The notes below the pieces were generated by a model, which did not search any database, was not told the DNA's origin, and saw only the letters and a program-made list of their open reading frames with translations. Of a stretch of DNA of 64,000 nucleotides, positions 1 through 64,000 are shown in pieces (position 1 is the first letter of the stretch; each line of letters starts with the position of its first letter). The stretch comes from Sphingomonas jinjuensis. Lineage in GTDB: Bacteria > Pseudomonadota > Alphaproteobacteria > Sphingomonadales > Sphingomonadaceae. The stretch spans positions 124,001 to 188,000 of the forward strand of contig NZ_JACIEV010000004.1 in the NCBI RefSeq assembly GCF_014197105.1. The letters run 5' to 3'. The translations under genes and the position numbers were made by a program.

Positions 1-165
1 AATCAGGCGGAGAAGGTGGTCGACGCCTATGCCGCGCAGGGCGCCAGCGTGCGCGCGCGCAACGTGAGGGGGGACTGGACGATCCTGTGCCTGACCGCGG
101 CGGCTGAGCGACGATCGGTGGGTACCGATGGCAGCGGGCGCGGAGATTGGGCGATCGACGCGTGA
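1..165 (+). CDS. prmA: Ribosomal protein L11 methyltransferase, C-terminal fragment (probable)
   Basis: The frame is open from the first base to a TGA at 163-165, giving the last 54 residues of a protein that starts before the window. The segment NQAEKVVDAYAAQG followed by GDWTILCLTA resembles the C-terminus of PrmA, which trimethylates ribosomal protein L11 using S-adenosylmethionine. The final 20 or so residues (rich in R, G and D) look unlike the family and may be a read-through tail. Only the C-terminal end is visible, so the assignment rests on remembered family resemblance. Confidence 0.5.
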   Translation, partial: NQAEKVVDAYAAQGASVRARNVRGDWTILCLTAAAERRSVGTDGSGRGDWAIDA

Positions 166-174
166 CGTGATCGC

Positions 175-303
175 TCCTCCCCCCGAGGGGGAGGGGGACC
201 AGCGCAGCTGGCGGACGGGTATTTTCCGCGGGCGGTGCCGCTTGGGGAAGCTACCCCTCCACCACCGCTACGCGGCGGTTTCCCCTCCCCCTCCGGGGGA
301 GGA
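175..303. repeat. Family B palindromic repeat element, paired units
   Basis: Two inverted units of the CCTCCCCC...GGGGGAGG type with internal CCTCCACCACCG segments, separated by an AT-richer middle around 221-225. Related copies lie at 4005-4134, 15470-15615 and 25129-25258. It fills the gap between the prmA end and the phhA stop. A single family F unit follows at 331-356. Confidence 0.75.
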
Positions 304-363
304 TTTGCTGGACCTTCGTGCGATCCCCCCGTTATCCCGGCGAACCGGGATGACGGGGCGCCA

Positions 364-1227
364 TTACGCCTTGGCCAGCGCGTATTCCTGGGTGCCCGTC
401 GTGATGACCTCGTCCCCCGGTTCGATCTTCGCCACGGGGATGTCCGGCTGGCGCTTAAGCTCCTCGTACAGCGGCGCGAAGTCGGTTTCGACGGTGGCGC
501 GGAGGAGTTCGTCGAAGCTGGGGATGACGAAATAGTTCTGCTGGAAGTCGTCGATGCGATATTCCGTGCGCATCACGCGGGCGAGATCGAAGCCGAGGCG
601 ATTGGGCGACGGATCGTCGAGCGCGAAGCGGCTTTCGGCGGAGCTGGAGACGATGCCGGCACCATAGATGCGCAGCCCCTCCGGCTCCTGGATCAGGCCG
701 AACTCGACGGTGTACCAATAGAGGCGCCCGAGATATTTCAGCGCATCGTGCTGCATCGCGCGCTGGCCGCCCTTGCCATAGGCCTCGAGATAGTCGGCGA
801 AGACCGGGTCCGACAGCATCGGCACGTGGCCGAAGACGTCGTGGAAGACGTCGGGTTCCTGCAGATAGTCGAGCTGGTCGGGGCGGCGGATGAAGTTGCC
901 CGCGACGAAGCGGCGGTTGGCCATGTGGTCGAAGAACACCTCGTCGGGAACGAGGCCGGGGACGGCGACGACCTGCCAGCCGGTCAGCCCCATCAGCCGG
1001 TCCGACAGCTCCTCGAAATCGGGGATGCCGGGCTTCGACAGCTTGAGCACGTCGAGTCCGCGCAGATAGGCGTCGGAGGCGCGGCCGGGCAGCAGCTTCG
1101 CCTGGCGGGCGAAGAGGGTGTCCCAGGTGGCGTGTTCCTCGGGCGTATAGCGATCCCAATGCTGGGGGATCGTCCAGTCGGCCGCGGCGCCGGGCGGCGG
1201 CGAGTCGAGAACATGGGTGTCGCTCAT
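364..1227 (-). CDS. phhA: Phenylalanine 4-monooxygenase
   Basis: This 287-residue protein is a monomeric bacterial-type phenylalanine hydroxylase, which converts phenylalanine to tyrosine with O2 and a tetrahydropterin in the cytosol. The iron-binding 2-His-1-Glu triad is visible: His129 and His134 in HDVFGHVP and Glu175 in VEFGL. Length matches the short bacterial enzymes that lack the regulatory ACT domain of animals. The ATG at 1227 is 27 bp from the divergent start of the DUF2459 gene, so both promoters must overlap or sit inside the neighbouring gene. No pterin carbinolamine dehydratase (phhB) is adjacent. Confidence 0.95.
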   Translation of the reverse strand: MSDTHVLDSPPPGAAADWTIPQHWDRYTPEEHATWDTLFARQAKLLPGRASDAYLRGLDVLKLSKPGIPDFEELSDRLMGLTGWQVVAVPGLVPDEVFFDHMANRRFVAGNFIRRPDQLDYLQEPDVFHDVFGHVPMLSDPVFADYLEAYGKGGQRAMQHDALKYLGRLYWYTVEFGLIQEPEGLRIYGAGIVSSSAESRFALDDPSPNRLGFDLARVMRTEYRIDDFQQNYFVIPSFDELLRATVETDFAPLYEELKRQPDIPVAKIEPGDEVITTGTQEYALAKA

Positions 1228-1254
1228 GGCGCGATCCTAGCATAGCGTGCGGGA

Positions 1255-1920
1255 ATGGTTGAAACGCTCAAGCGCGGCGCCTGGTTCTCGACGGCGGTGG
1301 TGGCGGCGCTGCTGATGCTCCTGGCGCTCTACGGCATGGCGGGGATGATCGGCGGCGCGATCCCCGCGAACCGCGACTGGCGCGCGCCCGACCGGGGTGT
1401 CAGCGTTTGGGTGGAGTCGAACGGCGTCCACGTCGGCATCGTCGTTCCCAAGCGGGCAGGCGGCGTCGACTGGCGCGGCTTCGCATCGCCACGCGACCTC
1501 GGCGACCCACGCTTCGCGGGCTACGACCATCTGGCGATCGGTTGGGGCGAGCGCGACTTCTTCCTCGGCACGCCGACCTGGGCCGATGTGCGGCTGCCCA
1601 CCGTGCTGGCCGCGGGCTATGGCAGCGACGCGACGCTGCTGCACGTCGAGCATGTGCCGCGCCCGCGCGAAGGCGGCGACGTGCGACGCGTCGTGCTGAC
1701 GCCGGCCGAATATCGCCGGCTGGCGGCGGCGATCATGGCGAGCCGTGGCGCAGGGCCGGCGCGGCGCGGCTATGCGGCGAACGACGTCTTCTACCCGGCG
1801 CGCGGGCATTACAGCGCGGTGACGACGTGCAACGCCTGGGTCGGCTGGGTGCTGCGCTTCGCCGGAGTGCGGGTCGGCGCGTGGACGCCGTTTCCCGAGA
1901 CGGTGCTGTGGTGGTTCTGA
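1255..1920 (+). CDS. DUF2459 (TIGR02117) family membrane-anchored protein
   Basis: A 221-residue protein with one hydrophobic N-terminal segment at about residues 10-32, then an extracytoplasmic domain with the motifs SNGVHVGIVVP and GWGERDFFLGTPTW and a late cysteine in TTCNAWVG, all typical of DUF2459. His, Cys and Asn near the end resemble a papain-like arrangement, but no function is established. It overlaps the following hydrolase gene, suggesting joint expression and a shared role in envelope or lipid chemistry. That role is inference. Confidence 0.8.
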   Translation: MVETLKRGAWFSTAVVAALLMLLALYGMAGMIGGAIPANRDWRAPDRGVSVWVESNGVHVGIVVPKRAGGVDWRGFASPRDLGDPRFAGYDHLAIGWGERDFFLGTPTWADVRLPTVLAAGYGSDATLLHVEHVPRPREGGDVRRVVLTPAEYRRLAAAIMASRGAGPARRGYAANDVFYPARGHYSAVTTCNAWVGWVLRFAGVRVGAWTPFPETVLWWF

Positions 1921-2624
1921 CCCCGCGGGCGCCGAGCAAGGCGCTATGGGCGGCGGAACTGCCCCGCGCGGCGTGGATGGTCGCGACCTGGTGGCGGCAT
2001 CGCGCGATGCTGGCGGCGGCGCCGCGGGGTGACGGGCGAGCGGTGATGGTGCTGCCGGGGCTGTTCAATTCAGACCGGTCGAACGCGGTGATGCGCGGGT
2101 TCCTGCGGCGGCTGGGCTATCGCGCCGAGGGCTGGGGCCTGGGCCGCAATCTGGGGGTGCAGACGGTGGGGGCCGACGCCGAGCGGCTGATCGCCAGGGT
2201 CGAGGCGCTGGCGGCGGAAGCCGGGCCCGTGACGCTGATCGGCGTGTCGCTGGGCGGGATCATGGCGCGGCTGGTGGCGCATCGCCGGCCCGATCTGGTC
2301 GCGCAGGTCGTCACCGTGTCGTCGCCCTTTGCCGGCAGCGGCAAGGCAACCAACGTGTGGCGGGCGTTCGAATGGATGACCGGCGAACGGCTCGACGATC
2401 CCGCGGTGGTCGCGCGCAGCGAAGCGATCGCGACGCCGCTACCCTGCCCCAGCGTGGCGATCTGGAGCCGATCCGATGGGCTGGTCGCGGGGGAAATCTG
2501 CCGCGACGGACATGGGGTGGCGGTGGAGGTGCGCAGTTCGCACCTGGGGGTGCAGCTGCGGCCCAAGGTGTTGGTGGCGGTGGCGGTGGCGGTGGCGGCC
2601 AGCCACCGCCCCTCGTCATCCTGA
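1911..2624 (+). CDS. Alpha/beta hydrolase (lipase-like)
   Basis: About 237 residues of alpha/beta hydrolase fold. The strand VMVLPGLFNSDRS holds the oxyanion region and the nucleophile elbow is GVSLGG (Ser). A late His lies in SSHLGVQL. The start is uncertain: GTG at 1908 or 1911 overlaps the DUF2459 stop by about 10 bp and keeps the segment PSKALWAAELPRAAW that homologues have, while the first ATG is at 1977. The C-terminus is odd: after LRPKVL it becomes an Ala-Val run encoded by a GGTGGC tandem repeat, and the TGA stop lies inside a family D repeat, so the original end has probably been replaced. Confidence 0.75.
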   Translation: MVLTPRAPSKALWAAELPRAAWMVATWWRHRAMLAAAPRGDGRAVMVLPGLFNSDRSNAVMRGFLRRLGYRAEGWGLGRNLGVQTVGADAERLIARVEALAAEAGPVTLIGVSLGGIMARLVAHRRPDLVAQVVTVSSPFAGSGKATNVWRAFEWMTGERLDDPAVVARSEAIATPLPCPSVAIWSRSDGLVAGEICRDGHGVAVEVRSSHLGVQLRPKVLVAVAVAVAASHRPSSS

Positions 2625-2692
2625 ACTTGTTTCAGGATCTCTCGCGGCGGCGCGACACGGCGAGAGATGCTGAAACACGTTCAACATGACGG
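2614..2692. repeat. Family D palindromic repeat, paired units
   Basis: Two inverted copies of the unit CGTCATCCTGAACTTGTTTC around a short spacer. The first unit supplies the stop codon of the upstream hydrolase. Copies of this family occur at five other places in the window (11.2, 23.0, 26.5, 46.5 and 60.5 kb). Confidence 0.85.
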
Positions 2693-2706
2693 CCTTGAGT
2701 CTGAAC

Positions 2707-2973
2707 CTAGTCCCGTCCCGCGCGGTAGCCGTCGTACTCGCCGCAGCCGTCAGGATCCTTGCGGCAGCGTTTTTCCCACTCGCGGCGTTCCTTGCCTTCG
2801 CGAGCTTCGGCTTTCCGCATCTTGCGACCATAGTTGCGGTCGGATTCCTCCTGGCTGGTCGTCGTCCAGTCGACGGCCTTGCCGACGACCTGGAACGGCG
2901 CCTTCACGATCGAGGTCGCGGTGCTGACGCAGCCGGTGAGCGCGACCAGCGGCAGGAGGAACAGGATACGCAT
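2707..2973 (-). CDS. Small lipoprotein of unknown function
   Basis: An 88-residue protein with a lipoprotein signal: MRILFLLPLVALTGC with the lipobox LTGC (Cys15). The rest is highly charged, with an E/K/R-rich helical stretch around residues 43-72 and two further cysteines in CRKDPDGCGEYDGY. Its ATG shares one base with the TAA of the upstream phosphodiesterase gene (TAATG), so translation is probably coupled. I do not recognise a family. An envelope location is inferred from the signal. Confidence 0.75.
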   Translation of the reverse strand: MRILFLLPLVALTGCVSTATSIVKAPFQVVGKAVDWTTTSQEESDRNYGRKMRKAEAREGKERREWEKRCRKDPDGCGEYDGYRAGRD

Positions 2974-4001
2974 TACTTAGGCCTCCGCGCCCGATTGCGG
3001 GCGGCGACCCCGATTGCGGGATAGTCGGTGAAGAAACCGTCGATGCCAAGCCCGAGAGCGGCCTCGATCTCGCCGGGCAGGTCGCCGTGCGCGTCGGGCC
3101 GATCGCCGCGTCGGAAGGACGCGCGCAGGAAGACGTTTTCGGCGCGATACGTCCAGGGGTGAACGCGCAGCCCGGCGGCATGGGCGTCGGCGACCAGCGT
3201 CGATGGCCCATCGCCATTCCACAGCTGCGCCTTGTCGGGGCCGATGCCGAAGGCGTAGCTCGCGACATCGGCGAGGCCGGCGGGGGTCAGCATCGCGGCA
3301 TAGCTGGGGCTGGCGCCATCCGCCGGACCGCCCTCGCCCGCCATCAGCTGGATCAGGCGGATGCCGGTCATCGCGTGGATGCGCTTCAGGTTGGCGACCT
3401 CGAACGACTGGATGAAGACCGGGGCGTCGGCGGTCGACCAGCCGGCGGCGCGCAGCTCCTTGACCAGCGGCGCGTCGGTGGCGAGGCCGACGCTAGCGAA
3501 ATAGGTCGGGTGCTTGGTTTCGGGATAGATGGCGACGTGGCGCCGCTTCGCCAGCGCGATGATCTCGGCCAGCGTCGGGATCGGATAGCGGCCGTCATAG
3601 GCGGTGTTGCCAGGGCGCAGCCTGGGCAGGCGTTCCTTCGCACGCAGCGTCTTCAGCTCGGCGAGGGTGAAATCCTCGGTAAACCAGCCGGTCAGCGTCT
3701 GGCCGTCGATCGTCTTCGTCGTCCGCCGCGCAGCGAATTCGGGATGGGCGGCGACGTCGGTGGTTTCGGAAATCTCGTTTTCGTGGCGGGCGACGAGGAC
3801 GCCGTCCTTCGTGGGCACCAGATCGGGCTCGATGACGTCGGCGCCCTCGTCGATCGCCAGCTCATAGGCGGCGAGCGTATGCTCGGGCCGCTCGCCGCTG
3901 GCGCCGCGGTGGGCGATGACGATCGGCGGCGAAAGTGGCTGTGACATGGCGCTTTCCTGCCCGAGCGGCGTTGCGTAGGCCAGTAGTAGAACGACGAACA
4001 T
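2973..4001 (-). CDS. glpQ: Glycerophosphodiester phosphodiesterase
   Basis: A 342-residue GlpQ-type enzyme that hydrolyses glycerophosphodiesters to glycerol 3-phosphate and an alcohol. Seen: HRGASGERPEHTL (catalytic His31, Arg32), DVIEPDLV (metal ligands Glu58 and Asp60), HEN (second catalytic His73), and a TIM-barrel-like length with a C-terminal GFFTDYP strand. The N-terminus from 4001 has a short hydrophobic stretch that could export it. If translation begins at the second Met (MSQPLSPP) the enzyme would be cytosolic. It precedes a small lipoprotein with a one-base overlap. Confidence 0.9.
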   Translation of the reverse strand: MFVVLLLAYATPLGQESAMSQPLSPPIVIAHRGASGERPEHTLAAYELAIDEGADVIEPDLVPTKDGVLVARHENEISETTDVAAHPEFAARRTTKTIDGQTLTGWFTEDFTLAELKTLRAKERLPRLRPGNTAYDGRYPIPTLAEIIALAKRRHVAIYPETKHPTYFASVGLATDAPLVKELRAAGWSTADAPVFIQSFEVANLKRIHAMTGIRLIQLMAGEGGPADGASPSYAAMLTPAGLADVASYAFGIGPDKAQLWNGDGPSTLVADAHAAGLRVHPWTYRAENVFLRASFRRGDRPDAHGDLPGEIEAALGLGIDGFFTDYPAIGVAARNRARRPK

Positions 4002-4004
4002 AGA

Positions 4005-4134
4005 ACCTCCCCGGCACGGGGAGGGGGACCATGCGCCAGCATGGTGGAGGGGTAGCCCCAGGCACTGGACCTATTGGGCTGCCCCTCCACCACTCGCCTT
4101 CGGCGAGCGGTCCCCCTCCCCGTTCCGAGGAGGT
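4005..4134. repeat. Family B palindromic repeat, paired units
   Basis: Inverted units beginning CCTCCCCGGCACGGGGAGG and ending CCTCCCCGTTCCGAGGAGG, with CCATGCGCCAGCATGG and CTCGCCTTCGGCGAG as internal hairpins. It fills the divergent gap between the glycerophosphodiesterase and xdhC-like genes, so promoters of both must lie at its edges. The copy at 25129-25258 is very similar. Confidence 0.85.
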
Positions 4135-4152
4135 ATAGGAAGGAAATGCGAC

Positions 4153-5076
4153 ATGGCGGAGAATGACTCGGTGCTGGCCGCCGCGCAGGCATGGCGGGGG
4201 GCGTCGATGGCGATCGCGACGGTCGTGTCGACCTGGGGATCGGCGCCGCGGCCAAAGGGCAGCCATATGCTCGTCCACCAGGACGGCCGGTTCGAAGGAT
4301 CGGTGTCGGGCGGCTGCGTCGAGAGCGACATCATGGAAACTGCGCGACAGGTGATCGACGGCGCAGCCTTCAGCGTGAAGAGCTATGGCGTCGCCGATGC
4401 TGCCGCCTGGGAAGTCGGTCTGCCGTGCGGCGGCGAGATCGAGGTGATGGTGCAGCCGGTCAGCGCGGAAGGCTTCGACCCCGAGCTGTTCGACCGCATC
4501 GCCGAGGCACGCGCGAACGGCGACGCGCTGACCGTCCACACCGACCTTGCAACCGGCCATTCCGACCTGCGCCCGGCGGAGACGGGGGCGGCGTTCGTCA
4601 ACCGCTACGACCCGCCGCGGCGGCTGATCGTCGTCGGCGCGGTACAGATCGCGCAGGCGCTGGTGCGGCTGGCCGATGCGCTGGGCATCGAGACGGTGGT
4701 GGTCGATCCGCGCGCACGCTTCCTGACCGAGGAACGTTTCCCCGGCGCGACCCTCGACGATCGCTGGCCCGACGAGGCGATCGAAGCGCTGAAGCCCGGT
4801 CCGTCGACTGCGATCGTGACGCTGAGCCACGACATCAAGATCGACGATCCGGCGCTGATTGCGGCGCTGGCGTCGAAGGCGCGCTATGTCGGTGCGCTCG
4901 GCAGCCGGCGCAGCCATGCGGCGCGGCGGGAGCGTCTGGCCGAATCGGGCGTTTCTCCCGCCGACATCGACCGGATCGATGCGCCGGTCGGGATCGACAT
5001 CGGCGCCATCGGGCCATCGGAGATCGCGCTGTCGATCGCGGCGGCGATGGTGGGAGCCTTTCATGATCGTGCCTGA
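4153..5076 (+). CDS. xdhC: XdhC family molybdenum-cofactor insertion protein
   Basis: A 307-residue member of the XdhC/CoxI family, which binds molybdopterin and helps sulfurate and insert it into xanthine-dehydrogenase-type hydroxylases. The N-terminal domain shows WGSAPRPKG, VSGGCVE (residues 51-57) and GLPCGGE (89-95). A Rossmann C-terminal domain begins at RRLIVVGA and ends with GALGSRRSHA and the DIGAIGPSEIA stretch. The position usually His in GAVHIAQAL is Gln165 here. It overlaps the next gene by 14 bp. No molybdenum hydroxylase subunit lies in the window. Confidence 0.9.
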   Translation: MAENDSVLAAAQAWRGASMAIATVVSTWGSAPRPKGSHMLVHQDGRFEGSVSGGCVESDIMETARQVIDGAAFSVKSYGVADAAAWEVGLPCGGEIEVMVQPVSAEGFDPELFDRIAEARANGDALTVHTDLATGHSDLRPAETGAAFVNRYDPPRRLIVVGAVQIAQALVRLADALGIETVVVDPRARFLTEERFPGATLDDRWPDEAIEALKPGPSTAIVTLSHDIKIDDPALIAALASKARYVGALGSRRSHAARRERLAESGVSPADIDRIDAPVGIDIGAIGPSEIALSIAAAMVGAFHDRA

Positions 5077-5686
5077 GAACACCGTCCTCGTCCTCCTCGC
5101 CGCCGGCCGGTCCGAACGGTTCGGCAATGTCGGCAGCAAGCTGGAGGAGGAATTCCTCGGCCGGCCGCTCGGCTATCATGTGGCGGTCGCGCTGGAGGCG
5201 GTGCCGTTCATGGCGCGGGTCGCGATCGTCGACGGCGGGCGGCTCGACTATACCCGCTACGGCTTCACCCATGTCCACAACGACGATCCCGCGCGCGGCA
5301 TGTCGCAGTCGGTGCGGCTGGGCGTGACCGAGACGATGCGCCTCGGCGCGGCGGCGGTGGTGATCGCGCTCGCCGACATGCCGCGCGTCACCGCGACGCA
5401 CATCTACCATCTGTTCGATGCCGCGACGGGCGAGGACAGCGTGGTCGCGTCGAGCGACGGGAAGGATACCAAGCCGCCGGTGCTGTTCGGGCGCGCGCAG
5501 TTCGAGGCGCTACTGACGCTGGAGGGCGATGCCGGCGCGCGCGACATGGTGAAGCGCGGGCGGCATGTCGTGACCAACCCGGCCGAATTGATCGATGTCG
5601 ACACGCGCGAGGAGCTGGAGCAGCTGCGCGAGCTGGTCCATGCCCCAGAGGCGCTTACTCGTGCCGGAGCGCGTCGATTGGGTTGA
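5063..5686 (+). CDS. Molybdenum cofactor nucleotidyltransferase-like protein (MocA type)
   Basis: A 207-residue GT-A-fold nucleotidyltransferase. The N-terminus carries the nucleotide-binding signature LLAAGRSERFG (residues 11-21) with SK soon after, and the metal-binding ALADMP comes mid-protein. Relatives transfer CMP or GMP to molybdopterin. Pairing with XdhC fits a cytidylyl-molybdopterin (MocA-like) role for a xanthine-dehydrogenase-type enzyme. The ATG at 5063 lies inside the xdhC-like reading frame, which implies coupling. Its 3' end overlaps the convergent permease gene by 32 bp. Confidence 0.8.
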   Translation: MIVPENTVLVLLAAGRSERFGNVGSKLEEEFLGRPLGYHVAVALEAVPFMARVAIVDGGRLDYTRYGFTHVHNDDPARGMSQSVRLGVTETMRLGAAAVVIALADMPRVTATHIYHLFDAATGEDSVVASSDGKDTKPPVLFGRAQFEALLTLEGDAGARDMVKRGRHVVTNPAELIDVDTREELEQLRELVHAPEALTRAGARRLG

Positions 5687-6872
5687 GCGCCGCCGCGCGC
5701 CGCGCGGGGAAATAGCCGAAGACGACGCCGATCAGCGCCGAGATGCCGAAGGCGAGCAGGTTGATCTCGGGCACGAACAGGAACGGCAAGCCGCCGAGCG
5801 CCGACAGCGCGCCGATCGCGAGCTGCGCCACTACAAGTCCGATGACACCGCCGAGCATCGACAGCGCCACCGCCTCCACCAGGAATTGAGTCAGCACCTC
5901 GCTGGCGACCGCACCGATCGCGAGGCGGATGCCGATCTCGCGCGTCCGCTCGGTCACCGAGACGAGCATGATGTTCATGATGCCGATACCGCCGACGACC
6001 AGGCTGATCCCCGCGACCGCGGTGACGATCCGCGTCAGCAGCGTCGTCGTGCTCGAGAGCGTGTCGCTGATCTGCTTGGTGTCGAAGATGAAGAAATTGT
6101 CGTCTTGCCCCGGTTGCAGGTGACGCAGCTGGCGCAGCAGGCTGGTGAGCGACGCCTGGACCTGGGTGGTGTCATAGGCCTGGTCGACGCCGACGAGGAT
6201 CGCGGCGAGCTTGTCGTCGCCGGTCAGGCGGCGCTGTACGGTCTTCATCGGCATTAGGACGACATCGTCCTGGTCGCCGCCGAACCCCGCCTGGCCCCGC
6301 ATGCTGAGCGCGCCGATGACGTTGCACGAAATGTCGGCGACGCGGATGCGCTGGCCGATCGCAGCATTGGGGTCACCGCCGGGGAAGAGGTTCTTGAGCA
6401 CGGTATTGCCGAGGATGCACACCGCCTTGCCCGCCTGCTCCTCGTCGGGCGAGAAGTCGCGGCCGGCGGTCAGCGGCCATGCCTGGACGGTGAAATAGGC
6501 GTTGGTGGTGCCGTAGATGCTCGTCGACCAGTTGGCGCCGGCGTAGATCGCGGTGCCGCTGCGCTGGACCGCAGGGGCGACCGCGGTGACGCCGGTGATC
6601 TGCTGGCGGATCGGGCGGAGGTAATCGTCGGTCAGCGGCGGCGGCGGCGGCCCGCCACCCCCGCGGCCGAAGCCCTGGCCGGGGCGGATCTGGAGGATGT
6701 TGCTGCCGAGCGACGAGATGTTCTTCTGCACCTGCGCCGTCGTCGCCTTGCCCAGCGTCACCATGGTGACGACCGCGGCGACGCCGATAATGATGCCGAG
6801 CGTCGTCAGGAACGAGCGCAGCAGGTGGCGGCGGATCGACCGCAGCGCGAGGATGAGGGTGGTGCCGAGCAT
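5655..6872 (-). CDS. MacB-like ABC transporter permease
   Basis: A 405-residue MacB/FtsX-type permease. It has a hydrophobic helix at about residues 20-42, a large periplasmic domain (MacB_PCD) and three C-terminal membrane helices within the FtsX domain (GGIGIMNIMLVSVTERTREI, then two more). It lacks the fused ATPase, which is encoded separately upstream. An odd Gly/Pro run, GFGRGGGGPPPPP, sits near residue 70. Together with the ATPase, adaptor and outer-membrane factor it would form a tripartite efflux machine. Its ATG is 3 bp after the DUF559 stop. Confidence 0.92.
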   Translation of the reverse strand: MLGTTLILALRSIRRHLLRSFLTTLGIIIGVAAVVTMVTLGKATTAQVQKNISSLGSNILQIRPGQGFGRGGGGPPPPPLTDDYLRPIRQQITGVTAVAPAVQRSGTAIYAGANWSTSIYGTTNAYFTVQAWPLTAGRDFSPDEEQAGKAVCILGNTVLKNLFPGGDPNAAIGQRIRVADISCNVIGALSMRGQAGFGGDQDDVVLMPMKTVQRRLTGDDKLAAILVGVDQAYDTTQVQASLTSLLRQLRHLQPGQDDNFFIFDTKQISDTLSSTTTLLTRIVTAVAGISLVVGGIGIMNIMLVSVTERTREIGIRLAIGAVASEVLTQFLVEAVALSMLGGVIGLVVAQLAIGALSALGGLPFLFVPEINLLAFGISALIGVVFGYFPARRAAALNPIDALRHE

Positions 6873-6875
6873 GAC

Positions 6876-7322
6876 TTACTTGAGCCCCTCCCCTTTAGGG
6901 GAGGGGTTGGGGTGGGGCAGTCGCCAAACGGCGCGAAGGGGGAGAGTTCGCGCGACATCCAGAATGTGCTCACGAACACCCTCTACGTTCGTCATGACAT
7001 CGGTGTGCGTCACTCGGACCGTGGTGAATCCATGGGCGGCCATAATGGCGTCGCGCTGCGAATCTGCTTCGTGATCGTGCGTGTGACCGTCGACCTCGAC
7101 GATCAGGCCGAGGGTCGGGCAAAAGAAGTCCACGATACGCATGCCGAGCACCGCTTGGCGTCGGAATTCGAAGCCGCCGAGCTGACTGTTCGTCCGGCCG
7201 CGCCAAAGGCGCTTTTCAGGTTCGGGCGGTTCTCGGCGCATCTGGTGCGCACGAGCTGCCAGCCGGGTCCCCCACCCCAACCCCTCCCCTGAAGGGGAGG
7301 GGCTTGCACGTGTCTCCACCAT
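6876..7322 (-). CDS. DUF559 endonuclease-fold protein inserted in an efflux operon
   Basis: A 148-residue DUF559 (Vsr/PD-(D/E)XK-like) protein. The core shows EKRLW, the signature GFEFRRQ (residues 50-56), IVDFFC (63-68) and IVEVDGHTH (74-82), the likely catalytic acidic cluster. The start ATG shares one base with the stop of the ATPase gene (TGATG), and the stop is 3 bp from the permease start, so it is fully embedded in the operon. Residues about 7-18 and 135-148 ([12 protein letters not shown] and PHPNPSPKGEGLK) are encoded by the two 34-bp inverted repeats that bracket the gene. No methyltransferase is nearby, so a mismatch-repair or restriction partner is not evident. Confidence 0.85.
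   Translation of the reverse strand: MVETRASPSPSGEGLGWGTRLAARAHQMRREPPEPEKRLWRGRTNSQLGGFEFRRQAVLGMRIVDFFCPTLGLIVEVDGHTHDHEADSQRDAIMAAHGFTTVRVTHTDVMTNVEGVREHILDVARTLPLRAVWRLPHPNPSPKGEGLK
6884..6917. repeat. Family A repeat, left terminal copy of the DUF559 unit
   Basis: A 34-base unit GCCCCTCCCCTTTAGGGGAG followed by GGGTTGGGGTGGGG. It contains its own hairpin and is the inverted match (33 of 34 bases) of 7270-7303. It encodes the C-terminal residues of the DUF559 protein. Confidence 0.9.
7270..7303. repeat. Family A repeat, right terminal copy of the DUF559 unit
   Basis: Inverted partner of 6884-6917, differing at one base in the hairpin loop. The two copies are separated by 352 bp that hold the core of the DUF559 gene. 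The same pair around a 31-bp core is found at 24413-24511. Confidence 0.9.
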
Positions 7323-8038
7323 CACAGCGCCACCTCTTCGCCCTGACGGTGCTGGTTCTCGATGCGCTCGACCAGGCCGTCCTTGAAGTGGACCACGGTG
7401 CGGGCGAAGGCGGCCATGTCGGGTTCGTGGGTGACCATCAGCACGGTGATGCCGCTGGCGCGGTTGAGGTCGGTGAGCAGTTCCATGATCTCGACCGAGC
7501 GTTCGGAATCGAGGTTGCCGGTCGGCTCGTCCGCCAGCAGCACGTCGGGCTGGGTAACGATCGCGCGGGCGATGGCGACACGCTGCTGCTGGCCGCCCGA
7601 CAGCTCGGCGGGGGTATGGTCCCACCATTGGTCGAGGCCGACCTTTTCGAGCGCCGCCATCGCGGTCGCGCGGCGGGCCTTCTTCTCGTCGCCGCGATAG
7701 AGCAGCGGCAGTTCGACATTCTCGAGCGCGCTGGTGCGGCTCAAGAGGTTGAAGCCCTGGAACACGAAGCCAAGGTACTTGCGGCGGAGCAAGGCCCGCT
7801 GATCGCGATCGAGCGCCTCGACATGGATGCCGCGGAACAGGAATTCGCCCGCGCTGGGGACGTCGAGGCAGCCGAGGATGTTCATCGTCGTCGATTTGCC
7901 CGACCCCGACGGGCCCATCACCGCGACGAAATCGCCGGCGGCGATGTCGAGGTCGACGCCCTTCAGCGCCTGGAACTGGGTGGCGCCGGTGCCGTAGGTC
8001 TTGGTGACGTTGCGTAGGGAGATGAGGGGGTCAGGCAT
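7322..8038 (-). CDS. MacB-like ABC transporter ATP-binding protein
   Basis: A 238-residue ABC ATPase of the MacB/LolD class. Visible: Walker A GPSGSGKST (residues 42-50), Q-loop FVFQGFNLL, signature LSGGQQQR, Walker B LLADEPTGNLDSE and the H-loop VTHEP. The ATG at 8038 (MPDPLISLRNV) fits family starts. An in-frame start 13 codons upstream adds sequence without homology. It sits between the adaptor gene and the DUF559 gene, with a 152-bp gap holding a family F repeat on the adaptor side. Confidence 0.93.
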   Translation of the reverse strand: MPDPLISLRNVTKTYGTGATQFQALKGVDLDIAAGDFVAVMGPSGSGKSTTMNILGCLDVPSAGEFLFRGIHVEALDRDQRALLRRKYLGFVFQGFNLLSRTSALENVELPLLYRGDEKKARRATAMAALEKVGLDQWWDHTPAELSGGQQQRVAIARAIVTQPDVLLADEPTGNLDSERSVEIMELLTDLNRASGITVLMVTHEPDMAAFARTVVHFKDGLVERIENQHRQGEEVAL

Positions 8039-8071
8039 GTGGCCCTCCCCCGTCGTTTCCAGCCACCCCTT

Positions 8072-8167
8072 CGTCATTCCCGCGTAGGCGGGAATACGGC
8101 GACACGGCGGTGGCGTCGCCTTCGAGAGGGCAGCCAGTATGGATCCCCGCCTTCGCGGGGATGACGG
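8072..8167. repeat. Family F palindromic repeat, paired units
   Basis: Inverted units CGTCATTCCCGCGTAGGCGG and CCCCGCCTTCGCGGGGATGA around a 40-bp spacer, inside the efflux operon between adaptor and ATPase genes. Related elements lie at 39.0, 43.0 and 48.4 kb. Confidence 0.85.
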
Positions 8168-8190
8168 AAGGGGTGTGGGGAGGCTGAGGA

Positions 8191-9609
8191 TTACTGGCCA
8201 CCGGCCCCGCCCCCGCCGCGACGGCCGCCGCCACCGCTACCGCCACCCGCGCCGCCGGCACCGCCGCTGCGACGTCCGCCGCCGCTGCTGCCGTCGCCGC
8301 TCGCGAGCTGGCCGGTGATGACCTCCTGCCCCGGCTTCAGGTCGCCGCCGAGCACCTCGGTCATCGTGCCGTTGGTGTCGCCGGTCTGGACCTGGACGGC
8401 CTGCGGCGTGCCGTCGGCGCCCTTGACGTAGACCGTCTGGGTGCCACCGCGGCCGACCGTCGCCGAGCGTTCGCGCTGCTGGCCGCGGCGCGGGCGGAAG
8501 GTGAGCGAGCCGGCGATGCCGCCGCCGCTGTCGGCCTTGTCGCCGCTCGCTGGCTTGAAGCGAAGCGCCGCATTGGGGACGAGCAGCACGTTCTGCTTGT
8601 CCGACGTCACGATGTCGGCGGTCGCAGTCATGCCCGGGCGCAGCTCAAGCGTCGGATTGCTGACGGTCAGGTCGGCGGCATAGGACACCACCTGGCCGGT
8701 CGTCGTGCTTGTCGTGGTGCTGCTGCTCGACGAGGTCGCCGAGCTGACCGTCAGGTTGGAGCCGAGATCGACGCGGCTGATCGTCGCGGGGAAGGTCTTG
8801 CCGGGAAAGGCGTCGACGGTGAAGCTCGCCTTCTGCCCGCTCTTGACGGTGCCGACATCGGCCTCGTCGATCGCGACTTCCAGCTTCATCTTCGACAGGT
8901 CCTCGGCGATTACGAACAGCGTCGGCGTGTTGAACGAGGCGGCGACGGTCTGGCCGGGATCGACCTGGCGCGCGAGGACGACGCCGTTGACGGGCGAGCG
9001 GATGATCGCGCGCTGGCGCTGCGTCTGGCTCTGAGCGAGAAGGGCCTGCGAGGCGGCGACATTGGCCTGCGCAGTCTTCAACGCCGCGATCGCGCGCTGG
9101 TAATCGGCGCGGCCGGTCTGAAGCTCGGTGCCCGAGGGGACGCGGCCGTTCGACAGCTTGTAGACGTTCTCCAGCCGGGCGAGCTGCGCCTGGGCCTCGG
9201 CGACGGTGGCACGCGCCTGGTTCACCTGCGCCTGGTTGGCGGCGATCTGTGCCTGTTGCTGACGGATCTGGTCGTCGATCTGCTGCGGATCGATCAGCGC
9301 GAGCGGCTGGCCGGCGGTGACGCGATCGTTGACGTCGACCACCACCTTGGTGACGAGGCCCGACAGCTGCGAGCCGACGGTGACCTGGTTGGTCGGCGCT
9401 AACTTGCCCGTCGCCGACACGCTGACGGTCAGGTTGCCGCGATCGACCTTGGCGGTGGCATATTCGGTCGCCTTGCTGCCGGCGAAACACTTGGCGAGCA
9501 ACAGGCACAGCAGCACGACGCCAAGCACGACGAGCCCCCATTTGACCCAGCGGCGCCACGCCGGCTGCGGCTTCACGCCGAGGAAGTCGTCGAGTGCGGG
9601 ATCGGCCAT
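8191..9609 (-). CDS. MacA-like periplasmic adaptor (membrane fusion) protein
   Basis: A 472-residue HlyD/MacA-type adaptor. It has one N-terminal membrane helix (about residues 21-44), a barrel-sandwich lipoyl segment starting VSVSATGKLAPTNQVTVGSQ, a long Gln/Ala-rich coiled-coil hairpin (about 110-200), a second lipoyl half with SPVNGVVLAR, then beta-barrel domains. The C-terminus ends in about 35 residues of Gly/Arg/Ser (SGGGRRSGGAGGAGG and onward), a low-complexity extension not needed for the fold. Its ATG shares one base with the stop of the outer-membrane factor (TGATG). Confidence 0.92.
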   Translation of the reverse strand: MADPALDDFLGVKPQPAWRRWVKWGLVVLGVVLLCLLLAKCFAGSKATEYATAKVDRGNLTVSVSATGKLAPTNQVTVGSQLSGLVTKVVVDVNDRVTAGQPLALIDPQQIDDQIRQQQAQIAANQAQVNQARATVAEAQAQLARLENVYKLSNGRVPSGTELQTGRADYQRAIAALKTAQANVAASQALLAQSQTQRQRAIIRSPVNGVVLARQVDPGQTVAASFNTPTLFVIAEDLSKMKLEVAIDEADVGTVKSGQKASFTVDAFPGKTFPATISRVDLGSNLTVSSATSSSSSTTTSTTTGQVVSYAADLTVSNPTLELRPGMTATADIVTSDKQNVLLVPNAALRFKPASGDKADSGGGIAGSLTFRPRRGQQRERSATVGRGGTQTVYVKGADGTPQAVQVQTGDTNGTMTEVLGGDLKPGQEVITGQLASGDGSSGGGRRSGGAGGAGGGSGGGGRRGGGGAGGQ

Positions 9610-11093
9610 CAGCGGTTCTCGGGTAGGGGAGCGGTGGTCGGGACGGTGGCGCCGGGCGGCGGCGCGGTCGGGACGGTGGTCGCGTCCCACCCGCCGCCGA
9701 GCGCGACATAGAGCTGAACGAGCGCGGTCGCCTGATCGGCGCGCGCCTGGGCGATGCCGTTGGTGGCGGAGAGCAGCGCGGTCTCCTGCTGGCTGAGCGT
9801 CAGGAAGTCGGCGAGGCCGCTGCGATATTGCAGCCGGCTGAGCAGCGCGGAACTGTTGGCGGCGTCATAGGCCTGCTGGAACGCGACTTCGCGGCGCTGC
9901 GCCGAATCGAGCGCGACGATCGCATTCTCGATATCCTCCAGCGCGTTGAGCACGGTGCCGCGATAGGCGGCGAAGGCGGCGTCGGTCGCCGCCTCCTGCG
10001 CGCGGACCTGGCTGCGCAGGCGGCCGCCGTTGAAGATCGCCTGGGTCAGCCCGGCGAACAGGCTGCCGGTGATGGCGTCGCCCAGACTGCCGATCGCGCT
10101 GGCGTTGGTGTTGATCGCGCCGCTGATCGCGAGCGCCGGATAGAGCCGCGCCTTGGCGACGCCGATCTGCGCGGTGGCGGCGGCGAGGCTGCGTTCGGCG
10201 GAGCGGACGTCGGGACGCTGGCGCAGCGTGTCGGCGGGGATGCCGACGCCGACGCTGCGCGGCCCGGTGGGGATCGGCGCCACCGCCTCAATCTGTGGCT
10301 TGATCGCGCCGGGCGCCTGGCCGGTGAGGACGCCGATGCGCGAGACGGCGGCGTTGTACTGCTGCTCGATCTGCGGGATCGTCGCGGCGGTCTGCGCGCG
10401 CTGGCTGCGCGCCTGTTCGGCGTCAAGGCTGGAAACGAGGCCGGCCTGGACGCGGAAGCCGGCGATTTCGAGATTGTCGTCCTGGATGCGCAGCGAGCCG
10501 CGGGCGTTGGCGAGCTGCGCCTGATAGAGCCGGGCGAGGACGTAGTTGCGTGCCACCTCGCTCTCGACCGACAGCAGCACGGTGGCATAGTCGAAGCCCG
10601 ACGCCTCGTACTGCGCGCGGCTCGCCTCGACGGTGCGGCGGATCTCGCCGAACAGACCGACCTGGTAGCTGGCGGACAGGCCGAGCGTGTAGCTGTTGCT
10701 GCCGCCGCCGCCGGTGTCGACGACGGTGCCGTCGGGCAGCGTGAACGAGCGGCCGCCGCCGCGCAGGTTCTCGTTGCGCTGATAGCCGGTCGATCCGCTG
10801 ACGGTGGGCAGCAAGCTCGACCGGCTCTGCACCAGCGCCTCGCGCGCCTGGCGCAACCGCGCAACCGCCTGGGCGACATCGGTGTTGGCGGTGCGCGATT
10901 GTTCGACCAGGCGGCTGAGCAGCGGGTCGTTGAAGCGCGTCCACCAGGCGGTGAGGTCTTCCGCGGTGGGCGCCGCGGTGACCGAATAGGCGTCGGGCAC
11001 ACCAAGCGTGGCGGGGCTCGCCGGCTTGTAGTTCGGACCTACGGTGCAGCCCGCGAGCGCGGCGGACGTGAGGAGGACGGCAATTCGACGCAT
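9609..11093 (-). CDS. NodT-family outer-membrane efflux lipoprotein
   Basis: A 494-residue TolC-superfamily channel. The N-terminus MRRIAVLLTSAALAGC gives a lipobox (LAGC). WWTRFNDPLL and two repeated OEP domains with long amphipathic helices follow, including LRQRPDVRSAER, typical of NodT proteins. It heads the tripartite efflux operon and would provide the exit duct. An open frame continues upstream of the ATG at 11093 but has no homology and runs back into pccA. A promoter should lie in 11094-11190. Confidence 0.92.
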   Translation of the reverse strand: MRRIAVLLTSAALAGCTVGPNYKPASPATLGVPDAYSVTAAPTAEDLTAWWTRFNDPLLSRLVEQSRTANTDVAQAVARLRQAREALVQSRSSLLPTVSGSTGYQRNENLRGGGRSFTLPDGTVVDTGGGGSNSYTLGLSASYQVGLFGEIRRTVEASRAQYEASGFDYATVLLSVESEVARNYVLARLYQAQLANARGSLRIQDDNLEIAGFRVQAGLVSSLDAEQARSQRAQTAATIPQIEQQYNAAVSRIGVLTGQAPGAIKPQIEAVAPIPTGPRSVGVGIPADTLRQRPDVRSAERSLAAATAQIGVAKARLYPALAISGAINTNASAIGSLGDAITGSLFAGLTQAIFNGGRLRSQVRAQEAATDAAFAAYRGTVLNALEDIENAIVALDSAQRREVAFQQAYDAANSSALLSRLQYRSGLADFLTLSQQETALLSATNGIAQARADQATALVQLYVALGGGWDATTVPTAPPPGATVPTTAPLPENR

Positions 11094-11195
11094 CTGGCGA
11101 CAGGTGTGACCAGCCCACCGCGCGGCGTCCAGTGTGTTTATGTCGCGATTTGTCGCAGGGGGTTTGCTCCCCGCCCTTCCCCCCTGTCCACCAGC

Positions 11196-11277
11196 GCCAT
11201 CCTGGACTCGGTTCAGGATCTCTTGGCGAGGAAGCACGTCCTCGCAAGGAGATGCTGAAACAAGTTCAGCATGACGG
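11196..11277. repeat. Family D palindromic repeat, paired units
   Basis: Units of the CATCCTGGACTCGGTTCAGG type facing GATGCTGAAACAAGTTCAGC around a small hairpin spacer. It lies just past the pccA stop and may act as a 3' stabiliser or terminator. That role is inferred. Confidence 0.8.
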
Positions 11278-11290
11278 TCCTGGAGGGCGG

Positions 11291-13377
<2,087 letters not shown>

Positions 13378-13378
<1 letters not shown>

Positions 13379-13638
13379 CAATGCGTCCTCGGGGCGGGCG
13401 CGCCACGCAGCAGGCCCTCGGTGCTCAGGTCTTCGTCGATTTCGGGCCAGTGGATGCCGTAGCCGCCCCCCGCGCGCTCCCATGCCGAACGCTGCTCAGC
13501 GGTCGCGTGCAGCAATCGGGGATACCAGGCGAGCGGTGCCGCAATCGTTCGGCCGTCCATCAGGTCGACGATCAGACTGGCATCGTCGAAACGGACGTCG
13601 AGCACTCGCTCGTCGGTCACCCTAGCCGAAATATTCAT
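13378..13638 (-). CDS. DUF2442 protein (possible antitoxin-like partner)
   Basis: An 86-residue DUF2442 protein. Seen: VLDVRFDDASLIVDLMDGRTIAAPLAWYPRLL, the usual strand pattern with the xPLxWYPRL motif, then an A/E-rich helix and WPEIDEDLSTEGLL. Genes of this family often follow DUF4160 genes and have been proposed as antitoxin-like partners. It overlaps the DUF4160 gene by 17 bp and shares a base with the pccA start (TGATG). The pair is therefore translated within the propionate operon. Confidence 0.85.
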
Positions 13639-13855
13639 GCCCCGCCTCCAACAGCTGCTCGCGGTGTTCGCTCACCAATGCGACGATTCCACCAATTTCG
13701 TGCGCACGGAAACCTCGGCTCTTGGCTACCTCGACGGGCTCCAGCCAGATCTTAATCGTCGCTTCACTCCGGTCGACATGGACGTGCGGCGGTTCGTTCG
13801 GCTCGTGACTGTAGAAGTAAAAGCGGAACGGACCGATCCGCATGATCGTCGGCAT
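13622..13855 (-). CDS. DUF4160 protein (possible toxin-like partner)
   Basis: A 77-residue DUF4160 protein: start [15 protein letters not shown], then the diagnostic EPPHVHVDR (HVHV core), an acidic/hydrophobic strand, and a C-terminal helix with HREQLLEAGHEYFG. Function is unproven. The DUF4160/DUF2442 pair resembles a two-gene toxin-antitoxin layout. Its ATG shares a base with the bioB stop (TAATG), which is unusual for an independent stability module and suggests the pair is now part of the operon. Confidence 0.85.
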   Translation of the reverse strand: MPTIMRIGPFRFYFYSHEPNEPPHVHVDRSEATIKIWLEPVEVAKSRGFRAHEIGGIVALVSEHREQLLEAGHEYFG

Positions 13856-14844
13856 TACTCCGCCGCCTCGCTCAGCCGACACTCGGCCGCCATCGCGCGC
13901 AACCCCAGCTTCGCGAACAGCGCATCGTCCTTGTCGTCGCCGGCGTTGGCGGCGGTCAGGAGCTTGTCGCCGGTGAAGATCGAGTTGGCGCCCGCCAGGA
14001 AGCACAGCGCCTGCGTCGCCTCCGACATGCTCTCGCGACCGGCGGAGAGGCGGACCATGCTCTCGGGCATGGTGATGCGTGCGACGGCGATGGTGCGGAC
14101 GAATTCGATGTCGTCGATCCTCGCCATCGGCGTGTCGGCCAGCATGTCGCCGAGCACCGTGCCCTTGACCGGCACCAGCGCATTGATCGGGACCGAGCCG
14201 GGATGCTCGGGCAGCGTCGCGAGGGCATGGACGAAGCTGACGCGATCCTCGCGCGTCTCGCCCATGCCGACGATGCCGCCGCTACACACGTTGATGCCCG
14301 CCGACCGCACCGCGTCGAGCGTGTCGAGCCGTTCCTGAAAACTGCGCGTCGTGATGACGTCGCCGTACCGCTCGGGCGAAGTGTCGATGTTGTGGTTGTA
14401 GTAGTCGAGCCCGGCGTCGGCGAGACGTTTGGCCTGCTGCGGCTCGAGCATGCCCAGCGTCATGCAGGTTTCCAGCCCCATGGCACGCACGCCCTCGACC
14501 ATCGCGATCACCGCGGGCATGTCGCGCTCCTTAGGGTTGCGCCAGGCCGCGCCCATGCAGAAACGGGTCGAGCCCGCGTCCTTCGCCTGCGCCGCCGCCT
14601 GGAGCACGGCGCGCACGTCCATCAGCTTGGTCGCCTTCACCCCGCTGTCGGCGCTGACCGATTGCGAGCAATAGCCGCAATCCTCCGGACAACCGCCGGT
14701 CTTGATGCTGAGCAGCGTCGAACGCTGCACCGCGCCGGCATCGTGGTGGGCGCGGTGCACCTCGGCGGCGCGGAACACCAGTTCGGTGAAGGGCAGGTCG
14801 AACAGCGCGGCGATCTCGTCGCGGGTCCAGTCGGTACGGGTCAT
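13855..14844 (-). CDS. bioB: Biotin synthase
   Basis: A 329-residue radical SAM enzyme that inserts sulfur into dethiobiotin. The 4Fe-4S motif CPEDCGYC is at residues 52-59. [13 protein letters not shown] and YYNHNIDTS follow, along with the conserved GGIVGMGE. No other biotin genes are adjacent, so its position between the mutase and pccA genes suggests co-expression with a biotin-dependent carboxylase. It overlaps the mutase gene by 4 bp (ATGA). Confidence 0.96.
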
Positions 14845-17201
14845 TCGGCGGCTTCGCTTTCGGGGGGCATGTTGTGGCCGAGGAGGCGCAGCACTTCCTC
14901 GGCGGCGGCGATCAGGTTGGTGCCGGGGCCGAAGATCGCCTGGACGCCGGCATCGCGCAGCGCCTGGTAATCCTGCGCGGGGATGACGCCGCCGGCGATG
15001 ACCTTGATGTCGGGGCGTCCAGCGTCCTTCAGATGGCCGATCAGTTCGGGGATCAGCGTCTTGTGGCCGGCGGCGAGGCTGGAGGCGCCGACGACGTCGA
15101 CGTCGCGTTCCAGCGCCAGCGTCGCCGCCTCTTGGGGCGTCTGGAACAGCGGGCCGGGAACGATCTCGAAACCAAGGTCGGCGAACATCGACGAGACGAG
15201 GTTGGCGCCGCGATCATGACCGTCCTGGCCCATCTTGGCGACGAGCATGCGAGGGCGGCGGCCGAGGCGGCGTTCGGTGGCCTCGACGCCGCGCGTCAGC
15301 CGATCCCAGCGCGCGTCGCCGTCATAGGCGCCGCCATAGATGCCGCTCACTGGAGTCGGCTGGGTGCCGTAGCGGCCGAAGGCGACCTCCATCGCGGCGG
15401 AGATTTCGCCGAGGGTCGCGCGGGCGCGGGCACACTCGACGGCGAGGGCGAGGAGGTTGGTGTTCTCCGATCCTCCCCCAGCTTGCTGGGGGAGGGGGAC
15501 CGCCGCCGAAGGCGGTGGTGGAGGGGCAGAGGCAGCACCCGCCGTCTGCGACGGCGCCCCTCCACCACTCGGCTGTGCCGAGCGGTCCCCCTCCCCGAGC
15601 GACGCTCGGGGAGGAACTTGGGCGGCACCCTCGCGCAGCGCAGCCAGCGCCTCCTGGCATTTCGCCTCGTCGCGGGTCGCCTTAACCTGGTTGATGCGGC
15701 GGATCTGCGCCTCGCGGACGGCGTGGTTGTCGACGTCGAGGATGTCGATCGGATCCTCGTCCTTCAACCGATACTTGTTCACCCCGACGATGACGTCCTC
15801 GGCGCGGTCGACGCGGGCCTGGCGGGCGGCGGCGGCTTCCTCGATCATCGCCTTGGGCCAGCCCTTGGCGACCGCGACGGCCATGCCACCCTCGGCATCG
15901 ACGCGCTCGATGATCTCCCACGCCTTGTCGACCAGCTGCTGGGTCAGGCTTTCGATATAGTAGCTGCCGCCCAGCGGATCGACGACCTTGGTCATCCCGG
16001 TCTCTTCCTGGATGACGATCTGGGTGTTGCGCGCGATGCGGGCAGAAAAGTCGGTGGGGAGCGCGATCGCCTCGTCGAGCGCGTTGGTGTGGAGCGACTG
16101 GGTGCCGCCGAGCATCGCCGCCATCGCCTCGATCGTGGTGCGGATGACGTTGTTGTAGGGGTCCTGCTCCTGAAGCGACACGCCCGACGTCTGGCAATGG
16201 GTGCGCAGCATCTTCGAGCGCTCGTCCTTGGCGCCCAGATCGGTCATCACCCGATGCCACAACGTCCGCGCGGCGCGCAGCTTGGCGATCTCCATGAAGA
16301 AGTTCATGCCGATCGCGAAGAAGAACGACAGCCGGCCCGCGAACTTGTCGATGTCGAGTCCGGTCGCCATCGCCGCGCGCGCATATTCCTTGCCGTCGGC
16401 GATGGTGAAGGCAAGCTCCTGGACCTGCGTCGCGCCGGCTTCCTGCATGTGATAGCCGGAGATAGAGATGCTGTTGAACTTCGGCATGTTGGCCGAGGTG
16501 TAGGCGATGATGTCCGCGATGATCCGCATCGAGGGTTCCGGCGGATAGATATAGGTGTTGCGGACCATGAACTCCTTCAGGATGTCGTTCTGGATCGTGC
16601 CGTCCAACTTCGCCTGAGGGACGCCCTGTTCCTCGCCCGCGACGATGAAGAAGGCGAGGATCGGGATTACCGCGCCGTTCATCGTCATGCTGACCGACAT
16701 CTCGTCGAGCGGAATACCGTCGAACAGGATCTTCATGTCCTCGACGCTGTCGATCGCGACCCCCGCCTTGCCGACGTCGCCGACCACGCGCGGATGGTCG
16801 CTGTCGTAGCCGCGATGGGTAGCGAGGTCGAAGGCGACCGACAGCCCCTTCTGCCCCGCCGCCAGGTTGCGGCGATAGAAGGCGTTCGATTCCTCGGCGG
16901 TCGAGAAGCCAGCGTATTGGCGGATCGTCCAGGGGCGGCCCGCATACATCGATGCGCGCACGCCGCGGGTGAAGGGCGCGAAGCCGGGTAGGCCGGGATC
17001 GGTGACGACGTCGTCGGCGGTATAGAGCGGCTTGACCGCGATCCCCTCGGGCGTCTCCCAGGTCAGGTCGCGGCCCTTGACCTCCCTGACCGCCGCCGCC
17101 TGCCAGTCGGCAAGCGTCGGCTGCGCCTTGGGCTCGGGCAAGTCGCGCGGGGCGGGCGTGCTGCCCGCGTCCTCGCCGGTGTTGGTTTCGATATCCGCCA
17201 T
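14841..17201 (-). CDS. scpA: Methylmalonyl-CoA mutase with in-frame repeat insertion in the interdomain linker
   Basis: A 786-residue adenosylcobalamin-dependent mutase that isomerises methylmalonyl-CoA to succinyl-CoA. The substrate barrel contains the [19 protein letters not shown] active-site segment. The C-terminal cobalamin domain has the base-off signature DGHDRG (His662) and [11 protein letters not shown]. Residues about 529-579 (nucleotides 15465-15617) in the linker are extra and low complexity (Pro/Ala/Gly/Ser) and coincide with a family B repeat. Without them the length would match the usual 715-740. ATG 17201 was chosen over GTG 17207. It lies 2 bp after the hydratase stop. Confidence 0.95.
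15465..15617. repeat. Family B palindromic repeat inserted in frame in scpA
   Basis: Paired inverted units (about 15471-15529 and 15553-15614), each with hairpins CCTCCCCCAGCTTGCTGGGG and CCCCGAGCGACGCTCGGGG. It contributes 51 codons with no stop. Non-coding copies lie at 175, 4005 and 25129. Confidence 0.88.
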
Positions 17202-17203
17202 CG

Positions 17204-17989
17204 TCACTCGCCCTTGAACACGGCCTTGCGCTTTTCCAGGAAGGCGCGGCCGCCCTCGTGGCTGTCGCGCGTCTGGCGCATCGCGCGCTGGTTGTCGGCC
17301 TCGTGCGCCATCGCGGCGACGTAATCGCTCTCATAGGCGGCGCGCAGCTGGCGGCGGATCGCACCATAGGCGCGGGTCGGGCCGGCGGCGAGGCGCTCGG
17401 CCAGTGCCAGCGCCTCGCCATCGAGCGCGTCGTCGGCAACGACGCGGTGGATCATGCCCCAGTCGAGCGCCTTCGCCGCAGGCACCTTTTCTCCGAGCAT
17501 CATCATCTCGATCGCGCGCGCCTTGCCGATCAGGCGCGGCAGCATCCACGATGCGCCGCCGTCGGGGACGAGCCCGATGTTGACGAAGGCTTGCAAGAAA
17601 TAGGCGGTCTCGCTGGCGAGGCAGAAGTCGGCGGCGAGCGCGAGGCTGCAGCCGATCCCCGCCGCCGGCCCGCGCACTGCGCTGACGACCGGCACGTCGA
17701 GGTCGGCGAGCGCGGCCATCGTCGGGTTGTAGCTGCGCGACAGCGCGCGGTGAGTCGTCTCACCCGGATTGTCGCTGCCGAGCGCACCGCCGCCGACGTC
17801 GGCGCCCGAGCAGAAGGCGCGGCCGGCGCCGGTGACGAGCACCGCACGCGCGCCATCGAGGTTCGCGATAGCGGCGGCGATCTCCGCGAACATCGCAGGC
17901 GGCGCGGCGTTGAGGCGATCGGGACGGTTGAGCGTCAGGACGAGGACGTCGCCGCGGCGGTCGGCTAGGATGTGGTCGTAGTCAGCCAT
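17204..17989 (-). CDS. Enoyl-CoA hydratase/isomerase family protein (PaaG-like)
   Basis: A 261-residue crotonase-fold protein. Oxyanion-hole motifs are GRAFCSGAD and [16 protein letters not shown]. The second active-site segment is [17 protein letters not shown], with Asp where classical hydratases have Glu, as in PaaG-type isomerases. Start ATG 17989. It sits between the epimerase and mutase genes, 2 bp before the latter, so it may feed short acyl-CoAs into the propionate route. The exact reaction cannot be told. Confidence 0.88.
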
Positions 17990-18002
17990 GTCGCAATTCT
18001 CC

Positions 18003-18083
18003 CCGTTCGTCCCGAGCGTCGTCGAGGGACATGCCGCACGCGCACCACCGATGTGTCTCGACGTCGCTCGACACGAACGGGGT
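18003..18083. repeat. Family E palindromic repeat, paired units
   Basis: Inverted units CCCCGTTCGTCCCGAGCGTC and GACGTCGCTCGACACGAACG in the gap between the epimerase and hydratase genes. This is the intergenic counterpart of the element inserted in pccA. Confidence 0.85.
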
Positions 18084-18091
18084 GGGAGCGC

Positions 18092-18511
18092 TCAATGCCC
18101 GTCCCCCGGGCTTTCCATCAGCTCGACCAGCATCCCGCCCATGTCGCGCGGATGGAGGAAGATGATCGGCGTGCCATGCGCCCCGATCCGCGGCTCGCCG
18201 AGCACGGTCGCCCCCTTCGCCTTCAGCTCGGCGACGGCGGCGTCGATGTCGGGCACCTCGAAACAGACGTGATGCTGGCCGCCCGCCGGATTCTTGCGCA
18301 GGAAGCCGGCGATCGGCGAGGCGTCGTCATAGGGCTCGATCAGCTCGATCTGGGTGTTGGGCGCGTCGATGAAGCACACCTTCACGCCCTGCGTCGGCAG
18401 GTCGAACGGCTCCCCGATCGCAGTCGCGCCGAGGAGGGAGCGATACGTCTCGATCGACGCGGCGATCGATGGCGTCGCGACGCCGACGTGGTTGAGGCGG
18501 CCGAGCGTCAT
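18092..18511 (-). CDS. mce: Methylmalonyl-CoA epimerase
   Basis: A 139-residue glyoxalase-fold (VOC) protein that interconverts the (S)- and (R)-methylmalonyl-CoA epimers. Metal-binding residues are visible in LNHVGVA, QIELIEP, GGQHHVCFEV and the final LVELMES (Glu). It links the carboxylase product to the mutase substrate. ATG 18511 overlaps the upstream small gene by 4 bp. Confidence 0.94.
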   Translation of the reverse strand: MTLGRLNHVGVATPSIAASIETYRSLLGATAIGEPFDLPTQGVKVCFIDAPNTQIELIEPYDDASPIAGFLRKNPAGGQHHVCFEVPDIDAAVAELKAKGATVLGEPRIGAHGTPIIFLHPRDMGGMLVELMESPGDGH

Positions 18512-18726
18512 TCCGGTAGCCGAGGCGTTGATCCGCCGGCTTGGCGCGAGCTAAATTCGATGAGCGCTTCGATACGAACCACTCGACGGTCAATATCGAT
18601 GACGGACAGGTTTATTTGCTTCTGGTCAGCGGCCATTCGTTCGAGTTCTTTTTGTAGTGCTTCGACACGCTCGTGCAGCAGCATGACATTCTTGAGGGCA
18701 AGAAACGCCTCCCCGAGCCCACTCAA
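18508..18726 (-). CDS. Small coiled-coil protein, unknown
   Basis: A 72-residue product with heptad-like pattern over LHERVEALQKELERMAADQK and on through DIDRRVVRIEALIEF, probably a coiled coil. Its likely start is a TTG at 18726 overlapping the upstream stop (TTGA). The first ATG is at 18684. It overlaps the epimerase start (ATGA). Base composition is less GC-rich than the flanking enzymes. No family recognised. Confidence 0.6.
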   Translation of the reverse strand: MSGLGEAFLALKNVMLLHERVEALQKELERMAADQKQINLSVIDIDRRVVRIEALIEFSSRQAGGSTPRLPE

Positions 18727-19010
18727 GATCGGGTACTCAGCTGATCGAGCGTGTTGCGAATGTCGACACTTGTGGCACGAACCGTCTCGATCATTTTATC
18801 GAGAGACGCGACCATTGCAGGAATGGCCTGGTTTGCCTGAGCAACCAGCAACGCCAACTCCGCCTCTTGCTCGGGCGTGAGTTGTTCGTCCTCCTCCTCA
18901 ACCTTACGTCGAACATATTGACCAATGGACATTCGATGCGCTGCCGCGCGAGCGGCAAGTTCAGCTTTTTTTGCCGGCGTCATCAAGATGGTCACGCGTT
19001 CCGTCTGCAT
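18723..19010 (-). CDS. Ribbon-helix-helix-like small protein, unknown
   Basis: A 95-residue protein. The N-terminus MQTERVTILMTPAKKAEL reads as a beta strand plus helix, followed by MSIGQYVRRKVEE, a pattern seen in ribbon-helix-helix DNA-binding or mobilisation (MobC-like) proteins. The second half is helical (LLVAQANQAIPAMVASLDKM). ATG 19010 was preferred over a start five codons upstream. Lower GC than its neighbours and position between pccB and mce suggest later entry into the operon together with the coiled-coil gene. Confidence 0.6.
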   Translation of the reverse strand: MQTERVTILMTPAKKAELAARAAAHRMSIGQYVRRKVEEEDEQLTPEQEAELALLVAQANQAIPAMVASLDKMIETVRATSVDIRNTLDQLSTRS

Positions 19011-19053
19011 GGGTGACTCCTTCACATGTCATTATAATGTGCAGGAGGAATAC

Positions 19054-20580
19054 TCACAACGGGATGTTGTCATGTTTCTTCCACGGATTCTCAAGGCTCT
19101 TGCCTCGCAGCTTCCGCAGGCCAAGCGCAATCCGGCGGCGGGTGGAGTGGGGTTGAATCACCTCGTCGATGAAGCCCTTGCTCGCCGCGACGAAGGGGTT
19201 GGCGAACCGCGCCTCATACTCGGCGGTACGCTCGGCGATCTCCTCCGGCGTGCGGCCGCGGAAGATGATCTCGACCGCGCCCTTGGCGCCCATCACCGCG
19301 ATCTCGGCGGTGGGCCACGCGTAGTTCAAATCACCGCGCAGGTGCTTCGACGCCATCACGTCATAGGCGCCGCCATAGGCCTTGCGGGTTATGACGGTGA
19401 TTTTGGGCACAGTCGCCTCGGCATAGGCGAACAATAGCTTGGCGCCGTGCTTGATAATGCCGTTATGCTCCTGCGCCGTGCCGGGCAGGAAGCCGGGGAC
19501 GTCGACGAAGGTGACGATCGGGATATCGAACGCGTCGCAGAAGCGGACGAAGCGCGCCGCCTTCTTCGACGAGTTGATGTCGAGCACGCCCGCCAGCACC
19601 ATCGGCTGGTTGGCGACGATGCCGACCGTCCTGCCCTCGATCCGGCCGAAGCCGGTGACGATGTTGGCGGCGTGGCCCGGCTGGGTTTCGAAGAAGTCGC
19701 CCTCGTCGACGACCTTCCGGATCAGCTCGTGCATGTCGTAGGGCTGGTTGGCGCTGGCGGGGATCAGCGTGTCTAGGCTGTCCTCGATCCGGTCCCACGC
19801 GTCGGCGGTCGGGCGTTCAGGCACGGGTTCGCGGTTCGACAGCGGCAGGAAATCGATGAAGTCGCGTGCGGCGAGCAACGCGTCGATGTCGTTGTCGAAG
19901 GCGTTGTCGGCGACGCTGGTCTTGGTGGTGTGGGTGACGGCGCCGCCCAATGCCTCCTGCGTCACCACTTCGTTGGTCACCGTCTTCACCACATCCGGGC
20001 CGGTGACGAACATATAGCTTGAATCCTTCACCATGAAGATGAAGTCGGTCATCGCCGGGCTGTAGACGGCGCCGCCCGCGCAGGGACCCATGATGAGGCT
20101 GAGCTGCGGCACCACGCCCGAGGCGAGCACGTTACGCTGGAACACCTCGGCATAGCCGCCGAGCGATGCCACGCCCTCCTGGATGCGCGCGCCGCCGCTG
20201 TCGTTCAGGCCGATCACCGGCGCGCCGACCTTCATCGCCATGTCCATGACCTTGCAGATCTTCTGCGCATGGCGCTCGGACAGCGAGCCGCCGAAGACGG
20301 TGAAGTCCTGGCTGAACACGAAGACGAGGCGACCGTTGATCGTCCCCGATCCGGTGACGACGCCATCGCCGGGAATGATCTGGTCCGCCATCCCGAAGTC
20401 GACGCAGTTGTGCTCGACGAACATGTCGATCTCTTCGAAACTGCCCTCGTCGAGCAGCACGTCGAGGCGCTCGCGGGCGGTCAGCTTGCCCTTGGCGTGC
20501 TGTGCGTCGATGCGCTTCTGCCCGCCCCCTGCCCGCGCCGCGCTTCGCTTCTTTTCCAGTTCGGCGATCGTCGACGACAT
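19054..20580 (-). CDS. pccB: Propionyl-CoA carboxylase beta subunit (carboxyltransferase)
   Basis: A 508-residue carboxyltransferase with two crotonase-like halves. Seen: [30 protein letters not shown] and [16 protein letters not shown] (N-half acyl-CoA site), then [18 protein letters not shown] and [11 protein letters not shown] (C-half biotin site). It pairs with the PccA subunit encoded at the other end of the operon. ATG 20580 is preceded by AGAGGA. As first gene it is the likely target of the divergent regulator. Confidence 0.95.
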
Positions 20581-20644
20581 GGGGCATCCTCTCGTTGGGC
20601 GACGGCCTTCCTGCCCCCGCATGGACCGGAGGGCAAATGTGAAG

Positions 20645-20660
20645 TTGCGAAATTGCAAAT
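20645..20660. promoter_or_regulatory. Candidate ScfR/PccR-type operator
   Basis: TTGCGAAATTGCAAAT lies between the divergent pccB and regulator genes, with a nearby GCAAAT at about 20633. RamB/PccR-type regulators are known to bind TTTGCAAA-like half sites. Here two such half sites are fused without the usual spacer. Position supports the call, while the imperfect match lowers confidence. Confidence 0.45.
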
Positions 20661-20700
20661 GGGGCGGTTGCGGAATATTGGTTTCCAAATGCCGTTCGGC

Positions 20701-20795
20701 CTGAGGAGTCGCTGAGCGCAGTCGAAGCGGCGTCTCGAAGGCCCCGTGCTTCGAGACGGGGCTTCGGCTTCGCTCAGCCCCTCCTCAGCACGAAC
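20701..20795. repeat. Family E palindromic repeat, extended paired element
   Basis: Units related to GTCGCTGAGCGCAGTCGAAG facing GGGGCTTCGGCTTCGCTCAG, with a central CGTCTCGAAGGCCCCGTGCTTCGAGACG hairpin region. It sits immediately upstream of the regulator start at 20805, so it lies in its 5' region. Confidence 0.8.
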
Positions 20796-20804
20796 GGTGG
20801 GAAG

Positions 20805-22184
20805 ATGGAGAGCGTGAGCGATAGAAACATCAAAACGCGGCTCTACGCCGGGCGCACGCTGCGCGACCTGCGGCTCGCCAGCGGGCTGAACCAGCGGGCG
20901 ATGGCGGGGCGGCTGGGCTTGTCGGTCAGCTATCTGTCGCAGCTCGAGACCGGCGAGCGCCCCCTTACCCCGGCGGTCAGCGCGGCGCTGGCGCGGCATT
21001 ATCCGCAGGCGCTGGCGCTGATCGAGGGCGAGGCGCCGGCGCGGCGGCTGGCGGCGCTGGAGGCGGCGCTCGCCGATCCGACGCTGCCGCCGGTCGCGAG
21101 CGGCGAGGCGGCGCGGCTGGCGGAGGAGCGGCCCGACCTCGCCGACCATCTGATCGCGCTCCACGCCGGTCGGCGTGCGGCCGAGGAGCGGCTGGCGCTG
21201 GCCGAGGAGGCGTTCACCGCCGGCGCCGGCGCGCGGCTGCCGTGGGAGGCGGTGCGCGACTGGTTTCACGAGGCAGGCAACTATGTCGACCGGCTCGATC
21301 GGGCCGCCGAGGCGCTGGCAGGCGAGACCGGGGTCGAGGCGGCGCTGGCGGCGATGGGTATCGCGATCGCGCTCGACGACCGCGAGGATGCGCCGCTGGC
21401 ACGGTTCGAGCACGCGACGCTGACGCTCAACGCCGCCGCGCCGATCGAGACGCGGCGCTTCCTGGCGGCGCACCGGCTCGCCGCGACCGCCTTTGCCGAA
21501 CCGATCGCCGCGATCGTCGCCGCAGCCGCGCTGCCCGGCGACGAGGCGGGGCGGCTGCTGGCGATCGGGCTCGCCAATTATGCGGCAGGTGCGCTGGTGA
21601 TGCCCTACGCCGCCTTCCGCAGCGCCGCCCGGGACTTGCGCCACGATATCGACCGGCTGGCGCGGCGGTTCGGGGTCAGTTTCGAGCAGGTGTGCCATCG
21701 GCTCTCGACGTTGCAGCGGCCGGGCGCGGAAGGGGTGCCGTTCTACTTCTGCCGGGTCGACATGGCGGGTAACATCACCAAGCGTCATTCGGCGACGCGG
21801 CTCCAGTTCGCCCGCTTCGGCGGCGCCTGCCCGCTGTGGCACGTCCATGAGGCGGTCGCGATCCCCGACCGCATCCTCGTCCAGCATGCCGAGACGCCCG
21901 ATGGCGTCCGCTACGTGTCGATGGCCAAGGGATTGGTGAAGTCGTCGGGGCGGTTCGAGCGGCTCGCCCGTCGCTATGCCGTAGTGCTGGGGTGTGAGGC
22001 GATCCATGCCGCCGACTTCGTTTATGCCGATGCGATCGACCGGCGCGGGTTGGCAACGCCGATCGGAATCAGCTGCCGCCTGTGTCCGCGCACCGATTGC
22101 GACCAGCGCGCCTTTCCGCCGAGCGACCGGGCGATTTCGGTCGAGCCCAACGTGCGCCGCGTGGTGCCGTATCGGGTGATGTGA
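20805..22184 (+). CDS. pccR: Short-chain fatty acyl-CoA regulator family protein (PccR/RamB-like)
   Basis: A 459-residue regulator. An XRE-type helix-turn-helix spans about residues 12-65 (LRDLRLASGLNQRAMAGRLG). A long helical middle follows, then an IrrE-like segment (FGVSFEQVCHRLSTLQRPG) and a DUF2083-type C-terminus with a cysteine pair in SCRLCPRTDCDQRAFPP. Relatives (ScfR family: RamB, PccR) sense short acyl-CoAs and control glyoxylate or propionyl-CoA pathways. Divergent placement beside pccB makes the propionate operon the probable target. Confidence 0.88.
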   Translation: MESVSDRNIKTRLYAGRTLRDLRLASGLNQRAMAGRLGLSVSYLSQLETGERPLTPAVSAALARHYPQALALIEGEAPARRLAALEAALADPTLPPVASGEAARLAEERPDLADHLIALHAGRRAAEERLALAEEAFTAGAGARLPWEAVRDWFHEAGNYVDRLDRAAEALAGETGVEAALAAMGIAIALDDREDAPLARFEHATLTLNAAAPIETRRFLAAHRLAATAFAEPIAAIVAAAALPGDEAGRLLAIGLANYAAGALVMPYAAFRSAARDLRHDIDRLARRFGVSFEQVCHRLSTLQRPGAEGVPFYFCRVDMAGNITKRHSATRLQFARFGGACPLWHVHEAVAIPDRILVQHAETPDGVRYVSMAKGLVKSSGRFERLARRYAVVLGCEAIHAADFVYADAIDRRGLATPIGISCRLCPRTDCDQRAFPPSDRAISVEPNVRRVVPYRVM

Positions 22185-22234
22185 CGGGAGCCAGCGATGA
22201 TGCTGATGCGTTGTTGGCGCAGGAGGACTGGACG

Positions 22235-22639
22235 ATGCGCTGGACGGTGATGGCGGCGATGGTGGCGGTGGCGGGATGCGCCGCGACGCCCAAGGAGCAG
22301 GCCGCCGCCGCGGCGCGGGCGGCGGTGGCGCAGGAAAGCCTCGACCAGGCGCTGGCCGGGCTGACGCCTGACAAGCCGGTGACGTGCCTGCCCAATTTCC
22401 AGAACCGCCAGCTCAAGGCCTATGGCCAGACGCTGGTCTACACGGTGTCGCGCAACCTGAAGTACCGTACCGACACCAGCGGCGGGTGCGAGGGCGTGGC
22501 GCGCGGCGATATCCTGGTCACCCGGTCGCCGCAGGGGCGGCTGTGCTCGGGCGACATCGCCCAGACGGTCGACCAGGCGTCGCGCTTCCCCACCGGCAGC
22601 TGCGCGATGGGCGACTTCGTGCCGTATCGCGGCCGATGA
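22235..22639 (+). CDS. Small lipoprotein, paired with the next gene
   Basis: A 134-residue protein with a strong AGGAGG Shine-Dalgarno 8 bp upstream of ATG 22235. Signal MRWTVMAAMVAVAGC ends in a lipobox (VAGC). The mature part has four cysteines and ends TGSCAMGDFVPYRGR. An ATGA overlap links it to the following gene, whose product ends SAPCRFGNFVPYTRAAK, so the two are probably diverged duplicates. Function unknown. An envelope location is inferred. Confidence 0.75.
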   Translation: MRWTVMAAMVAVAGCAATPKEQAAAAARAAVAQESLDQALAGLTPDKPVTCLPNFQNRQLKAYGQTLVYTVSRNLKYRTDTSGGCEGVARGDILVTRSPQGRLCSGDIAQTVDQASRFPTGSCAMGDFVPYRGR

Positions 22640-22992
22640 GCCGGATCGCGCTCGCCGCGCTGCTGCCGCTGGCGCTGACCGCCGCGGCGAAGGACCCGCT
22701 CGCCGGCCGCGCCGCCGGCGCGCCGCAGCAGTGCATCGACCCGCGCTCGAACACCAATGCGGTGATCGAGGAAGGCGGCCGCATCCTGTGGCGCGACGGC
22801 CCGCGCTGGTGGGTCGCCACGCCGATCGGCCCTTGCCCCTCGCTCAGGCCGATGAACACGCTGGTCATCGAGCGCTGGGGATCGCAGCTGTGCCGCAACG
22901 ATCGCTTCCGGGTGATTACGCCGGGGCTGACGATCCCCTCGGCGCCGTGCCGGTTCGGGAATTTCGTGCCGTATACGCGGGCGGCAAAGTAG
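22636..22992 (+). CDS. Small exported protein, paralogue of preceding lipoprotein
   Basis: A 118-residue protein with a cleavable-looking signal (MSRIALAALLPLALTAAAKD), no lipobox, four cysteines likely forming disulfides, and the C-terminal FVPY motif shared with the upstream lipoprotein. ATG 22636 overlaps the upstream TGA. I recognise no characterised family. Confidence 0.72.
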   Translation: MSRIALAALLPLALTAAAKDPLAGRAAGAPQQCIDPRSNTNAVIEEGGRILWRDGPRWWVATPIGPCPSLRPMNTLVIERWGSQLCRNDRFRVITPGLTIPSAPCRFGNFVPYTRAAK

Positions 22993-23005
22993 CCGCTGCC
23001 CCAAC

Positions 23006-23084
23006 CGTCATGCTGAACTCGTTTCAGCATCTGTTCGACGGTGCGCCCGTCGCCCGAGATCCTGAGACAAGCTCAGGATGACGG
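23006..23084. repeat. Family D palindromic repeat, paired units
   Basis: CGTCATGCTGAACTCGTTTC faces GAGACAAGCTCAGGATGACG in the convergent gap between the small exported gene and hslU. Confidence 0.85.
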
Positions 23085-23105
23085 GTTTTCCCTCCGGCGG
23101 TCGCG

Positions 23106-24398
23106 TTACAGCACGAACCGGCTGAGGTCGGTGTTCTTGGCGATGCTCGACAGCTGCTGATCGACATAGGCGGCGTCTACCGTCACCGTCCCCTCGCGAT
23201 CCTCGGCGTCGAAGCTTACCTCCTCGAGCAGCTTTTCCATCACCGTCTGCAGGCGGCGGGCGCCGATATTCTCGACCTCGCCGTTCACCTCGGCGGCGAT
23301 GCGCGCGATCGCGGCGATGCCGTCGTCGGTGAAGTCGATGTCGACGCCCTCGGTCGCAATCAGCGCCTTGTACTGCGCGGGCAGCGACGCCTTGGTATCC
23401 GACAGGATCGAGACGAAGTCGGCCTCGGTCAGCGCCTTCAGCTCGACGCGGATCGGCAGGCGGCCCTGAAGCTCGGGCAGCAGGTCCGACGGCTTGGCGA
23501 CGTGGAAGGCGCCGCTGGCGATGAAGAGGATATGGTCGGTCTTCATCGGGCCGTACTTGGTAGCGACCGTGGTGCCCTCGATCAGCGGCAGGAGGTCGCG
23601 CTGGACGCCCTCGCGGCTGACCGAGCCGCCGCGCACGTCCGACACCGCGATCTTGTCGATCTCGTCGAGGAAGACGATGCCGTTGGCCTCGGCATCGGCA
23701 AGCGCGGTGCGGCTCACCTCGTCCTGGTCGAGGCGCTTGTCGGCCTCTTCCTCGACCAGCTTGTCCCAGGCGGCGCGGACCGTGAGCTTGCGGCGCTTGA
23801 GCTGCTGGCCGCCGCCGAACGACTTCATCATCTCGCTGAGGTTGATCATCTGCGGCGCGCCGCCGGGCACCTCGAACGGCATCGAGGGCGCCTGCTCCAG
23901 CTCGATCTCGATCTCGGTCTGGTCGAGGTGGCCGTCGTGGAAGCGCTGGCGGAAGCTCTCGCGCGTCGCCTGGCTTGAATCCTTGCCGGTCAGCGCGTCG
24001 AGCAGGCGCTTCATCGCTGCCTCTTCGGCCTTGTCCTTCACCGCGAGGCGGCGGCGTTCGCGCTCGAGCCGGATCGCTTCCTCGACGAGGTCGCGGGCGA
24101 TCTGTTCGACGTCGCGGCCGACATAGCCGACCTCGGTGAACTTGGTCGCCTCGACCTTGACGAACGGCGCGTCGGCGAGCTTCGCCAGCCGGCGGCTGAT
24201 CTCGGTCTTGCCGCAACCGGTCGGCCCGATCATCAGGATGTTCTTGGGCGTCACCTCGTCACGCAGGTCGGGCGACAGCTGCTGGCGGCGCCAGCGGTTG
24301 CGCAGCGCGACCGCAACCGCGCGCTTGGCGTCGGTCTGGCCGATAATGTGGGCGTCGAGGGCGGCGACGATAGCCTTGGGGGTGAGGGTGTCGTTCAT
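23106..24398 (-). CDS. hslU: ATP-dependent protease ATPase subunit HslU
   Basis: A 430-residue AAA+ unfoldase. Walker [10 protein letters not shown] (residues 58-66), pore motif GYVG in [11 protein letters not shown], an intermediate (I) domain at about 110-220, Walker [12 protein letters not shown], sensor residues and the C-terminal SRFVL tail that docks into HslV. Works with HslV in cytosolic proteolysis. Follows hslV with a 119-bp gap filled by a family A repeat pair. Confidence 0.97.
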
Positions 24399-24412
24399 GG
24401 TGTCTCTTGCAA

Positions 24413-24511
24413 GCCCCTCCCCTGCAAGGGAGGGGTTGGGGTGGGGGCGTTCGGCAGGCGGGGCGCTCGCGGCGAGGCCCCACCCCCACCCCTCCCCTGA
24501 AGGGGAGGGGC
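24413..24511. repeat. Family A inverted pair with short core (MITE-like)
   Basis: Two 34-base units in inverted orientation (24413-24446 and 24478-24511, about 31 of 34 matches) flank a 31-bp core. The ends match those bracketing the DUF559 gene at 6884-7303. It sits between hslV and hslU. No open frame of its own. Confidence 0.88.
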
Positions 24512-24518
24512 TTATTCG

Positions 24519-25079
24519 TCAGGAAGCGCTGTCCATTGTCTCGATCGTCAGCCGGTCGTTGGTGTACACGCAGACCTCCGCCGCGATGGCCATCGCCTTG
24601 CGGCAGACGGTCTCGGCGTCCTGCTCATATTCGACCAGCGCGCGGGCGGCGGCGAGGGCGTAATTGCCGCCCGATCCGATCGCCGCGATCCCCGCCTCGG
24701 GCTCGAGCACGTCGCCGTTGCCGGTCAGGATCAGCGTCACGTCCTTGTCGGCGACGATCATCATCGCCTCCAGGTTGCGCAGGTACTTGTCGGTGCGCCA
24801 GTCCTTCGCCAGCTCGACCGCGGCACGCATCAGCTGGCCGCCGTGCCGCTCCAGCTTGGCCTCCAGCCGCTCGAACAGCGTGAAGGCGTCGGCGGTGGCG
24901 CCGGCGAACCCGCCGATGACCTTGCCGTCGGTACCGAGGCGGCGGACCTTGCGGGCGTTGGGCTTCATCACCGTCTGGCCCATCGACACCTGGCCGTCGC
25001 CGATGACGACCACCTTGCCGCTGCGCCTGACCGAAAGGATCGTGGTGCCGTGCCAGACCGGCATCTTGTCGTCGCTCAT
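24519..25079 (-). CDS. hslV: ATP-dependent protease peptidase subunit HslV
   Basis: A 186-residue proteasome-like threonine peptidase. [14 protein letters not shown] precedes the catalytic Thr exposed by processing. [31 protein letters not shown] and [14 protein letters not shown] are conserved. ATG 25079 was chosen because upstream frame extension runs into a repeat. First gene of hslVU. Confidence 0.97.
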
Positions 25080-25128
25080 GACTGCGGATGTAGGGGGCGG
25101 CGGAGGCGAAACAATGCTTCGATCGAGG

Positions 25129-25258
25129 AACCTCCCCGGCACGGGGAGGGGGACCATCGCGCAGCGATGGTGGAGGGGCAGCCAAGCAGGACATCGCTTG
25201 CGTTTGCCCCTCCACCACCGCCTTTGGCGGCGGTCCCCCTCCCCGTTCCGGGGAGGTT
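25129..25258. repeat. Family B palindromic repeat, paired units
   Basis: Closely similar to 4005-4134: AACCTCCCCGGCACGGGGAG at one end, CCCCGTTCCGGGGAGGTT at the other, with CCATCGCGCAGCGATGG and CCGCCTTTGGCGG inner hairpins. Lies between the holin stop and the hslV start. Confidence 0.88.
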
Positions 25259-25266
25259 CTATAAAA

Positions 25267-25668
25267 TCACGCCTTCTTCCGCTCCCACGTCCGCGCGACG
25301 GTGTAGCCCAGATACCCCGTGCCGAAGAGCGCGTAGAGCGGCTCCGGGATGCCATTGAGATACGCGTTCATGCCCTTGGCGATCGCCTCCGCGAGGCTGG
25401 GGCGCATCGCGGCGATCAGACCCATGGGAATGCTCCACAGCAACAGCGTGTACATCACGTAGAGGAAGCTCGGCCGGGCGCGGCTGGTCCAGGGATCGGG
25501 CGATTGCGCCTCGGCGAGGACGGCGGCCATCTGCGCCTTCACTCGCTCCAGTTCCTGGTTCGACTCCAGCTTGAGCAGTTCGAGCTTCGCCGCGTCGCGC
25601 GCGCGCGGATCGGGAATGAGCTTGTCGATGAGGCCGGCGATCGGGCCGGCGATGCTGTCGAGAATCAT
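25267..25668 (-). CDS. Three-helix holin, gene-transfer-agent type
   Basis: A 133-residue protein. An amphipathic N-terminal part ([20 protein letters not shown]) and charged helix ending [16 protein letters not shown] lead to two to three membrane segments ([36 protein letters not shown]). This is the pattern of the 3-TM holin family tied to gene transfer agent release (PF11351). Follows the endolysin gene by 43 bp, forming a lysis pair. Confidence 0.8.
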
Positions 25669-25711
25669 GGGGTTTCCTTCGCGAATGTTGAGACTCTTCA
25701 CACTCGATCGA

Positions 25712-26257
25712 CTAACCGATACGGTTCGCCAGCCAGCCATAGAGGAACGCCTCGTTGGCGGGCCGGCTTTCTGCGAGGTGGACGTAGCGCTCGCCCTGGA
25801 GCGCCTCGATCGCCTTGAGCAGCACATGCTCGCCGGTGGCGCCGCGACGGGCGAGATAGCCGTCGAGCGCGGCGAGCGTCGCCGGGCCGATGCGGCCGTC
25901 GAGGGCGACGTCGGGATAGTCGCTGGCACCCCGGTTGAGCGCGTTGAGCGCGCGCTGGAGGAAGCCGGTCGCGACGCGCGGCCCCATGTTGACGCCGGTG
26001 TCGAACAGCTCTGCGGCGATCAGGGGCGCGCGGCTTGCCACCTGATCGAAGCGAGGCCGCTGCCAATAGAGCTTGCGATAGATGGCGGCGGCGCGCTCCG
26101 CCGGGAAGCTGCGCATCGGGCCGGCATAGCCATGTGCCCGCGCAACGCGTTCGGTGATGCCCCAGCGTGTCGGCCCGCCACGATCGGCGGGATGATCGGT
26201 GAAGCCGCCCTCCTTCTCGATCACTGCGTCGATGAGCGAATCGATGTTCATGTCCAT
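25712..26257 (-). CDS. Glycoside hydrolase 108-type endolysin (N-acetylmuramidase)
   Basis: A 181-residue peptidoglycan hydrolase. The GH108 signature EKEGGFTDHPADRGGPTRWG (Glu16 likely catalytic) is followed by the peptidoglycan-binding-3 region VNMGPRVATGFLQRALN and DGRIGPATLAAL. It has no signal peptide, so release would depend on the adjacent holin. ATG 26257 gives MDMNIDSLIDAVIE. A Met two codons later is equally possible. Just downstream of tRNA-Pro. Confidence 0.85.
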   Translation of the reverse strand: MDMNIDSLIDAVIEKEGGFTDHPADRGGPTRWGITERVARAHGYAGPMRSFPAERAAAIYRKLYWQRPRFDQVASRAPLIAAELFDTGVNMGPRVATGFLQRALNALNRGASDYPDVALDGRIGPATLAALDGYLARRGATGEHVLLKAIEALQGERYVHLAESRPANEAFLYGWLANRIG

Positions 26258-26368
26258 GCTCCGTGCCAAAAGCCACGATGAACCAGATCGGTTCGTTGTA
26301 GGACAGAGAAATCTGCACGCGCGACGGCGACCCGCGGAGCGGGTGGGATGCATGGCGATGGAAGAAAT

Positions 26369-26445
26369 TGGTCGGGGCGACAGGATTCGAACCTGCGACC
26401 CCCACACCCCCAGTGTGATGCGCTACCAGGCTGCGCTACGCCCCG
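26369..26445 (-). tRNA. tRNA-Pro(GGG)
   Basis: A 77-base cloverleaf on the minus strand: acceptor CGGGGCG pairs with CGCCCCG, the D-arm holds AGCCTGGTA, the anticodon stem TCACA/TGTGG encloses loop CTGGGGG (anticodon GGG), and the T-loop is TTCGAAT. Discriminator A and an encoded CCA end at 26369. Confidence 0.95.
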
Positions 26446-26513
26446 ACCGAGGCGGCGGCGTTTAGGCGGGTGGCGCGCGGGATGCAAGGGAATGGTTTCG
26501 CGCCACCCAGCTT

Positions 26514-26600
26514 CGTCACCCTGAACTCGTTTCAGGGTCTCTCCGTGGAGAGAACCGGACCTGCCACGAGGGAGATGCCGAAACAAGTTCGGCATGACGG
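26514..26600. repeat. Family D palindromic repeat, paired units
   Basis: CGTCACCCTGAACTCGTTTC faces GAAACAAGTTCGGCATGACG around a spacer with a small CTCCGTGGAGAG hairpin. Between the tRNA and yajC. Confidence 0.85.
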
Positions 26601-26723
26601 TTTGTAGAGGCTCGCTAACATCACTGTTAGGGAAAGTTGCCTCCCGCCGTCACCGGTGCTAGCGCCCGGCGCTTGCGAGCGGGGGCGTGTCGTCCCTGCC
26701 GATCAGTCATGCAACGGACACCG

Positions 26724-27065
26724 ATGCTCATCTCTCCCGCATATGCCCAGGCCGCCGATGGCGCCGCGTCCGCCGGTGGCGGTCTTGCCTCGCTCGTCGG
26801 CATCGCGCCGCTCTTCCTGGTCTTCATCCTCTTCTACTTCCTCATGATCCGCCCGCAGCAGACGCGGATGAAGGCGCTGCAGCGCGCGGTCGACGCGGTG
26901 AAGAAGAACGACACCGTCGTCACCGCCGGCGGCATCGTCGGCAAGGTGACCCGCGTCGAGGATCGCCACGTCGAGGTCGAGATTGCCCAGGGCACCCGCG
27001 TCCGTGTGGTCAAGGCGACGCTGGCCGAAGTGGTGAACCCGACCGCAAATCCGGCGAACGACTGA
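26724..27065 (+). CDS. yajC: Preprotein translocase subunit YajC
   Basis: A 113-residue single-span membrane protein. After a short Ala/Gly-rich lead comes LFLVFILFYFLMIRPQQTRMK, then a conserved cytosolic domain NDTVVTAGGIVGKVTRVED. Start ATG 26724 (MLISPAYAQ). An ATG five codons upstream is possible. Shares one base with the secD start (TGATG). Part of the SecDF-YajC accessory complex. Confidence 0.95.
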   Translation: MLISPAYAQAADGAASAGGGLASLVGIAPLFLVFILFYFLMIRPQQTRMKALQRAVDAVKKNDTVVTAGGIVGKVTRVEDRHVEVEIAQGTRVRVVKATLAEVVNPTANPAND

Positions 27066-28663
27066 TGCTGGATTTCCCGCGCTGGAAGGTGTGGTCGATC
27101 AGCCTGCTGCTGGCGGTGCTGTGCGCGCTCGCCATCCCCAGCCTGCTGCCCGAGCGGATCGCCAATTCCCTGCCGTTCCACCCGCAGGTCAATCTTGGCC
27201 TCGACCTTGCCGGCGGCAGCTATCTGTTGCTTGAGGCGGATACCGACGGGCTGAAGGAAAGCCGCATCGAATCGATGCGTGACCTGATCCAGGGCGTCAT
27301 GCGCAACGGCACGCCGCGGATCCAGATCGGCGACATTTCGACCCGCGACGGCAACGTCACCTTCCTGCTGCGTGATCCGACCCAGGTCGATGCCGCGCGC
27401 GAGCGGCTGCTGTCGATCACCGGCGGCGGCGCGGGCATGACCGGGCAGCGCGAGTGGGACATCCGCGTCGTCGACACCAGCCGCTTCGTGCTGACCCCGA
27501 CCGAGGCCGGGCTGAAGCAGGCGATCGCGACCGCGATGAACGACGCGACCGAGGTCGTTCGCCGCCGCATCGACGCGCTCGGCACGCGCGAACCGACGGT
27601 GCTTCGCCAAGGCGACAACCGCATCGTCGTCCAGGTCCCCGGCCTACAGAATCCGCAGCAGCTGAAGGACCTGCTCGGCAAAACCGCGAAGCTGGAGTTC
27701 AAGCTGGTCGACCAGACCGCGAACCCGGCCGACGTCGCCAAGGGCATCGCCCCGATCGGCAGCCAGGTGCTGCCCTATCCCGGCAACCCGCAGGGCATTC
27801 CCTTCATCGCGGTGAAGCGATCGGCGATCATCACCGGCGACATGGTCGCCGACGCGCGCCAGAACTTCGACCAGACGACGAACGCGCCCAACGTCATCAT
27901 CAACTTCAACGGCGTCGGCGGCAGCCGCTTCGCGCGGGTGACGCAGCAGAACGTCAACAAGCCGTTCGCGATCATCGTCGACAACAGCGTGATCTCGGCG
28001 CCCAACATCAACGAGCCGATCTTGGGCGGCACCGCGTCGATCAGCGGCAGCTTCACCGTCGAAAGCGCCAACCAGCTGGCGATCGCGCTGCGGTCGGGCA
28101 AGCTGGCGGTGGACCTGAAGGTGATCGAGGAGTCGACCGTCGGGCCTGAACTCGGCATCGATTCGATCCGCAAGGGCATCACCGCCAGCATCGTCGCGGT
28201 GCTGCTGGTCGTCGTGTTCATGTTCGTGACCTATGGCCGGTTCGGGCTTTATGCGAACCTCGCCGTCGTCATCAACGTGTTCATCATCGTCGGCGTGCTG
28301 GCGCTGATCAAGGGTACGCTGACGCTGCCCGGCATCGCCGGCTTCGTGCTGACGATCGGCACGGCGGTGGACGCCAACGTGCTGATCAACGAGCGTATTC
28401 GCGAAGAGCGGCGGCGCGGCAAGAGCGTGATCCAGTCGGTCGAACTCGGCTACAAGGAAGCGAGCCGGACGATATTCGAGGCGAACATGACGCACGCCAT
28501 CTCGGGCATCATCATGTTCGTGCTGGGATCGGGCCCGGTGCGCGGCTTCGCCGTCGTGCTGCTGATCGGCATCTGCACCTCGGTGTTCACCGCCGTCACC
28601 TTCACGCGGATGCTGGTGGTGCTGTGGATGCGCCGCACCAAGCCCAAGACGATCAATATTTGA
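27065..28663 (+). CDS. secD: Protein translocase subunit SecD
   Basis: A 532-residue SecD: first membrane helix at about residues 8-26, the D1 motif LGLDLAGGSYLLLEAD, periplasmic P1 domain to about residue 340, then five further helices with GTAVDANVLINERIREE (D4-type). Uses the proton gradient to pull secreted proteins across the inner membrane. Lies 13 bp ahead of secF. Confidence 0.97.
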   Translation: MLDFPRWKVWSISLLLAVLCALAIPSLLPERIANSLPFHPQVNLGLDLAGGSYLLLEADTDGLKESRIESMRDLIQGVMRNGTPRIQIGDISTRDGNVTFLLRDPTQVDAARERLLSITGGGAGMTGQREWDIRVVDTSRFVLTPTEAGLKQAIATAMNDATEVVRRRIDALGTREPTVLRQGDNRIVVQVPGLQNPQQLKDLLGKTAKLEFKLVDQTANPADVAKGIAPIGSQVLPYPGNPQGIPFIAVKRSAIITGDMVADARQNFDQTTNAPNVIINFNGVGGSRFARVTQQNVNKPFAIIVDNSVISAPNINEPILGGTASISGSFTVESANQLAIALRSGKLAVDLKVIEESTVGPELGIDSIRKGITASIVAVLLVVVFMFVTYGRFGLYANLAVVINVFIIVGVLALIKGTLTLPGIAGFVLTIGTAVDANVLINERIREERRRGKSVIQSVELGYKEASRTIFEANMTHAISGIIMFVLGSGPVRGFAVVLLIGICTSVFTAVTFTRMLVVLWMRRTKPKTINI

Positions 28664-28676
28664 GGCGGGCCGACCC

Positions 28677-29642
28677 ATGAAACTCCTGAAGCTCGTCCCC
28701 GACAACACCAACATCGACTTCGTCGCCTTGCGCAAATGGGCGTTCGGGCTGACGCTGGCGCTGTCGATCCTGGCGGTCGCGGTCACGATGATTCGCGGCC
28801 TCAACTTCGGCGTCGACTTCGAAGGCGGTCTGATGATCGAGGAGAAGTTCCAGACGCCGCCCGAAACCGATCGCGTGCGCAGCGTCGTCGACAGCCTGGG
28901 CGTCGGCGAGGCGTCGCTGCAGTCGGGCGGCGATGCGAAGACGCTGACGATCCGCCTGCCGGTGCAGCAGGGCGCCGACGACGGCGCGACCAACGCCGTC
29001 GTGCGCAAGGTCGAGGCCGCGCTGGCGAAGGAATTCCCGGGCGCGACGTTCAACCGCTACTCGACGATCTCGGGCAAGGTGTCGGACGAGCTGAAGCGCA
29101 ACGGCATCCTCGCCGTGGTGCTCGCGGTGCTCGGCATCGGCGCGTTCGCGGTGGTTCGCTTCGAATGGCAGTTCGGCGTGTCGACCGTCGTCGCGATCGT
29201 CCACGACTTGTTGATGACGATCGGCTTCTTCGCGATCACCCGCTTCGACTTTGACCTGAACATCGTCGCCGCGGTGCTGACGATCATCGGCTATTCGATC
29301 AACGACAAGATCGTCATCGACGATCGGATCCGCGAGAACATGCGCCGCTATCGCAAGATGGACATGCGCGACATCATCAACCTGTCGGTCAACGAGACGC
29401 TGCCGCGCACGGTGATGACGTCGGTGACGATCCTGCTCGCGCTCGTCGCGATGCTGGCGCTGGGCGGCCATGTGCTGCGCGGCTTCACCGCGGCGATGAT
29501 CCTGGGCATCGTCGTCGGCACCTATTCGTCGATCTACGTGTCGTCGTCGCTGCTCATCACGCTGGGTCTGCGCGCCGAGCCGAAGGAGCCGCGCGGCAGC
29601 ATCGTCGACCGCGCCGAGCGCGTGGGGCCGCGCCATTCCTGA
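28677..29642 (+). CDS. secF: Protein translocase subunit SecF
   Basis: A 321-residue SecF: helix 1, then GLNFGVDFEGGLMIEE, a short periplasmic domain, and five helices including GYSINDKIVIDDRIRENMR, the SecF counterpart of the SecD D4 motif. Forms the SecDF complex with its operon partner. Confidence 0.97.
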   Translation: MKLLKLVPDNTNIDFVALRKWAFGLTLALSILAVAVTMIRGLNFGVDFEGGLMIEEKFQTPPETDRVRSVVDSLGVGEASLQSGGDAKTLTIRLPVQQGADDGATNAVVRKVEAALAKEFPGATFNRYSTISGKVSDELKRNGILAVVLAVLGIGAFAVVRFEWQFGVSTVVAIVHDLLMTIGFFAITRFDFDLNIVAAVLTIIGYSINDKIVIDDRIRENMRRYRKMDMRDIINLSVNETLPRTVMTSVTILLALVAMLALGGHVLRGFTAAMILGIVVGTYSSIYVSSSLLITLGLRAEPKEPRGSIVDRAERVGPRHS

Positions 29643-29649
29643 CCTGCGC

Positions 29650-30009
29650 ATGGAGCGGGAGCGCCCCGCTGGCGGCCCGATCGTCCTCGGCTTCACCGCC
29701 GGCGGCTTCCGCGTCGGCGAGACGGCCTATCCGGCGCTGCTGATGACCATCGAGGAAGCGATGGCCTGGACGCCGCCGGCGCTCGACGCGCTGACGATCG
29801 ACGACCTGGCGCCGATCCTGACGCCCGTGCCCGAATTCGTGCTGATCGGCACCGGCGCGACGCTGGCGCGGCCGCCCGCCGCGCTGGTCAAGGCGCTCGA
29901 CGACCGCGGCATCGGCATCGAGGCGATGGACAGCCGCGCCGCGGCCCGCGCCTGGGGCGTGCTGCGCAGCGAAGGCCGCGGCATCGCAGCGGCGCTGCTG
30001 CCGTTGTAA
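29650..30009 (+). CDS. Mth938-like domain protein
   Basis: A 119-residue protein of the Mth938/NDUFAF3 family: FTAGGFRVGETAYPALLM, then EFVLIGTGATLARPP and the final AARAWGVLRSEGRGIAAALLPL. The mitochondrial relative NDUFAF3 helps assemble complex I. The bacterial role is not settled. Starts 7 bp after secF, matching the order seen in other alphaproteobacteria. Confidence 0.85.
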   Translation: MERERPAGGPIVLGFTAGGFRVGETAYPALLMTIEEAMAWTPPALDALTIDDLAPILTPVPEFVLIGTGATLARPPAALVKALDDRGIGIEAMDSRAAARAWGVLRSEGRGIAAALLPL

Positions 30010-30105
30010 TCAAGGCGCTCAGGCCGAGGGCTGGCACTACCTCACCGGCCACGCAAAAGCCGCCGGCTTCGCAACCGGCAGCTTCGCTGCGGTCCAGCAA
30101 GAGCG

Positions 30106-30642
30106 TCAGGCCGCAGCGGCGGCCGACGACCTACGACGGTAGCGGGCAGCGGCGCCGATCATGCCGAAGCCGACCAGCATCATCGCCCAGGTGGCAGGCT
30201 CGGGCACCGGATCGATCACCCGCGACGCGGCGCGGGACACGGTGATGGGGAAATACGCCTGCTCTCTCATACCCTCCATAGCGATCATAGCATTCGTCGC
30301 GACCGGTTTGGTGAAACCAACTTGGGCAGGATTAAAATAGGCAAGATAGAAGTCGTCCGTACCGGTGGTTGTTGAGCTAACCCCGTTCGGCTTCCCGCCA
30401 ATTAGCACTCGCTCGCCGACCTGCTCCAGTCCGGTATTCATTAGATTAAACGACATTCCCTTATATGTCGTGGAAAACGCTGAAAGGGTATAGTTTCCTA
30501 AACGGCCTTCCAACTTGAAACTGCCTTTGAACAGCGACGAGTCTTCCATTACCCCATTAAATACATCGGCAGCGCTGGCTGCCGATGCTGGCGCCGAACA
30601 CATGACTGCGACCGAAATAGCGATTAAGGTCGAAAATTTCAT
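30106..30642 (-). CDS. PEPxxWA-CTERM sorting-domain exported protein
   Basis: A 178-residue secreted protein: signal peptide MKFSTLIAISVAVMCSAPASA, a Ser/Thr-rich body with no recognised fold, and a C-terminal PEP-CTERM signal (VPEPATWAMMLVGFGMIGAA followed by ARYRRR) that directs processing by an exosortase-type system. The coding body is clearly AT-richer than the rest of the window, which may reflect relaxed composition or acquisition. ATG 30642 was preferred over a start ten codons upstream. Confidence 0.88.
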   Translation of the reverse strand: MKFSTLIAISVAVMCSAPASAASAADVFNGVMEDSSLFKGSFKLEGRLGNYTLSAFSTTYKGMSFNLMNTGLEQVGERVLIGGKPNGVSSTTTGTDDFYLAYFNPAQVGFTKPVATNAMIAMEGMREQAYFPITVSRAASRVIDPVPEPATWAMMLVGFGMIGAAARYRRRSSAAAAA

Positions 30643-30892
30643 TTTTGCCCCTCTACGTTTATTCAACGCCAACCAAACGTCGCTGTCGGGCGGGATGCAG
30701 CAACTGAAAACCTCGATCGCGGACTTGGTGATCGGAATTGGACAACGTCCCTTTTTGAGACACCGCCATTAGGAGCTTTGCTCACGAGGGGCGACCGAAG
30801 CGCGTCCGAGAGCGTACTTGACGCACCATCCCCTCGAATTGCCGCCTCATCGTGGGTCGAGCATCAGCCATGGCTCGAGGCACAGCCGCCCG
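30643..30892. other. AT-richer intergenic region, no gene seen
   Basis: 250 bp between the PEP-CTERM start and the small membrane gene end. The part nearest the PEP-CTERM gene is AT-richer and must hold its promoter. No hairpin with a T tract and no repeat family was seen. Confidence 0.5.
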
Positions 30893-31078
30893 CTACCCCA
30901 GATGCAGCGCCACGCTCACCAGCAGCAGCATGGCAACGATCGCGGCGAGCTGGACGGTGCGCCAGTCCACAGGCGTGATGCGGTCGAGGTCGGCTCGCTT
31001 GGTGCGGCGGCGGTCGGCGAGGGCGGCGAGGATCGCGATCAGCGTCGCACCGCCGGCCGCCCACCACAGCGTGGGCAT
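30893..31078 (-). CDS. Small two-helix membrane protein
   Basis: A 61-residue protein: helix 1 LWWAAGGATLIAILAALAD, basic loop RRRTKRADLDR, helix 2 VQLAAIVAMLLLVSVAL. Its ATG shares one base with the phaR stop (TGATG), so it is coupled to phaR. Unknown function. Confidence 0.7.
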   Translation of the reverse strand: MPTLWWAAGGATLIAILAALADRRRTKRADLDRITPVDWRTVQLAAIVAMLLLVSVALHLG

Positions 31079-31659
31079 CAGCCCAGCTTTTCGACCTTGT
31101 CGTGAAGGCGGGCGAGTTCGGCCTTCAGCGCGGCAATCTCGGCATCCTTGCCGGTCGCCGTGGCGGCGTCCGTCGAGGGTTCGGGCGCAGGCGTCGCCGG
31201 CGTGCCGACCGCACCCGGCTTGAACGCCGATGCCGCGGCCTCGAGCATCGCCATGTTGCGCTTCGCCATCTCGGCGAAGGGCGAATGGGCGAAGGCGCCT
31301 TCGACCGCGGTGCGGAACTGTTCCTGGTTGCGGCGGAAGCTTTCCATCGACGCTTCGAGATAGCCCGGCACCATCGCCTGCATCGAATCGCCGTACATCG
31401 AGATCAGCTGGCGCAGGAAGTTGACCGGCAGCATTGGCTTTTCGCCGCGGCCTTCCTCTTCCATGATGATCTGGGTGAGCACGTTGTGGGTGATATCCTC
31501 CTCGGTCTTGGCATCAACGACCTTGAAGTCGCGGCCGTCGCGCGTCATCGCGGCGAGATGGTCGAGCGTGATGTAGGACGACGTCTCGGTATTGTAGAGC
31601 CGCCGATTGGCGTATTTCTTGATGATGACCGTCCCGTCGATCGCGCGATGCTTCTTCAT
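31078..31659 (-). CDS. phaR: Polyhydroxyalkanoate synthesis repressor PhaR
   Basis: A 193-residue PhaR. The N-terminal DNA-binding domain contains IIKKYANRRLYNTETSSYIT, and the PHB-accumulation regulatory domain follows with LPVNFLRQLISMYGDSMQ. The C-terminal part is a linker and short coiled coil (EIAALKAELARLHDKVE). It binds PHB and represses granule genes. Divergent from the phaC-like gene with 14 bp between starts. Confidence 0.94.
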   Translation of the reverse strand: MKKHRAIDGTVIIKKYANRRLYNTETSSYITLDHLAAMTRDGRDFKVVDAKTEEDITHNVLTQIIMEEEGRGEKPMLPVNFLRQLISMYGDSMQAMVPGYLEASMESFRRNQEQFRTAVEGAFAHSPFAEMAKRNMAMLEAAASAFKPGAVGTPATPAPEPSTDAATATGKDAEIAALKAELARLHDKVEKLG

Positions 31660-31673
31660 CCGGGGCCCCTCTT

Positions 31674-32803
31674 ATGATTGAGGGCCAGCCTACGACGAAC
31701 GATACCGCACCGCAACACGCGCCGCGCCCGCTCCCGCTGTTCCTGGCGATGCTGCGCAGCGAGACCGCAGCATCGCCCGAGCGACAGGCGGCGGCGATGG
31801 CGGGGCTGGCGGCGTATCAGGCGGCGGTGCGGGAGGCCCCGCCCCCGGCGCTGGACGAGCGCGCCCGCGTCGGGCGGGCGTCGCTGCGCGGTGCGGGGGG
31901 CAGCGGCCGGCCGGTGGTGCTGGTGCCGTCGCTGATCAATCCGCCCGCGATCCTCGACATCGATGCCGAGCGATCGCTGGTCCGGCGGCTGGCGGCGGCT
32001 GGCTGCGACGCGATGCTGGTCGACTGGGGCGAGCCCGACGTGGGCGATCGCGACCAGGATATCGACGCGCATGTCGCCGACCTGCTGGTGCCATTGCTGC
32101 GCCGCCTCGCCGAGCCGCCCGTGCTGGTCGGCTATTGCCTGGGCGGGACGATGGCGGTGGCAGCGGCGGCGCTGACGCCCGTCGCTGGCGTCGCGACGCT
32201 GGCGGCGCCGTGGCGTTTCGCCGGCTATGGCGAGGCGCGCGGACCGATCGCGGCGATGTGGCGCGATGCCGGGCCGACCTGCGCGGCGCTGGGGCTGGTG
32301 CCGATGGAGGTGCTGCAGGCGGGGTTCTGGCGGCTCGATCCGGCGCGGACGATCGGTAAGTACGAGGCGTTTTCGCGCATGGCGCCGGACAGCGCGGCGG
32401 CGCGGGCGTTCGTACGGCTGGAGGATTGGGCCAACGCTGGCGCGCCGCTGACCTATGCCGCGGGACGGCAGCTGTTCGAGGATTTCATCGACGCGGATCG
32501 ACCGGGGCAAGGGCAATGGTCGATCGGCGGGGTGGCGATCGATCCGGCGCGACTGGACGTGCCCGCCATCGAGTTCGTGTCGCGCACCGACCGGATCGTC
32601 CCCGCCGCCACCGCCGCGGGGGTCGGCGAGCGGCGCGATCTGGCGCTGGGCCATGTCGGGATGATCGTCGGCGGGCGTGCGCGCGAGGCGCTGTGGCAGC
32701 CGCTGGAAGAATGGATCGCCCGGCTCCCTAGCAGCCACGCCGGCAAGGATTTGCTTGGGCGTCGCGATCCTCTAGATGCGGCGCAGCACAGGAGACCTTT
32801 GAC

Positions 32804-32807
<4 letters not shown>
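31674..32807 (+). CDS. Short PhaC-like polyhydroxyalkanoate synthase/hydrolase
   Basis: A 377-residue alpha/beta hydrolase related to PHA synthases. Lipase-box Cys lies in GYCLGG. Asp in SRTDRIVP and His in LGHVGMIVG complete the catalytic triad. The length is near class III PhaC (about 355) rather than class I (about 580), but no PhaE partner is next to it. Context (phaR divergent, phaA overlapping by 4 bp) supports a polymerase or a granule-linked thioesterase role. The two cannot be separated from sequence alone. Confidence 0.75.
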
Positions 32808-33976
<1,169 letters not shown>

Positions 33977-33991
33977 ACTGATCGCGAAGGA

Positions 33992-34029
33992 CTAGTGGGC
34001 GCCCGTCGCGGCCGACGGGCCGCCCCTAG
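33992..34029. terminator. Hairpin between convergent phaA and alr
   Basis: A long near-perfect palindrome bounded by CTAG on both sides, with stem CCCGTCG/CGACGGG and loop CGGC. It overlaps the alr stop codon. It lacks a T tract, so termination would be weak or bidirectional. Confidence 0.5.
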
Positions 34030-35117
34030 TCCCAGTCCCGCGCGTATCGATGGCCGAGGCTGGTCAGCAGTTCATATTGCGACATGCCCGAGGCCGCAGC
34101 GGCCGCGGGTAGCGCGAAGTCGATCGCGACCCAGTCGCCTTCCGCCAGAAACGCGGCGGCAGAGACGTCGAGCGCGACGAGATCCATCGATACCCGGCCT
34201 ATGACGGGGAGCCGCGTGCCCCCTGCCTGGGCGCCGCCGCGATCGGAGAAGCCGCGGAAATAGCCGTCGGCATAGCCGAGGTTGATGATCGCCACCTCGG
34301 TATCGCGGGCCGCGCGCCAAGTGGCGTTGTAGCCGACGGTGGCGGCGGCCGGCACCGTGCGGCGCTGGAGAATCTCGGCATGAGGAAATACGACCTGCCG
34401 GATATCGCCGGCCAGCGATCCGCGCGGGATGCCGCCGTACAGCGCCAGACCGGGTCGCACGAGACCGAAGGCATAGCCGGCGCCGAGCGCGACCCCCGCC
34501 GAATTGGCGAGGCTCATCCGCCGCGCCGTGGTGACGCCGGCGAGGCCTGCGAAGGCGCTGCGCTGCGCCTCGTTCATCGCCATGCCGGCGGCGTCCTCGT
34601 CATCGGCGCAGGCGAGGTGGCTCATCAGCGTGTCGATCGCGAGGCCGCCCAGCAGCCCGGCGCGCACCGCATCGGGCGAGACGCCGAGGCGGTTCATGCC
34701 GGTGTCGACCATCACGTCGCACACGCCGCCACCCGCATCGCGCCAGCGCGCGACCTGCGTCTCGGTCGAGAGCACCGGTCGCGCCGGGACGGCCAGTGCC
34801 GCCGTAAGGTCTGCCGCGCGCACGCCGTGGAGGACCGACACCGACAGGCCGAGCGGCGCGAGCGCGGCGGCCTCCGCCCAGGTGGCGACGAAGAAGTCGC
34901 GGCATCCAGCCTTCGCCAGCCGCCCCGCGACCTCGACCGCGCCGAGACCATAGCCGTCCGCCTTCACCGCCGCGCCACACGCCGCCGATCCCGCCAGCCG
35001 GTCGAGCGCCCGCCAATTGCCGGCGAGCGCATCGCCATCGAGGTGGAGACGTAGGGGAAGCGGCAACGAGGGCATGGGCGAGGCAATAGGCAGACAGAGG
35101 GAAGGCGTCGAGGGCAT
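34026..35117 (-). CDS. alr: Alanine racemase
   Basis: A 363-residue PLP enzyme making D-alanine for peptidoglycan. PLP lysine in AAVKADGYGLG, second-base Tyr in VGYNATWRA, and conserved VSMDLVALDV. Start may be 35117 or the Met at 35075 (MPSLPLPLRLHLD), the latter fitting the family better. Stands alone, convergent with phaA. Confidence 0.95.
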   Translation of the reverse strand: MPSTPSLCLPIASPMPSLPLPLRLHLDGDALAGNWRALDRLAGSAACGAAVKADGYGLGAVEVAGRLAKAGCRDFFVATWAEAAALAPLGLSVSVLHGVRAADLTAALAVPARPVLSTETQVARWRDAGGGVCDVMVDTGMNRLGVSPDAVRAGLLGGLAIDTLMSHLACADDEDAAGMAMNEAQRSAFAGLAGVTTARRMSLANSAGVALGAGYAFGLVRPGLALYGGIPRGSLAGDIRQVVFPHAEILQRRTVPAAATVGYNATWRAARDTEVAIINLGYADGYFRGFSDRGGAQAGGTRLPVIGRVSMDLVALDVSAAAFLAEGDWVAIDFALPAAAAASGMSQYELLTSLGHRYARDWD

Positions 35118-35180
35118 GGCCTATGTGGTTGCGGATCGGGGGACGGTCTGTTCGTGCGGGCGCTCGCCGCCTAGAGCGCG

Positions 35181-36617
35181 ATGGTGACCGACGCGCTCCC
35201 CTCCCCTCGCCGCCGCCTCGCCATCATCATCGTGGCGGCGCTGGCGATGCGGGCGCTGGCGATCGGCAATCCGGTCGTCCATGTCGACGAGGAATTCTAT
35301 CTCGCCGTCGCGCGGATGATGACTCATGGCGCGACCCCCTATCTCGACGTGTGGGATCGCAAGCCGGTCGGGCTGTTCCTGCTGTATATGACCGCGGCAT
35401 GGCTGCCGGGGATCGCCGCGACGATCGCCTATCAGGCGCTGGCCTTCGCCGCGGTGGTAGGAGCGGCGTGGGGCGTTGCGGCGCTGGCGACCCGGGCGGG
35501 ATGGGCGCGCGGCGCAACAGCGGCGGCGGTGGCCTATATCGTGTGGCTCGATCCGCTGGGCGGCGTCAGCGGGCAGTCGCCGGTCTTCTACAATGCTCCG
35601 ATGGCGGCGGCGGCGTGGCTGGTCGCGACCGGCGGCCACGCGACGAGGCGGCGGTGGCGCGGGATCGGCGCGATGGCGCTGGTCGGGCTGGTGCTGCAGA
35701 TCAAATATGCTGCGGTGTTCGAGGGCATGTTCTTCGGCTGCTGGCTGCTCGCGGACGAGTGGCGGGCGCGGCGGTCGATCGTAGCGCTGATCGGCTATGC
35801 GGCGGTGCTGGTGGCGGTGGCACTGGCGCCGACGCTGGCGGCCTATGGCTATTATGCAAGCATCGGCCATGCTGAGGATTTCCTCTACGCCAACGTCTGG
35901 TCGATCATGGCGCGGCATCCAGATCCTTGGGGCGAGAAGCTGGGCAATGCCGCGACGCTGGTGCTGATCCTGTCGCCACTGCTGGCGATGGCCTGTGCCG
36001 CGCGGGGCCGTAGCGACGGGGGCGAGGCGCGGGTGCGACACTTCGTCTTCGCATGGACTGGCGTGGCGGTGGCGGGGGTCGTCGTGTTCGGCGGCTGGTT
36101 CGACCATTACGGCCTGCCGATCGTCCTGCCCGCCGCCACCGCCGCCGCCGGCTTCCTGGGCGCCATGCGCGAACGGCGCTGGGTAGTGCCGGCGATACTG
36201 GGCGTGGCGGCGATCGTCGGGCTGGCGACGGTCGCGATCAACCGGGCGCAGCGTGGCAACGACGCTGAGCTGGCGGCGATCGCGGCGGCGGTGGGGCGCG
36301 GGCCGGGATGCCTGTACGTCTATTCGGGATCGGTATCGCTCTATGCGCGAACGGGGCGCTGCGCGCCGACGCGCTGGCTGTTCCCCAGCCACCTCGGTCG
36401 TGCGCGCGAAAGCGGTGCGATCGGCGTCGACCAGCTGGCGGAAGTGCGGCGGATCTTTGCGACGCGACCAGCGGCGGTGGTGATGCGCCCGCGCTATCGT
36501 GGCGAGCGCGGCGACGTCCATGCCCTGGCCAAGGCGGAGGTAGCGCGCGGCTATCGCCTGGTTGCGCGACTGCCGATGGGGAACGAGACGGTCGCGGTCT
36601 ATCGGCGGGTGGGCTGA
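35181..36617 (+). CDS. GT-C type membrane glycosyltransferase (ArnT/PMT-like)
   Basis: A 478-residue polytopic protein with about ten hydrophobic segments. The first extracytoplasmic loop carries HVDEEFYLAVARMM (the acidic pair typical of GT-C enzymes), then YLDVWDRKPVGLFLLY. A soluble C-terminal domain of about 110 residues follows. Members transfer sugars from polyprenyl phosphates to lipids or proteins. Acceptor unknown. Divergent from alr. Confidence 0.8.
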   Translation: MVTDALPSPRRRLAIIIVAALAMRALAIGNPVVHVDEEFYLAVARMMTHGATPYLDVWDRKPVGLFLLYMTAAWLPGIAATIAYQALAFAAVVGAAWGVAALATRAGWARGATAAAVAYIVWLDPLGGVSGQSPVFYNAPMAAAAWLVATGGHATRRRWRGIGAMALVGLVLQIKYAAVFEGMFFGCWLLADEWRARRSIVALIGYAAVLVAVALAPTLAAYGYYASIGHAEDFLYANVWSIMARHPDPWGEKLGNAATLVLILSPLLAMACAARGRSDGGEARVRHFVFAWTGVAVAGVVVFGGWFDHYGLPIVLPAATAAAGFLGAMRERRWVVPAILGVAAIVGLATVAINRAQRGNDAELAAIAAAVGRGPGCLYVYSGSVSLYARTGRCAPTRWLFPSHLGRARESGAIGVDQLAEVRRIFATRPAAVVMRPRYRGERGDVHALAKAEVARGYRLVARLPMGNETVAVYRRVG

Positions 36618-36635
36618 GGCCTAACGTCCATACGC

Positions 36636-36664
36636 AAAAAGGGGTCGACATCGCTGCCGACCCC
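36636..36664 (-). terminator. Intrinsic terminator, minus strand
   Basis: On the minus strand GGGGTCG, a 10-base loop, CGACCCC, then TTTTT. Classic hairpin plus T run. It would end transcripts coming from 37.1 kb leftward. On the plus strand no T run follows the stem. Confidence 0.75.
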
Positions 36665-37140
36665 CTGTCGCTTCGGCCGATCACGACGCGGCCTGGCCGG
36701 TGTCGCTCCTCGCCCTCGGCGGCGAGCGCGCGGCGGGTGCTCGGGAGAGCACGGGCCGATCGCCCTTCGCTCACCGCCCTCTTCCGCACGTCGCCCGAGG
36801 GCGTCGGCTTCCGGGCCGGTGGCTTTGCGTCGCCCCGTCGATCCCGCCGAAGCGGCATCGCCGGACCATCGCGCTCGGATGTCGCCAAGCTGAGAACCGG
36901 TCTTCCCGTCGCAGCCGCTTGACGCGGCGCGCCGATCATACCGGGGCTCGTGCCAGCCCCATCCGATCCGTCGATCGCCTTCCCGCTTCCAAGGAAGCGT
37001 TTCGACCGATCGCCGTCCAGGTCTTCGATCGAACTGCGGTTTCCCGCCGGTCGTTCTCGCCCTGTGGGATGGATGCTGTCACGACAGCCGAGTCGCACCA
37101 AGCGGCGACGCGCGACGGAGCCTGTGGATAACGGGGATAA
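36641..37140 (-). ncRNA. Candidate minus-strand non-coding RNA
   Basis: A Rho-independent terminator on the minus strand has no annotated gene to serve: the gene to the left is convergent and those to the right run away on the plus strand. The interval is rich in small hairpins and lacks a credible protein. A possible -10 (TACTAT) occurs near 37146 on the minus strand. Boundaries are guesses. It does not match tmRNA, RNase P or SRP RNA signatures I can recall. Confidence 0.35.
37123..37131 (-). other. DnaA-box match
   Basis: TTATCCACA on the minus strand is a perfect match to the bacterial DnaA-box consensus. Only one is seen here, so an origin is not supported, but it sits in a gene-free AT-richer patch. 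Confidence 0.45.
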
Positions 37141-37141
37141 A

Positions 37142-37157
37142 TAGTAGCAACCTACTA
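37142..37157. promoter_or_regulatory. Perfect 16-bp inverted repeat, possible operator
   Basis: TAGTAGCAACCTACTA: perfect 6-bp arms around CAAC, in an AT-rich stretch upstream of the glycine-zipper gene. Size and symmetry suit a dimeric regulator. No regulator gene is adjacent. Confidence 0.4.
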
Positions 37158-37242
37158 GATGAACGCGACGTTGTTTCCCGTTCATGCAACCGCCGCCGCC
37201 GCCACGACGTTCTCGCCCCGTAACAAGGACGGGAGACCCGTA

Positions 37243-37551
37243 ATGCGTAATATGATGCTCATTCTTGGCTGTGCGGCGATGGCCGTGCCGGTGTCGGTGG
37301 CGTTTCCGACCAGCGAAGCCGGCGCGCAGCGCTACAAGTATCGCGAATGGCGCGACAACCGCGGCCGCCTGCGCTGCCGCAAGGCCGACGGCACGACCGG
37401 CCTGGTGGTCGGTGGCGTCGCCGGCGCGCTGCTCGGCCGGACGATCGACACCCGCGGCGACCGCACGGTCGGCACGCTGGGCGGCGCGGTGGCCGGCGGC
37501 CTGCTGGGTCGCGAAGTCGATCGCGGGTCGAGCCGTCGTCGCTGCGGCTGA
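37243..37551 (+). CDS. Glycine-zipper 2TM exported protein
   Basis: A 102-residue protein with signal peptide (MRNMMLILGCAAMAVPVSVA), a basic YKYREWRDNRGRLRC segment, then the glycine-zipper GLVVGGVAGALLGRTID and VGTLGGAVAGGLLG. This resembles the 17-kDa antigen/SlyB class of envelope proteins. A paralogue lies at 38134-38691 with the same CRxxDGTTGLxVGG junction. ATG 37243 follows GGGAGA. Confidence 0.82.
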   Translation: MRNMMLILGCAAMAVPVSVAFPTSEAGAQRYKYREWRDNRGRLRCRKADGTTGLVVGGVAGALLGRTIDTRGDRTVGTLGGAVAGGLLGREVDRGSSRRRCG

Positions 37552-37573
37552 CGCCAGCCACTGCAACCTTTGG

Positions 37574-37606
37574 GGGGCGTCGCGGATTGGCCGCGGCGCC
37601 CCTTTT
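37574..37606 (+). terminator. Intrinsic terminator after glycine-zipper gene
   Basis: GGGGCGTCGCGG pairs with CCGCGGCGCCCC across a 5-base loop, followed by TTTT. Lies 22 bp past the stop and 20 bp before osmC-like translation. Confidence 0.75.
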
Positions 37607-37626
37607 CGATTGACGGAGATAGTGAC

Positions 37627-38046
37627 ATGACGACCCGCACCGCGACCGCCCGCTACGAAGGCATGGGCAAGAATGGCAAGGGCGAGCTGACGACCCAGTC
37701 GGGCGTGCTCGACCACAGCCAATATGGCTTCAACACGCGCTTCGAGAACGGCCCGGGCACCAATCCCGAAGAGCTGATCGCCGCCGCACATGCCGGCTGC
37801 TTCACCATGGCGCTGAGCTTCGCGCTGGCAAAGGCGGGCCATGAGACGGGGTCGCTGGAAACCAAATGCGCGATCACGCTGGAAAGCGAGGGCGACGGCT
37901 TCACCATCACCAAGTCGGCACTGACGCTGACCGGCAAGATCGACGGCATCGACGCCGATGAGTTTCGCCGACTGGCCGAAGACGCCAAGCAACATTGCCC
38001 GGTATCGAAGCTGATCAACGCCGAGACGACGCTCGAGATAGCGTAA
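37627..38046 (+). CDS. OsmC family peroxidase
   Basis: A 139-residue OsmC/Ohr-fold protein that reduces organic hydroperoxides with a thiol pair. The two cysteines are in AAHAGCFTMALS and AKQHCPVSKL. RFENGPGTNPEELIA is conserved. The C-terminal spacing fits OsmC rather than Ohr. Start ATG 37627. Confidence 0.92.
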   Translation: MTTRTATARYEGMGKNGKGELTTQSGVLDHSQYGFNTRFENGPGTNPEELIAAAHAGCFTMALSFALAKAGHETGSLETKCAITLESEGDGFTITKSALTLTGKIDGIDADEFRRLAEDAKQHCPVSKLINAETTLEIA

Positions 38047-38133
38047 AGGTGAACGTAATGTAGTTATAGGTTCAGGCAACGATTCGGGCGGGAACGACGT
38101 TTTAGTTGCACACATCGACAGAGGAAGTTGACC

Positions 38134-38691
38134 ATGCGGTTCGCATTTCTATCGGCGGCCTTGGCTGCCAGCGTCGTCGCCGCCGTGCCGGCCGTCGCGC
38201 AGGACAACCCACGCGACATCGATCGCGAATACCGCGGCGAGGTGCGTGACGCACGTCAGGACTATCGCCGCGACCTGCGCAACGCCGATTCGCGCCGCGA
38301 CGTGCGCGATGCGCGCCGCGAGTATCGCGACGAGGTTCGCGATGCGCGCCAGGATCGCCGCCAGGATTATCGCGAGTGGCGCAACTACGACTACAACCGC
38401 TTGCCGCGGGGTCAGCGCGCCTATTACGCCGACCAATATTATCGCGATGGCCGCTATTACCAGCCGCGCCGGCTGACGCGAAACGACCGCATCTATCGCG
38501 GGCAGAACGGCCGTTATTATTGCCGTCGCAGCGACGGAACGACCGGCCTGATCGTCGGCGGTCTGGCGGGCGGCGTGCTCGGCAACGTCATCGCCGGCGG
38601 CGGTTCGCGGCTGCTCGGCACGCTGATCGGCGGCGCCGGCGGCGCGGCGTTGGGGTCATCGATCGATCGCGGCCAGGTGACCTGCCGCTGA
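38134..38691 (+). CDS. Arg/Tyr-rich exported protein with glycine zipper
   Basis: A 185-residue protein: signal peptide MRFAFLSAALAASVVAAVPA, then about 70 residues with repeated RDARxxYRxxxRDAR patterns (a charged helical repeat), a Tyr-rich stretch, and a glycine-zipper end (GLIVGGLAGGVLGNVIAGGG). GAGGAG RBS region at 38121. Paralogue of 37243-37551 in its second half. Envelope role inferred. Confidence 0.8.
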   Translation: MRFAFLSAALAASVVAAVPAVAQDNPRDIDREYRGEVRDARQDYRRDLRNADSRRDVRDARREYRDEVRDARQDRRQDYREWRNYDYNRLPRGQRAYYADQYYRDGRYYQPRRLTRNDRIYRGQNGRYYCRRSDGTTGLIVGGLAGGVLGNVIAGGGSRLLGTLIGGAGGAALGSSIDRGQVTCR

Positions 38692-38714
38692 TCGTCACCC
38701 GGTGACGCACGATG

Positions 38715-38746
38715 ACGGGCTCGGCGAGCGATCGCCGGGCCCGTTT
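38715..38746 (+). terminator. Hairpin terminator with short T run
   Basis: ACGGGCTCGGCGA pairs with TCGCCGGGCCCGT over a 4-base loop and runs into TTT. Lies 23 bp past the upstream stop. Confidence 0.6.
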
Positions 38747-38759
38747 CGCATTCGGACGA

Positions 38760-38978
38760 TCAGATCAGGCCACCGCCCAGCGACAGGCGGATGACGGCGA
38801 CGACGAGGACGAACAGGTTGAAGTTCCGCCCGCTCGTCCGCGACGACAGGATACCCGCCGCCGCACCGACCACCGCGATCGGGATCGCGATGTAGTTGAA
38901 CACGCCGAGCAGCGGGATCAGCCCGGGAATGACGAAGACCAGCGCGACGAGGCCGATCAGGATCGAGAGGATGTTCAT
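38760..38978 (-). CDS. Small two-helix membrane protein
   Basis: A 72-residue protein: MNILSILIGLVALVFVIPGLI and a second hydrophobic stretch FNYIAIPIAVVGAAAGIL, a third at the C-terminus (FNLFVLVVAVIRLSL). Start Met at 38978 chosen over an upstream frame extension. No family recognised. Convergent with the glycine-zipper gene. Confidence 0.7.
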   Translation of the reverse strand: MNILSILIGLVALVFVIPGLIPLLGVFNYIAIPIAVVGAAAGILSSRTSGRNFNLFVLVVAVIRLSLGGGLI

Positions 38979-39030
38979 GGCCGCGAAGATGGCGGTGCGT
39001 CGGGCGGGGTGCAAGGTTTCGGTGCTTCTC

Positions 39031-39141
39031 CCGTCATCCCGGGCTCGACCCGGGATCCAAGGTTGGGCAGGCGACGTCGCCTGATCCTCTCGCCAGTCGC
39101 TCGCGGCTAGATGGATCCCGGCTCAAGGCCGGGATGACGGG
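39031..39141. repeat. Family F-like palindromic repeat, paired units
   Basis: CGTCATCCCGGGCTCGACCC faces CCGGCTCAAGGCCGGGATGA around a 58-bp spacer. Located upstream of crcB. Confidence 0.85.
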
Positions 39142-39213
39142 AGGAAACTGGGATGACGATGAGTATAATCACACACCCTTCGCGCGACCGGCAAAACCAG
39201 CTAGGGGCCGACC

Positions 39214-39585
39214 ATGCCTCTTTTTCTCGTCATGCTCGGCGGTGCGTTCGGTGCCGGGGCGCGGCATCTTGTCGGCCGGGCGATGCTCGGCTGGCTGGGG
39301 CCGGCCTTTCCCTGGGGGACGCTGTCGATCAACATCGCCGGCAGCCTGTTGATGGGCGTGCTCGTCGGCACGCTGGCGCGGTTCCAGCTGGGCGATAACT
39401 GGCGGCTGTTCCTAGCGGTCGGTGTGCTCGGTGGGTTCACGACCTTCTCGTCCTTCTCGCTCGACGCGGTGACATTGGCCGAACGTGGGCAGCTGATCGC
39501 TGCCGGGGCCTATGTGATCGCATCGGTGACCGTTTCCATCGCGGCGCTGGTCGCCGGGCTCGCCGCCGCGAGGAGTTTCGCATGA
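39214..39585 (+). CDS. crcB: Fluoride exporter CrcB/Fluc
   Basis: A 123-residue four-helix protein: GGAFGAGARHLVGR, PWGTLSINIAGSLLMG (conserved Asn) and GGFTTFSSFSLDAV, the Fluc signatures. Works as a dual-topology dimer exporting fluoride. Overlaps rluA by 4 bp. No fluoride riboswitch was seen upstream. Confidence 0.95.
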   Translation: MPLFLVMLGGAFGAGARHLVGRAMLGWLGPAFPWGTLSINIAGSLLMGVLVGTLARFQLGDNWRLFLAVGVLGGFTTFSSFSLDAVTLAERGQLIAAGAYVIASVTVSIAALVAGLAAARSFA

Positions 39586-40790
39586 CCGACGCCGTCCGCA
39601 CCTTCACCGTCGATGCCGAGGACGACGGCATCCGCCTCGACCGCTGGTTCAAGCGGCACCTGCCCGACACCAGCTTCACCACCGTCGCCAAATGGGCGCG
39701 GACGGGGCAGCTGCGCGTCGACGGCGCGCGCGCGACGCCGGGCGACCGCATCGCCGCCGGGCAGCAACTGCGGGTGCCGCCGCCCGAGCCCGTCGCCACC
39801 CACGCCAAGCCGCAGCGCCAGCGGGTGCCGCTGACCCCCGACCAAGTCAGCTTCGCCAGCGAGATGGTGATCCACCGCGACCCGATGGCGTTGGTGCTTA
39901 ACAAGCCCCCCGGCCTTGCCACCCAGGGCGGCACCAAGACGCACGAGCATGTCGACGCGCTGCTCGACGCCTTCGCCGACGACGAGGGCGCGCGGCCCAA
40001 GCTGGTCCATCGGCTCGACAAGGACACGTCGGGCGCGCTGCTGGTGGCACGGACCCCGCGCGCGGCGGCGTTCTTCGCCAAGACCTTTTCGGGGCGCACC
40101 GCCAAGAAGGTCTATTGGGCACTGGTCGTCGGCGTGCCGTCGATCGACGACGGCGTCGTCGACCTGCCGATCGCCAAGCAGCCCGGCACCGGCGGCGAGA
40201 AGATGCACGTCGACGAGGAGAACGGGCAGTCGGCGCGCAGCCGCTATCGCGTGATCGAGCGCGCGGGCAATCGCGCCGCCTGGGTCGAGCTGCAGCCGTT
40301 CACCGGGCGCACGCATCAGCTGCGCGTTCACATGGCGGCGATCGGCCATCCGATCGTCGGCGACGGCAAATATGGCGGCCCGGCGGCGTTCCTGACCGGC
40401 GGGATCAGCCGCAAGATGCATCTTCATGCGCGCCGGCTGCGCGTCGATCATCCCGATGGCGGCCAGATCGACGTTCAGGCCGAGCTGCCGCACCATTTCG
40501 CCGAAAGCCTGACGACCCTGGGCTTCGAGCAGATGCTGGGCGACCAGATGCCGCTCGACGAGCATGTCCCCGAAACGCGCGAGGACAAGAAGCAGCGCGC
40601 GCGGGCGCATGCCAAGACGGTGCGCAAGGAGCGCAAGGGCGAGCGGCGCGGCCGCGGCGCTCCGGCGGTGGCCGGCAAGGCTGCCCCGAGCAGGGGCGCG
40701 GCGGGCAAGGGCCCGGCAGGCAAGCGGCCGGGTGCCGGCGCCACCACCCGCGGCAAGCCCAAGGCGCCGTCGCGACCGACCAAGCGCTGA
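39582..40790 (+). CDS. RluA family pseudouridine synthase with basic tail
   Basis: A 402-residue protein with an S4 RNA-binding domain (about residues 17-65), then the catalytic domain with HRLDKDTSGALLV (Asp nucleophile), PFTGRTHQLRVHM and MHLHARRL. The last 70 residues are a Lys/Arg/Gly/Ala-rich tail, probably disordered and RNA-binding. RluC/RluD-like rRNA target likely but not assignable. Confidence 0.9.
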   Translation: MTDAVRTFTVDAEDDGIRLDRWFKRHLPDTSFTTVAKWARTGQLRVDGARATPGDRIAAGQQLRVPPPEPVATHAKPQRQRVPLTPDQVSFASEMVIHRDPMALVLNKPPGLATQGGTKTHEHVDALLDAFADDEGARPKLVHRLDKDTSGALLVARTPRAAAFFAKTFSGRTAKKVYWALVVGVPSIDDGVVDLPIAKQPGTGGEKMHVDEENGQSARSRYRVIERAGNRAAWVELQPFTGRTHQLRVHMAAIGHPIVGDGKYGGPAAFLTGGISRKMHLHARRLRVDHPDGGQIDVQAELPHHFAESLTTLGFEQMLGDQMPLDEHVPETREDKKQRARAHAKTVRKERKGERRGRGAPAVAGKAAPSRGAAGKGPAGKRPGAGATTRGKPKAPSRPTKR

Positions 40791-41404
40791 TGCATCCCGA
40801 CGGCGCCTTCGCAATGGACGCGGCGGCGATGCAGGCGCTGGTGCGCGACCTCGCCTTTGCGCATCTGTTCGTCTCGGCGGGCGGCGCGTGTGCGGTGGTG
40901 CACGCGCCGGTGACGCTCGACGACGACGGCAACCTGCGCTTCCACCTGGCGCGGCGCAATCGGGCGGCGGCGTTGCTGGCGGGCGAGGCGCACGGCATCG
41001 CGAGCATCGGTGGGCCGGGCTTCTATGTCAGCCCCGACTGGTATGGCACCGATCAGCAGGTGCCGACGTGGAATTATGTCGCGGTCGAGGTGGAGGGGCC
41101 GATCCGCCCGCTGCCGCGCGACGAACTCATCGCGCAGATCGATGCGATGAGCGCGCAGCATGAGGCGCTACTGGCGCCCAAGCCCGCGTGGACGCGCGAC
41201 AAGATGGACGCGGCACGGTTCGACGCGATGGTCGGTGCGATCAGCGGCCATGTCCTGGTCGCGAAGACGTGGCGGGGCACGCGCAAGCTCAGTCAGAACA
41301 AGCCCGCCGATGCGGTGCGCGGCGTCGTCGCCTCGCTCGAGGTCGACGGCTGCGTCGCCGAGGCAACGCTGGTTGCCGAAGTGAATGCGGGGAAGCTGGC
41401 GTGA
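40790..41404 (+). CDS. PaiB-type FMN-binding protein
   Basis: A 204-residue FMN_bind_2 protein: HLFVSAGGACAVVHAPV, FHLARRNRAAALLAGEA, YVSPDWYG and WNYVAVEVEGPI, then LSQNKPADAVRGVVASL, all PaiB hallmarks. Annotated elsewhere as a negative regulator, though the fold is a flavin-binding split barrel. TGATG start overlap with rluA. Confidence 0.9.
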   Translation: MHPDGAFAMDAAAMQALVRDLAFAHLFVSAGGACAVVHAPVTLDDDGNLRFHLARRNRAAALLAGEAHGIASIGGPGFYVSPDWYGTDQQVPTWNYVAVEVEGPIRPLPRDELIAQIDAMSAQHEALLAPKPAWTRDKMDAARFDAMVGAISGHVLVAKTWRGTRKLSQNKPADAVRGVVASLEVDGCVAEATLVAEVNAGKLA

Positions 41405-42054
41405 CCCGGCTCGCGGTGTTCGATTGCGACGGGACGCTGGTCGATAGCCAGGCGAACATCTGTCGCGCGATGGAAACCGCCTTCGCCGCCAACGGCCTTG
41501 CGCCGCCCCCGCGCGAGGCGACGCGGCGGATCGTGGGGCTGAGCCTGGTCGAGGCGATGCGCGCGTTGCTGCCCGATGCCGACGAGGCCGCGCACCGGCG
41601 GCTGGCGCAGGATTACAAGCATGCCTTCCACGCGATGCGGGGCAACGGCGGGCTCGGCGACGAACCACTGTTCGACGGCATCGTCGCGGCAATCGACCAG
41701 CTGGCGGCGGACGGCTGGCTGCTGGGCGTCGCGACCGGCAAGTCGGATCGCGGGCTCGGCCTGCTGCTCGCGCATCATGGGCTGAGCGATCGCTTCGTCA
41801 CGCTGCAGACCGCCGACCGGCATCCGTCGAAGCCCGATCCATCGATGCTGCTCGCGGCGATGGCGGAGGCCGGCGCCGAGCCCCATATGACTGCGATGAT
41901 CGGCGACACGAGTTTCGACATGGCGATGGCACGCGCGGCGGGCGCGACGGCGGTTGGCGTCGCCTGGGGCTATCACGCACCCGACGAGCTGGCGGCCGCA
42001 GGAGCGAAGCTGATCGCCGGCCACGCGCGCGACCTGCCGGGGATGCTGGCATGA
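41401..42054 (+). CDS. HAD family hydrolase (Gph-like)
   Basis: A 217-residue HAD phosphatase. Motif I FDCDGTLVDS, helical cap, motif II VATGKS, motif III Lys in KPDPSM, motif IV IGDTSFDMAMARAAG. Start is GTG 41401 overlapping the previous stop (GTGA). Similar to phosphoglycolate phosphatases. Substrate not determined. Confidence 0.9.
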   Translation: MTRLAVFDCDGTLVDSQANICRAMETAFAANGLAPPPREATRRIVGLSLVEAMRALLPDADEAAHRRLAQDYKHAFHAMRGNGGLGDEPLFDGIVAAIDQLAADGWLLGVATGKSDRGLGLLLAHHGLSDRFVTLQTADRHPSKPDPSMLLAAMAEAGAEPHMTAMIGDTSFDMAMARAAGATAVGVAWGYHAPDELAAAGAKLIAGHARDLPGMLA

Positions 42055-42260
42055 GCGGCGATCCGGCGAAGAAGCGCTGGTTCGCGATCGTCGCCACGCG
42101 GCTGGCGGCGGTGGCGGGCGCGGTATTCGGGCTGGTGCTGGTCGGGCGGGCGAGCGACACGCCGAACAAGCTGCTCGGCGCGGCGATCGTCCTGGCGGCG
42201 CTGTACATGATGGCGGTGGTGCCGCGCGCGCTCGCGCACAAGTGGCGGAGCGGCGAGTGA
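42051..42260 (+). CDS. Small membrane protein
   Basis: A 69-residue protein with two hydrophobic spans (FAIVATRLAAVAGAVFGLVLVG; LLGAAIVLAALYMMAVVPRAL). Four-base overlaps at both ends (ATGA with the HAD gene, GTGA with ATP12). Its position ahead of the ATPase-assembly chaperone is notable but its role is unknown. Confidence 0.75.
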   Translation: MSGDPAKKRWFAIVATRLAAVAGAVFGLVLVGRASDTPNKLLGAAIVLAALYMMAVVPRALAHKWRSGE

Positions 42261-42943
42261 AGCGGTTCTGGAAGGACGTGACGGTCGGCGACGACCGGGT
42301 GGTGGCGCTCGACGGCAAGCCGGTGCGCACGCCGGGGCGCGTGCCGCTGGCGCTGCCGACCGAGGCGCTGGCCGCGGCGGTAGCGGACGAATGGCGCGGG
42401 GTCGGCGACACGATCGATCCGCGCGCGATGCCGCTGACCGGGCTCGCCAACGCCGCGATCGACCGGGTCGGGCCGCACCACGACGCCTTTGCCGCGGGGC
42501 TCGCCCGCTATGGCGAGGGCGACCTGCTCTATTATCGCGCCGATTCGCCCGACCCGCTGGTCGAGCGGCAGGCGGCAGCGTGGGATCCGGTGCTCGATTG
42601 GGCGCGGGCACGCTACGACGTGCATTTCGAGCCGGTGGCGGGCGTGCTCCACCATCCGCAACCGGCGGCGACGGTCGCCCGGCTGGGCGAGGCGGTGGCA
42701 GCGCTCGATGCCTTCCGGCTGGCGGCGCTGTCGCCGCTGGTGACGATCACCGGGTCGCTGGTGTTGGCGCTGGCGCTGGTGGAGGGGGCGATCGACGGCG
42801 ATGCGGCGTGGGATGCGGCGCATGTCGACGAGGACTGGCAGGCGGAGCAATGGGGCCGCGATCCGCTGGCTGAGGACGCGCAAGCGACGCGGCGACGGGA
42901 TTTCGACGCGGCGCTGCGGTTTCTGGGGGCTTTGGCGGATTGA
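42257..42943 (+). CDS. ATP12 family F1-ATPase assembly chaperone
   Basis: A 228-residue ATP12-type protein: KRFWKDVTVGDDRVVALDGKPVRTPGR at the start, PLTGLANAAID, GEGDLLYYRA and WDPVLDWA are family marks. Mitochondrial Atp12 binds free F1 alpha subunits during assembly. GTG 42257 is used, overlapping the prior stop. Confidence 0.92.
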   Translation: MKRFWKDVTVGDDRVVALDGKPVRTPGRVPLALPTEALAAAVADEWRGVGDTIDPRAMPLTGLANAAIDRVGPHHDAFAAGLARYGEGDLLYYRADSPDPLVERQAAAWDPVLDWARARYDVHFEPVAGVLHHPQPAATVARLGEAVAALDAFRLAALSPLVTITGSLVLALALVEGAIDGDAAWDAAHVDEDWQAEQWGRDPLAEDAQATRRRDFDAALRFLGALAD

Positions 42944-42947
42944 GCGG

Positions 42948-43045
42948 CTTCATCCCCGCTGAGGCGGGGAGCCATACTGGCTGGTGGTGGTGAGTCCCAC
43001 GTCGATCCGAGGAAAATGGATTCCCGCCTTCGCGGGAATGACGGG
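42948..43045. repeat. Family F palindromic repeat, paired units
   Basis: CATCCCCGCTGAGGCGGGGA faces GGATTCCCGCCTTCGCGGGA in the convergent gap between the ATP12 gene and gmk. Confidence 0.85.
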
Positions 43046-43056
43046 GGTGGCCCAGA

Positions 43057-43755
43057 TCAGGCCAGCGGCACCATTTCGCCCGAGCGCAGCAGCTTGCGGA
43101 TGAATCCGATGATTCCGGTCTGGCGCGAACGCTTCAGCCGTTCGGCGGCGAGGATCGTCTTGATCGACTGGTAGCATTCCTCGACGTCGTCGTTGACCAG
43201 GACATAGTCGTAGCCGTCCCAGTGGCTGACCTCGTTCGCGGCGCGATCCATGCGGGCGTCGATGACTTCCATCGAATCGGTCGCGCGGCGTTCCAGCCGC
43301 TCGCGCAGGATCGGCATCGACGGCGGCAGGATGAACATGCGGACGACGTCGCCGCCGGCCAGCTGGTGAAGCTGCTGCGCTCCCTGCCAGTCGATATCGA
43401 ACAGGATGTCGCGGCCCTGTTCGAGCACGTTCCACACCTGTGCCTTAGGCGTGCCGTAGCGATGACCGAAGACGTGGGCCCATTCGAGGAAGTCGCCGTT
43501 GGCGACCATCTCGCGGAAGGTGTCGAGATCGACGAAGTGATAATCGCGACCATCGACCTCACCGGGGCGGATCGGGCGAGTCGTGTACGACACCGAGACG
43601 CCGAGCTCGGTTTCGCTGGCCAGCAGCTTGCGCGCGATCGTCGACTTGCCAGCGCCGGACGGTGACGAGAGGACGAACAGAACGCCGCGCCGCTTGAAGC
43701 CGTGAGGATCGGGCCGGGGGGATTCGGCGGCGAGTTGCGGCGGGGTCGCGTCCAT
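43057..43755 (-). CDS. gmk: Guanylate kinase
   Basis: A 232-residue enzyme phosphorylating GMP. P-loop SSPSGAGKSTIARKL after a 26-residue lead, GMP-binding YTTRPIRPGEVDGRDYHFVD, FDIDWQGAQQL and LERRATDS. Slightly long because of N- and C-terminal extensions. ATG 43755. Confidence 0.96.
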   Translation of the reverse strand: MDATPPQLAAESPRPDPHGFKRRGVLFVLSSPSGAGKSTIARKLLASETELGVSVSYTTRPIRPGEVDGRDYHFVDLDTFREMVANGDFLEWAHVFGHRYGTPKAQVWNVLEQGRDILFDIDWQGAQQLHQLAGGDVVRMFILPPSMPILRERLERRATDSMEVIDARMDRAANEVSHWDGYDYVLVNDDVEECYQSIKTILAAERLKRSRQTGIIGFIRKLLRSGEMVPLA

Positions 43756-43835
43756 GGACGCCGCTAGTGGCGCCCGGCGACGCCGCGCGTCAAGCGCGAC
43801 GCCGCCAAGCGCCCATAAAAACGGGTTGCTGTCGA

Positions 43836-43854
43836 ATGCCGGTCACACCGGCAT
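43836..43854 (-). terminator. Hairpin downstream of small overlapping gene pair
   Basis: ATGCCGG, five-base loop, CCGGCAT, just past the stop at 43859. No T run directly follows, though TTTTT occurs 14 bp later. Weak call. Confidence 0.35.
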
Positions 43855-43858
43855 CGGA

Positions 43859-44068
43859 TCAGCGGACCGGATTGCCGACGCGGCCGGCCCTGTGACGATC
43901 ATAGGCCTTCTTCGCCGCCCAGCCGCCGCCGAGCAGCATGCCCAGCGGACCCATGCGACGCAGCACGCTGGCCGCGATGACACCCTTGGCCGCACCGCCG
44001 ACGCCACTGCCACGATTGTTGCGGTCGAGTTCGCGCCCGACGAGCGCGCCGATAATCTTGCCGATCAT
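43859..44068 (-). CDS. Small glycine-rich membrane-associated protein
   Basis: A 69-residue protein: MIGKIIGALVGRELDRNN, Gly/Ala-rich middle GVGGAAKGVIAASVLRRMG, hydrophobic LGMLLGGGWAAKKAYD, basic end. Overlaps its partner by 4 bp (ATGA). Unknown function. Confidence 0.7.
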   Translation of the reverse strand: MIGKIIGALVGRELDRNNRGSGVGGAAKGVIAASVLRRMGPLGMLLGGGWAAKKAYDRHRAGRVGNPVR

Positions 44069-44277
44069 GCCTTGGTCCCTTCGAAGATGATGTTCTTGAG
44101 TTCGCCCACGCCGCGCAACACTGCCCAACCGACCGCATAGGTGATGGCGATCGGCACCACGAATTTCAGCACGTTGGCGGTGACAGCGCCGATCAACGCG
44201 CCGTCTGCGGCGCTGTCGTCGCCGCTCATCGCATCGATCGCGCCGCCGACCAGCGCGCCTATCGTCGTTGCACTCAC
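44065..44277 (-). CDS. Small membrane protein, partner of 43859-44068
   Basis: A 70-residue protein beginning at GTG 44277 (VSATTIGALVGGAIDAMSG) with a hydrophobic segment VLKFVVPIAITYAVGWAVL and an amphipathic end. Shares the IGALVG N-terminal motif with its downstream partner, so the pair may be related by duplication. Confidence 0.65.
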   Translation of the reverse strand: MSATTIGALVGGAIDAMSGDDSAADGALIGAVTANVLKFVVPIAITYAVGWAVLRGVGELKNIIFEGTKA

Positions 44278-44340
44278 GGGGGCGTCCTCCTCTTGGATAG
44301 GGAGAACCCAGGTTATCGGCGGTGGTTCCGTCCTTCCGGT

Positions 44341-44460
44341 CCTCCCCCGCCAGGGGGAGGTGGCGCCGAAGGCGTCGGAGGGGGAGGATGCCATACCGAT
44401 GCGGTCGCTTACCTCCCCGTCCGTCAGGCTTCGCCTGCCACCTCCCCCTGGCGGGGGAGG
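44341..44460. repeat. Family C palindromic repeat, paired units
   Basis: CCTCCCCCGCCAGGGGGAGG at one end, CCTCCCCCTGGCGGGGGAGG at the other, with internal TGGCGCCGAAGGCGTCGGAG and related segments. Copies at 46570-46693 and 60351-60473. Confidence 0.88.
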
Positions 44461-44468
44461 ACCGAGGG

Positions 44469-45299
44469 TCAGATCCGCTTCGTCCCCGGATAGGCGAAGA
44501 GTACGTCCGCATCGGCATCGGTCGTCACGCTCTCGGTGCCCGTCACCGTCACGCACTCGCCGGCCTTGAACGCGACGCCGGCAACGCTGCCGCTGCCGGT
44601 GATCGGGATCAGCCAGCCGGTCGTGCCCTCGGGCAGCGCGACCTGGCGGTCGCCGCCATGGGGGTGCCAGCGTTCGAGCACGAACTTAGGGCCTTCGACC
44701 AGGATGGTGCGATCCTCGGTCGAGCCCGCAGGCTGCGCGATCGGCTGGTAGGGATCGAGCGTCGCGACATCGACGCCATCCTTCAGGTGAAGCTCGCGAT
44801 CGCTGCCATAGTCGTAGAGGCGATAGGTGGTCTCCGAATTCTGCTGCACCTCGATCAGCGTCAGCCCGCCGCCGATCGCGTGGATCGTGCCCGACGGCGC
44901 GTAATAGAAATCGCCTGCCTTCACCGGCACCCAGTCGAGCTTGTCCTCGATCGAGCCGTCCTTGGCCGATTCGCGCAGCGTCTCGCGATCGATCGGCTGC
45001 TTGGGGCCAAGCGCGATCGTCGAATCGGGTTCGGCGCCCAGGATCGTCCAGCATTCGTCCTTGCCGCGCGGCAGGCCGCGGGCGTGCGCCTGCTCGTCGT
45101 CGGGATGGACCTGGACCGACAAGGGCTGGCTGGTGAAGAGATATTTGATCAGAAGTTCCGGCGTGCTGTCGCCGGGCTGCTGGAACCAGATCTCGCCGAT
45201 CGGATCGCCGCCCTCCGCCGCATCCTCGAAGCCGAAGCCCAGGTGATGGCGTCCCCAGGGCTTCTCGACGCGGTGGGTATGGAGCAGCGTGGCGGGCAT
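44469..45299 (-). CDS. manA: Class I mannose-6-phosphate isomerase
   Basis: A 276-residue cupin-type isomerase linking fructose 6-phosphate and mannose 6-phosphate. Zinc-site motifs QVHPDDEQAHA and APSGTIHAIGGG, YRLYDYGSDRELH and the later FVLERW. Short type I form without the helical insert of the large enzyme. Divergent from bamD. Confidence 0.92.
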   Translation of the reverse strand: MPATLLHTHRVEKPWGRHHLGFGFEDAAEGGDPIGEIWFQQPGDSTPELLIKYLFTSQPLSVQVHPDDEQAHARGLPRGKDECWTILGAEPDSTIALGPKQPIDRETLRESAKDGSIEDKLDWVPVKAGDFYYAPSGTIHAIGGGLTLIEVQQNSETTYRLYDYGSDRELHLKDGVDVATLDPYQPIAQPAGSTEDRTILVEGPKFVLERWHPHGGDRQVALPEGTTGWLIPITGSGSVAGVAFKAGECVTVTGTESVTTDADADVLFAYPGTKRI

Positions 45300-45407
45300 G
45301 ATCGACCTCTATCAGTGATGGTGACGCTTCGCGGCGCCTTGCGCCACGCGCAACGATCCACGCAAGCTATTGTTCGCTGGCACGGCGCTGGGCTAAGGAG
45401 GCGGCCG

Positions 45408-46376
45408 ATGCGTACCCCCCAGTTCCGCAACCTGCCCACGCGCGCGATCGCCCTCATGCTCGTCGCCGCCGTCGCGATGCCGATCGCCGGCTGTGCCCGC
45501 AATCGCGGCAAGGGCGACCTGCCCTATGTCGCGCGCGACGTCGGCACGCTGTACTCGACGGCGCGAAGCCGCCTCGACCAGGCGCGCTACAAGGAGGCGG
45601 CGCAGCTGTTCGACGAGGTCGAGCGCCAGCATCCCTATTCGATCTGGGCCCGCCGCGCGCAGCTGATGAGCGCGTTCAGCTATTATCTCGATCGTGATTA
45701 CACCCAGTCGATCCAGTCGGCGCAGCGCTTCCTGTCGGTCCACCCGGGCAACCGCGATGCGCCCTATGCCTATTATCTGATCGCGCTCGGCTATTACGAA
45801 CAGATCCGCGACGTGACCCGCGATCAGAAGATCACGCAACAGGCGCTGACGGCGCTGGGCGAGCTGACGCGGCGCTATCCGAACACCCGCTATGCCAGCG
45901 ACGCGCGGCTGAAGATCGACCTCGTCAACGATCACCTCGCCGGCAAGGAGATGGAGATCGGACGCTTCTACGAGCGGCGCGGCCAGTGGCTCGCGGCGAC
46001 GATGCGCTTCCGCCGGGTGATCGACGACTATCAGACGACGACGCACGCGCCCGAGGCGCTGATGCGGCTGACCGAGACCTATCTGTCGCTGGGCGTGCGG
46101 CCCGAGGCGGAGAAGGCGGCGGCGGTGCTGGGGCGCAACTATCCGGGCACCGACTGGTATGAGCGCGCGTACAAGCTGATGCGCGAATATCCCGTCGAGA
46201 AGGTCGCCGCGGTGGCGCCGGGCCAGCCGGTGGTGCCGGTCGGCACGCCGGGCGCGCAGCCGGCGCTGCCGGGCGAGGCAGGCTCGAAGAAGACCGACCG
46301 TCCGGCGAGCGCGACCCCGGCGATGCCCAGCGGCGGTGCCGGGGCGAACGGGACGATGACGCGTCCGGGGACGTAA
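45408..46376 (+). CDS. bamD: Outer-membrane assembly lipoprotein BamD
   Basis: A 322-residue lipoprotein: signal ending MPIAGCARNRG (lipobox IAGC), then five TPR-like repeats (YKEAAQLFDEVERQHPYSIW, AQRFLSVHPGN and so on). The last 60 residues are Pro/Gly/Ala-rich and beyond the usual BamD end. AAGGAGG lies 7-13 bp before ATG 45408. Part of the BAM complex. Confidence 0.95.
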   Translation: MRTPQFRNLPTRAIALMLVAAVAMPIAGCARNRGKGDLPYVARDVGTLYSTARSRLDQARYKEAAQLFDEVERQHPYSIWARRAQLMSAFSYYLDRDYTQSIQSAQRFLSVHPGNRDAPYAYYLIALGYYEQIRDVTRDQKITQQALTALGELTRRYPNTRYASDARLKIDLVNDHLAGKEMEIGRFYERRGQWLAATMRFRRVIDDYQTTTHAPEALMRLTETYLSLGVRPEAEKAAAVLGRNYPGTDWYERAYKLMREYPVEKVAAVAPGQPVVPVGTPGAQPALPGEAGSKKTDRPASATPAMPSGGAGANGTMTRPGT

Positions 46377-46382
46377 GCTTTC

Positions 46383-46444
46383 GCCGTTCGTCCCGAGCGA
46401 CAGGGGTGCGGGCTGAAGTGCCTCGACGTCGCTCGGCATGAACG
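46383..46444. repeat. Family E palindromic repeat, short form
   Basis: CGTTCGTCCCGAGCGACAGG faces CTCGACGTCGCTCGGCATGA, the compact version of the element found in pccA. Confidence 0.75.
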
Positions 46445-46475
46445 GCAAGACGGCCTGAGCGCCTTCCCATTCTGC

Positions 46476-46559
46476 CGTCATCCTGAACTCGTTTCCGGAT
46501 CTTCGTCGGTGAGCGCACTGCCCGTGGGGAGAGATGCTGAAACGAGTTCAGCATGACGG
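46476..46559. repeat. Family D palindromic repeat, paired units
   Basis: CGTCATCCTGAACTCGTTTC faces GAAACGAGTTCAGCATGACG. Confidence 0.85.
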
Positions 46560-46569
46560 TCTTTCATGT

Positions 46570-46693
46570 CCTCCCCCGCCAGGGGGAGGTGGCAGCGAAG
46601 CTGACGGAGGGGGAGGAAGCCCGACCGGCAGTTAATCGCTTACCGCCCCCTCCGACCCGCCTTCGGCGCGCCACCTCCCCCTGGCGGGGGAGG
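46570..46693. repeat. Family C palindromic repeat, paired units
   Basis: Same ends as 44341-44460 with a diverged 40-bp centre. Confidence 0.88.
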
Positions 46694-46766
46694 ATCAGCG
46701 GGGATAGCGAACGAACCGGGCACACTTCCCTCTCCCCTCGCCCGTAACCCGCGCTATATCGGCGCG

Positions 46767-48425
46767 ATGCTGACCGCGCTCTCCATCCGCGACGTCGTCC
46801 TGATCGAGGCGCTCGATCTGGAATTCCAGCGCGGGCTCGACGTGCTGACCGGCGAGACCGGCGCGGGCAAGTCGATCCTGCTCGACGCGCTGGGGCTGGC
46901 GCTGGGCGCGCGGGGCGAGACGTCACTGGTGCGGCACGGCGCGGCGCAGGCGGTGGTGACCGCGACGTTCGATCCGCCGGAAGGACCGCTCGCCGCGGCG
47001 CTGGCGGAAAACGGGATCGAGGCGGAGCCGGGCGAGCCGCTGCTGATCCGGCGCATCGTCAAGGCCGACGGCGGCAGCCGCGGCTTCGTCAACGATCAGC
47101 CCGCGTCCGCCGCGCTGCTGCGTGAGTTGGCGCCGATGCTGGTCGAGATCCATGGCCAGCACGACGATCGCGGGCTGCTCAACCCGCGCGGCCATCGCGC
47201 GCTGCTCGACGCCTATGGCCGGGTCGAGCCGGAAGCCACGGCGAAGGCCTGGGCGACCTATCGCGACGCGCAGGCCGCGCTGGCGGCGGCCAATGACGAG
47301 ATCGAGGCGGCGGCGCGCGATCGCGAATGGCTGGAGCATGCCGTCGCCGAGCTGACCCGGCTTGCGCCCGAACCCGGCGAGGAAGACACGCTGGCGGAGA
47401 AGCGCCGGTCGATGCAGCGTGCCGAGAAGATCGCGGGCGAGATGGCGGCGATCGAGGAGCATCTGGGCGGTTCGGACGGCGCGCTGGCGCAGCTGCGCCA
47501 GGCGGCGCGCGTGCTGGAGCGGATCGCCGAGGATCATGCCGCGCTTGGCGAAGCGCTGGCGGCGATCGATCGCGCGGTGATCGAGGCCGCGACGGTGGAA
47601 GAACAGATCGCCGCAGCCAGCGCCGACCTCGCCTTCGACCCGCGCGCGCAGGAAGAGGACGAGGCGCGGCTGTTCGAGCTGCGCGGGATGGCGCGCAAGC
47701 ATCGCGTCCAGCCCGACGATCTCGCCGCGCTCGCCGCCGAGCTCTCGGAACGGCTGGAGCGGCTCGAGGCGGGGGAAGATCGAGTCGCAATCCTCGAGAC
47801 GCGCGTGGCGGCGGCGCGGGCCGATTACGATGCGGCAGCGGCGACGCTGTCGGCGCGGCGGCGGGCAGCGGCGGGGCGGCTCGACGAGGTGGTGGCGGAC
47901 GAGCTGGCGCCGTTGAAGTTGGATGCCGCGCGCTTCCGCACCGTCGTCGCCGACGCCAGCCCCGAACAATGGGGGCCGGGCGGCAAGGACCGCGTCGAGT
48001 TCGAGATCGCGACCAATCCCGGCGCGCCCTTTGCCCCGCTCGCCAAGATCGCGTCGGGCGGCGAATTGTCGCGCTTCATCCTGGCGCTGAAGGTGGCGCT
48101 GGCGGAGGAAGGCGGCGCGGCGACGATGATCTTCGACGAGATCGACCGCGGCGTCGGCGGCGCGGTAGCGAGCGCGATCGGCGAGCGGCTGGCGCGACTG
48201 GCGGAACACACGCAGCTGCTGGTCGTCACGCACAGCCCGCAGGTCGCGGCGCGCGGCGCCGAGCATCTGCTGATCGCGAAATCGAGCGACGGCACGGTGA
48301 CCCGCACCGGCGTTCGCGTGCTGGGCGAGGACGAGCGTCGCGAGGAGATCGCGCGGATGCTGTCAGGCGCGACGGTGACCGACGAGGCGCGGGCGCAGGC
48401 GGTGAGGTTGCTGGAGACGGCGTGA
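46767..48425 (+). CDS. recN: DNA repair protein RecN
   Basis: A 552-residue SMC-like ATPase acting in double-strand-break repair. Walker A TGETGAGKSILLDALGLALG near residue 35, Q/IHGQHD motif LVEIHGQHDDRGLL, central coiled coils, signature IASGGELSRFILALK, Walker B MIFDEIDRGVGG and VTHSPQVA. ATG 46767 gives MLTALSIRDVVLIE, the expected N-terminus. Confidence 0.96.
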   Translation: MLTALSIRDVVLIEALDLEFQRGLDVLTGETGAGKSILLDALGLALGARGETSLVRHGAAQAVVTATFDPPEGPLAAALAENGIEAEPGEPLLIRRIVKADGGSRGFVNDQPASAALLRELAPMLVEIHGQHDDRGLLNPRGHRALLDAYGRVEPEATAKAWATYRDAQAALAAANDEIEAAARDREWLEHAVAELTRLAPEPGEEDTLAEKRRSMQRAEKIAGEMAAIEEHLGGSDGALAQLRQAARVLERIAEDHAALGEALAAIDRAVIEAATVEEQIAAASADLAFDPRAQEEDEARLFELRGMARKHRVQPDDLAALAAELSERLERLEAGEDRVAILETRVAAARADYDAAAATLSARRRAAAGRLDEVVADELAPLKLDAARFRTVVADASPEQWGPGGKDRVEFEIATNPGAPFAPLAKIASGGELSRFILALKVALAEEGGAATMIFDEIDRGVGGAVASAIGERLARLAEHTQLLVVTHSPQVAARGAEHLLIAKSSDGTVTRTGVRVLGEDERREEIARMLSGATVTDEARAQAVRLLETA

Positions 48426-48435
48426 GGGCTCTTCC

Positions 48436-48585
48436 CGTCATTCCTGCGAAGGCGGGAACCCATCGTCACTGAGCATCGTGAGCATCACGACGGTTAGCCA
48501 GTATGGACCCCCGCCTTCGCGGGGATGACGGAAGGGGGGTAATTTCCAGGCCCTCCCTGTTACCCCGGCGAAGGCCGGGGTGCCC
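48436..48585. repeat. Family F repeats, paired element plus extra unit
   Basis: CGTCATTCCTGCGAAGGCGG faces CCCCGCCTTCGCGGGGATGA (ending about 48531), followed by a separate CCCCGGCGAAGGCCGGGG unit at about 48562-48580. Convergent gap between recN and the SDR gene. Confidence 0.82.
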
Positions 48586-48594
48586 CCCCCTCCG

Positions 48595-49569
48595 TCAGAT
48601 CGCGCCTGTCCCACCGTTCGCGCCGAAGACACTGCCGGTGGTGAAGCTGTTCCCGCCCTCCGCCAGCGCGACGTAGAGCCCGGCCAGTTCGACCGGCTGG
48701 CCGGCGCGGCCGAGCGGGGTGTCCTGGCCGAATTCGCCCATCTTGCCCGGTAGCTGTCCGCCCGCGACCTGGAGCGGCGTCCACACCGGGCCGGGCGCGA
48801 CGGCGTTGACGCGGATGCCCTTCTTGCCGAGCTGCTTCGCCAGCCCCTTGGTGAAGATCAGGATCGCGCCCTTGGTGCTGGCATAGTCGAGCAGTTCCTC
48901 GCCCGGATCGACCGAGTTGACCGAGGCGGTGTTGATGATCGACGCGCCCGGCTTCATCAGCGGCAGCGCAGCCTTGGTCAGCCAGAACATTGCATAGACG
49001 TTGGTCTTCATCGTCCGGTCGAACTGCTCGAACGAGATGTCGGCGATCGACGGCTTCGATTGCTGATAGGCGGCGTTGTTGACGAGGATGTCGAGCCCGC
49101 CGAGCTGGCTGGCCGCCTTCGCCGCCAGCCCGGTGGTGAACGCCTGGTCAGTCAGGTCGCCGGGCAGCAGCTCGATCCGGCGCCCCTCGGCGCGGAGCAG
49201 CTTGGCGAGGTCCTGCGCGTCGGGCTCCTCGGTCGGGTAATAGTTGATCGCGACGTCGGCGCCCTCGCGCGCGAAGGCGATCGCGGCGGCGCGGCCGATG
49301 CCTGAATCGCCGCCGGTGACCAGTGCCTTGCGCCCCTGCAGCCTGCCGCTGCCGCGGTAGCTCGTCTCGCCGCTGTCGGGGACGGGGCGCATGTCGCGCT
49401 GGAGCGCTGGCCATTTCTGGCGCTGCTCGGGGAACGGCTGGGAGGTGAACTTGCTGGTCGGATCGGCGGGCTGGGCGGCGGCCTCAGCCATGGCGGGGGC
49501 GGCGGCGGCAAGGACGCCGGTAGCGGCGGCCCCCTTGAACACGTCACGGCGGCTGGCGGTGTCAGTCAT
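48595..49569 (-). CDS. Tat-exported short-chain dehydrogenase/reductase
   Basis: A 324-residue SDR. The N-terminus SRRDVFKGAAATGVLAAAAP is a twin-arginine signal (SRRDVFK). The catalytic part has the NAD(P) motif TGGDSGIGRA, NNAAYQ and active-site Tyr/Lys in YASTKGAI, and it resembles YghA-type SDRs. Export of a nucleotide-dependent oxidoreductase, presumably with cofactor bound, is unusual. ATG 49569. Confidence 0.88.
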   Translation of the reverse strand: MTDTASRRDVFKGAAATGVLAAAAPAMAEAAAQPADPTSKFTSQPFPEQRQKWPALQRDMRPVPDSGETSYRGSGRLQGRKALVTGGDSGIGRAAAIAFAREGADVAINYYPTEEPDAQDLAKLLRAEGRRIELLPGDLTDQAFTTGLAAKAASQLGGLDILVNNAAYQQSKPSIADISFEQFDRTMKTNVYAMFWLTKAALPLMKPGASIINTASVNSVDPGEELLDYASTKGAILIFTKGLAKQLGKKGIRVNAVAPGPVWTPLQVAGGQLPGKMGEFGQDTPLGRAGQPVELAGLYVALAEGGNSFTTGSVFGANGGTGAI

Positions 49570-49670
49570 GGCGCATCGTCCTGATCTATCGGGAATGCGT
49601 CGCAAGCGCGCGGGAGCGCGAAAGGTTCAGGCGATCGACCCGATTGCGCGCGAGGCGGGCGCGGCGCTAA

Positions 49671-52079
<2,409 letters not shown>

Positions 52080-52085
52080 CGAGTA

Positions 52086-52105
52086 GCGTTGCGGTTTTGC
52101 AACGC
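52086..52105 (+). terminator. Hairpin after ligA
   Basis: GCGTTGC, loop GGTTTT, GCAACGC, 7 bp past the ligA stop. No T run follows, so it may only slow transcription or protect the 3' end. Confidence 0.4.
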
Positions 52106-52245
52106 CGCGACAGCGAGTTGCAGCGCGTGACGATCCCTGTCGCATTTGTCACGGAAGAGAAATATTGAACGGGCAGGGCCGCGGCGAACGGCGATGAAAC
52201 GACGCCGGGGTGTTCGAGCGCGCTGCGCCAAAGGGGAAATCTTCG

Positions 52246-55200
52246 ATGCGAAATAACCTGTTCCTGGGTGTGGCCGCGGTCGCGCTCATCGCTCCGGCCA
52301 CGGTCTCGGCTCAGGAAACGACCGCGCAGATCCGCGGCACGGTGACCGCCGGCGGCGCACCCGTGACCGGCGCGACGGTGACGATCGTCAACGTCCCCTC
52401 GGGCACGCGCAGCCAGACCACGACCGACGCGACCGGCGCCTTCACCCAGAGCGGCCTGCGCGCGGGCGGCCCCTTCACCGTCGAAGTCGCCAGCCCCCAG
52501 GGCAACACCACCGTCACCGACATCTTCACCGTCGTCGATCAGCCCTATGAGCTGCCGATCGAGCTGGCAGCCGATGCCGCGACCGGCGGCGACATCGTCG
52601 TCACTGCCTCGTCGATCGCCGGCGCCGGCGTCATCGGCAGCGGCCTGCGCACCGTGCTGACCCAGGCGGACATCGCCAAGGTCGCGTCGGTCAACCGCGA
52701 CATCCGCGACCTCGCCCGCCGCGATCCGCTGGCGACGCTCGACCTCAGCAACAGCCGTGCGGTCAGCTTCGCCGGCGTCAATCCGCGCTTCAACCGCTTC
52801 ACGATCAACGGCGTCCAGATCGGCGACAACTTCGGCCTCAACTCCGACGCCAACCCGACCGCGCGTGGGCCCGTGCCGTTCGACGCGATCGGCCAGTTCT
52901 CGGTCGCGATCGCGCCGGTCGACATCCGCCAGGGCAATTTCCAGGGCGGCGTGATCGATACCGTGCTGCTGTCGGGCACCAACGAATTCCACGGCACCGG
53001 CTTCTATTCGCAGTCGACCAACGGCCTGCAGGGCAACAAGATCGGATCGACCACGATCACGCTGCCGAAGTACAAGTCGGAGACGTACGGCGCGACGTTC
53101 CGCGGCCCGATCATCGCCGACAAGCTGTTCTTCATGGTCTCGGCCGAGCGCAACACCGATCCGCGTCCGCTGGCGGTGACGGCGGTCAGCCAGATCCCCG
53201 GCGTCACCCAGTCGTCGATCGACCAGATCACCAACATCGCCAAGAGCGTCTATGGCTATGATCCGGGTGGTTTCGTCTCGGTCAACAACCAGAAGGACGA
53301 GAAGATCGTCGGCCGTATCGACTGGAACATCAGCGATTCGCAGAAGCTCTCGCTCAACTACATCAACGCCTATGAATCGAGCACGGTCGCCCAGGGCACC
53401 AGCACCTCGAACACCACCCCGGCGGTCGGCCTGGCGTCGAATTACTACCAGCGCTCGGTGCTGGTGCGCGCCGGTATCGCGCAGCTGAATTCGGACTGGA
53501 CGGACAATCTGTCGACGGAAGCGCGCTTCCTCTACAAGTCGAACCGCGTCGGCCAGGATTCGCTGCTCGGCACCAACTTCGCGCAGTTCTCGGTCTGCAC
53601 CGCGCCGACCAGCGTCGTCGGCGCCAACAACTCGACCAGCACCTGCGGCACCGGCATTCCCCAGGTCATCTTCGGCCCGGACATCAGCCGCCAGGCAAAC
53701 CAGCTGTTCTTCGACACTTGGGGCGGCTCGCTCCAGGCGCGCTACACGGCCGGCGGCCACGAGATCAAGCTGCTCGCCGAAGTGAACGCGAACCGCACGT
53801 TCAACTACTTCCTGCAGCGCCTGAACGGTCAGTATTACTTCGACTCGATCGCCGACTTCCAAAACCGCCGCGCGTCGCAGTTCGACTATTCCAACGCGGT
53901 GTCGCTGACGCCGACCGACGCGGCAGCAAACTTCAAGTACCAGCAATACACCTTCGGTGCGCAGGACACTTGGAACATCAACGACCAGCTGACCTTCACC
54001 TATGGCGCGCGTTACGACCTGTACGCGATGCGCAGCCCGGTCGCGGCGAACCCGAACTACTTCGCGCGTTACGGCGTCTACAACACCCAAACCTACAAGG
54101 GCCTAGACAACTTCCAGCCACGCGCGGCGCTGGAGTGGAACCCGATCGACAACCTGCGTATCCGTCTGGGCGCATCGGTCTACGGCGGCGGTTCGCCGGA
54201 CATCTATCTGTCGAACAGCTATTCCAACACCGGCGTTCTGACGAACCGCATCACCACCGCTACGCGCGCGTTGCCGACGACGACCAGCAATACGACCACC
54301 TGCACGGCGACCTACGTCGGCGCGAATGCCGGACTTTGCACGGCGGCACTGGACGGCGTCACCGGCACGTCGATCCCGGCGAGCATCAACAGCTATCTGA
54401 GCACGGCGACGGCCTCGCTGCGCACGGCGCCGGTCAACGCGCTGGCGCAGAACTTCAAGCTGCCGTCGATCACCAAGCTGACCGCGTCGATCGATTACAA
54501 GCTGTTCGGCGTGAACGTCGGCGCCAACTATCTGCACAGCATGACGAACTCGGCGGTGACCTTCACCGACCTGCGCTCGGTGCAGATCGGCACGCTGCCG
54601 GACGGTCGTCCGCGCTATAACGTGCTGGGCGGCGTCGCCGACACCAACCAGGACATTCTGCTGTTCAACACCGGCAAGGGCTACAGCAACATCTTCGTCG
54701 TCCGTGCCGACAAGACGTTCGACTGGGGCCTGTCGCTGGGCGGCAGCTACACGTATCAGGACGTGAAGGACGTCAGCCCGGCGTCGTCGTCGACCGCGTC
54801 GTCGAACTATTTCAACGTCGCGATGTACGATCCGAACAACGCCACGCTCGGCGTGTCGGCGGATCAGACCAAGTGGGCGTTCAAGTATAATGTCGGCTTC
54901 GAGCACGCGTTCTTCGGCGACTACAAGACGATCTTCCAGCTGTTCGGCGAAACCCGCGCGGGCCGTCCGTACAGCTACACGATGCAGAATTCGGTCAGCG
55001 GCCGTTCGCCGGTGTTCGGTGTCATTGCCGGCCCGACGCTCGGCACCAACTCCGACCAGCGTTTCCTGCTGTACGTGCCGACCAGCACCTCTGACGCGCT
55101 GGTCAGCTACGACAGCACGGACACGCAGGCCGCGCTCGAGAACCTCATCAACAACAGCAAGCTGAAGGATTATCGCGGCAAGATCGCGCCGCGTGGCCTG

Positions 55201-55557
55201 GGCCGCAACCGCGCCTTCACCCGCATCGATCTCCACCTCGAGCAGCAGCTGCCGACCTTCATCGGCAAGTCGCGCCTCTCGATCTGGGGCGACATCGAGA
55301 ACCTGCCGAACCTGCTCAACAGCAACTGGGGCGGCCTGCGCCAGATCAGCTTCCCGCAATATGCCCCGGTCGTTCAGGTTGCCTGCCTCGCCTCGCCGAC
55401 CGCGACCGGCGTCTCGGGTGCTGCGGTGCAGACCAACGCGCCGAACCAGCCCTGCGCCCAGTATCGGTACTCGTCATACCGCGCCCCCAACACGGGCCAG
55501 GTCAGCGTCAACAACTCGCTCTACCTGATCCGCGTCGGCGCCCGCTTCTCGTTCTAA
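52246..55557 (+). CDS. TonB-dependent receptor with carboxypeptidase-regulatory-like N-domain
   Basis: An 1103-residue outer-membrane receptor. Signal peptide MRNNLFLGVAAVALIAPATV, then a beta-sandwich CarboxypepD_reg-like domain (IRGTVTAGGAPVTGATVTIV), a plug domain at about residues 110-260 (RDLARRDPLATLDLSNSRAV), and a barrel rich in aromatic strands ending RVGARFSF. A clear TonB box is not obvious. The substrate is unknown. This Oar-like architecture is common in sphingomonads. Strong terminator follows. Confidence 0.92.
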   Translation: MRNNLFLGVAAVALIAPATVSAQETTAQIRGTVTAGGAPVTGATVTIVNVPSGTRSQTTTDATGAFTQSGLRAGGPFTVEVASPQGNTTVTDIFTVVDQPYELPIELAADAATGGDIVVTASSIAGAGVIGSGLRTVLTQADIAKVASVNRDIRDLARRDPLATLDLSNSRAVSFAGVNPRFNRFTINGVQIGDNFGLNSDANPTARGPVPFDAIGQFSVAIAPVDIRQGNFQGGVIDTVLLSGTNEFHGTGFYSQSTNGLQGNKIGSTTITLPKYKSETYGATFRGPIIADKLFFMVSAERNTDPRPLAVTAVSQIPGVTQSSIDQITNIAKSVYGYDPGGFVSVNNQKDEKIVGRIDWNISDSQKLSLNYINAYESSTVAQGTSTSNTTPAVGLASNYYQRSVLVRAGIAQLNSDWTDNLSTEARFLYKSNRVGQDSLLGTNFAQFSVCTAPTSVVGANNSTSTCGTGIPQVIFGPDISRQANQLFFDTWGGSLQARYTAGGHEIKLLAEVNANRTFNYFLQRLNGQYYFDSIADFQNRRASQFDYSNAVSLTPTDAAANFKYQQYTFGAQDTWNINDQLTFTYGARYDLYAMRSPVAANPNYFARYGVYNTQTYKGLDNFQPRAALEWNPIDNLRIRLGASVYGGGSPDIYLSNSYSNTGVLTNRITTATRALPTTTSNTTTCTATYVGANAGLCTAALDGVTGTSIPASINSYLSTATASLRTAPVNALAQNFKLPSITKLTASIDYKLFGVNVGANYLHSMTNSAVTFTDLRSVQIGTLPDGRPRYNVLGGVADTNQDILLFNTGKGYSNIFVVRADKTFDWGLSLGGSYTYQDVKDVSPASSSTASSNYFNVAMYDPNNATLGVSADQTKWAFKYNVGFEHAFFGDYKTIFQLFGETRAGRPYSYTMQNSVSGRSPVFGVIAGPTLGTNSDQRFLLYVPTSTSDALVSYDSTDTQAALENLINNSKLKDYRGKIAPRGLGRNRAFTRIDLHLEQQLPTFIGKSRLSIWGDIENLPNLLNSNWGGLRQISFPQYAPVVQVACLASPTATGVSGAAVQTNAPNQPCAQYRYSSYRAPNTGQVSVNNSLYLIRVGARFSF

Positions 55558-55582
55558 GCGACGCCGCCTTCGGGCAAGACAG

Positions 55583-55621
55583 GGGCCGCCGTTCCTTCGG
55601 GCACGGCGGCCCTTCTTTTTT
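55583..55621 (+). terminator. Intrinsic terminator after TonB-dependent receptor
   Basis: GGGCCGCCGT pairs with ACGGCGGCCC around a 10-base loop, followed by TTCTTTTTT. Strong Rho-independent signal, isolating the receptor gene from the two-component genes. Confidence 0.9.
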
Positions 55622-55658
55622 GCGTGGGAGCCGGCGGCGGTGTAGAGGCCGCTGCGAC

Positions 55659-56777
55659 ATGGCGACGACCTTCCCCGCCCCCAGCCGCCCGGCACTCAAC
55701 GTCAGGCCCTTCTTCGAGAACAAGAGCCGCGCCTTCTGGACGCTTCAGGCGGTGGGCTGGACCGGCTATCTGCTGCTGCGCGGGGCCGCCGTGGTGGCCA
55801 ACGGCCTGTCGCTCGATGCGATCATCCCGGTGATCCTGGAAGCGATCCTGGGCTATTGCATCACGCTGCTGATCTCGACGCTCTACGGCTATTACCGCCG
55901 CATCCCGCGCATCGCCGGGCTGCTGCTGACGATCCTGACGTTCCTGGCGGCGGTCATCATCTACGCGGCGCTGATCGCGTTCAGCTATTCGTTCATCCAG
56001 GGCGGCGAGCCGGGGATCACGATCCCGCGCTTCGTGGTGTCGATCTACATCGCCTTCACCGTGCTTGCGGGCTGGTCGGCGCTGTATTTCGGCATCAATT
56101 TCTACCTGATCGTCGAAGAGCAGATCGACCAGATGCAGCATCTGGAGACGCAGGCGTCGTCGGCGCAGCTGGCGATGCTGCGCTATCAGCTGAACCCGCA
56201 TTTCCTGTTCAACACGCTCAACTCGATCTCGACGTTGGTGCTGCTGAAGCAGACCGAGCGCGCCAATGCGATGCTGAGCCGGCTGTCGTCGTTCCTGCGC
56301 TACACTCTGGCGAACGAGCCCACCGCGCACGTTACCGTCGCGCAGGAGGTCGAGACGCTGAAGCTGTACCTCGAGATCGAGAAGATGCGCTTCGAGGATC
56401 GGCTGCGCCCGAAATTCGACATCGACGCCGCCGCCGAGCGTGCCCGCCTGCCCTCGCTGCTGCTCCAGCCGCTGGTCGAGAACGCGATCAAATATGCGGT
56501 CACGCCGCAGGAAGAGGGCGCCGAAATCTGCGTCCGCGTGCGGCTCGCCGGAGAGCGGGTGCAGATCAGCGTATCCGACACCGGCCCCGGGTTGAACGAG
56601 GCGCGACAATCGCCAAGCCTTTCAACCGGCGTCGGGCTCGCCAATATCAGGGAGCGGCTGGTCCAGGCGTACGGCCCGGATCAGCGGTTCGAGACGCGCT
56701 CGACGGCTGCTGGCGGTTTCTCGGTGGATATCGAGATCCCGTTCCAGCTGGAGAATGTGAGTAGAGAGGCTTCATGA
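55659..56777 (+). CDS. LytS-type sensor histidine kinase
   Basis: A 372-residue His_kinase (PF06580-type) sensor. Four hydrophobic segments before about residue 150, a short coiled coil, the phosphoacceptor His in QLNPHFLFNTLNSIST, N-box LLQPLVENAIKYA, G-box SDTGPGL and GVGLANIRERL. Overlaps its regulator (ATGA). No extracytoplasmic sensor domain, so it may sense membrane state. Confidence 0.93.
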   Translation: MATTFPAPSRPALNVRPFFENKSRAFWTLQAVGWTGYLLLRGAAVVANGLSLDAIIPVILEAILGYCITLLISTLYGYYRRIPRIAGLLLTILTFLAAVIIYAALIAFSYSFIQGGEPGITIPRFVVSIYIAFTVLAGWSALYFGINFYLIVEEQIDQMQHLETQASSAQLAMLRYQLNPHFLFNTLNSISTLVLLKQTERANAMLSRLSSFLRYTLANEPTAHVTVAQEVETLKLYLEIEKMRFEDRLRPKFDIDAAAERARLPSLLLQPLVENAIKYAVTPQEEGAEICVRVRLAGERVQISVSDTGPGLNEARQSPSLSTGVGLANIRERLVQAYGPDQRFETRSTAAGGFSVDIEIPFQLENVSREAS

Positions 56778-57580
56778 CGATCAGAACCATCCTGGTGGAC
56801 GACGAACCGCTCGCGATCCAGGGGCTGGAGCTTCGGCTCGCGGCACACGACGATGTCGAGATCATCGAGAAATGCATGAACGGGCGCGAGGCGATCCGCG
56901 CCATCAAGACCCATAAGCCCGACCTGGTCTTCCTCGACATCCAGATGCCGGGGTTCGACGGCTTCTCGGTGGTGCAGGGATTGATGGAGGTCGAGCCGCC
57001 GCTGTTCGTCTTCGTCACCGCCTATAGCGACCATATGCTGAAGGCGTTCGAGGCGCGGGCGGTCGATTATCTGATGAAGCCGGTCGAGGAGAGCCGCCTC
57101 GCCGATACGCTCGATACCGTCCGCCAGCGGCTGAGCGAGCGACGCAGCGTCGAGGAGGTCGAGAAGCTGAAGGAAGTGCTGGCCGAGGTCGCACCCGAGG
57201 CCGCCGCCGACATGGCCGATGGCGGATCGTCGGCGGAGCCCGCCGCCAACCGCTTCGAGAAGCTCATCAACATCAAGGATCGCGGCCAGATCTTCCGCGT
57301 CGACGTCGATACGATCGAGCGGATCGACGCGGCGGGCGATTATATGTGCATCTACACCGGCGACAACACGCTGATCCTGCGCGAAACGATGAAGGACCTG
57401 GAAAAGCGGCTCGATCCGCGCCGGTTCCAGCGGATCCACCGCTCGACGATCGTCAACCTCGACCTGGTCAAACAGGTGAAGCCGCATACCAACGGCGAAT
57501 GCTTCCTGGTGCTCGATTCGGGCGCGCAGGTGAAGGTCAGCCGGTCGTACCGCGACGTGGTGGCGCGGTTCGTCCATTGA
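56774..57580 (+). CDS. LytTR family response regulator
   Basis: A 268-residue regulator. Receiver with phospho-Asp in DLVFLDIQMPGFDGF and conserved Lys in YLMKPVEE, a 50-residue acidic linker, then a LytTR DNA-binding domain (RFQRIHRSTIVNLDLVKQVK). Pairs with the upstream kinase. Targets unknown. The divergently isolated TonB receptor upstream is a candidate by proximity only. Confidence 0.94.
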   Translation: MTIRTILVDDEPLAIQGLELRLAAHDDVEIIEKCMNGREAIRAIKTHKPDLVFLDIQMPGFDGFSVVQGLMEVEPPLFVFVTAYSDHMLKAFEARAVDYLMKPVEESRLADTLDTVRQRLSERRSVEEVEKLKEVLAEVAPEAAADMADGGSSAEPAANRFEKLINIKDRGQIFRVDVDTIERIDAAGDYMCIYTGDNTLILRETMKDLEKRLDPRRFQRIHRSTIVNLDLVKQVKPHTNGECFLVLDSGAQVKVSRSYRDVVARFVH

Positions 57581-58344
57581 TCGAACTGCCTGTCGCGGTC
57601 GCGGCGCTGTATCGCTTCATCCGGATCGACGATCCGGCGGCGGTTCGCGAGCGGGTCGAGCCGCTGCTCGACGCGGCGGGCGTGCGCGGCACCATCCTGC
57701 TGGCGCATGAAGGCATCAACGGCACCGTCGCCGGCGAGCCCGATACGCTGCGCGGCGCGATCGCGGCGTTGCAGGCGATGCCGGGGTTCGACGCGCTCGA
57801 GCTGAAATGGTCGGGCGCGGCGGCGATGCCGTTTGGGCGGCTGAAGGTAAAGGTGAAGGCGGAGATCGTGACGCTGGGCGATCCCGCGGCCGATCCGACG
57901 CAGGCCGTGGGCGGATATGTCGCGCCTGCCGACTGGAACGCGCTGGTCGACGATCCCGACACGATCGTGATCGACACGCGCAACGATTACGAGGTCGCGA
58001 TCGGCAGCTTCGCGGGCGCGGTCGATCCCGGTACGCCAAGCTTCCGCGACTTTCCCGCCTGGGTCGATGCGCACAGCGACGAATTGGCGGGCAAGCGGGT
58101 CGCGATGTTCTGCACGGGCGGCATCCGCTGCGAAAAGGCGACGGCGCTGCTCAAGACGCGCGGGATCGACGACGTCCTTCACCTGAAGGGCGGCATCCTC
58201 GCCTATCTGGAACAGGTGCCCGCCGCCGACAGCCGCTGGCAGGGCGAATGCTTCGTGTTCGACGAACGGGTGGCGGTGGGCCATGGGCTCGCCCCCGGCA
58301 GCTATGCGATGGATCGGGAGCGCGGCTTGCCGGTCAAGCGCTGA
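57577..58344 (+). CDS. trhO: tRNA uridine(34) hydroxylase TrhO (rhodanese family)
   Basis: A 255-residue YceA/TrhO-type protein: N-terminal acylphosphatase-like domain (YRFIRIDDPAAVRERV, HEGINGT), rhodanese domain with IDTRNDYEVAIGSF and catalytic Cys in CTGGIRCEKATALL. It makes 5-hydroxyuridine at the wobble base of tRNA using O2. Likely starts at TTG 57577 overlapping the regulator stop (TTGA), placing it in a two-component operon. Confidence 0.9.
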   Translation: MIELPVAVAALYRFIRIDDPAAVRERVEPLLDAAGVRGTILLAHEGINGTVAGEPDTLRGAIAALQAMPGFDALELKWSGAAAMPFGRLKVKVKAEIVTLGDPAADPTQAVGGYVAPADWNALVDDPDTIVIDTRNDYEVAIGSFAGAVDPGTPSFRDFPAWVDAHSDELAGKRVAMFCTGGIRCEKATALLKTRGIDDVLHLKGGILAYLEQVPAADSRWQGECFVFDERVAVGHGLAPGSYAMDRERGLPVKR

Positions 58345-58348
58345 CGGA

Positions 58349-59566
58349 TCATTGCCGCAGCCGTCCCGAGGGCCTGAGCCGCGGTCGTTTGCCCGCCACG
58401 ACCATCGCTGGCGCGCCCTGCGCCTGCTCTTCCCAGCGTTGCAGCAAGCGGTCGAGCCGTGGCGACGGGTCGACGTTGCTGAGCCGGCCGTTGAACAGGA
58501 ATGCCGCCACCGCGCTTCGCTTCACGACATGGGTGTGGAAGCGATAGCCGAGCCATGCCGCCAGCGTGACCGCGATCGCATATTTGGTCTGCGGGCTCCA
58601 CGCGACGCGGGCCAGCTGGGCGTTGATCGCGATGATGATCGGGAAATGGACGAGGTAGATGGTGTAGGAAGCGTCGGCGATCCGCCGGACCGCCAGCGGC
58701 AGCGTGCGGATCAGCAGCGACGAGCGCAGCACCAGGATGAAGACGAGCAGCGGTGCCGCCGCGCTGACGAGCGCGCTGAACGTCGCGCGCAAGCCATGCC
58801 CCAGCGCCGCCGAGGCCCAGCCGCTCCAGCCCCAGCCGAGCTCGCCGAGCACCAGCAGCGCCAGCATCGCGGTGGCGAAGCGGCAGTCGGTGACGAGCCG
58901 CCGTCGCAATCGCTCGCACCGCGCCATAACGAAGCCGAACGCGAACAGCGGCGCATAGCCGGGGATCAGCGGGGCGTTGCCCAGCCGCTCGGTCCAATCG
59001 GGCGACACCGCCGCCCTGAGCGCGACGGCACCGACCTCGTGAAGCGATGCCGCGGTGACGACGACCATCAGCACGAATAGGCGCGCCCGCGGTTTTTCAG
59101 GGCCGTAGCGCTCGCACAGCCGCGGGGCGAGGTTCCAGCGGCGATCGGCGGCGTCGAGCACCACCGCGAGCGGCGAATAGGCGAGCAGGCCGGCGAGGAA
59201 CCAGAGGTGATGCCATTCGAACGGCAGCGGCAACGGTCGCTCGACCGGCCCCAGCGCGATCAGCACGGGGATCAGCGGACAGATCCACAGCATCCCGAAC
59301 ACCAGCGGCACGCCGACCTGGCGCAGGCGGCGCATCAGCCAGGGCACGCCGCCATGTCGCCCGATCGCCACCGCGGCGAGATAGCCCGCCAGCGCATCGA
59401 AGGTGCCGACGCGGAAGAGGTGCGACACCGTCTGCACGAACAGCAGCACCGCGTCGGGCGCGAGCAGCGTCGAGCCGTGGACGAAGATGCCCGCCGCCAT
59501 CAGCAGCGCGCGCCAGGCGTCGAGCCCTTCGTTGCGGGTCGCAGGGGTCGGCCGCGATAGCTTCAT
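58349..59566 (-). CDS. Acyltransferase 3 / OpgC-like membrane protein
   Basis: A 405-residue protein with about ten transmembrane segments. The start RNEGLDAWRALLMAAGIFVH carries the Arg and His typical of acyltransferase-3 proteins (MdoC/OpgC-like). LVHFPIIIAINAQLA comes near the end. It probably O-acylates a glycan. Overlaps the SGNH hydrolase gene by 4 bp. Ends 4 bp from the convergent trhO stop. Confidence 0.88.
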   Translation of the reverse strand: MKLSRPTPATRNEGLDAWRALLMAAGIFVHGSTLLAPDAVLLFVQTVSHLFRVGTFDALAGYLAAVAIGRHGGVPWLMRRLRQVGVPLVFGMLWICPLIPVLIALGPVERPLPLPFEWHHLWFLAGLLAYSPLAVVLDAADRRWNLAPRLCERYGPEKPRARLFVLMVVVTAASLHEVGAVALRAAVSPDWTERLGNAPLIPGYAPLFAFGFVMARCERLRRRLVTDCRFATAMLALLVLGELGWGWSGWASAALGHGLRATFSALVSAAAPLLVFILVLRSSLLIRTLPLAVRRIADASYTIYLVHFPIIIAINAQLARVAWSPQTKYAIAVTLAAWLGYRFHTHVVKRSAVAAFLFNGRLSNVDPSPRLDRLLQRWEEQAQGAPAMVVAGKRPRLRPSGRLRQ

Positions 59567-60294
59567 CGACGCGTCGCCGAGCGGCAGCGATGGACCAGCG
59601 CGGCTGGCAGCGCGCGCTCGACGCCACGGCGCACGGCGGCGCCCCAAATCGCATAGCCGCGCTCGTCGAGATGGATGCCGTCTTCACGATAATAGGGGCC
59701 GGGCGCGCCCGCGACGAGCAGCTGCCCACCGGCGGGGACGAAGGCGGTCCCGGGCCGCGTCGCCAACGCCCGGGCGACCAGCCGATCGTCCTCCAGCTGT
59801 GCCTCGCGCATGTACCAGCGGGTCGGGCTCGGCTTTTGCGCGATCACGACGATGGGCACGCCGGGCATCCGTCGCCGTTCGAGGTCGATCAGCGCCATCA
59901 ACGCCGCGGTTGCGCTGGATGCGCTGGCGCCGTCGGCGATATCGTTTTCGCCCGCATAGTTGACAATCGCGGCGGGCGGGGGCCCCGGCGGATCGTTCAG
60001 CAGCCGCCGCTCGATCTCGTCGATGTGGACGCCATTGACGCCGCGCTGGCGCACCGACCAGGGCGCCATCGCGCCTGAAAGATCGGGCCAGCGATTGATC
60101 GTCGAACTGCCGACGAACCAGATTGTGCATCCGTCGCGCGGCGGCTCGCCCCCCGGCAACGGCGAGCGCAGCGCCAGCGCCTGGCGCGCATACCCCCACG
60201 CCTTCACCGCCGTACACACGATCGCAAGCGCGAGCGTGATCCGCAGCAGCAGCGAGAACAGCCGCTCGGGCGATCCGGCAGGGGAACGAGGCAT
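59563..60294 (-). CDS. SGNH/GDSL hydrolase, membrane anchored
   Basis: A 243-residue protein with an N-terminal membrane segment (LFSLLLRITLALAIVCTAV), then SGNH blocks: Ser in IWFVGSSTIN, Asn in YAGENDI, Asp/His in DGIHLDERGY. Likely a periplasmic esterase working with the following acyltransferase on O-acetyl groups of a surface glycan. The pairing is inference. Start 60294 chosen because the upstream extension is repeat. Confidence 0.87.
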   Translation of the reverse strand: MPRSPAGSPERLFSLLLRITLALAIVCTAVKAWGYARQALALRSPLPGGEPPRDGCTIWFVGSSTINRWPDLSGAMAPWSVRQRGVNGVHIDEIERRLLNDPPGPPPAAIVNYAGENDIADGASASSATAALMALIDLERRRMPGVPIVVIAQKPSPTRWYMREAQLEDDRLVARALATRPGTAFVPAGGQLLVAGAPGPYYREDGIHLDERGYAIWGAAVRRGVERALPAALVHRCRSATRR

Positions 60295-60350
60295 CGGCGG
60301 GGTGTACTCGCGATGGCTTAAGGTGGGGTTGCGATGACGGACGTTGCGAT

Positions 60351-60473
60351 CCTCCCCCGCCAGGGGCAGGTGGCAGCCGCAGGCTGACGGAGGGGGCGGA
60401 TGCACTATCGCCGGGGGTCGCTCACCTCCCCCTCCGTCACGCTGCGCGCGCCACCTCCCCCTGGCGGGGGAGG
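60351..60473. repeat. Family C palindromic repeat, paired units
   Basis: CCTCCCCCGCCAGGGGCAGG faces CCTCCCCCTGGCGGGGGAGG. Closest to 46570-46693. Confidence 0.87.
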
Positions 60474-60534
60474 ATTGCAGGCTCAGCGCTATAAGCTGTG
60501 CTTCCGCTCGCAGGGCGCCTGCGGCCAGAAATCC

Positions 60535-60600
60535 CGAAACGAGTTCAGCATGACGACCTTCGTCTTACACCGTTATGCTGAACTCGATTCAGCATCTCTC
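60535..60600. repeat. Family D palindromic repeat, rearranged units
   Basis: GAAACGAGTTCAGCATGACG is followed by TTATGCTGAACTCGATTCAG. The units face outward compared with other copies, suggesting a rearranged or tandem junction. Confidence 0.7.
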
Positions 60601-60665
60601 TCGACCGCGCGCCCGCTCGTGAAGGATGTACGCGAGGCGCCTCTCCTGCTATCGGGCGCGCCATC

Positions 60666-62519
60666 ATGCTCAACCTCAACGGCATCACCGTGCGCCTTGG
60701 CGGGCGCACGATCCTGGACGGTGCGTCGGCGGCATTGCCGCCGGGCAGCCGCGTCGGCCTGATCGGGCGCAACGGCGCGGGCAAGTCAACGCTGGTGCGC
60801 GTCATTGCCGGCCAGCTGGAACCCGATAGCGGCAGCGCCGACATGCCGCGCGGCGCGCGTATCGGTTATATCGCGCAGGAAGCGCCGTCGGGCACCGCGA
60901 CGCCGTTCGACACCGTGCTCGCCGCCGATCTGGAGCGCGCGGCACTGATGATCGAGAGCGAGACGTGCGAGGATCCCGACCGGCTGGGCGACGTCTATGA
61001 GCGGCTGATCGCGATCGACGCCTATACCGCGCCGGCGCGCGCCGCGCAGATCCTGCTCGGCCTCGGCTTCGACGAGGACATGCAGCAGCAGCCGCTCGAC
61101 AGCTTTTCGGGCGGCTGGAAGATGCGCGTCGCGCTCGCCGCGCTGCTGTTCTCGCAGCCCGACCTGCTGCTGCTCGACGAGCCATCGAACCACCTCGATC
61201 TCGAAGCGGTGATGTGGTTGGAGGATTTCCTCAAGAGCTACAAGGCGACGATCGTCGTCGTCAGCCACGAGCGCGACTTCCTCAACAACGTGGTCGACCA
61301 TATCCTCCACCTGCAGGGCGGCAAGATCACGCTCTATCCGGGCGGATACGACTCGTTCGAGCGCCAGCGCGCCGAACGGATGGCACAGCTCGCCGCCGCC
61401 AAGGCGAACCAGGACGTGCAGCGCGCCAAGCTGCAGGACTATATCGCCCGCAACTCCGCCCGCGCCTCGACCGCCAAGCAGGCGCAGAGCCGCGCCAAGA
61501 TGCTGGCGAAGATGCAGCCGATCGCCGAGCTGGCGAACGACCCGACACTGTCGTTCGGCTTCCCCGATCCCGATGCGCTGCGCCCGCCGCTGATCACGCT
61601 CGACCTCGCCAGCGTCGGCTATGCCGACACGCCGATCCTGAAGCGGCTGAACCTGCGCATCGACCCCGACGATCGCCTTGCGCTGCTGGGCCGCAACGGC
61701 AACGGCAAGACGACGCTCGCCCGCCTGCTGGCCGCGCAGCTGACGCCGATGGAGGGCGACATGGCCGCGTCGGGGAAGATGCGCGTCGGCTATTTCACCC
61801 AGTATCAGGTCGAGGAGCTCGACGCCGACGACACGCCGCTGGCGCACATGACGCGGGTCATGCGCGACGCGTCGCCGGCCGCGGTTCGCGCGCAGCTGGG
61901 TCGGTTCGGCTTTTCGGGCGACCGCGCGACCGGCCAGGTCGGCAAGATGTCGGGCGGCGAGAAGGCGCGGCTAGCGCTGGCGCTCATCACCCGCGACGCC
62001 CCGCACCTGCTGATCCTCGACGAGCCGACCAACCACCTCGACGTCGATGCGCGCGAGGCGCTGGTCCAGGCGCTCAACGACTATAAGGGCGCTGTCATCC
62101 TCGTCAGCCACGATCGCCACATGGTCGAGCTGACCGCCGACCGGCTGGTGCTGGTCGACAACGGCACCGCGCGCGAATTCGACGGCAGCCTCGACGATTA
62201 TGTCAGGATGATCCTGGCGGGCGACGACAAGCCTGCCGAAGCGCGCGGCAGCAAGAAGGACCGCAAGGCCGCCGCGGCGGCGCGCGAGGCGGAAAAGGCG
62301 GCGCGCAAGGCGGCGAAGGATATCGAGGCGGAGCTGGCGACGCTCAACGCCGAGCGGTCGGCGGTCGATCGCGCGATGTTCGATCCGTCGTCGGCGGAAC
62401 CGCGCTTCGCCAAGCTCTCGATGACCGAGCTGATGAAGCGCCGCGCCGAGCTGACCGACGCGATCGACAGTGCCGAAGCGCGCTGGCTGGAGGCGAGCGA
62501 GGCGCTGGAGGCGGCGTGA
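60666..62519 (+). CDS. ABC-F family ATP-binding protein (Uup/YheS-like)
   Basis: A 617-residue soluble protein with two ABC domains. Walker A GRNGAGKST and GRNGNGKTT, signatures SFSGGWKMR and KMSGGEKAR, Walker B LLLLDEPSNHLD and LLILDEPTNHLD, and a linker (about residues 240-320) of the ABC-F type. C-terminal coiled-coil region KAARKAAKDIEAELATL. ABC-F proteins act on ribosomes. No membrane domain is present. Confidence 0.94.
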   Translation: MLNLNGITVRLGGRTILDGASAALPPGSRVGLIGRNGAGKSTLVRVIAGQLEPDSGSADMPRGARIGYIAQEAPSGTATPFDTVLAADLERAALMIESETCEDPDRLGDVYERLIAIDAYTAPARAAQILLGLGFDEDMQQQPLDSFSGGWKMRVALAALLFSQPDLLLLDEPSNHLDLEAVMWLEDFLKSYKATIVVVSHERDFLNNVVDHILHLQGGKITLYPGGYDSFERQRAERMAQLAAAKANQDVQRAKLQDYIARNSARASTAKQAQSRAKMLAKMQPIAELANDPTLSFGFPDPDALRPPLITLDLASVGYADTPILKRLNLRIDPDDRLALLGRNGNGKTTLARLLAAQLTPMEGDMAASGKMRVGYFTQYQVEELDADDTPLAHMTRVMRDASPAAVRAQLGRFGFSGDRATGQVGKMSGGEKARLALALITRDAPHLLILDEPTNHLDVDAREALVQALNDYKGAVILVSHDRHMVELTADRLVLVDNGTAREFDGSLDDYVRMILAGDDKPAEARGSKKDRKAAAAAREAEKAARKAAKDIEAELATLNAERSAVDRAMFDPSSAEPRFAKLSMTELMKRRAELTDAIDSAEARWLEASEALEAA

Positions 62520-62920
62520 CGCGCCGCGTCACCGCGATCCGCATCCATTGCCCGGTCGAGGCTGGGACGTTGGCCGCGCTGCTCGGCGGCGATACCGCCG
62601 CCGCCGCGGCGGGCGACGCGACGCTGGCGGCGATGATGGCGGTGATCCGCGCGCATCCGGTGCTCGGCGATTTCGGCGTCTACCAGTCGGTGATGGAGCT
62701 GGCGCCCGGCTGGGAGGTGTTCACGCCCTCCCCGCAAGCGACGCCGACGCTGGGCGCAGCCGGCGCGACGACGATCTCGCCGACCGTGATCGTCAAGAGC
62801 TATGCCGCCTTCGATGCCGATCCGGCACAGCTGGACGCGGCGCTGGCCGCGATCATGGCGGCGCATCCGTGGGAAACGCCGGTGGTGGAGCTGGTCGAGG
62901 CGGCGCTGCTGACACGCTGA
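62516..62920 (+). CDS. Conserved-looking hypothetical protein coupled to ABC-F gene
   Basis: A 134-residue protein beginning at GTG 62516 (GTGA overlap). Contains VYQSVMELAPGWEVFTPSP and ends DAALAAIMAAHPWETPVVEL. The HPWETPVVEL ending recalls the HPYEEP segment of NIF3/CutA-fold proteins, a weak resemblance. No function assigned. Confidence 0.7.
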   Translation: MTRRVTAIRIHCPVEAGTLAALLGGDTAAAAAGDATLAAMMAVIRAHPVLGDFGVYQSVMELAPGWEVFTPSPQATPTLGAAGATTISPTVIVKSYAAFDADPAQLDAALAAIMAAHPWETPVVELVEAALLTR

Positions 62921-62978
62921 TCACCGGCATATACGCAAGCCGCAATTGCCCCCGTCATCCCCGTGCCGCTAATGCCGG

Positions 62979-63578
62979 ATGATGACATCGACCGACACCT
63001 TGCCCCGCCACCTCAACCTCGGCTGCGGTTTCGACAAGCGTGAAGGGTGGCTGAACGTCGACAATTTCGCCGAATGCTCACCCGACATTATCGTCGATAT
63101 CGAAGCGACGCCGTGGCCGCTGCCGACGGACCAGTTCGATGCGGTGTTGCTGAAGCACGTGCTCGAACACGTCGGTCAGGATTTCGCGACGTTCAAGCGC
63201 GTGATGCAGGAGCTATATCGGGTCACCGCGTCGAACGGCCTGATCGAAATCCATGTGCCGCACGTCCGGCATGACACCTTCTGGTCGGATCCGACCCACG
63301 TTCGCGCCTTCACCAACATCACCTTCGAAATGATGTCGAAGCGTCGAAACCTCGAATGGGTGGCGAAGCGCGCCAATTACACGATGCTGGCGCTGGCGAT
63401 GAACGTCGACTTCGAACTGGAGCGGGCGGAAATCGAATACGCGCCCGAATGGACGGCGCGTCTCAATAGCGGCGAGATCACGCAGGACCAGATTCGCTTC
63501 GCCGCCACACATTACTGGAACGTGGCGCGCGAGATGCGCTTCGTCCTGCGTTGCGTGAAGGATCAAGCCTCGGCCTGA
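62979..63578 (+). CDS. Class I SAM-dependent methyltransferase
   Basis: A 199-residue protein with SAM-binding LNLGCGFDKREGWLNVD, acidic loop DIEATPWPL, and LLKHVLEHVGQDFATFKRVM, the pattern of small methyltransferases in surface-glycan clusters. The C-terminal half is not typical of a known substrate class. 3' end overlaps the convergent DUF3297 gene by 16 bp. Confidence 0.82.
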   Translation: MMTSTDTLPRHLNLGCGFDKREGWLNVDNFAECSPDIIVDIEATPWPLPTDQFDAVLLKHVLEHVGQDFATFKRVMQELYRVTASNGLIEIHVPHVRHDTFWSDPTHVRAFTNITFEMMSKRRNLEWVAKRANYTMLALAMNVDFELERAEIEYAPEWTARLNSGEITQDQIRFAATHYWNVAREMRFVLRCVKDQASA

Positions 63579-63841
63579 TCCTTGCCCTCGTCGCCCTCGG
63601 CCTTGGTGTCCTGGAAATAGGCCTCGACCGGGCCGGTCAGCTTGATCGTCAGCGGGCGGCCGTGGCGGTCGACCTTCTTGCCCAGCGCGACGCGGATCCA
63701 GCCTTCGGAGATGCTGTATTCCTCGACGTCGCGACGCTCCTGGCCCTTGAAGCGGATGCCGATGCCGCGCTCCAGCGTCGGCTGGTCGAAGTGCGGGCTG
63801 CTCGGGTCGATCGAGAGATGGTCGGGGGGCGTATCGGTCAT
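63563..63841 (-). CDS. DUF3297 family protein
   Basis: A 92-residue protein: MTDTPPDHLSIDPSSPHFD, IGIRFKGQERRDVEEYSISE, GWIRVALGKKVDRHGRPLT and an acidic tail. This matches the DUF3297 pattern known from proteobacteria. Function unknown. ATG 63841. Confidence 0.82.
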   Translation of the reverse strand: MTDTPPDHLSIDPSSPHFDQPTLERGIGIRFKGQERRDVEEYSISEGWIRVALGKKVDRHGRPLTIKLTGPVEAYFQDTKAEGDEGKDQAEA

Positions 63842-63879
63842 GCGCGCGCCTCTAGCGCCAAGCCGGCAGCGTGCGCCAC

Positions 63880-63915
63880 AAAAAAGCGGCGCGGTAGATC
63901 GCTCCACCGCGCCGC
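63880..63915 (-). terminator. Intrinsic terminator, minus strand
   Basis: On the minus strand GCGGCGCGGT, a 10-base loop, ACCGCGCCGC, then TTTTTT. It ends the transcript of the partial gene at the right edge. Confidence 0.88.
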
Positions 63916-63938
63916 CCTTCGCCCCACGTGACCTCTGG

Positions 63939-64000
63939 TCAGTCGCAGACGCGTACCCGGACGCGCTGGCCGTAATAGGGGTCGTAGCGCCACTGGTCGA
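63939..64000 (-). CDS. C-terminal fragment of an unidentified protein
   Basis: The minus-strand frame reads DQWRYDPYYGQRVRVRVCD then TGA at 63941-63939. The start is beyond the window. A Tyr/Arg/Val-rich ending with a late Cys suggests an exported small protein, similar in style to the RcnB or glycine-zipper group, but nothing firm can be said. The terminator at 63880-63915 follows. Confidence 0.6.
   Translation of the reverse strand, partial: DQWRYDPYYGQRVRVRVCD

Follow-up and report, generated by a model that had tools for sequence, protein, structure and literature searches.

The window analysed here, a stretch of 64,000 nucleotides from the genome of Sphingomonas jinjuensis, holds a DUF559 nuclease gene between the ATPase and permease genes of a MacB-like efflux operon, with an inverted repeat at its ends (Table 1). 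This raises the question of whether the nuclease and the repeats form one unit comparable to RAYT/REP systems, as was proposed in an earlier note made from the sequence. The TGATG coupling with the ATPase stop and the 3-bp gap to the permease ATG that it described are both present. The near-identical inverted copies were also recovered, with a corrected size of 35 nt per arm instead of 34 bp, 97% complementarity and a spacer of 352 nt. The arms are indeed coding and lie inside the gene; they encode residues 7-18 and 136-147 and not, as had been claimed, its first and last residues. Flanking inverted repeats were scored with a pass mark of at least 40. The locus at 6876-7322 scores 65, a mark of at least 40 being reached by 0 of 581 random boxes of the window; its flanking inverted repeat is not a chance occurrence. 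An Rfam scan of positions 5600-9000 gave no match at the gathering score, and PHROGs and PADLOC searches returned weak matches only. By inspection, a CGTC-tagged REP doublet was also seen at 8070-8170, directly upstream of the ATPase gene.

Table 1. Features of the window that bear on the DUF559 gene and its repeats
Feature	Position	Strand	Remarks
DUF559 (EDxHD/Vsr-like) nuclease gene	6876..7322	-	148 aa; Pfam PF04480, E 9.7e-27
Inverted-repeat arm, 3' end of the gene	6883..6917	+	hairpin and third block GGGGTGGGG
Inverted-repeat arm, 5' end of the gene	7270..7304	-	tail directed inward
MacB-like ATPase gene, upstream of the DUF559 gene	7322..8038	-	TGA overlaps the DUF559 ATG
MacB-like permease gene, downstream of the DUF559 gene	5655..6872	-	starts 3 bp past the DUF559 stop
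Gene-less inverted doublet, repeat family A (family of the 6876-7322 arms)	24413..24511	.	L032
Single repeat copy of the type bounding another DUF559 gene of the same genome (C9 locus, L005)	44340..44384	+	by reading

Each arm consists, as read by eye, of a hairpin (CCCCTCCCC, a 4-nt loop and GGGGAGGGG) followed by TT and GGGGTGGGG, with both tails pointing inward. Triplex-type motifs were detected at 6884-6918 for the arm at the 3' end of the gene and at 7269-7303 on the minus strand for the arm at the 5' end, the single-stranded DNA hairpin having an energy of -11.1 kcal/mol in both cases (z -2.4 and -2.1, respectively). Judged by their sequence, the arms are of the BoxC/PIT triplex-repeat architecture, a hairpin plus a mirrored third block, with three consecutive blocks predicted to form a triplex. 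BoxC/PIT/triplex repeats have been known since the 1990s. In the portion of Holder et al. 2015 available to us (PMC4666352), BoxC/PIT/TM are described as three-block intrastrand-triplex motifs, with 23 motifs and five inverted pairs in E. coli K-12, a G/C-rich type in >260 genomes, and triplex formation in vitro reported for the E. coli motif. The same portion links triplex repeats to genome instability and states that its authors detected no transposase or integrase remnants or similar activities around the E. coli motifs (PMC4666352). E. coli BoxC is also counted among stem-loop families in the accessible part of a further paper (PMC2267715).

The claim that the repeat also occurs without the gene was borne out. 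Across the genome of 3.85 Mb, the 20-mer core of the arm is found 21 times without mismatch, the 6876-7322 gene accounting for two of these copies. With up to one mismatch allowed in the core, 22 distinct gene-less inverted doublets were read out, with lengths of 94-123 bp. AG stands directly before 17 of these doublets and CT directly after 13 (counted by eye), and several lie near stop codons, again by inspection. Among the places listed, exact cores form five inward pairs with a spacing of 100-1000 bp, each of which encloses a DUF559 gene. No target-site duplication, as expected of an insertion sequence, was found at the 12 of 22 doublets tested: the two ends of a doublet agreed over 2, 3 and 4 bp in 11, 4 and 1 of 12 cases (fractions of 0.80, 0.30 and 0.08 in mismatched pairs), and no matches of 5-6 bp were found in these 12. 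The amplified, near-identical gene copies of an insertion sequence are likewise absent from this genome. It has seven DUF559 genes, of which six reach a flanking score of at least 40 and the seventh (L003) scores 36; the other six domains are 36-43% identical to the one at 6876-7322, and the repeats differ from gene to gene.

A link of DUF559 genes elsewhere to such repeats, which the earlier note had set as a test that could refute its reading, was investigated at 76 loci of the genus, with one genome per species. These comprised the seven loci of this genome, 29 best-scoring loci, one per genome, and 40 loci hand-picked from the listed matches without view of the flanks, one of which was taken for its position in the same operon. 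The link was found, since 66 of the 76 loci scored at least 40 (10 fell below), compared to 0 of the 581 random window boxes. None of 194 control ORFs at the fetched loci (90-220 aa, at least 260 bp off the DUF559 domain) and none of 201 control ORFs of the window was bounded in this way. The reading frame is open through both arms in 51 of the 66 passing loci. The score alone is no proof of a private pair, because an upstream flank from one locus and a downstream flank from another reached at least 40 in 314 of 2000 random pairings; this fits what is expected when loci share repeat families. Across the phylum, DUF559 was present in 108 of 299 sampled genomes, and 41 of 70 hits (69 loci) scored at least 40 versus 4 of 646 same-locus boxes, with the other 29 hits below. 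A set from named records comprised 15 loci, of which 14 were scored, L270 not having been picked up by the domain search. Five of the 14 passed, all from Deinococcus or Pseudanabaena; the nine below 40 were from E. coli (ycjD), Sinorhizobium, Azospirillum, Neisseria, Thermoactinomyces, Picosynechococcus (two) and Synechocystis (two).

The triplex-type motif itself was also enriched at these loci. Its strict form, directed inward, was found on one flank or both in 61 of the 76 loci of the genus and 48 of the 69 in the phylum, versus 57 of 1953 random boxes; both flanks had it in 47 genus and 26 phylum loci, versus 0 of 1953 boxes. Outward motifs were found by the strict scan as well (genus: 31 upstream, 14 downstream), partly because the stems are near mirror-symmetric. 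When a longer second loop was permitted, motifs stood on both sides in 68 of 76 genus loci versus 7 random boxes. Over 145 loci, a third block mirrored to at least 85% followed 34% of 362 hairpins close to the genes, compared to 2% with shuffled tails. At three loci on Deinococcus plasmids (L208, L262 and L266), where the inverted repeats score 71-115, the strict motif points outward, not inward, and at a Neisseria gonorrhoeae locus (L261) similar, triplex-like repeats flank the DUF559 gene in direct and not inverted order, as read by eye. The DUF559 gene ycjD of E. coli K-12 has one triplex-type motif about 165 bp downstream, and no flanking inverted repeat was detected there by score. A comparison of empty and filled ycjD sites was attempted and abandoned: three gene-less records (L212-L214) carry an efflux operon at the ycjD position beside sapF, so that these records offer no clean empty site.

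We then compared the enzymes with their repeats. Among the 66 passing genus loci, protein identity was correlated with arm similarity (Mantel r 0.552, reached in 0 of 2000 permutations). Arm similarity had a median of 0.27 in 28 same-genome pairs and was 0.69 in 171 pairs from different genomes with a protein identity of at least 55%. Since linkage by descent could yield part of this match, copy number in trans provides a stronger test. Repeat A was defined as the family of the 6876-7322 arms, with a cognate clade at bits of at least 94 (20 of 61 genomes), and repeat B as that of the L001 clade at bits of at least 128 (12 genomes), both cut-offs being placed by eye where the listed scores showed a gap. 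The 20 clade carriers had a median of 15 copies of repeat A, the 41 remaining genomes a median of 0 (p 1.2e-9), and the difference persisted after subtraction of the two flanking copies (p 1.8e-7); five of the 41 genomes lacking clade A (G015, G019, G025, G029 and G040) carried at least three copies. The effect was weaker for repeat B, with medians of 6.5 in the 12 carriers versus 0 (p 2.5e-5), p 0.018 after subtraction of two copies, Fisher p 0.086, and at least three copies in 12 of 49 non-carriers. Cross tests of repeat A against clade B and the reverse gave p 0.098 and 0.16. Relatedness was taken into account with a midpoint-rooted tree built, for 51 genomes, from portions of the ATPase and the permease, on which a script chose 15 independent pairs differing in clade A. 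The carrier had more repeat A in 14 of the 15 and fewer in one (sign test, 4.9e-4), or in 13 against one with one tie after subtraction of two copies (9.2e-4). A generic hairpin pattern, which misses some repeat types, counted 6, 1, 1 and 2 hairpins in the four DUF559-less genomes as against a median of 31 in the 57 genomes that have DUF559 (p 0.002). The more DUF559 genes a genome had, the higher this count tended to be (Spearman 0.73, or 0.64 in a rank partial correlation with flanking copies subtracted and genome size allowed for), yet two genomes with three DUF559 genes apiece, G049 and G054, yielded 0 and 1 generic hairpins.

The second test set by the note, presence of the same operon with and without the gene, also had a positive outcome. 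The ATPase gene had strong DNA matches in 53 genomes, its own included, and 51 operons were compared; weaker matches in further genomes are probably other ABC ATPases. Far from being present in all relatives, the DUF559 gene occupies the ATPase-permease junction in two of the 51 operons (G000 and G033). The ATPase and permease genes overlap or are at most 1 bp apart in 35 operons and 4 bp apart in two, and in the remaining 12 the junction measures 33-223 bp, seven of these junctions containing a strict triplex-type motif. By inspection, the junction repeats belong to family A in G021 and are family-B-like in G023, G057 and G060. In G030, one of the 35, the terminal part of the ATPase gene contains the remnant of a repeat, which ruled out G021 and G030 as a filled and empty sister pair. 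G059 and G019, which are near each other on the tree, carry different inserts in flanks that are identical over the 27 and 15 nt compared. In the G021 junction (L294), the second arm of the family-A doublet apparently holds another inserted, hairpin-rich element.

The tree does not group G000 with G033 as sisters, and the DUF559 domains of the two are mutual nearest neighbours at 73% identity (22 compared), a pattern that may reflect an old insertion with losses or a transfer. The arms, each compared with the opposite arm, are 95-97% alike and the element 72%; a comparison of 99 codons of the two genes gave a dN/dS of 0.14, dS (1.54) being close to saturation. By shared flanks, the 22 clade-A genes, 20 of which score at least 40, occupy only seven chromosomal sites. 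Thus, the gene moves rarely and is mostly inherited in place, as RAYT genes mostly are.

Fold and profile place the protein in the EDxHD/Vsr-like catalytic class. Its AlphaFold model (mean pLDDT 82.5, pTM 0.74) matched 3hrl (E 2.0e-6), the catalytic domain of I-Bth0305I (3r3p, 5.5e-4) and PvuRts1I (7.6e-4), with a weak match to Vsr (1vsr, E 0.046). A profile search, in which PDB matches with E of at least 1 were counted as chance, also recovered 3hrl, 3r3p and PvuRts1I (I-Bth0305I at E 1.9e-4). Residues E37, D66, D79, H83 and D88 (numbering of the 149-residue A2 query) are invariant in 67 sequences, and we take them to be the residues of the EDxHD motif. The annotated records consulted name DUF559 genes only as DUF559 or endonuclease domain protein. 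In the accessible parts of published work, a DUF559 gene is assigned to the EDxHD homing family (PMC9403480), and Caulobacter VsrA is described as containing DUF559, with a tie to DNA damage and induction during the response to it (PMC12907096). The protein resembles the homing endonuclease I-Bth0305I in profile and fold; it differs in being free of an intron or intein and in having a core of about 100 residues without the extended DNA-binding regions given for I-Bth0305I in the available part of its description (PMC3943268). With Vsr and VsrA it shares the Vsr fold, weakly matched, and the DUF559 domain of the Caulobacter protein, in contrast to which the DUF559 genes here are linked to palindromic repeats.

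The proposal of one RAYT/REP-like unit is thus supported by the flanking repeats, the matching of clade and repeat, and copy number. The family-specific matching, the inward bounding copies, the gene-less doublets and the copy number that goes with the cognate clade all argue for an enzyme-repeat unit, and that the DUF559 gene and its inverted arms belong together is, as a reading of genome sequence, well supported. That the nuclease would also move the repeats goes a step further. We consider it probable that the whole represents a RAYT/REPIN-like nuclease-palindrome system in which an unrelated homing-type nuclease would act in trans on its own palindromes. The nuclease would recognize the hairpin or triplex ends of its own family, probably in single-stranded or extruded form, and would nick or cut there; break repair or replication restart might then copy short doublets to new intergenic sites, which would keep the repeat ends matched to the enzyme. 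In such a system, the gene would be the long-lived resident partner and the short doublets the part that multiplies.

The main rival to mobilisation, which we regard as unlikely, is that DUF559 is a Vsr-like tolerance or repair enzyme that clears repeat structures at replication forks while the repeats spread by other means. The association with copy number fits tolerance and mobilisation equally, and both the purifying selection on the gene (the dN/dS of 0.14) and the tie of the DUF559 protein VsrA to the damage response, as given in the accessible part of that source (PMC12907096), speak for tolerance. It leaves unexplained, however, the inward own-family copies around the gene and why, among the places listed, core pairs hold only DUF559 genes. 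A passenger gene, caught by chance or homologous recombination between two repeats that act as recombination hot spots, is a highly improbable account. The ATPase-permease junction did take other repeat doublets in relatives, which marks it as a permissive site, but a passenger origin is at odds with the absence of bounded ORFs from both control sets (0/194 and 0/201) and with the clade specificity of the repeat matching.

Less probable still is that the arms serve only to terminate transcription or stabilise the mRNA of an ordinary host gene. Stable hairpins close to the gene ends and the doublets near stop codons would agree with such a role; an inward copy upstream as well, the frame open through both arms in 51 of 66 loci, and a repeat copy number that tracks the enzyme clade would not. 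Scarcely credible, finally, is a scheme in which Y1 transposases of the RAYT/TIRYT type move the repeats and DUF559 has no part in mobility. In the available part of Di Nocera 2013 (PMC3733652), Y1 genes are described as accompanied by terminal repeats with a GGGGWSAS motif, which by eye are like some arms here, but Y1_Tnp (PF01797) was detected in only 4 of 61 genomes and is missing from 57, this genome included, which led us to reject RAYT/TIRYT as the mover. One of the four Y1 genomes (G006) has no DUF559 gene and one copy of repeat A.

The preferred reading, a nuclease-palindrome system, resembles several known systems in part. RAYT/REP systems (REPtron, REPIN) are characterized, in the accessible part of PMC3733652, by an enzyme gene within its own palindromes, gene-less doublets and several repeat-specific enzymes per genome. 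All three features are shared here, with family-specific palindromes around the enzyme gene at 66 of 76 genus loci, a repeat that tracks the clade, and 22 distinct inverted doublets elsewhere in this genome. In contrast to RAYT, the protein is a DUF559/EDxHD nuclease and not a Y1/HUH tyrosine transposase, and the arms, read by eye, show a triplex-type third block in place of a GTAG tag at the hairpin base. The repeats share with BoxC/PIT/TM the Y-block, R-block and mirrored R-block, the inverted pairs and the wide distribution, and the motif downstream of E. coli ycjD has a TTA second loop, like their type A. Unlike BoxC/PIT/TM, which the available portion of the survey describes without a mobility gene (PMC4666352), the repeats studied here bound a nuclease gene and their copy number tracks it. 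Like MITEs and insertion sequences, they are short, have inverted ends, are non-autonomous and accompany a coding version; they differ from these in their self-palindromic ends, the lack of a target-site duplication at the doublets tested, and a gene that is not amplified.

No report tying DUF559 to these repeats was found among the literature matches listed, which covered titles and abstract starts and few subscription papers or preprints. A DUF559 enzyme may spread a widespread class of bacterial repeats hitherto without a known mover, and with a candidate partner enzyme open to purification, or to deletion in a laboratory strain, the origin of triplex repeats, and the genome instability linked to them, become testable. 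It would also suggest a role for the DUF559 family. We give even chances to a broader, joint reading, in which DUF559 enzymes would be the missing mobilisers of BoxC/PIT/triplex palindromes and small GIY-YIG enzymes those of CGTC-tagged REPs and others, homing-type nucleases having repeatedly become RAYT-like partners in a general nuclease-REP class.

CGTC-tagged REPs, for which the transposase is reported missing, were also considered as the repeat of DUF559 and rejected, the tag being found at 0 of 145 DUF559 loci (one narrow pattern, within 300 bp). In raw, uncontrolled counts, GIY-YIG genes were also seen between inverted palindromic repeats, at 23 of the 30 best-scoring genus loci (L297-L326), mostly with repeats of the CCGTTCG..CTGAGC..TCGAAGG type, and at 12 of 20 loci of a second, hand-picked group (L327-L346), where 6 of the 12 arms were CGTC-tagged by inspection. 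At the level of titles, the literature match for GIY-YIG together with repetitive extragenic palindromes concerned Moraxella carriage.
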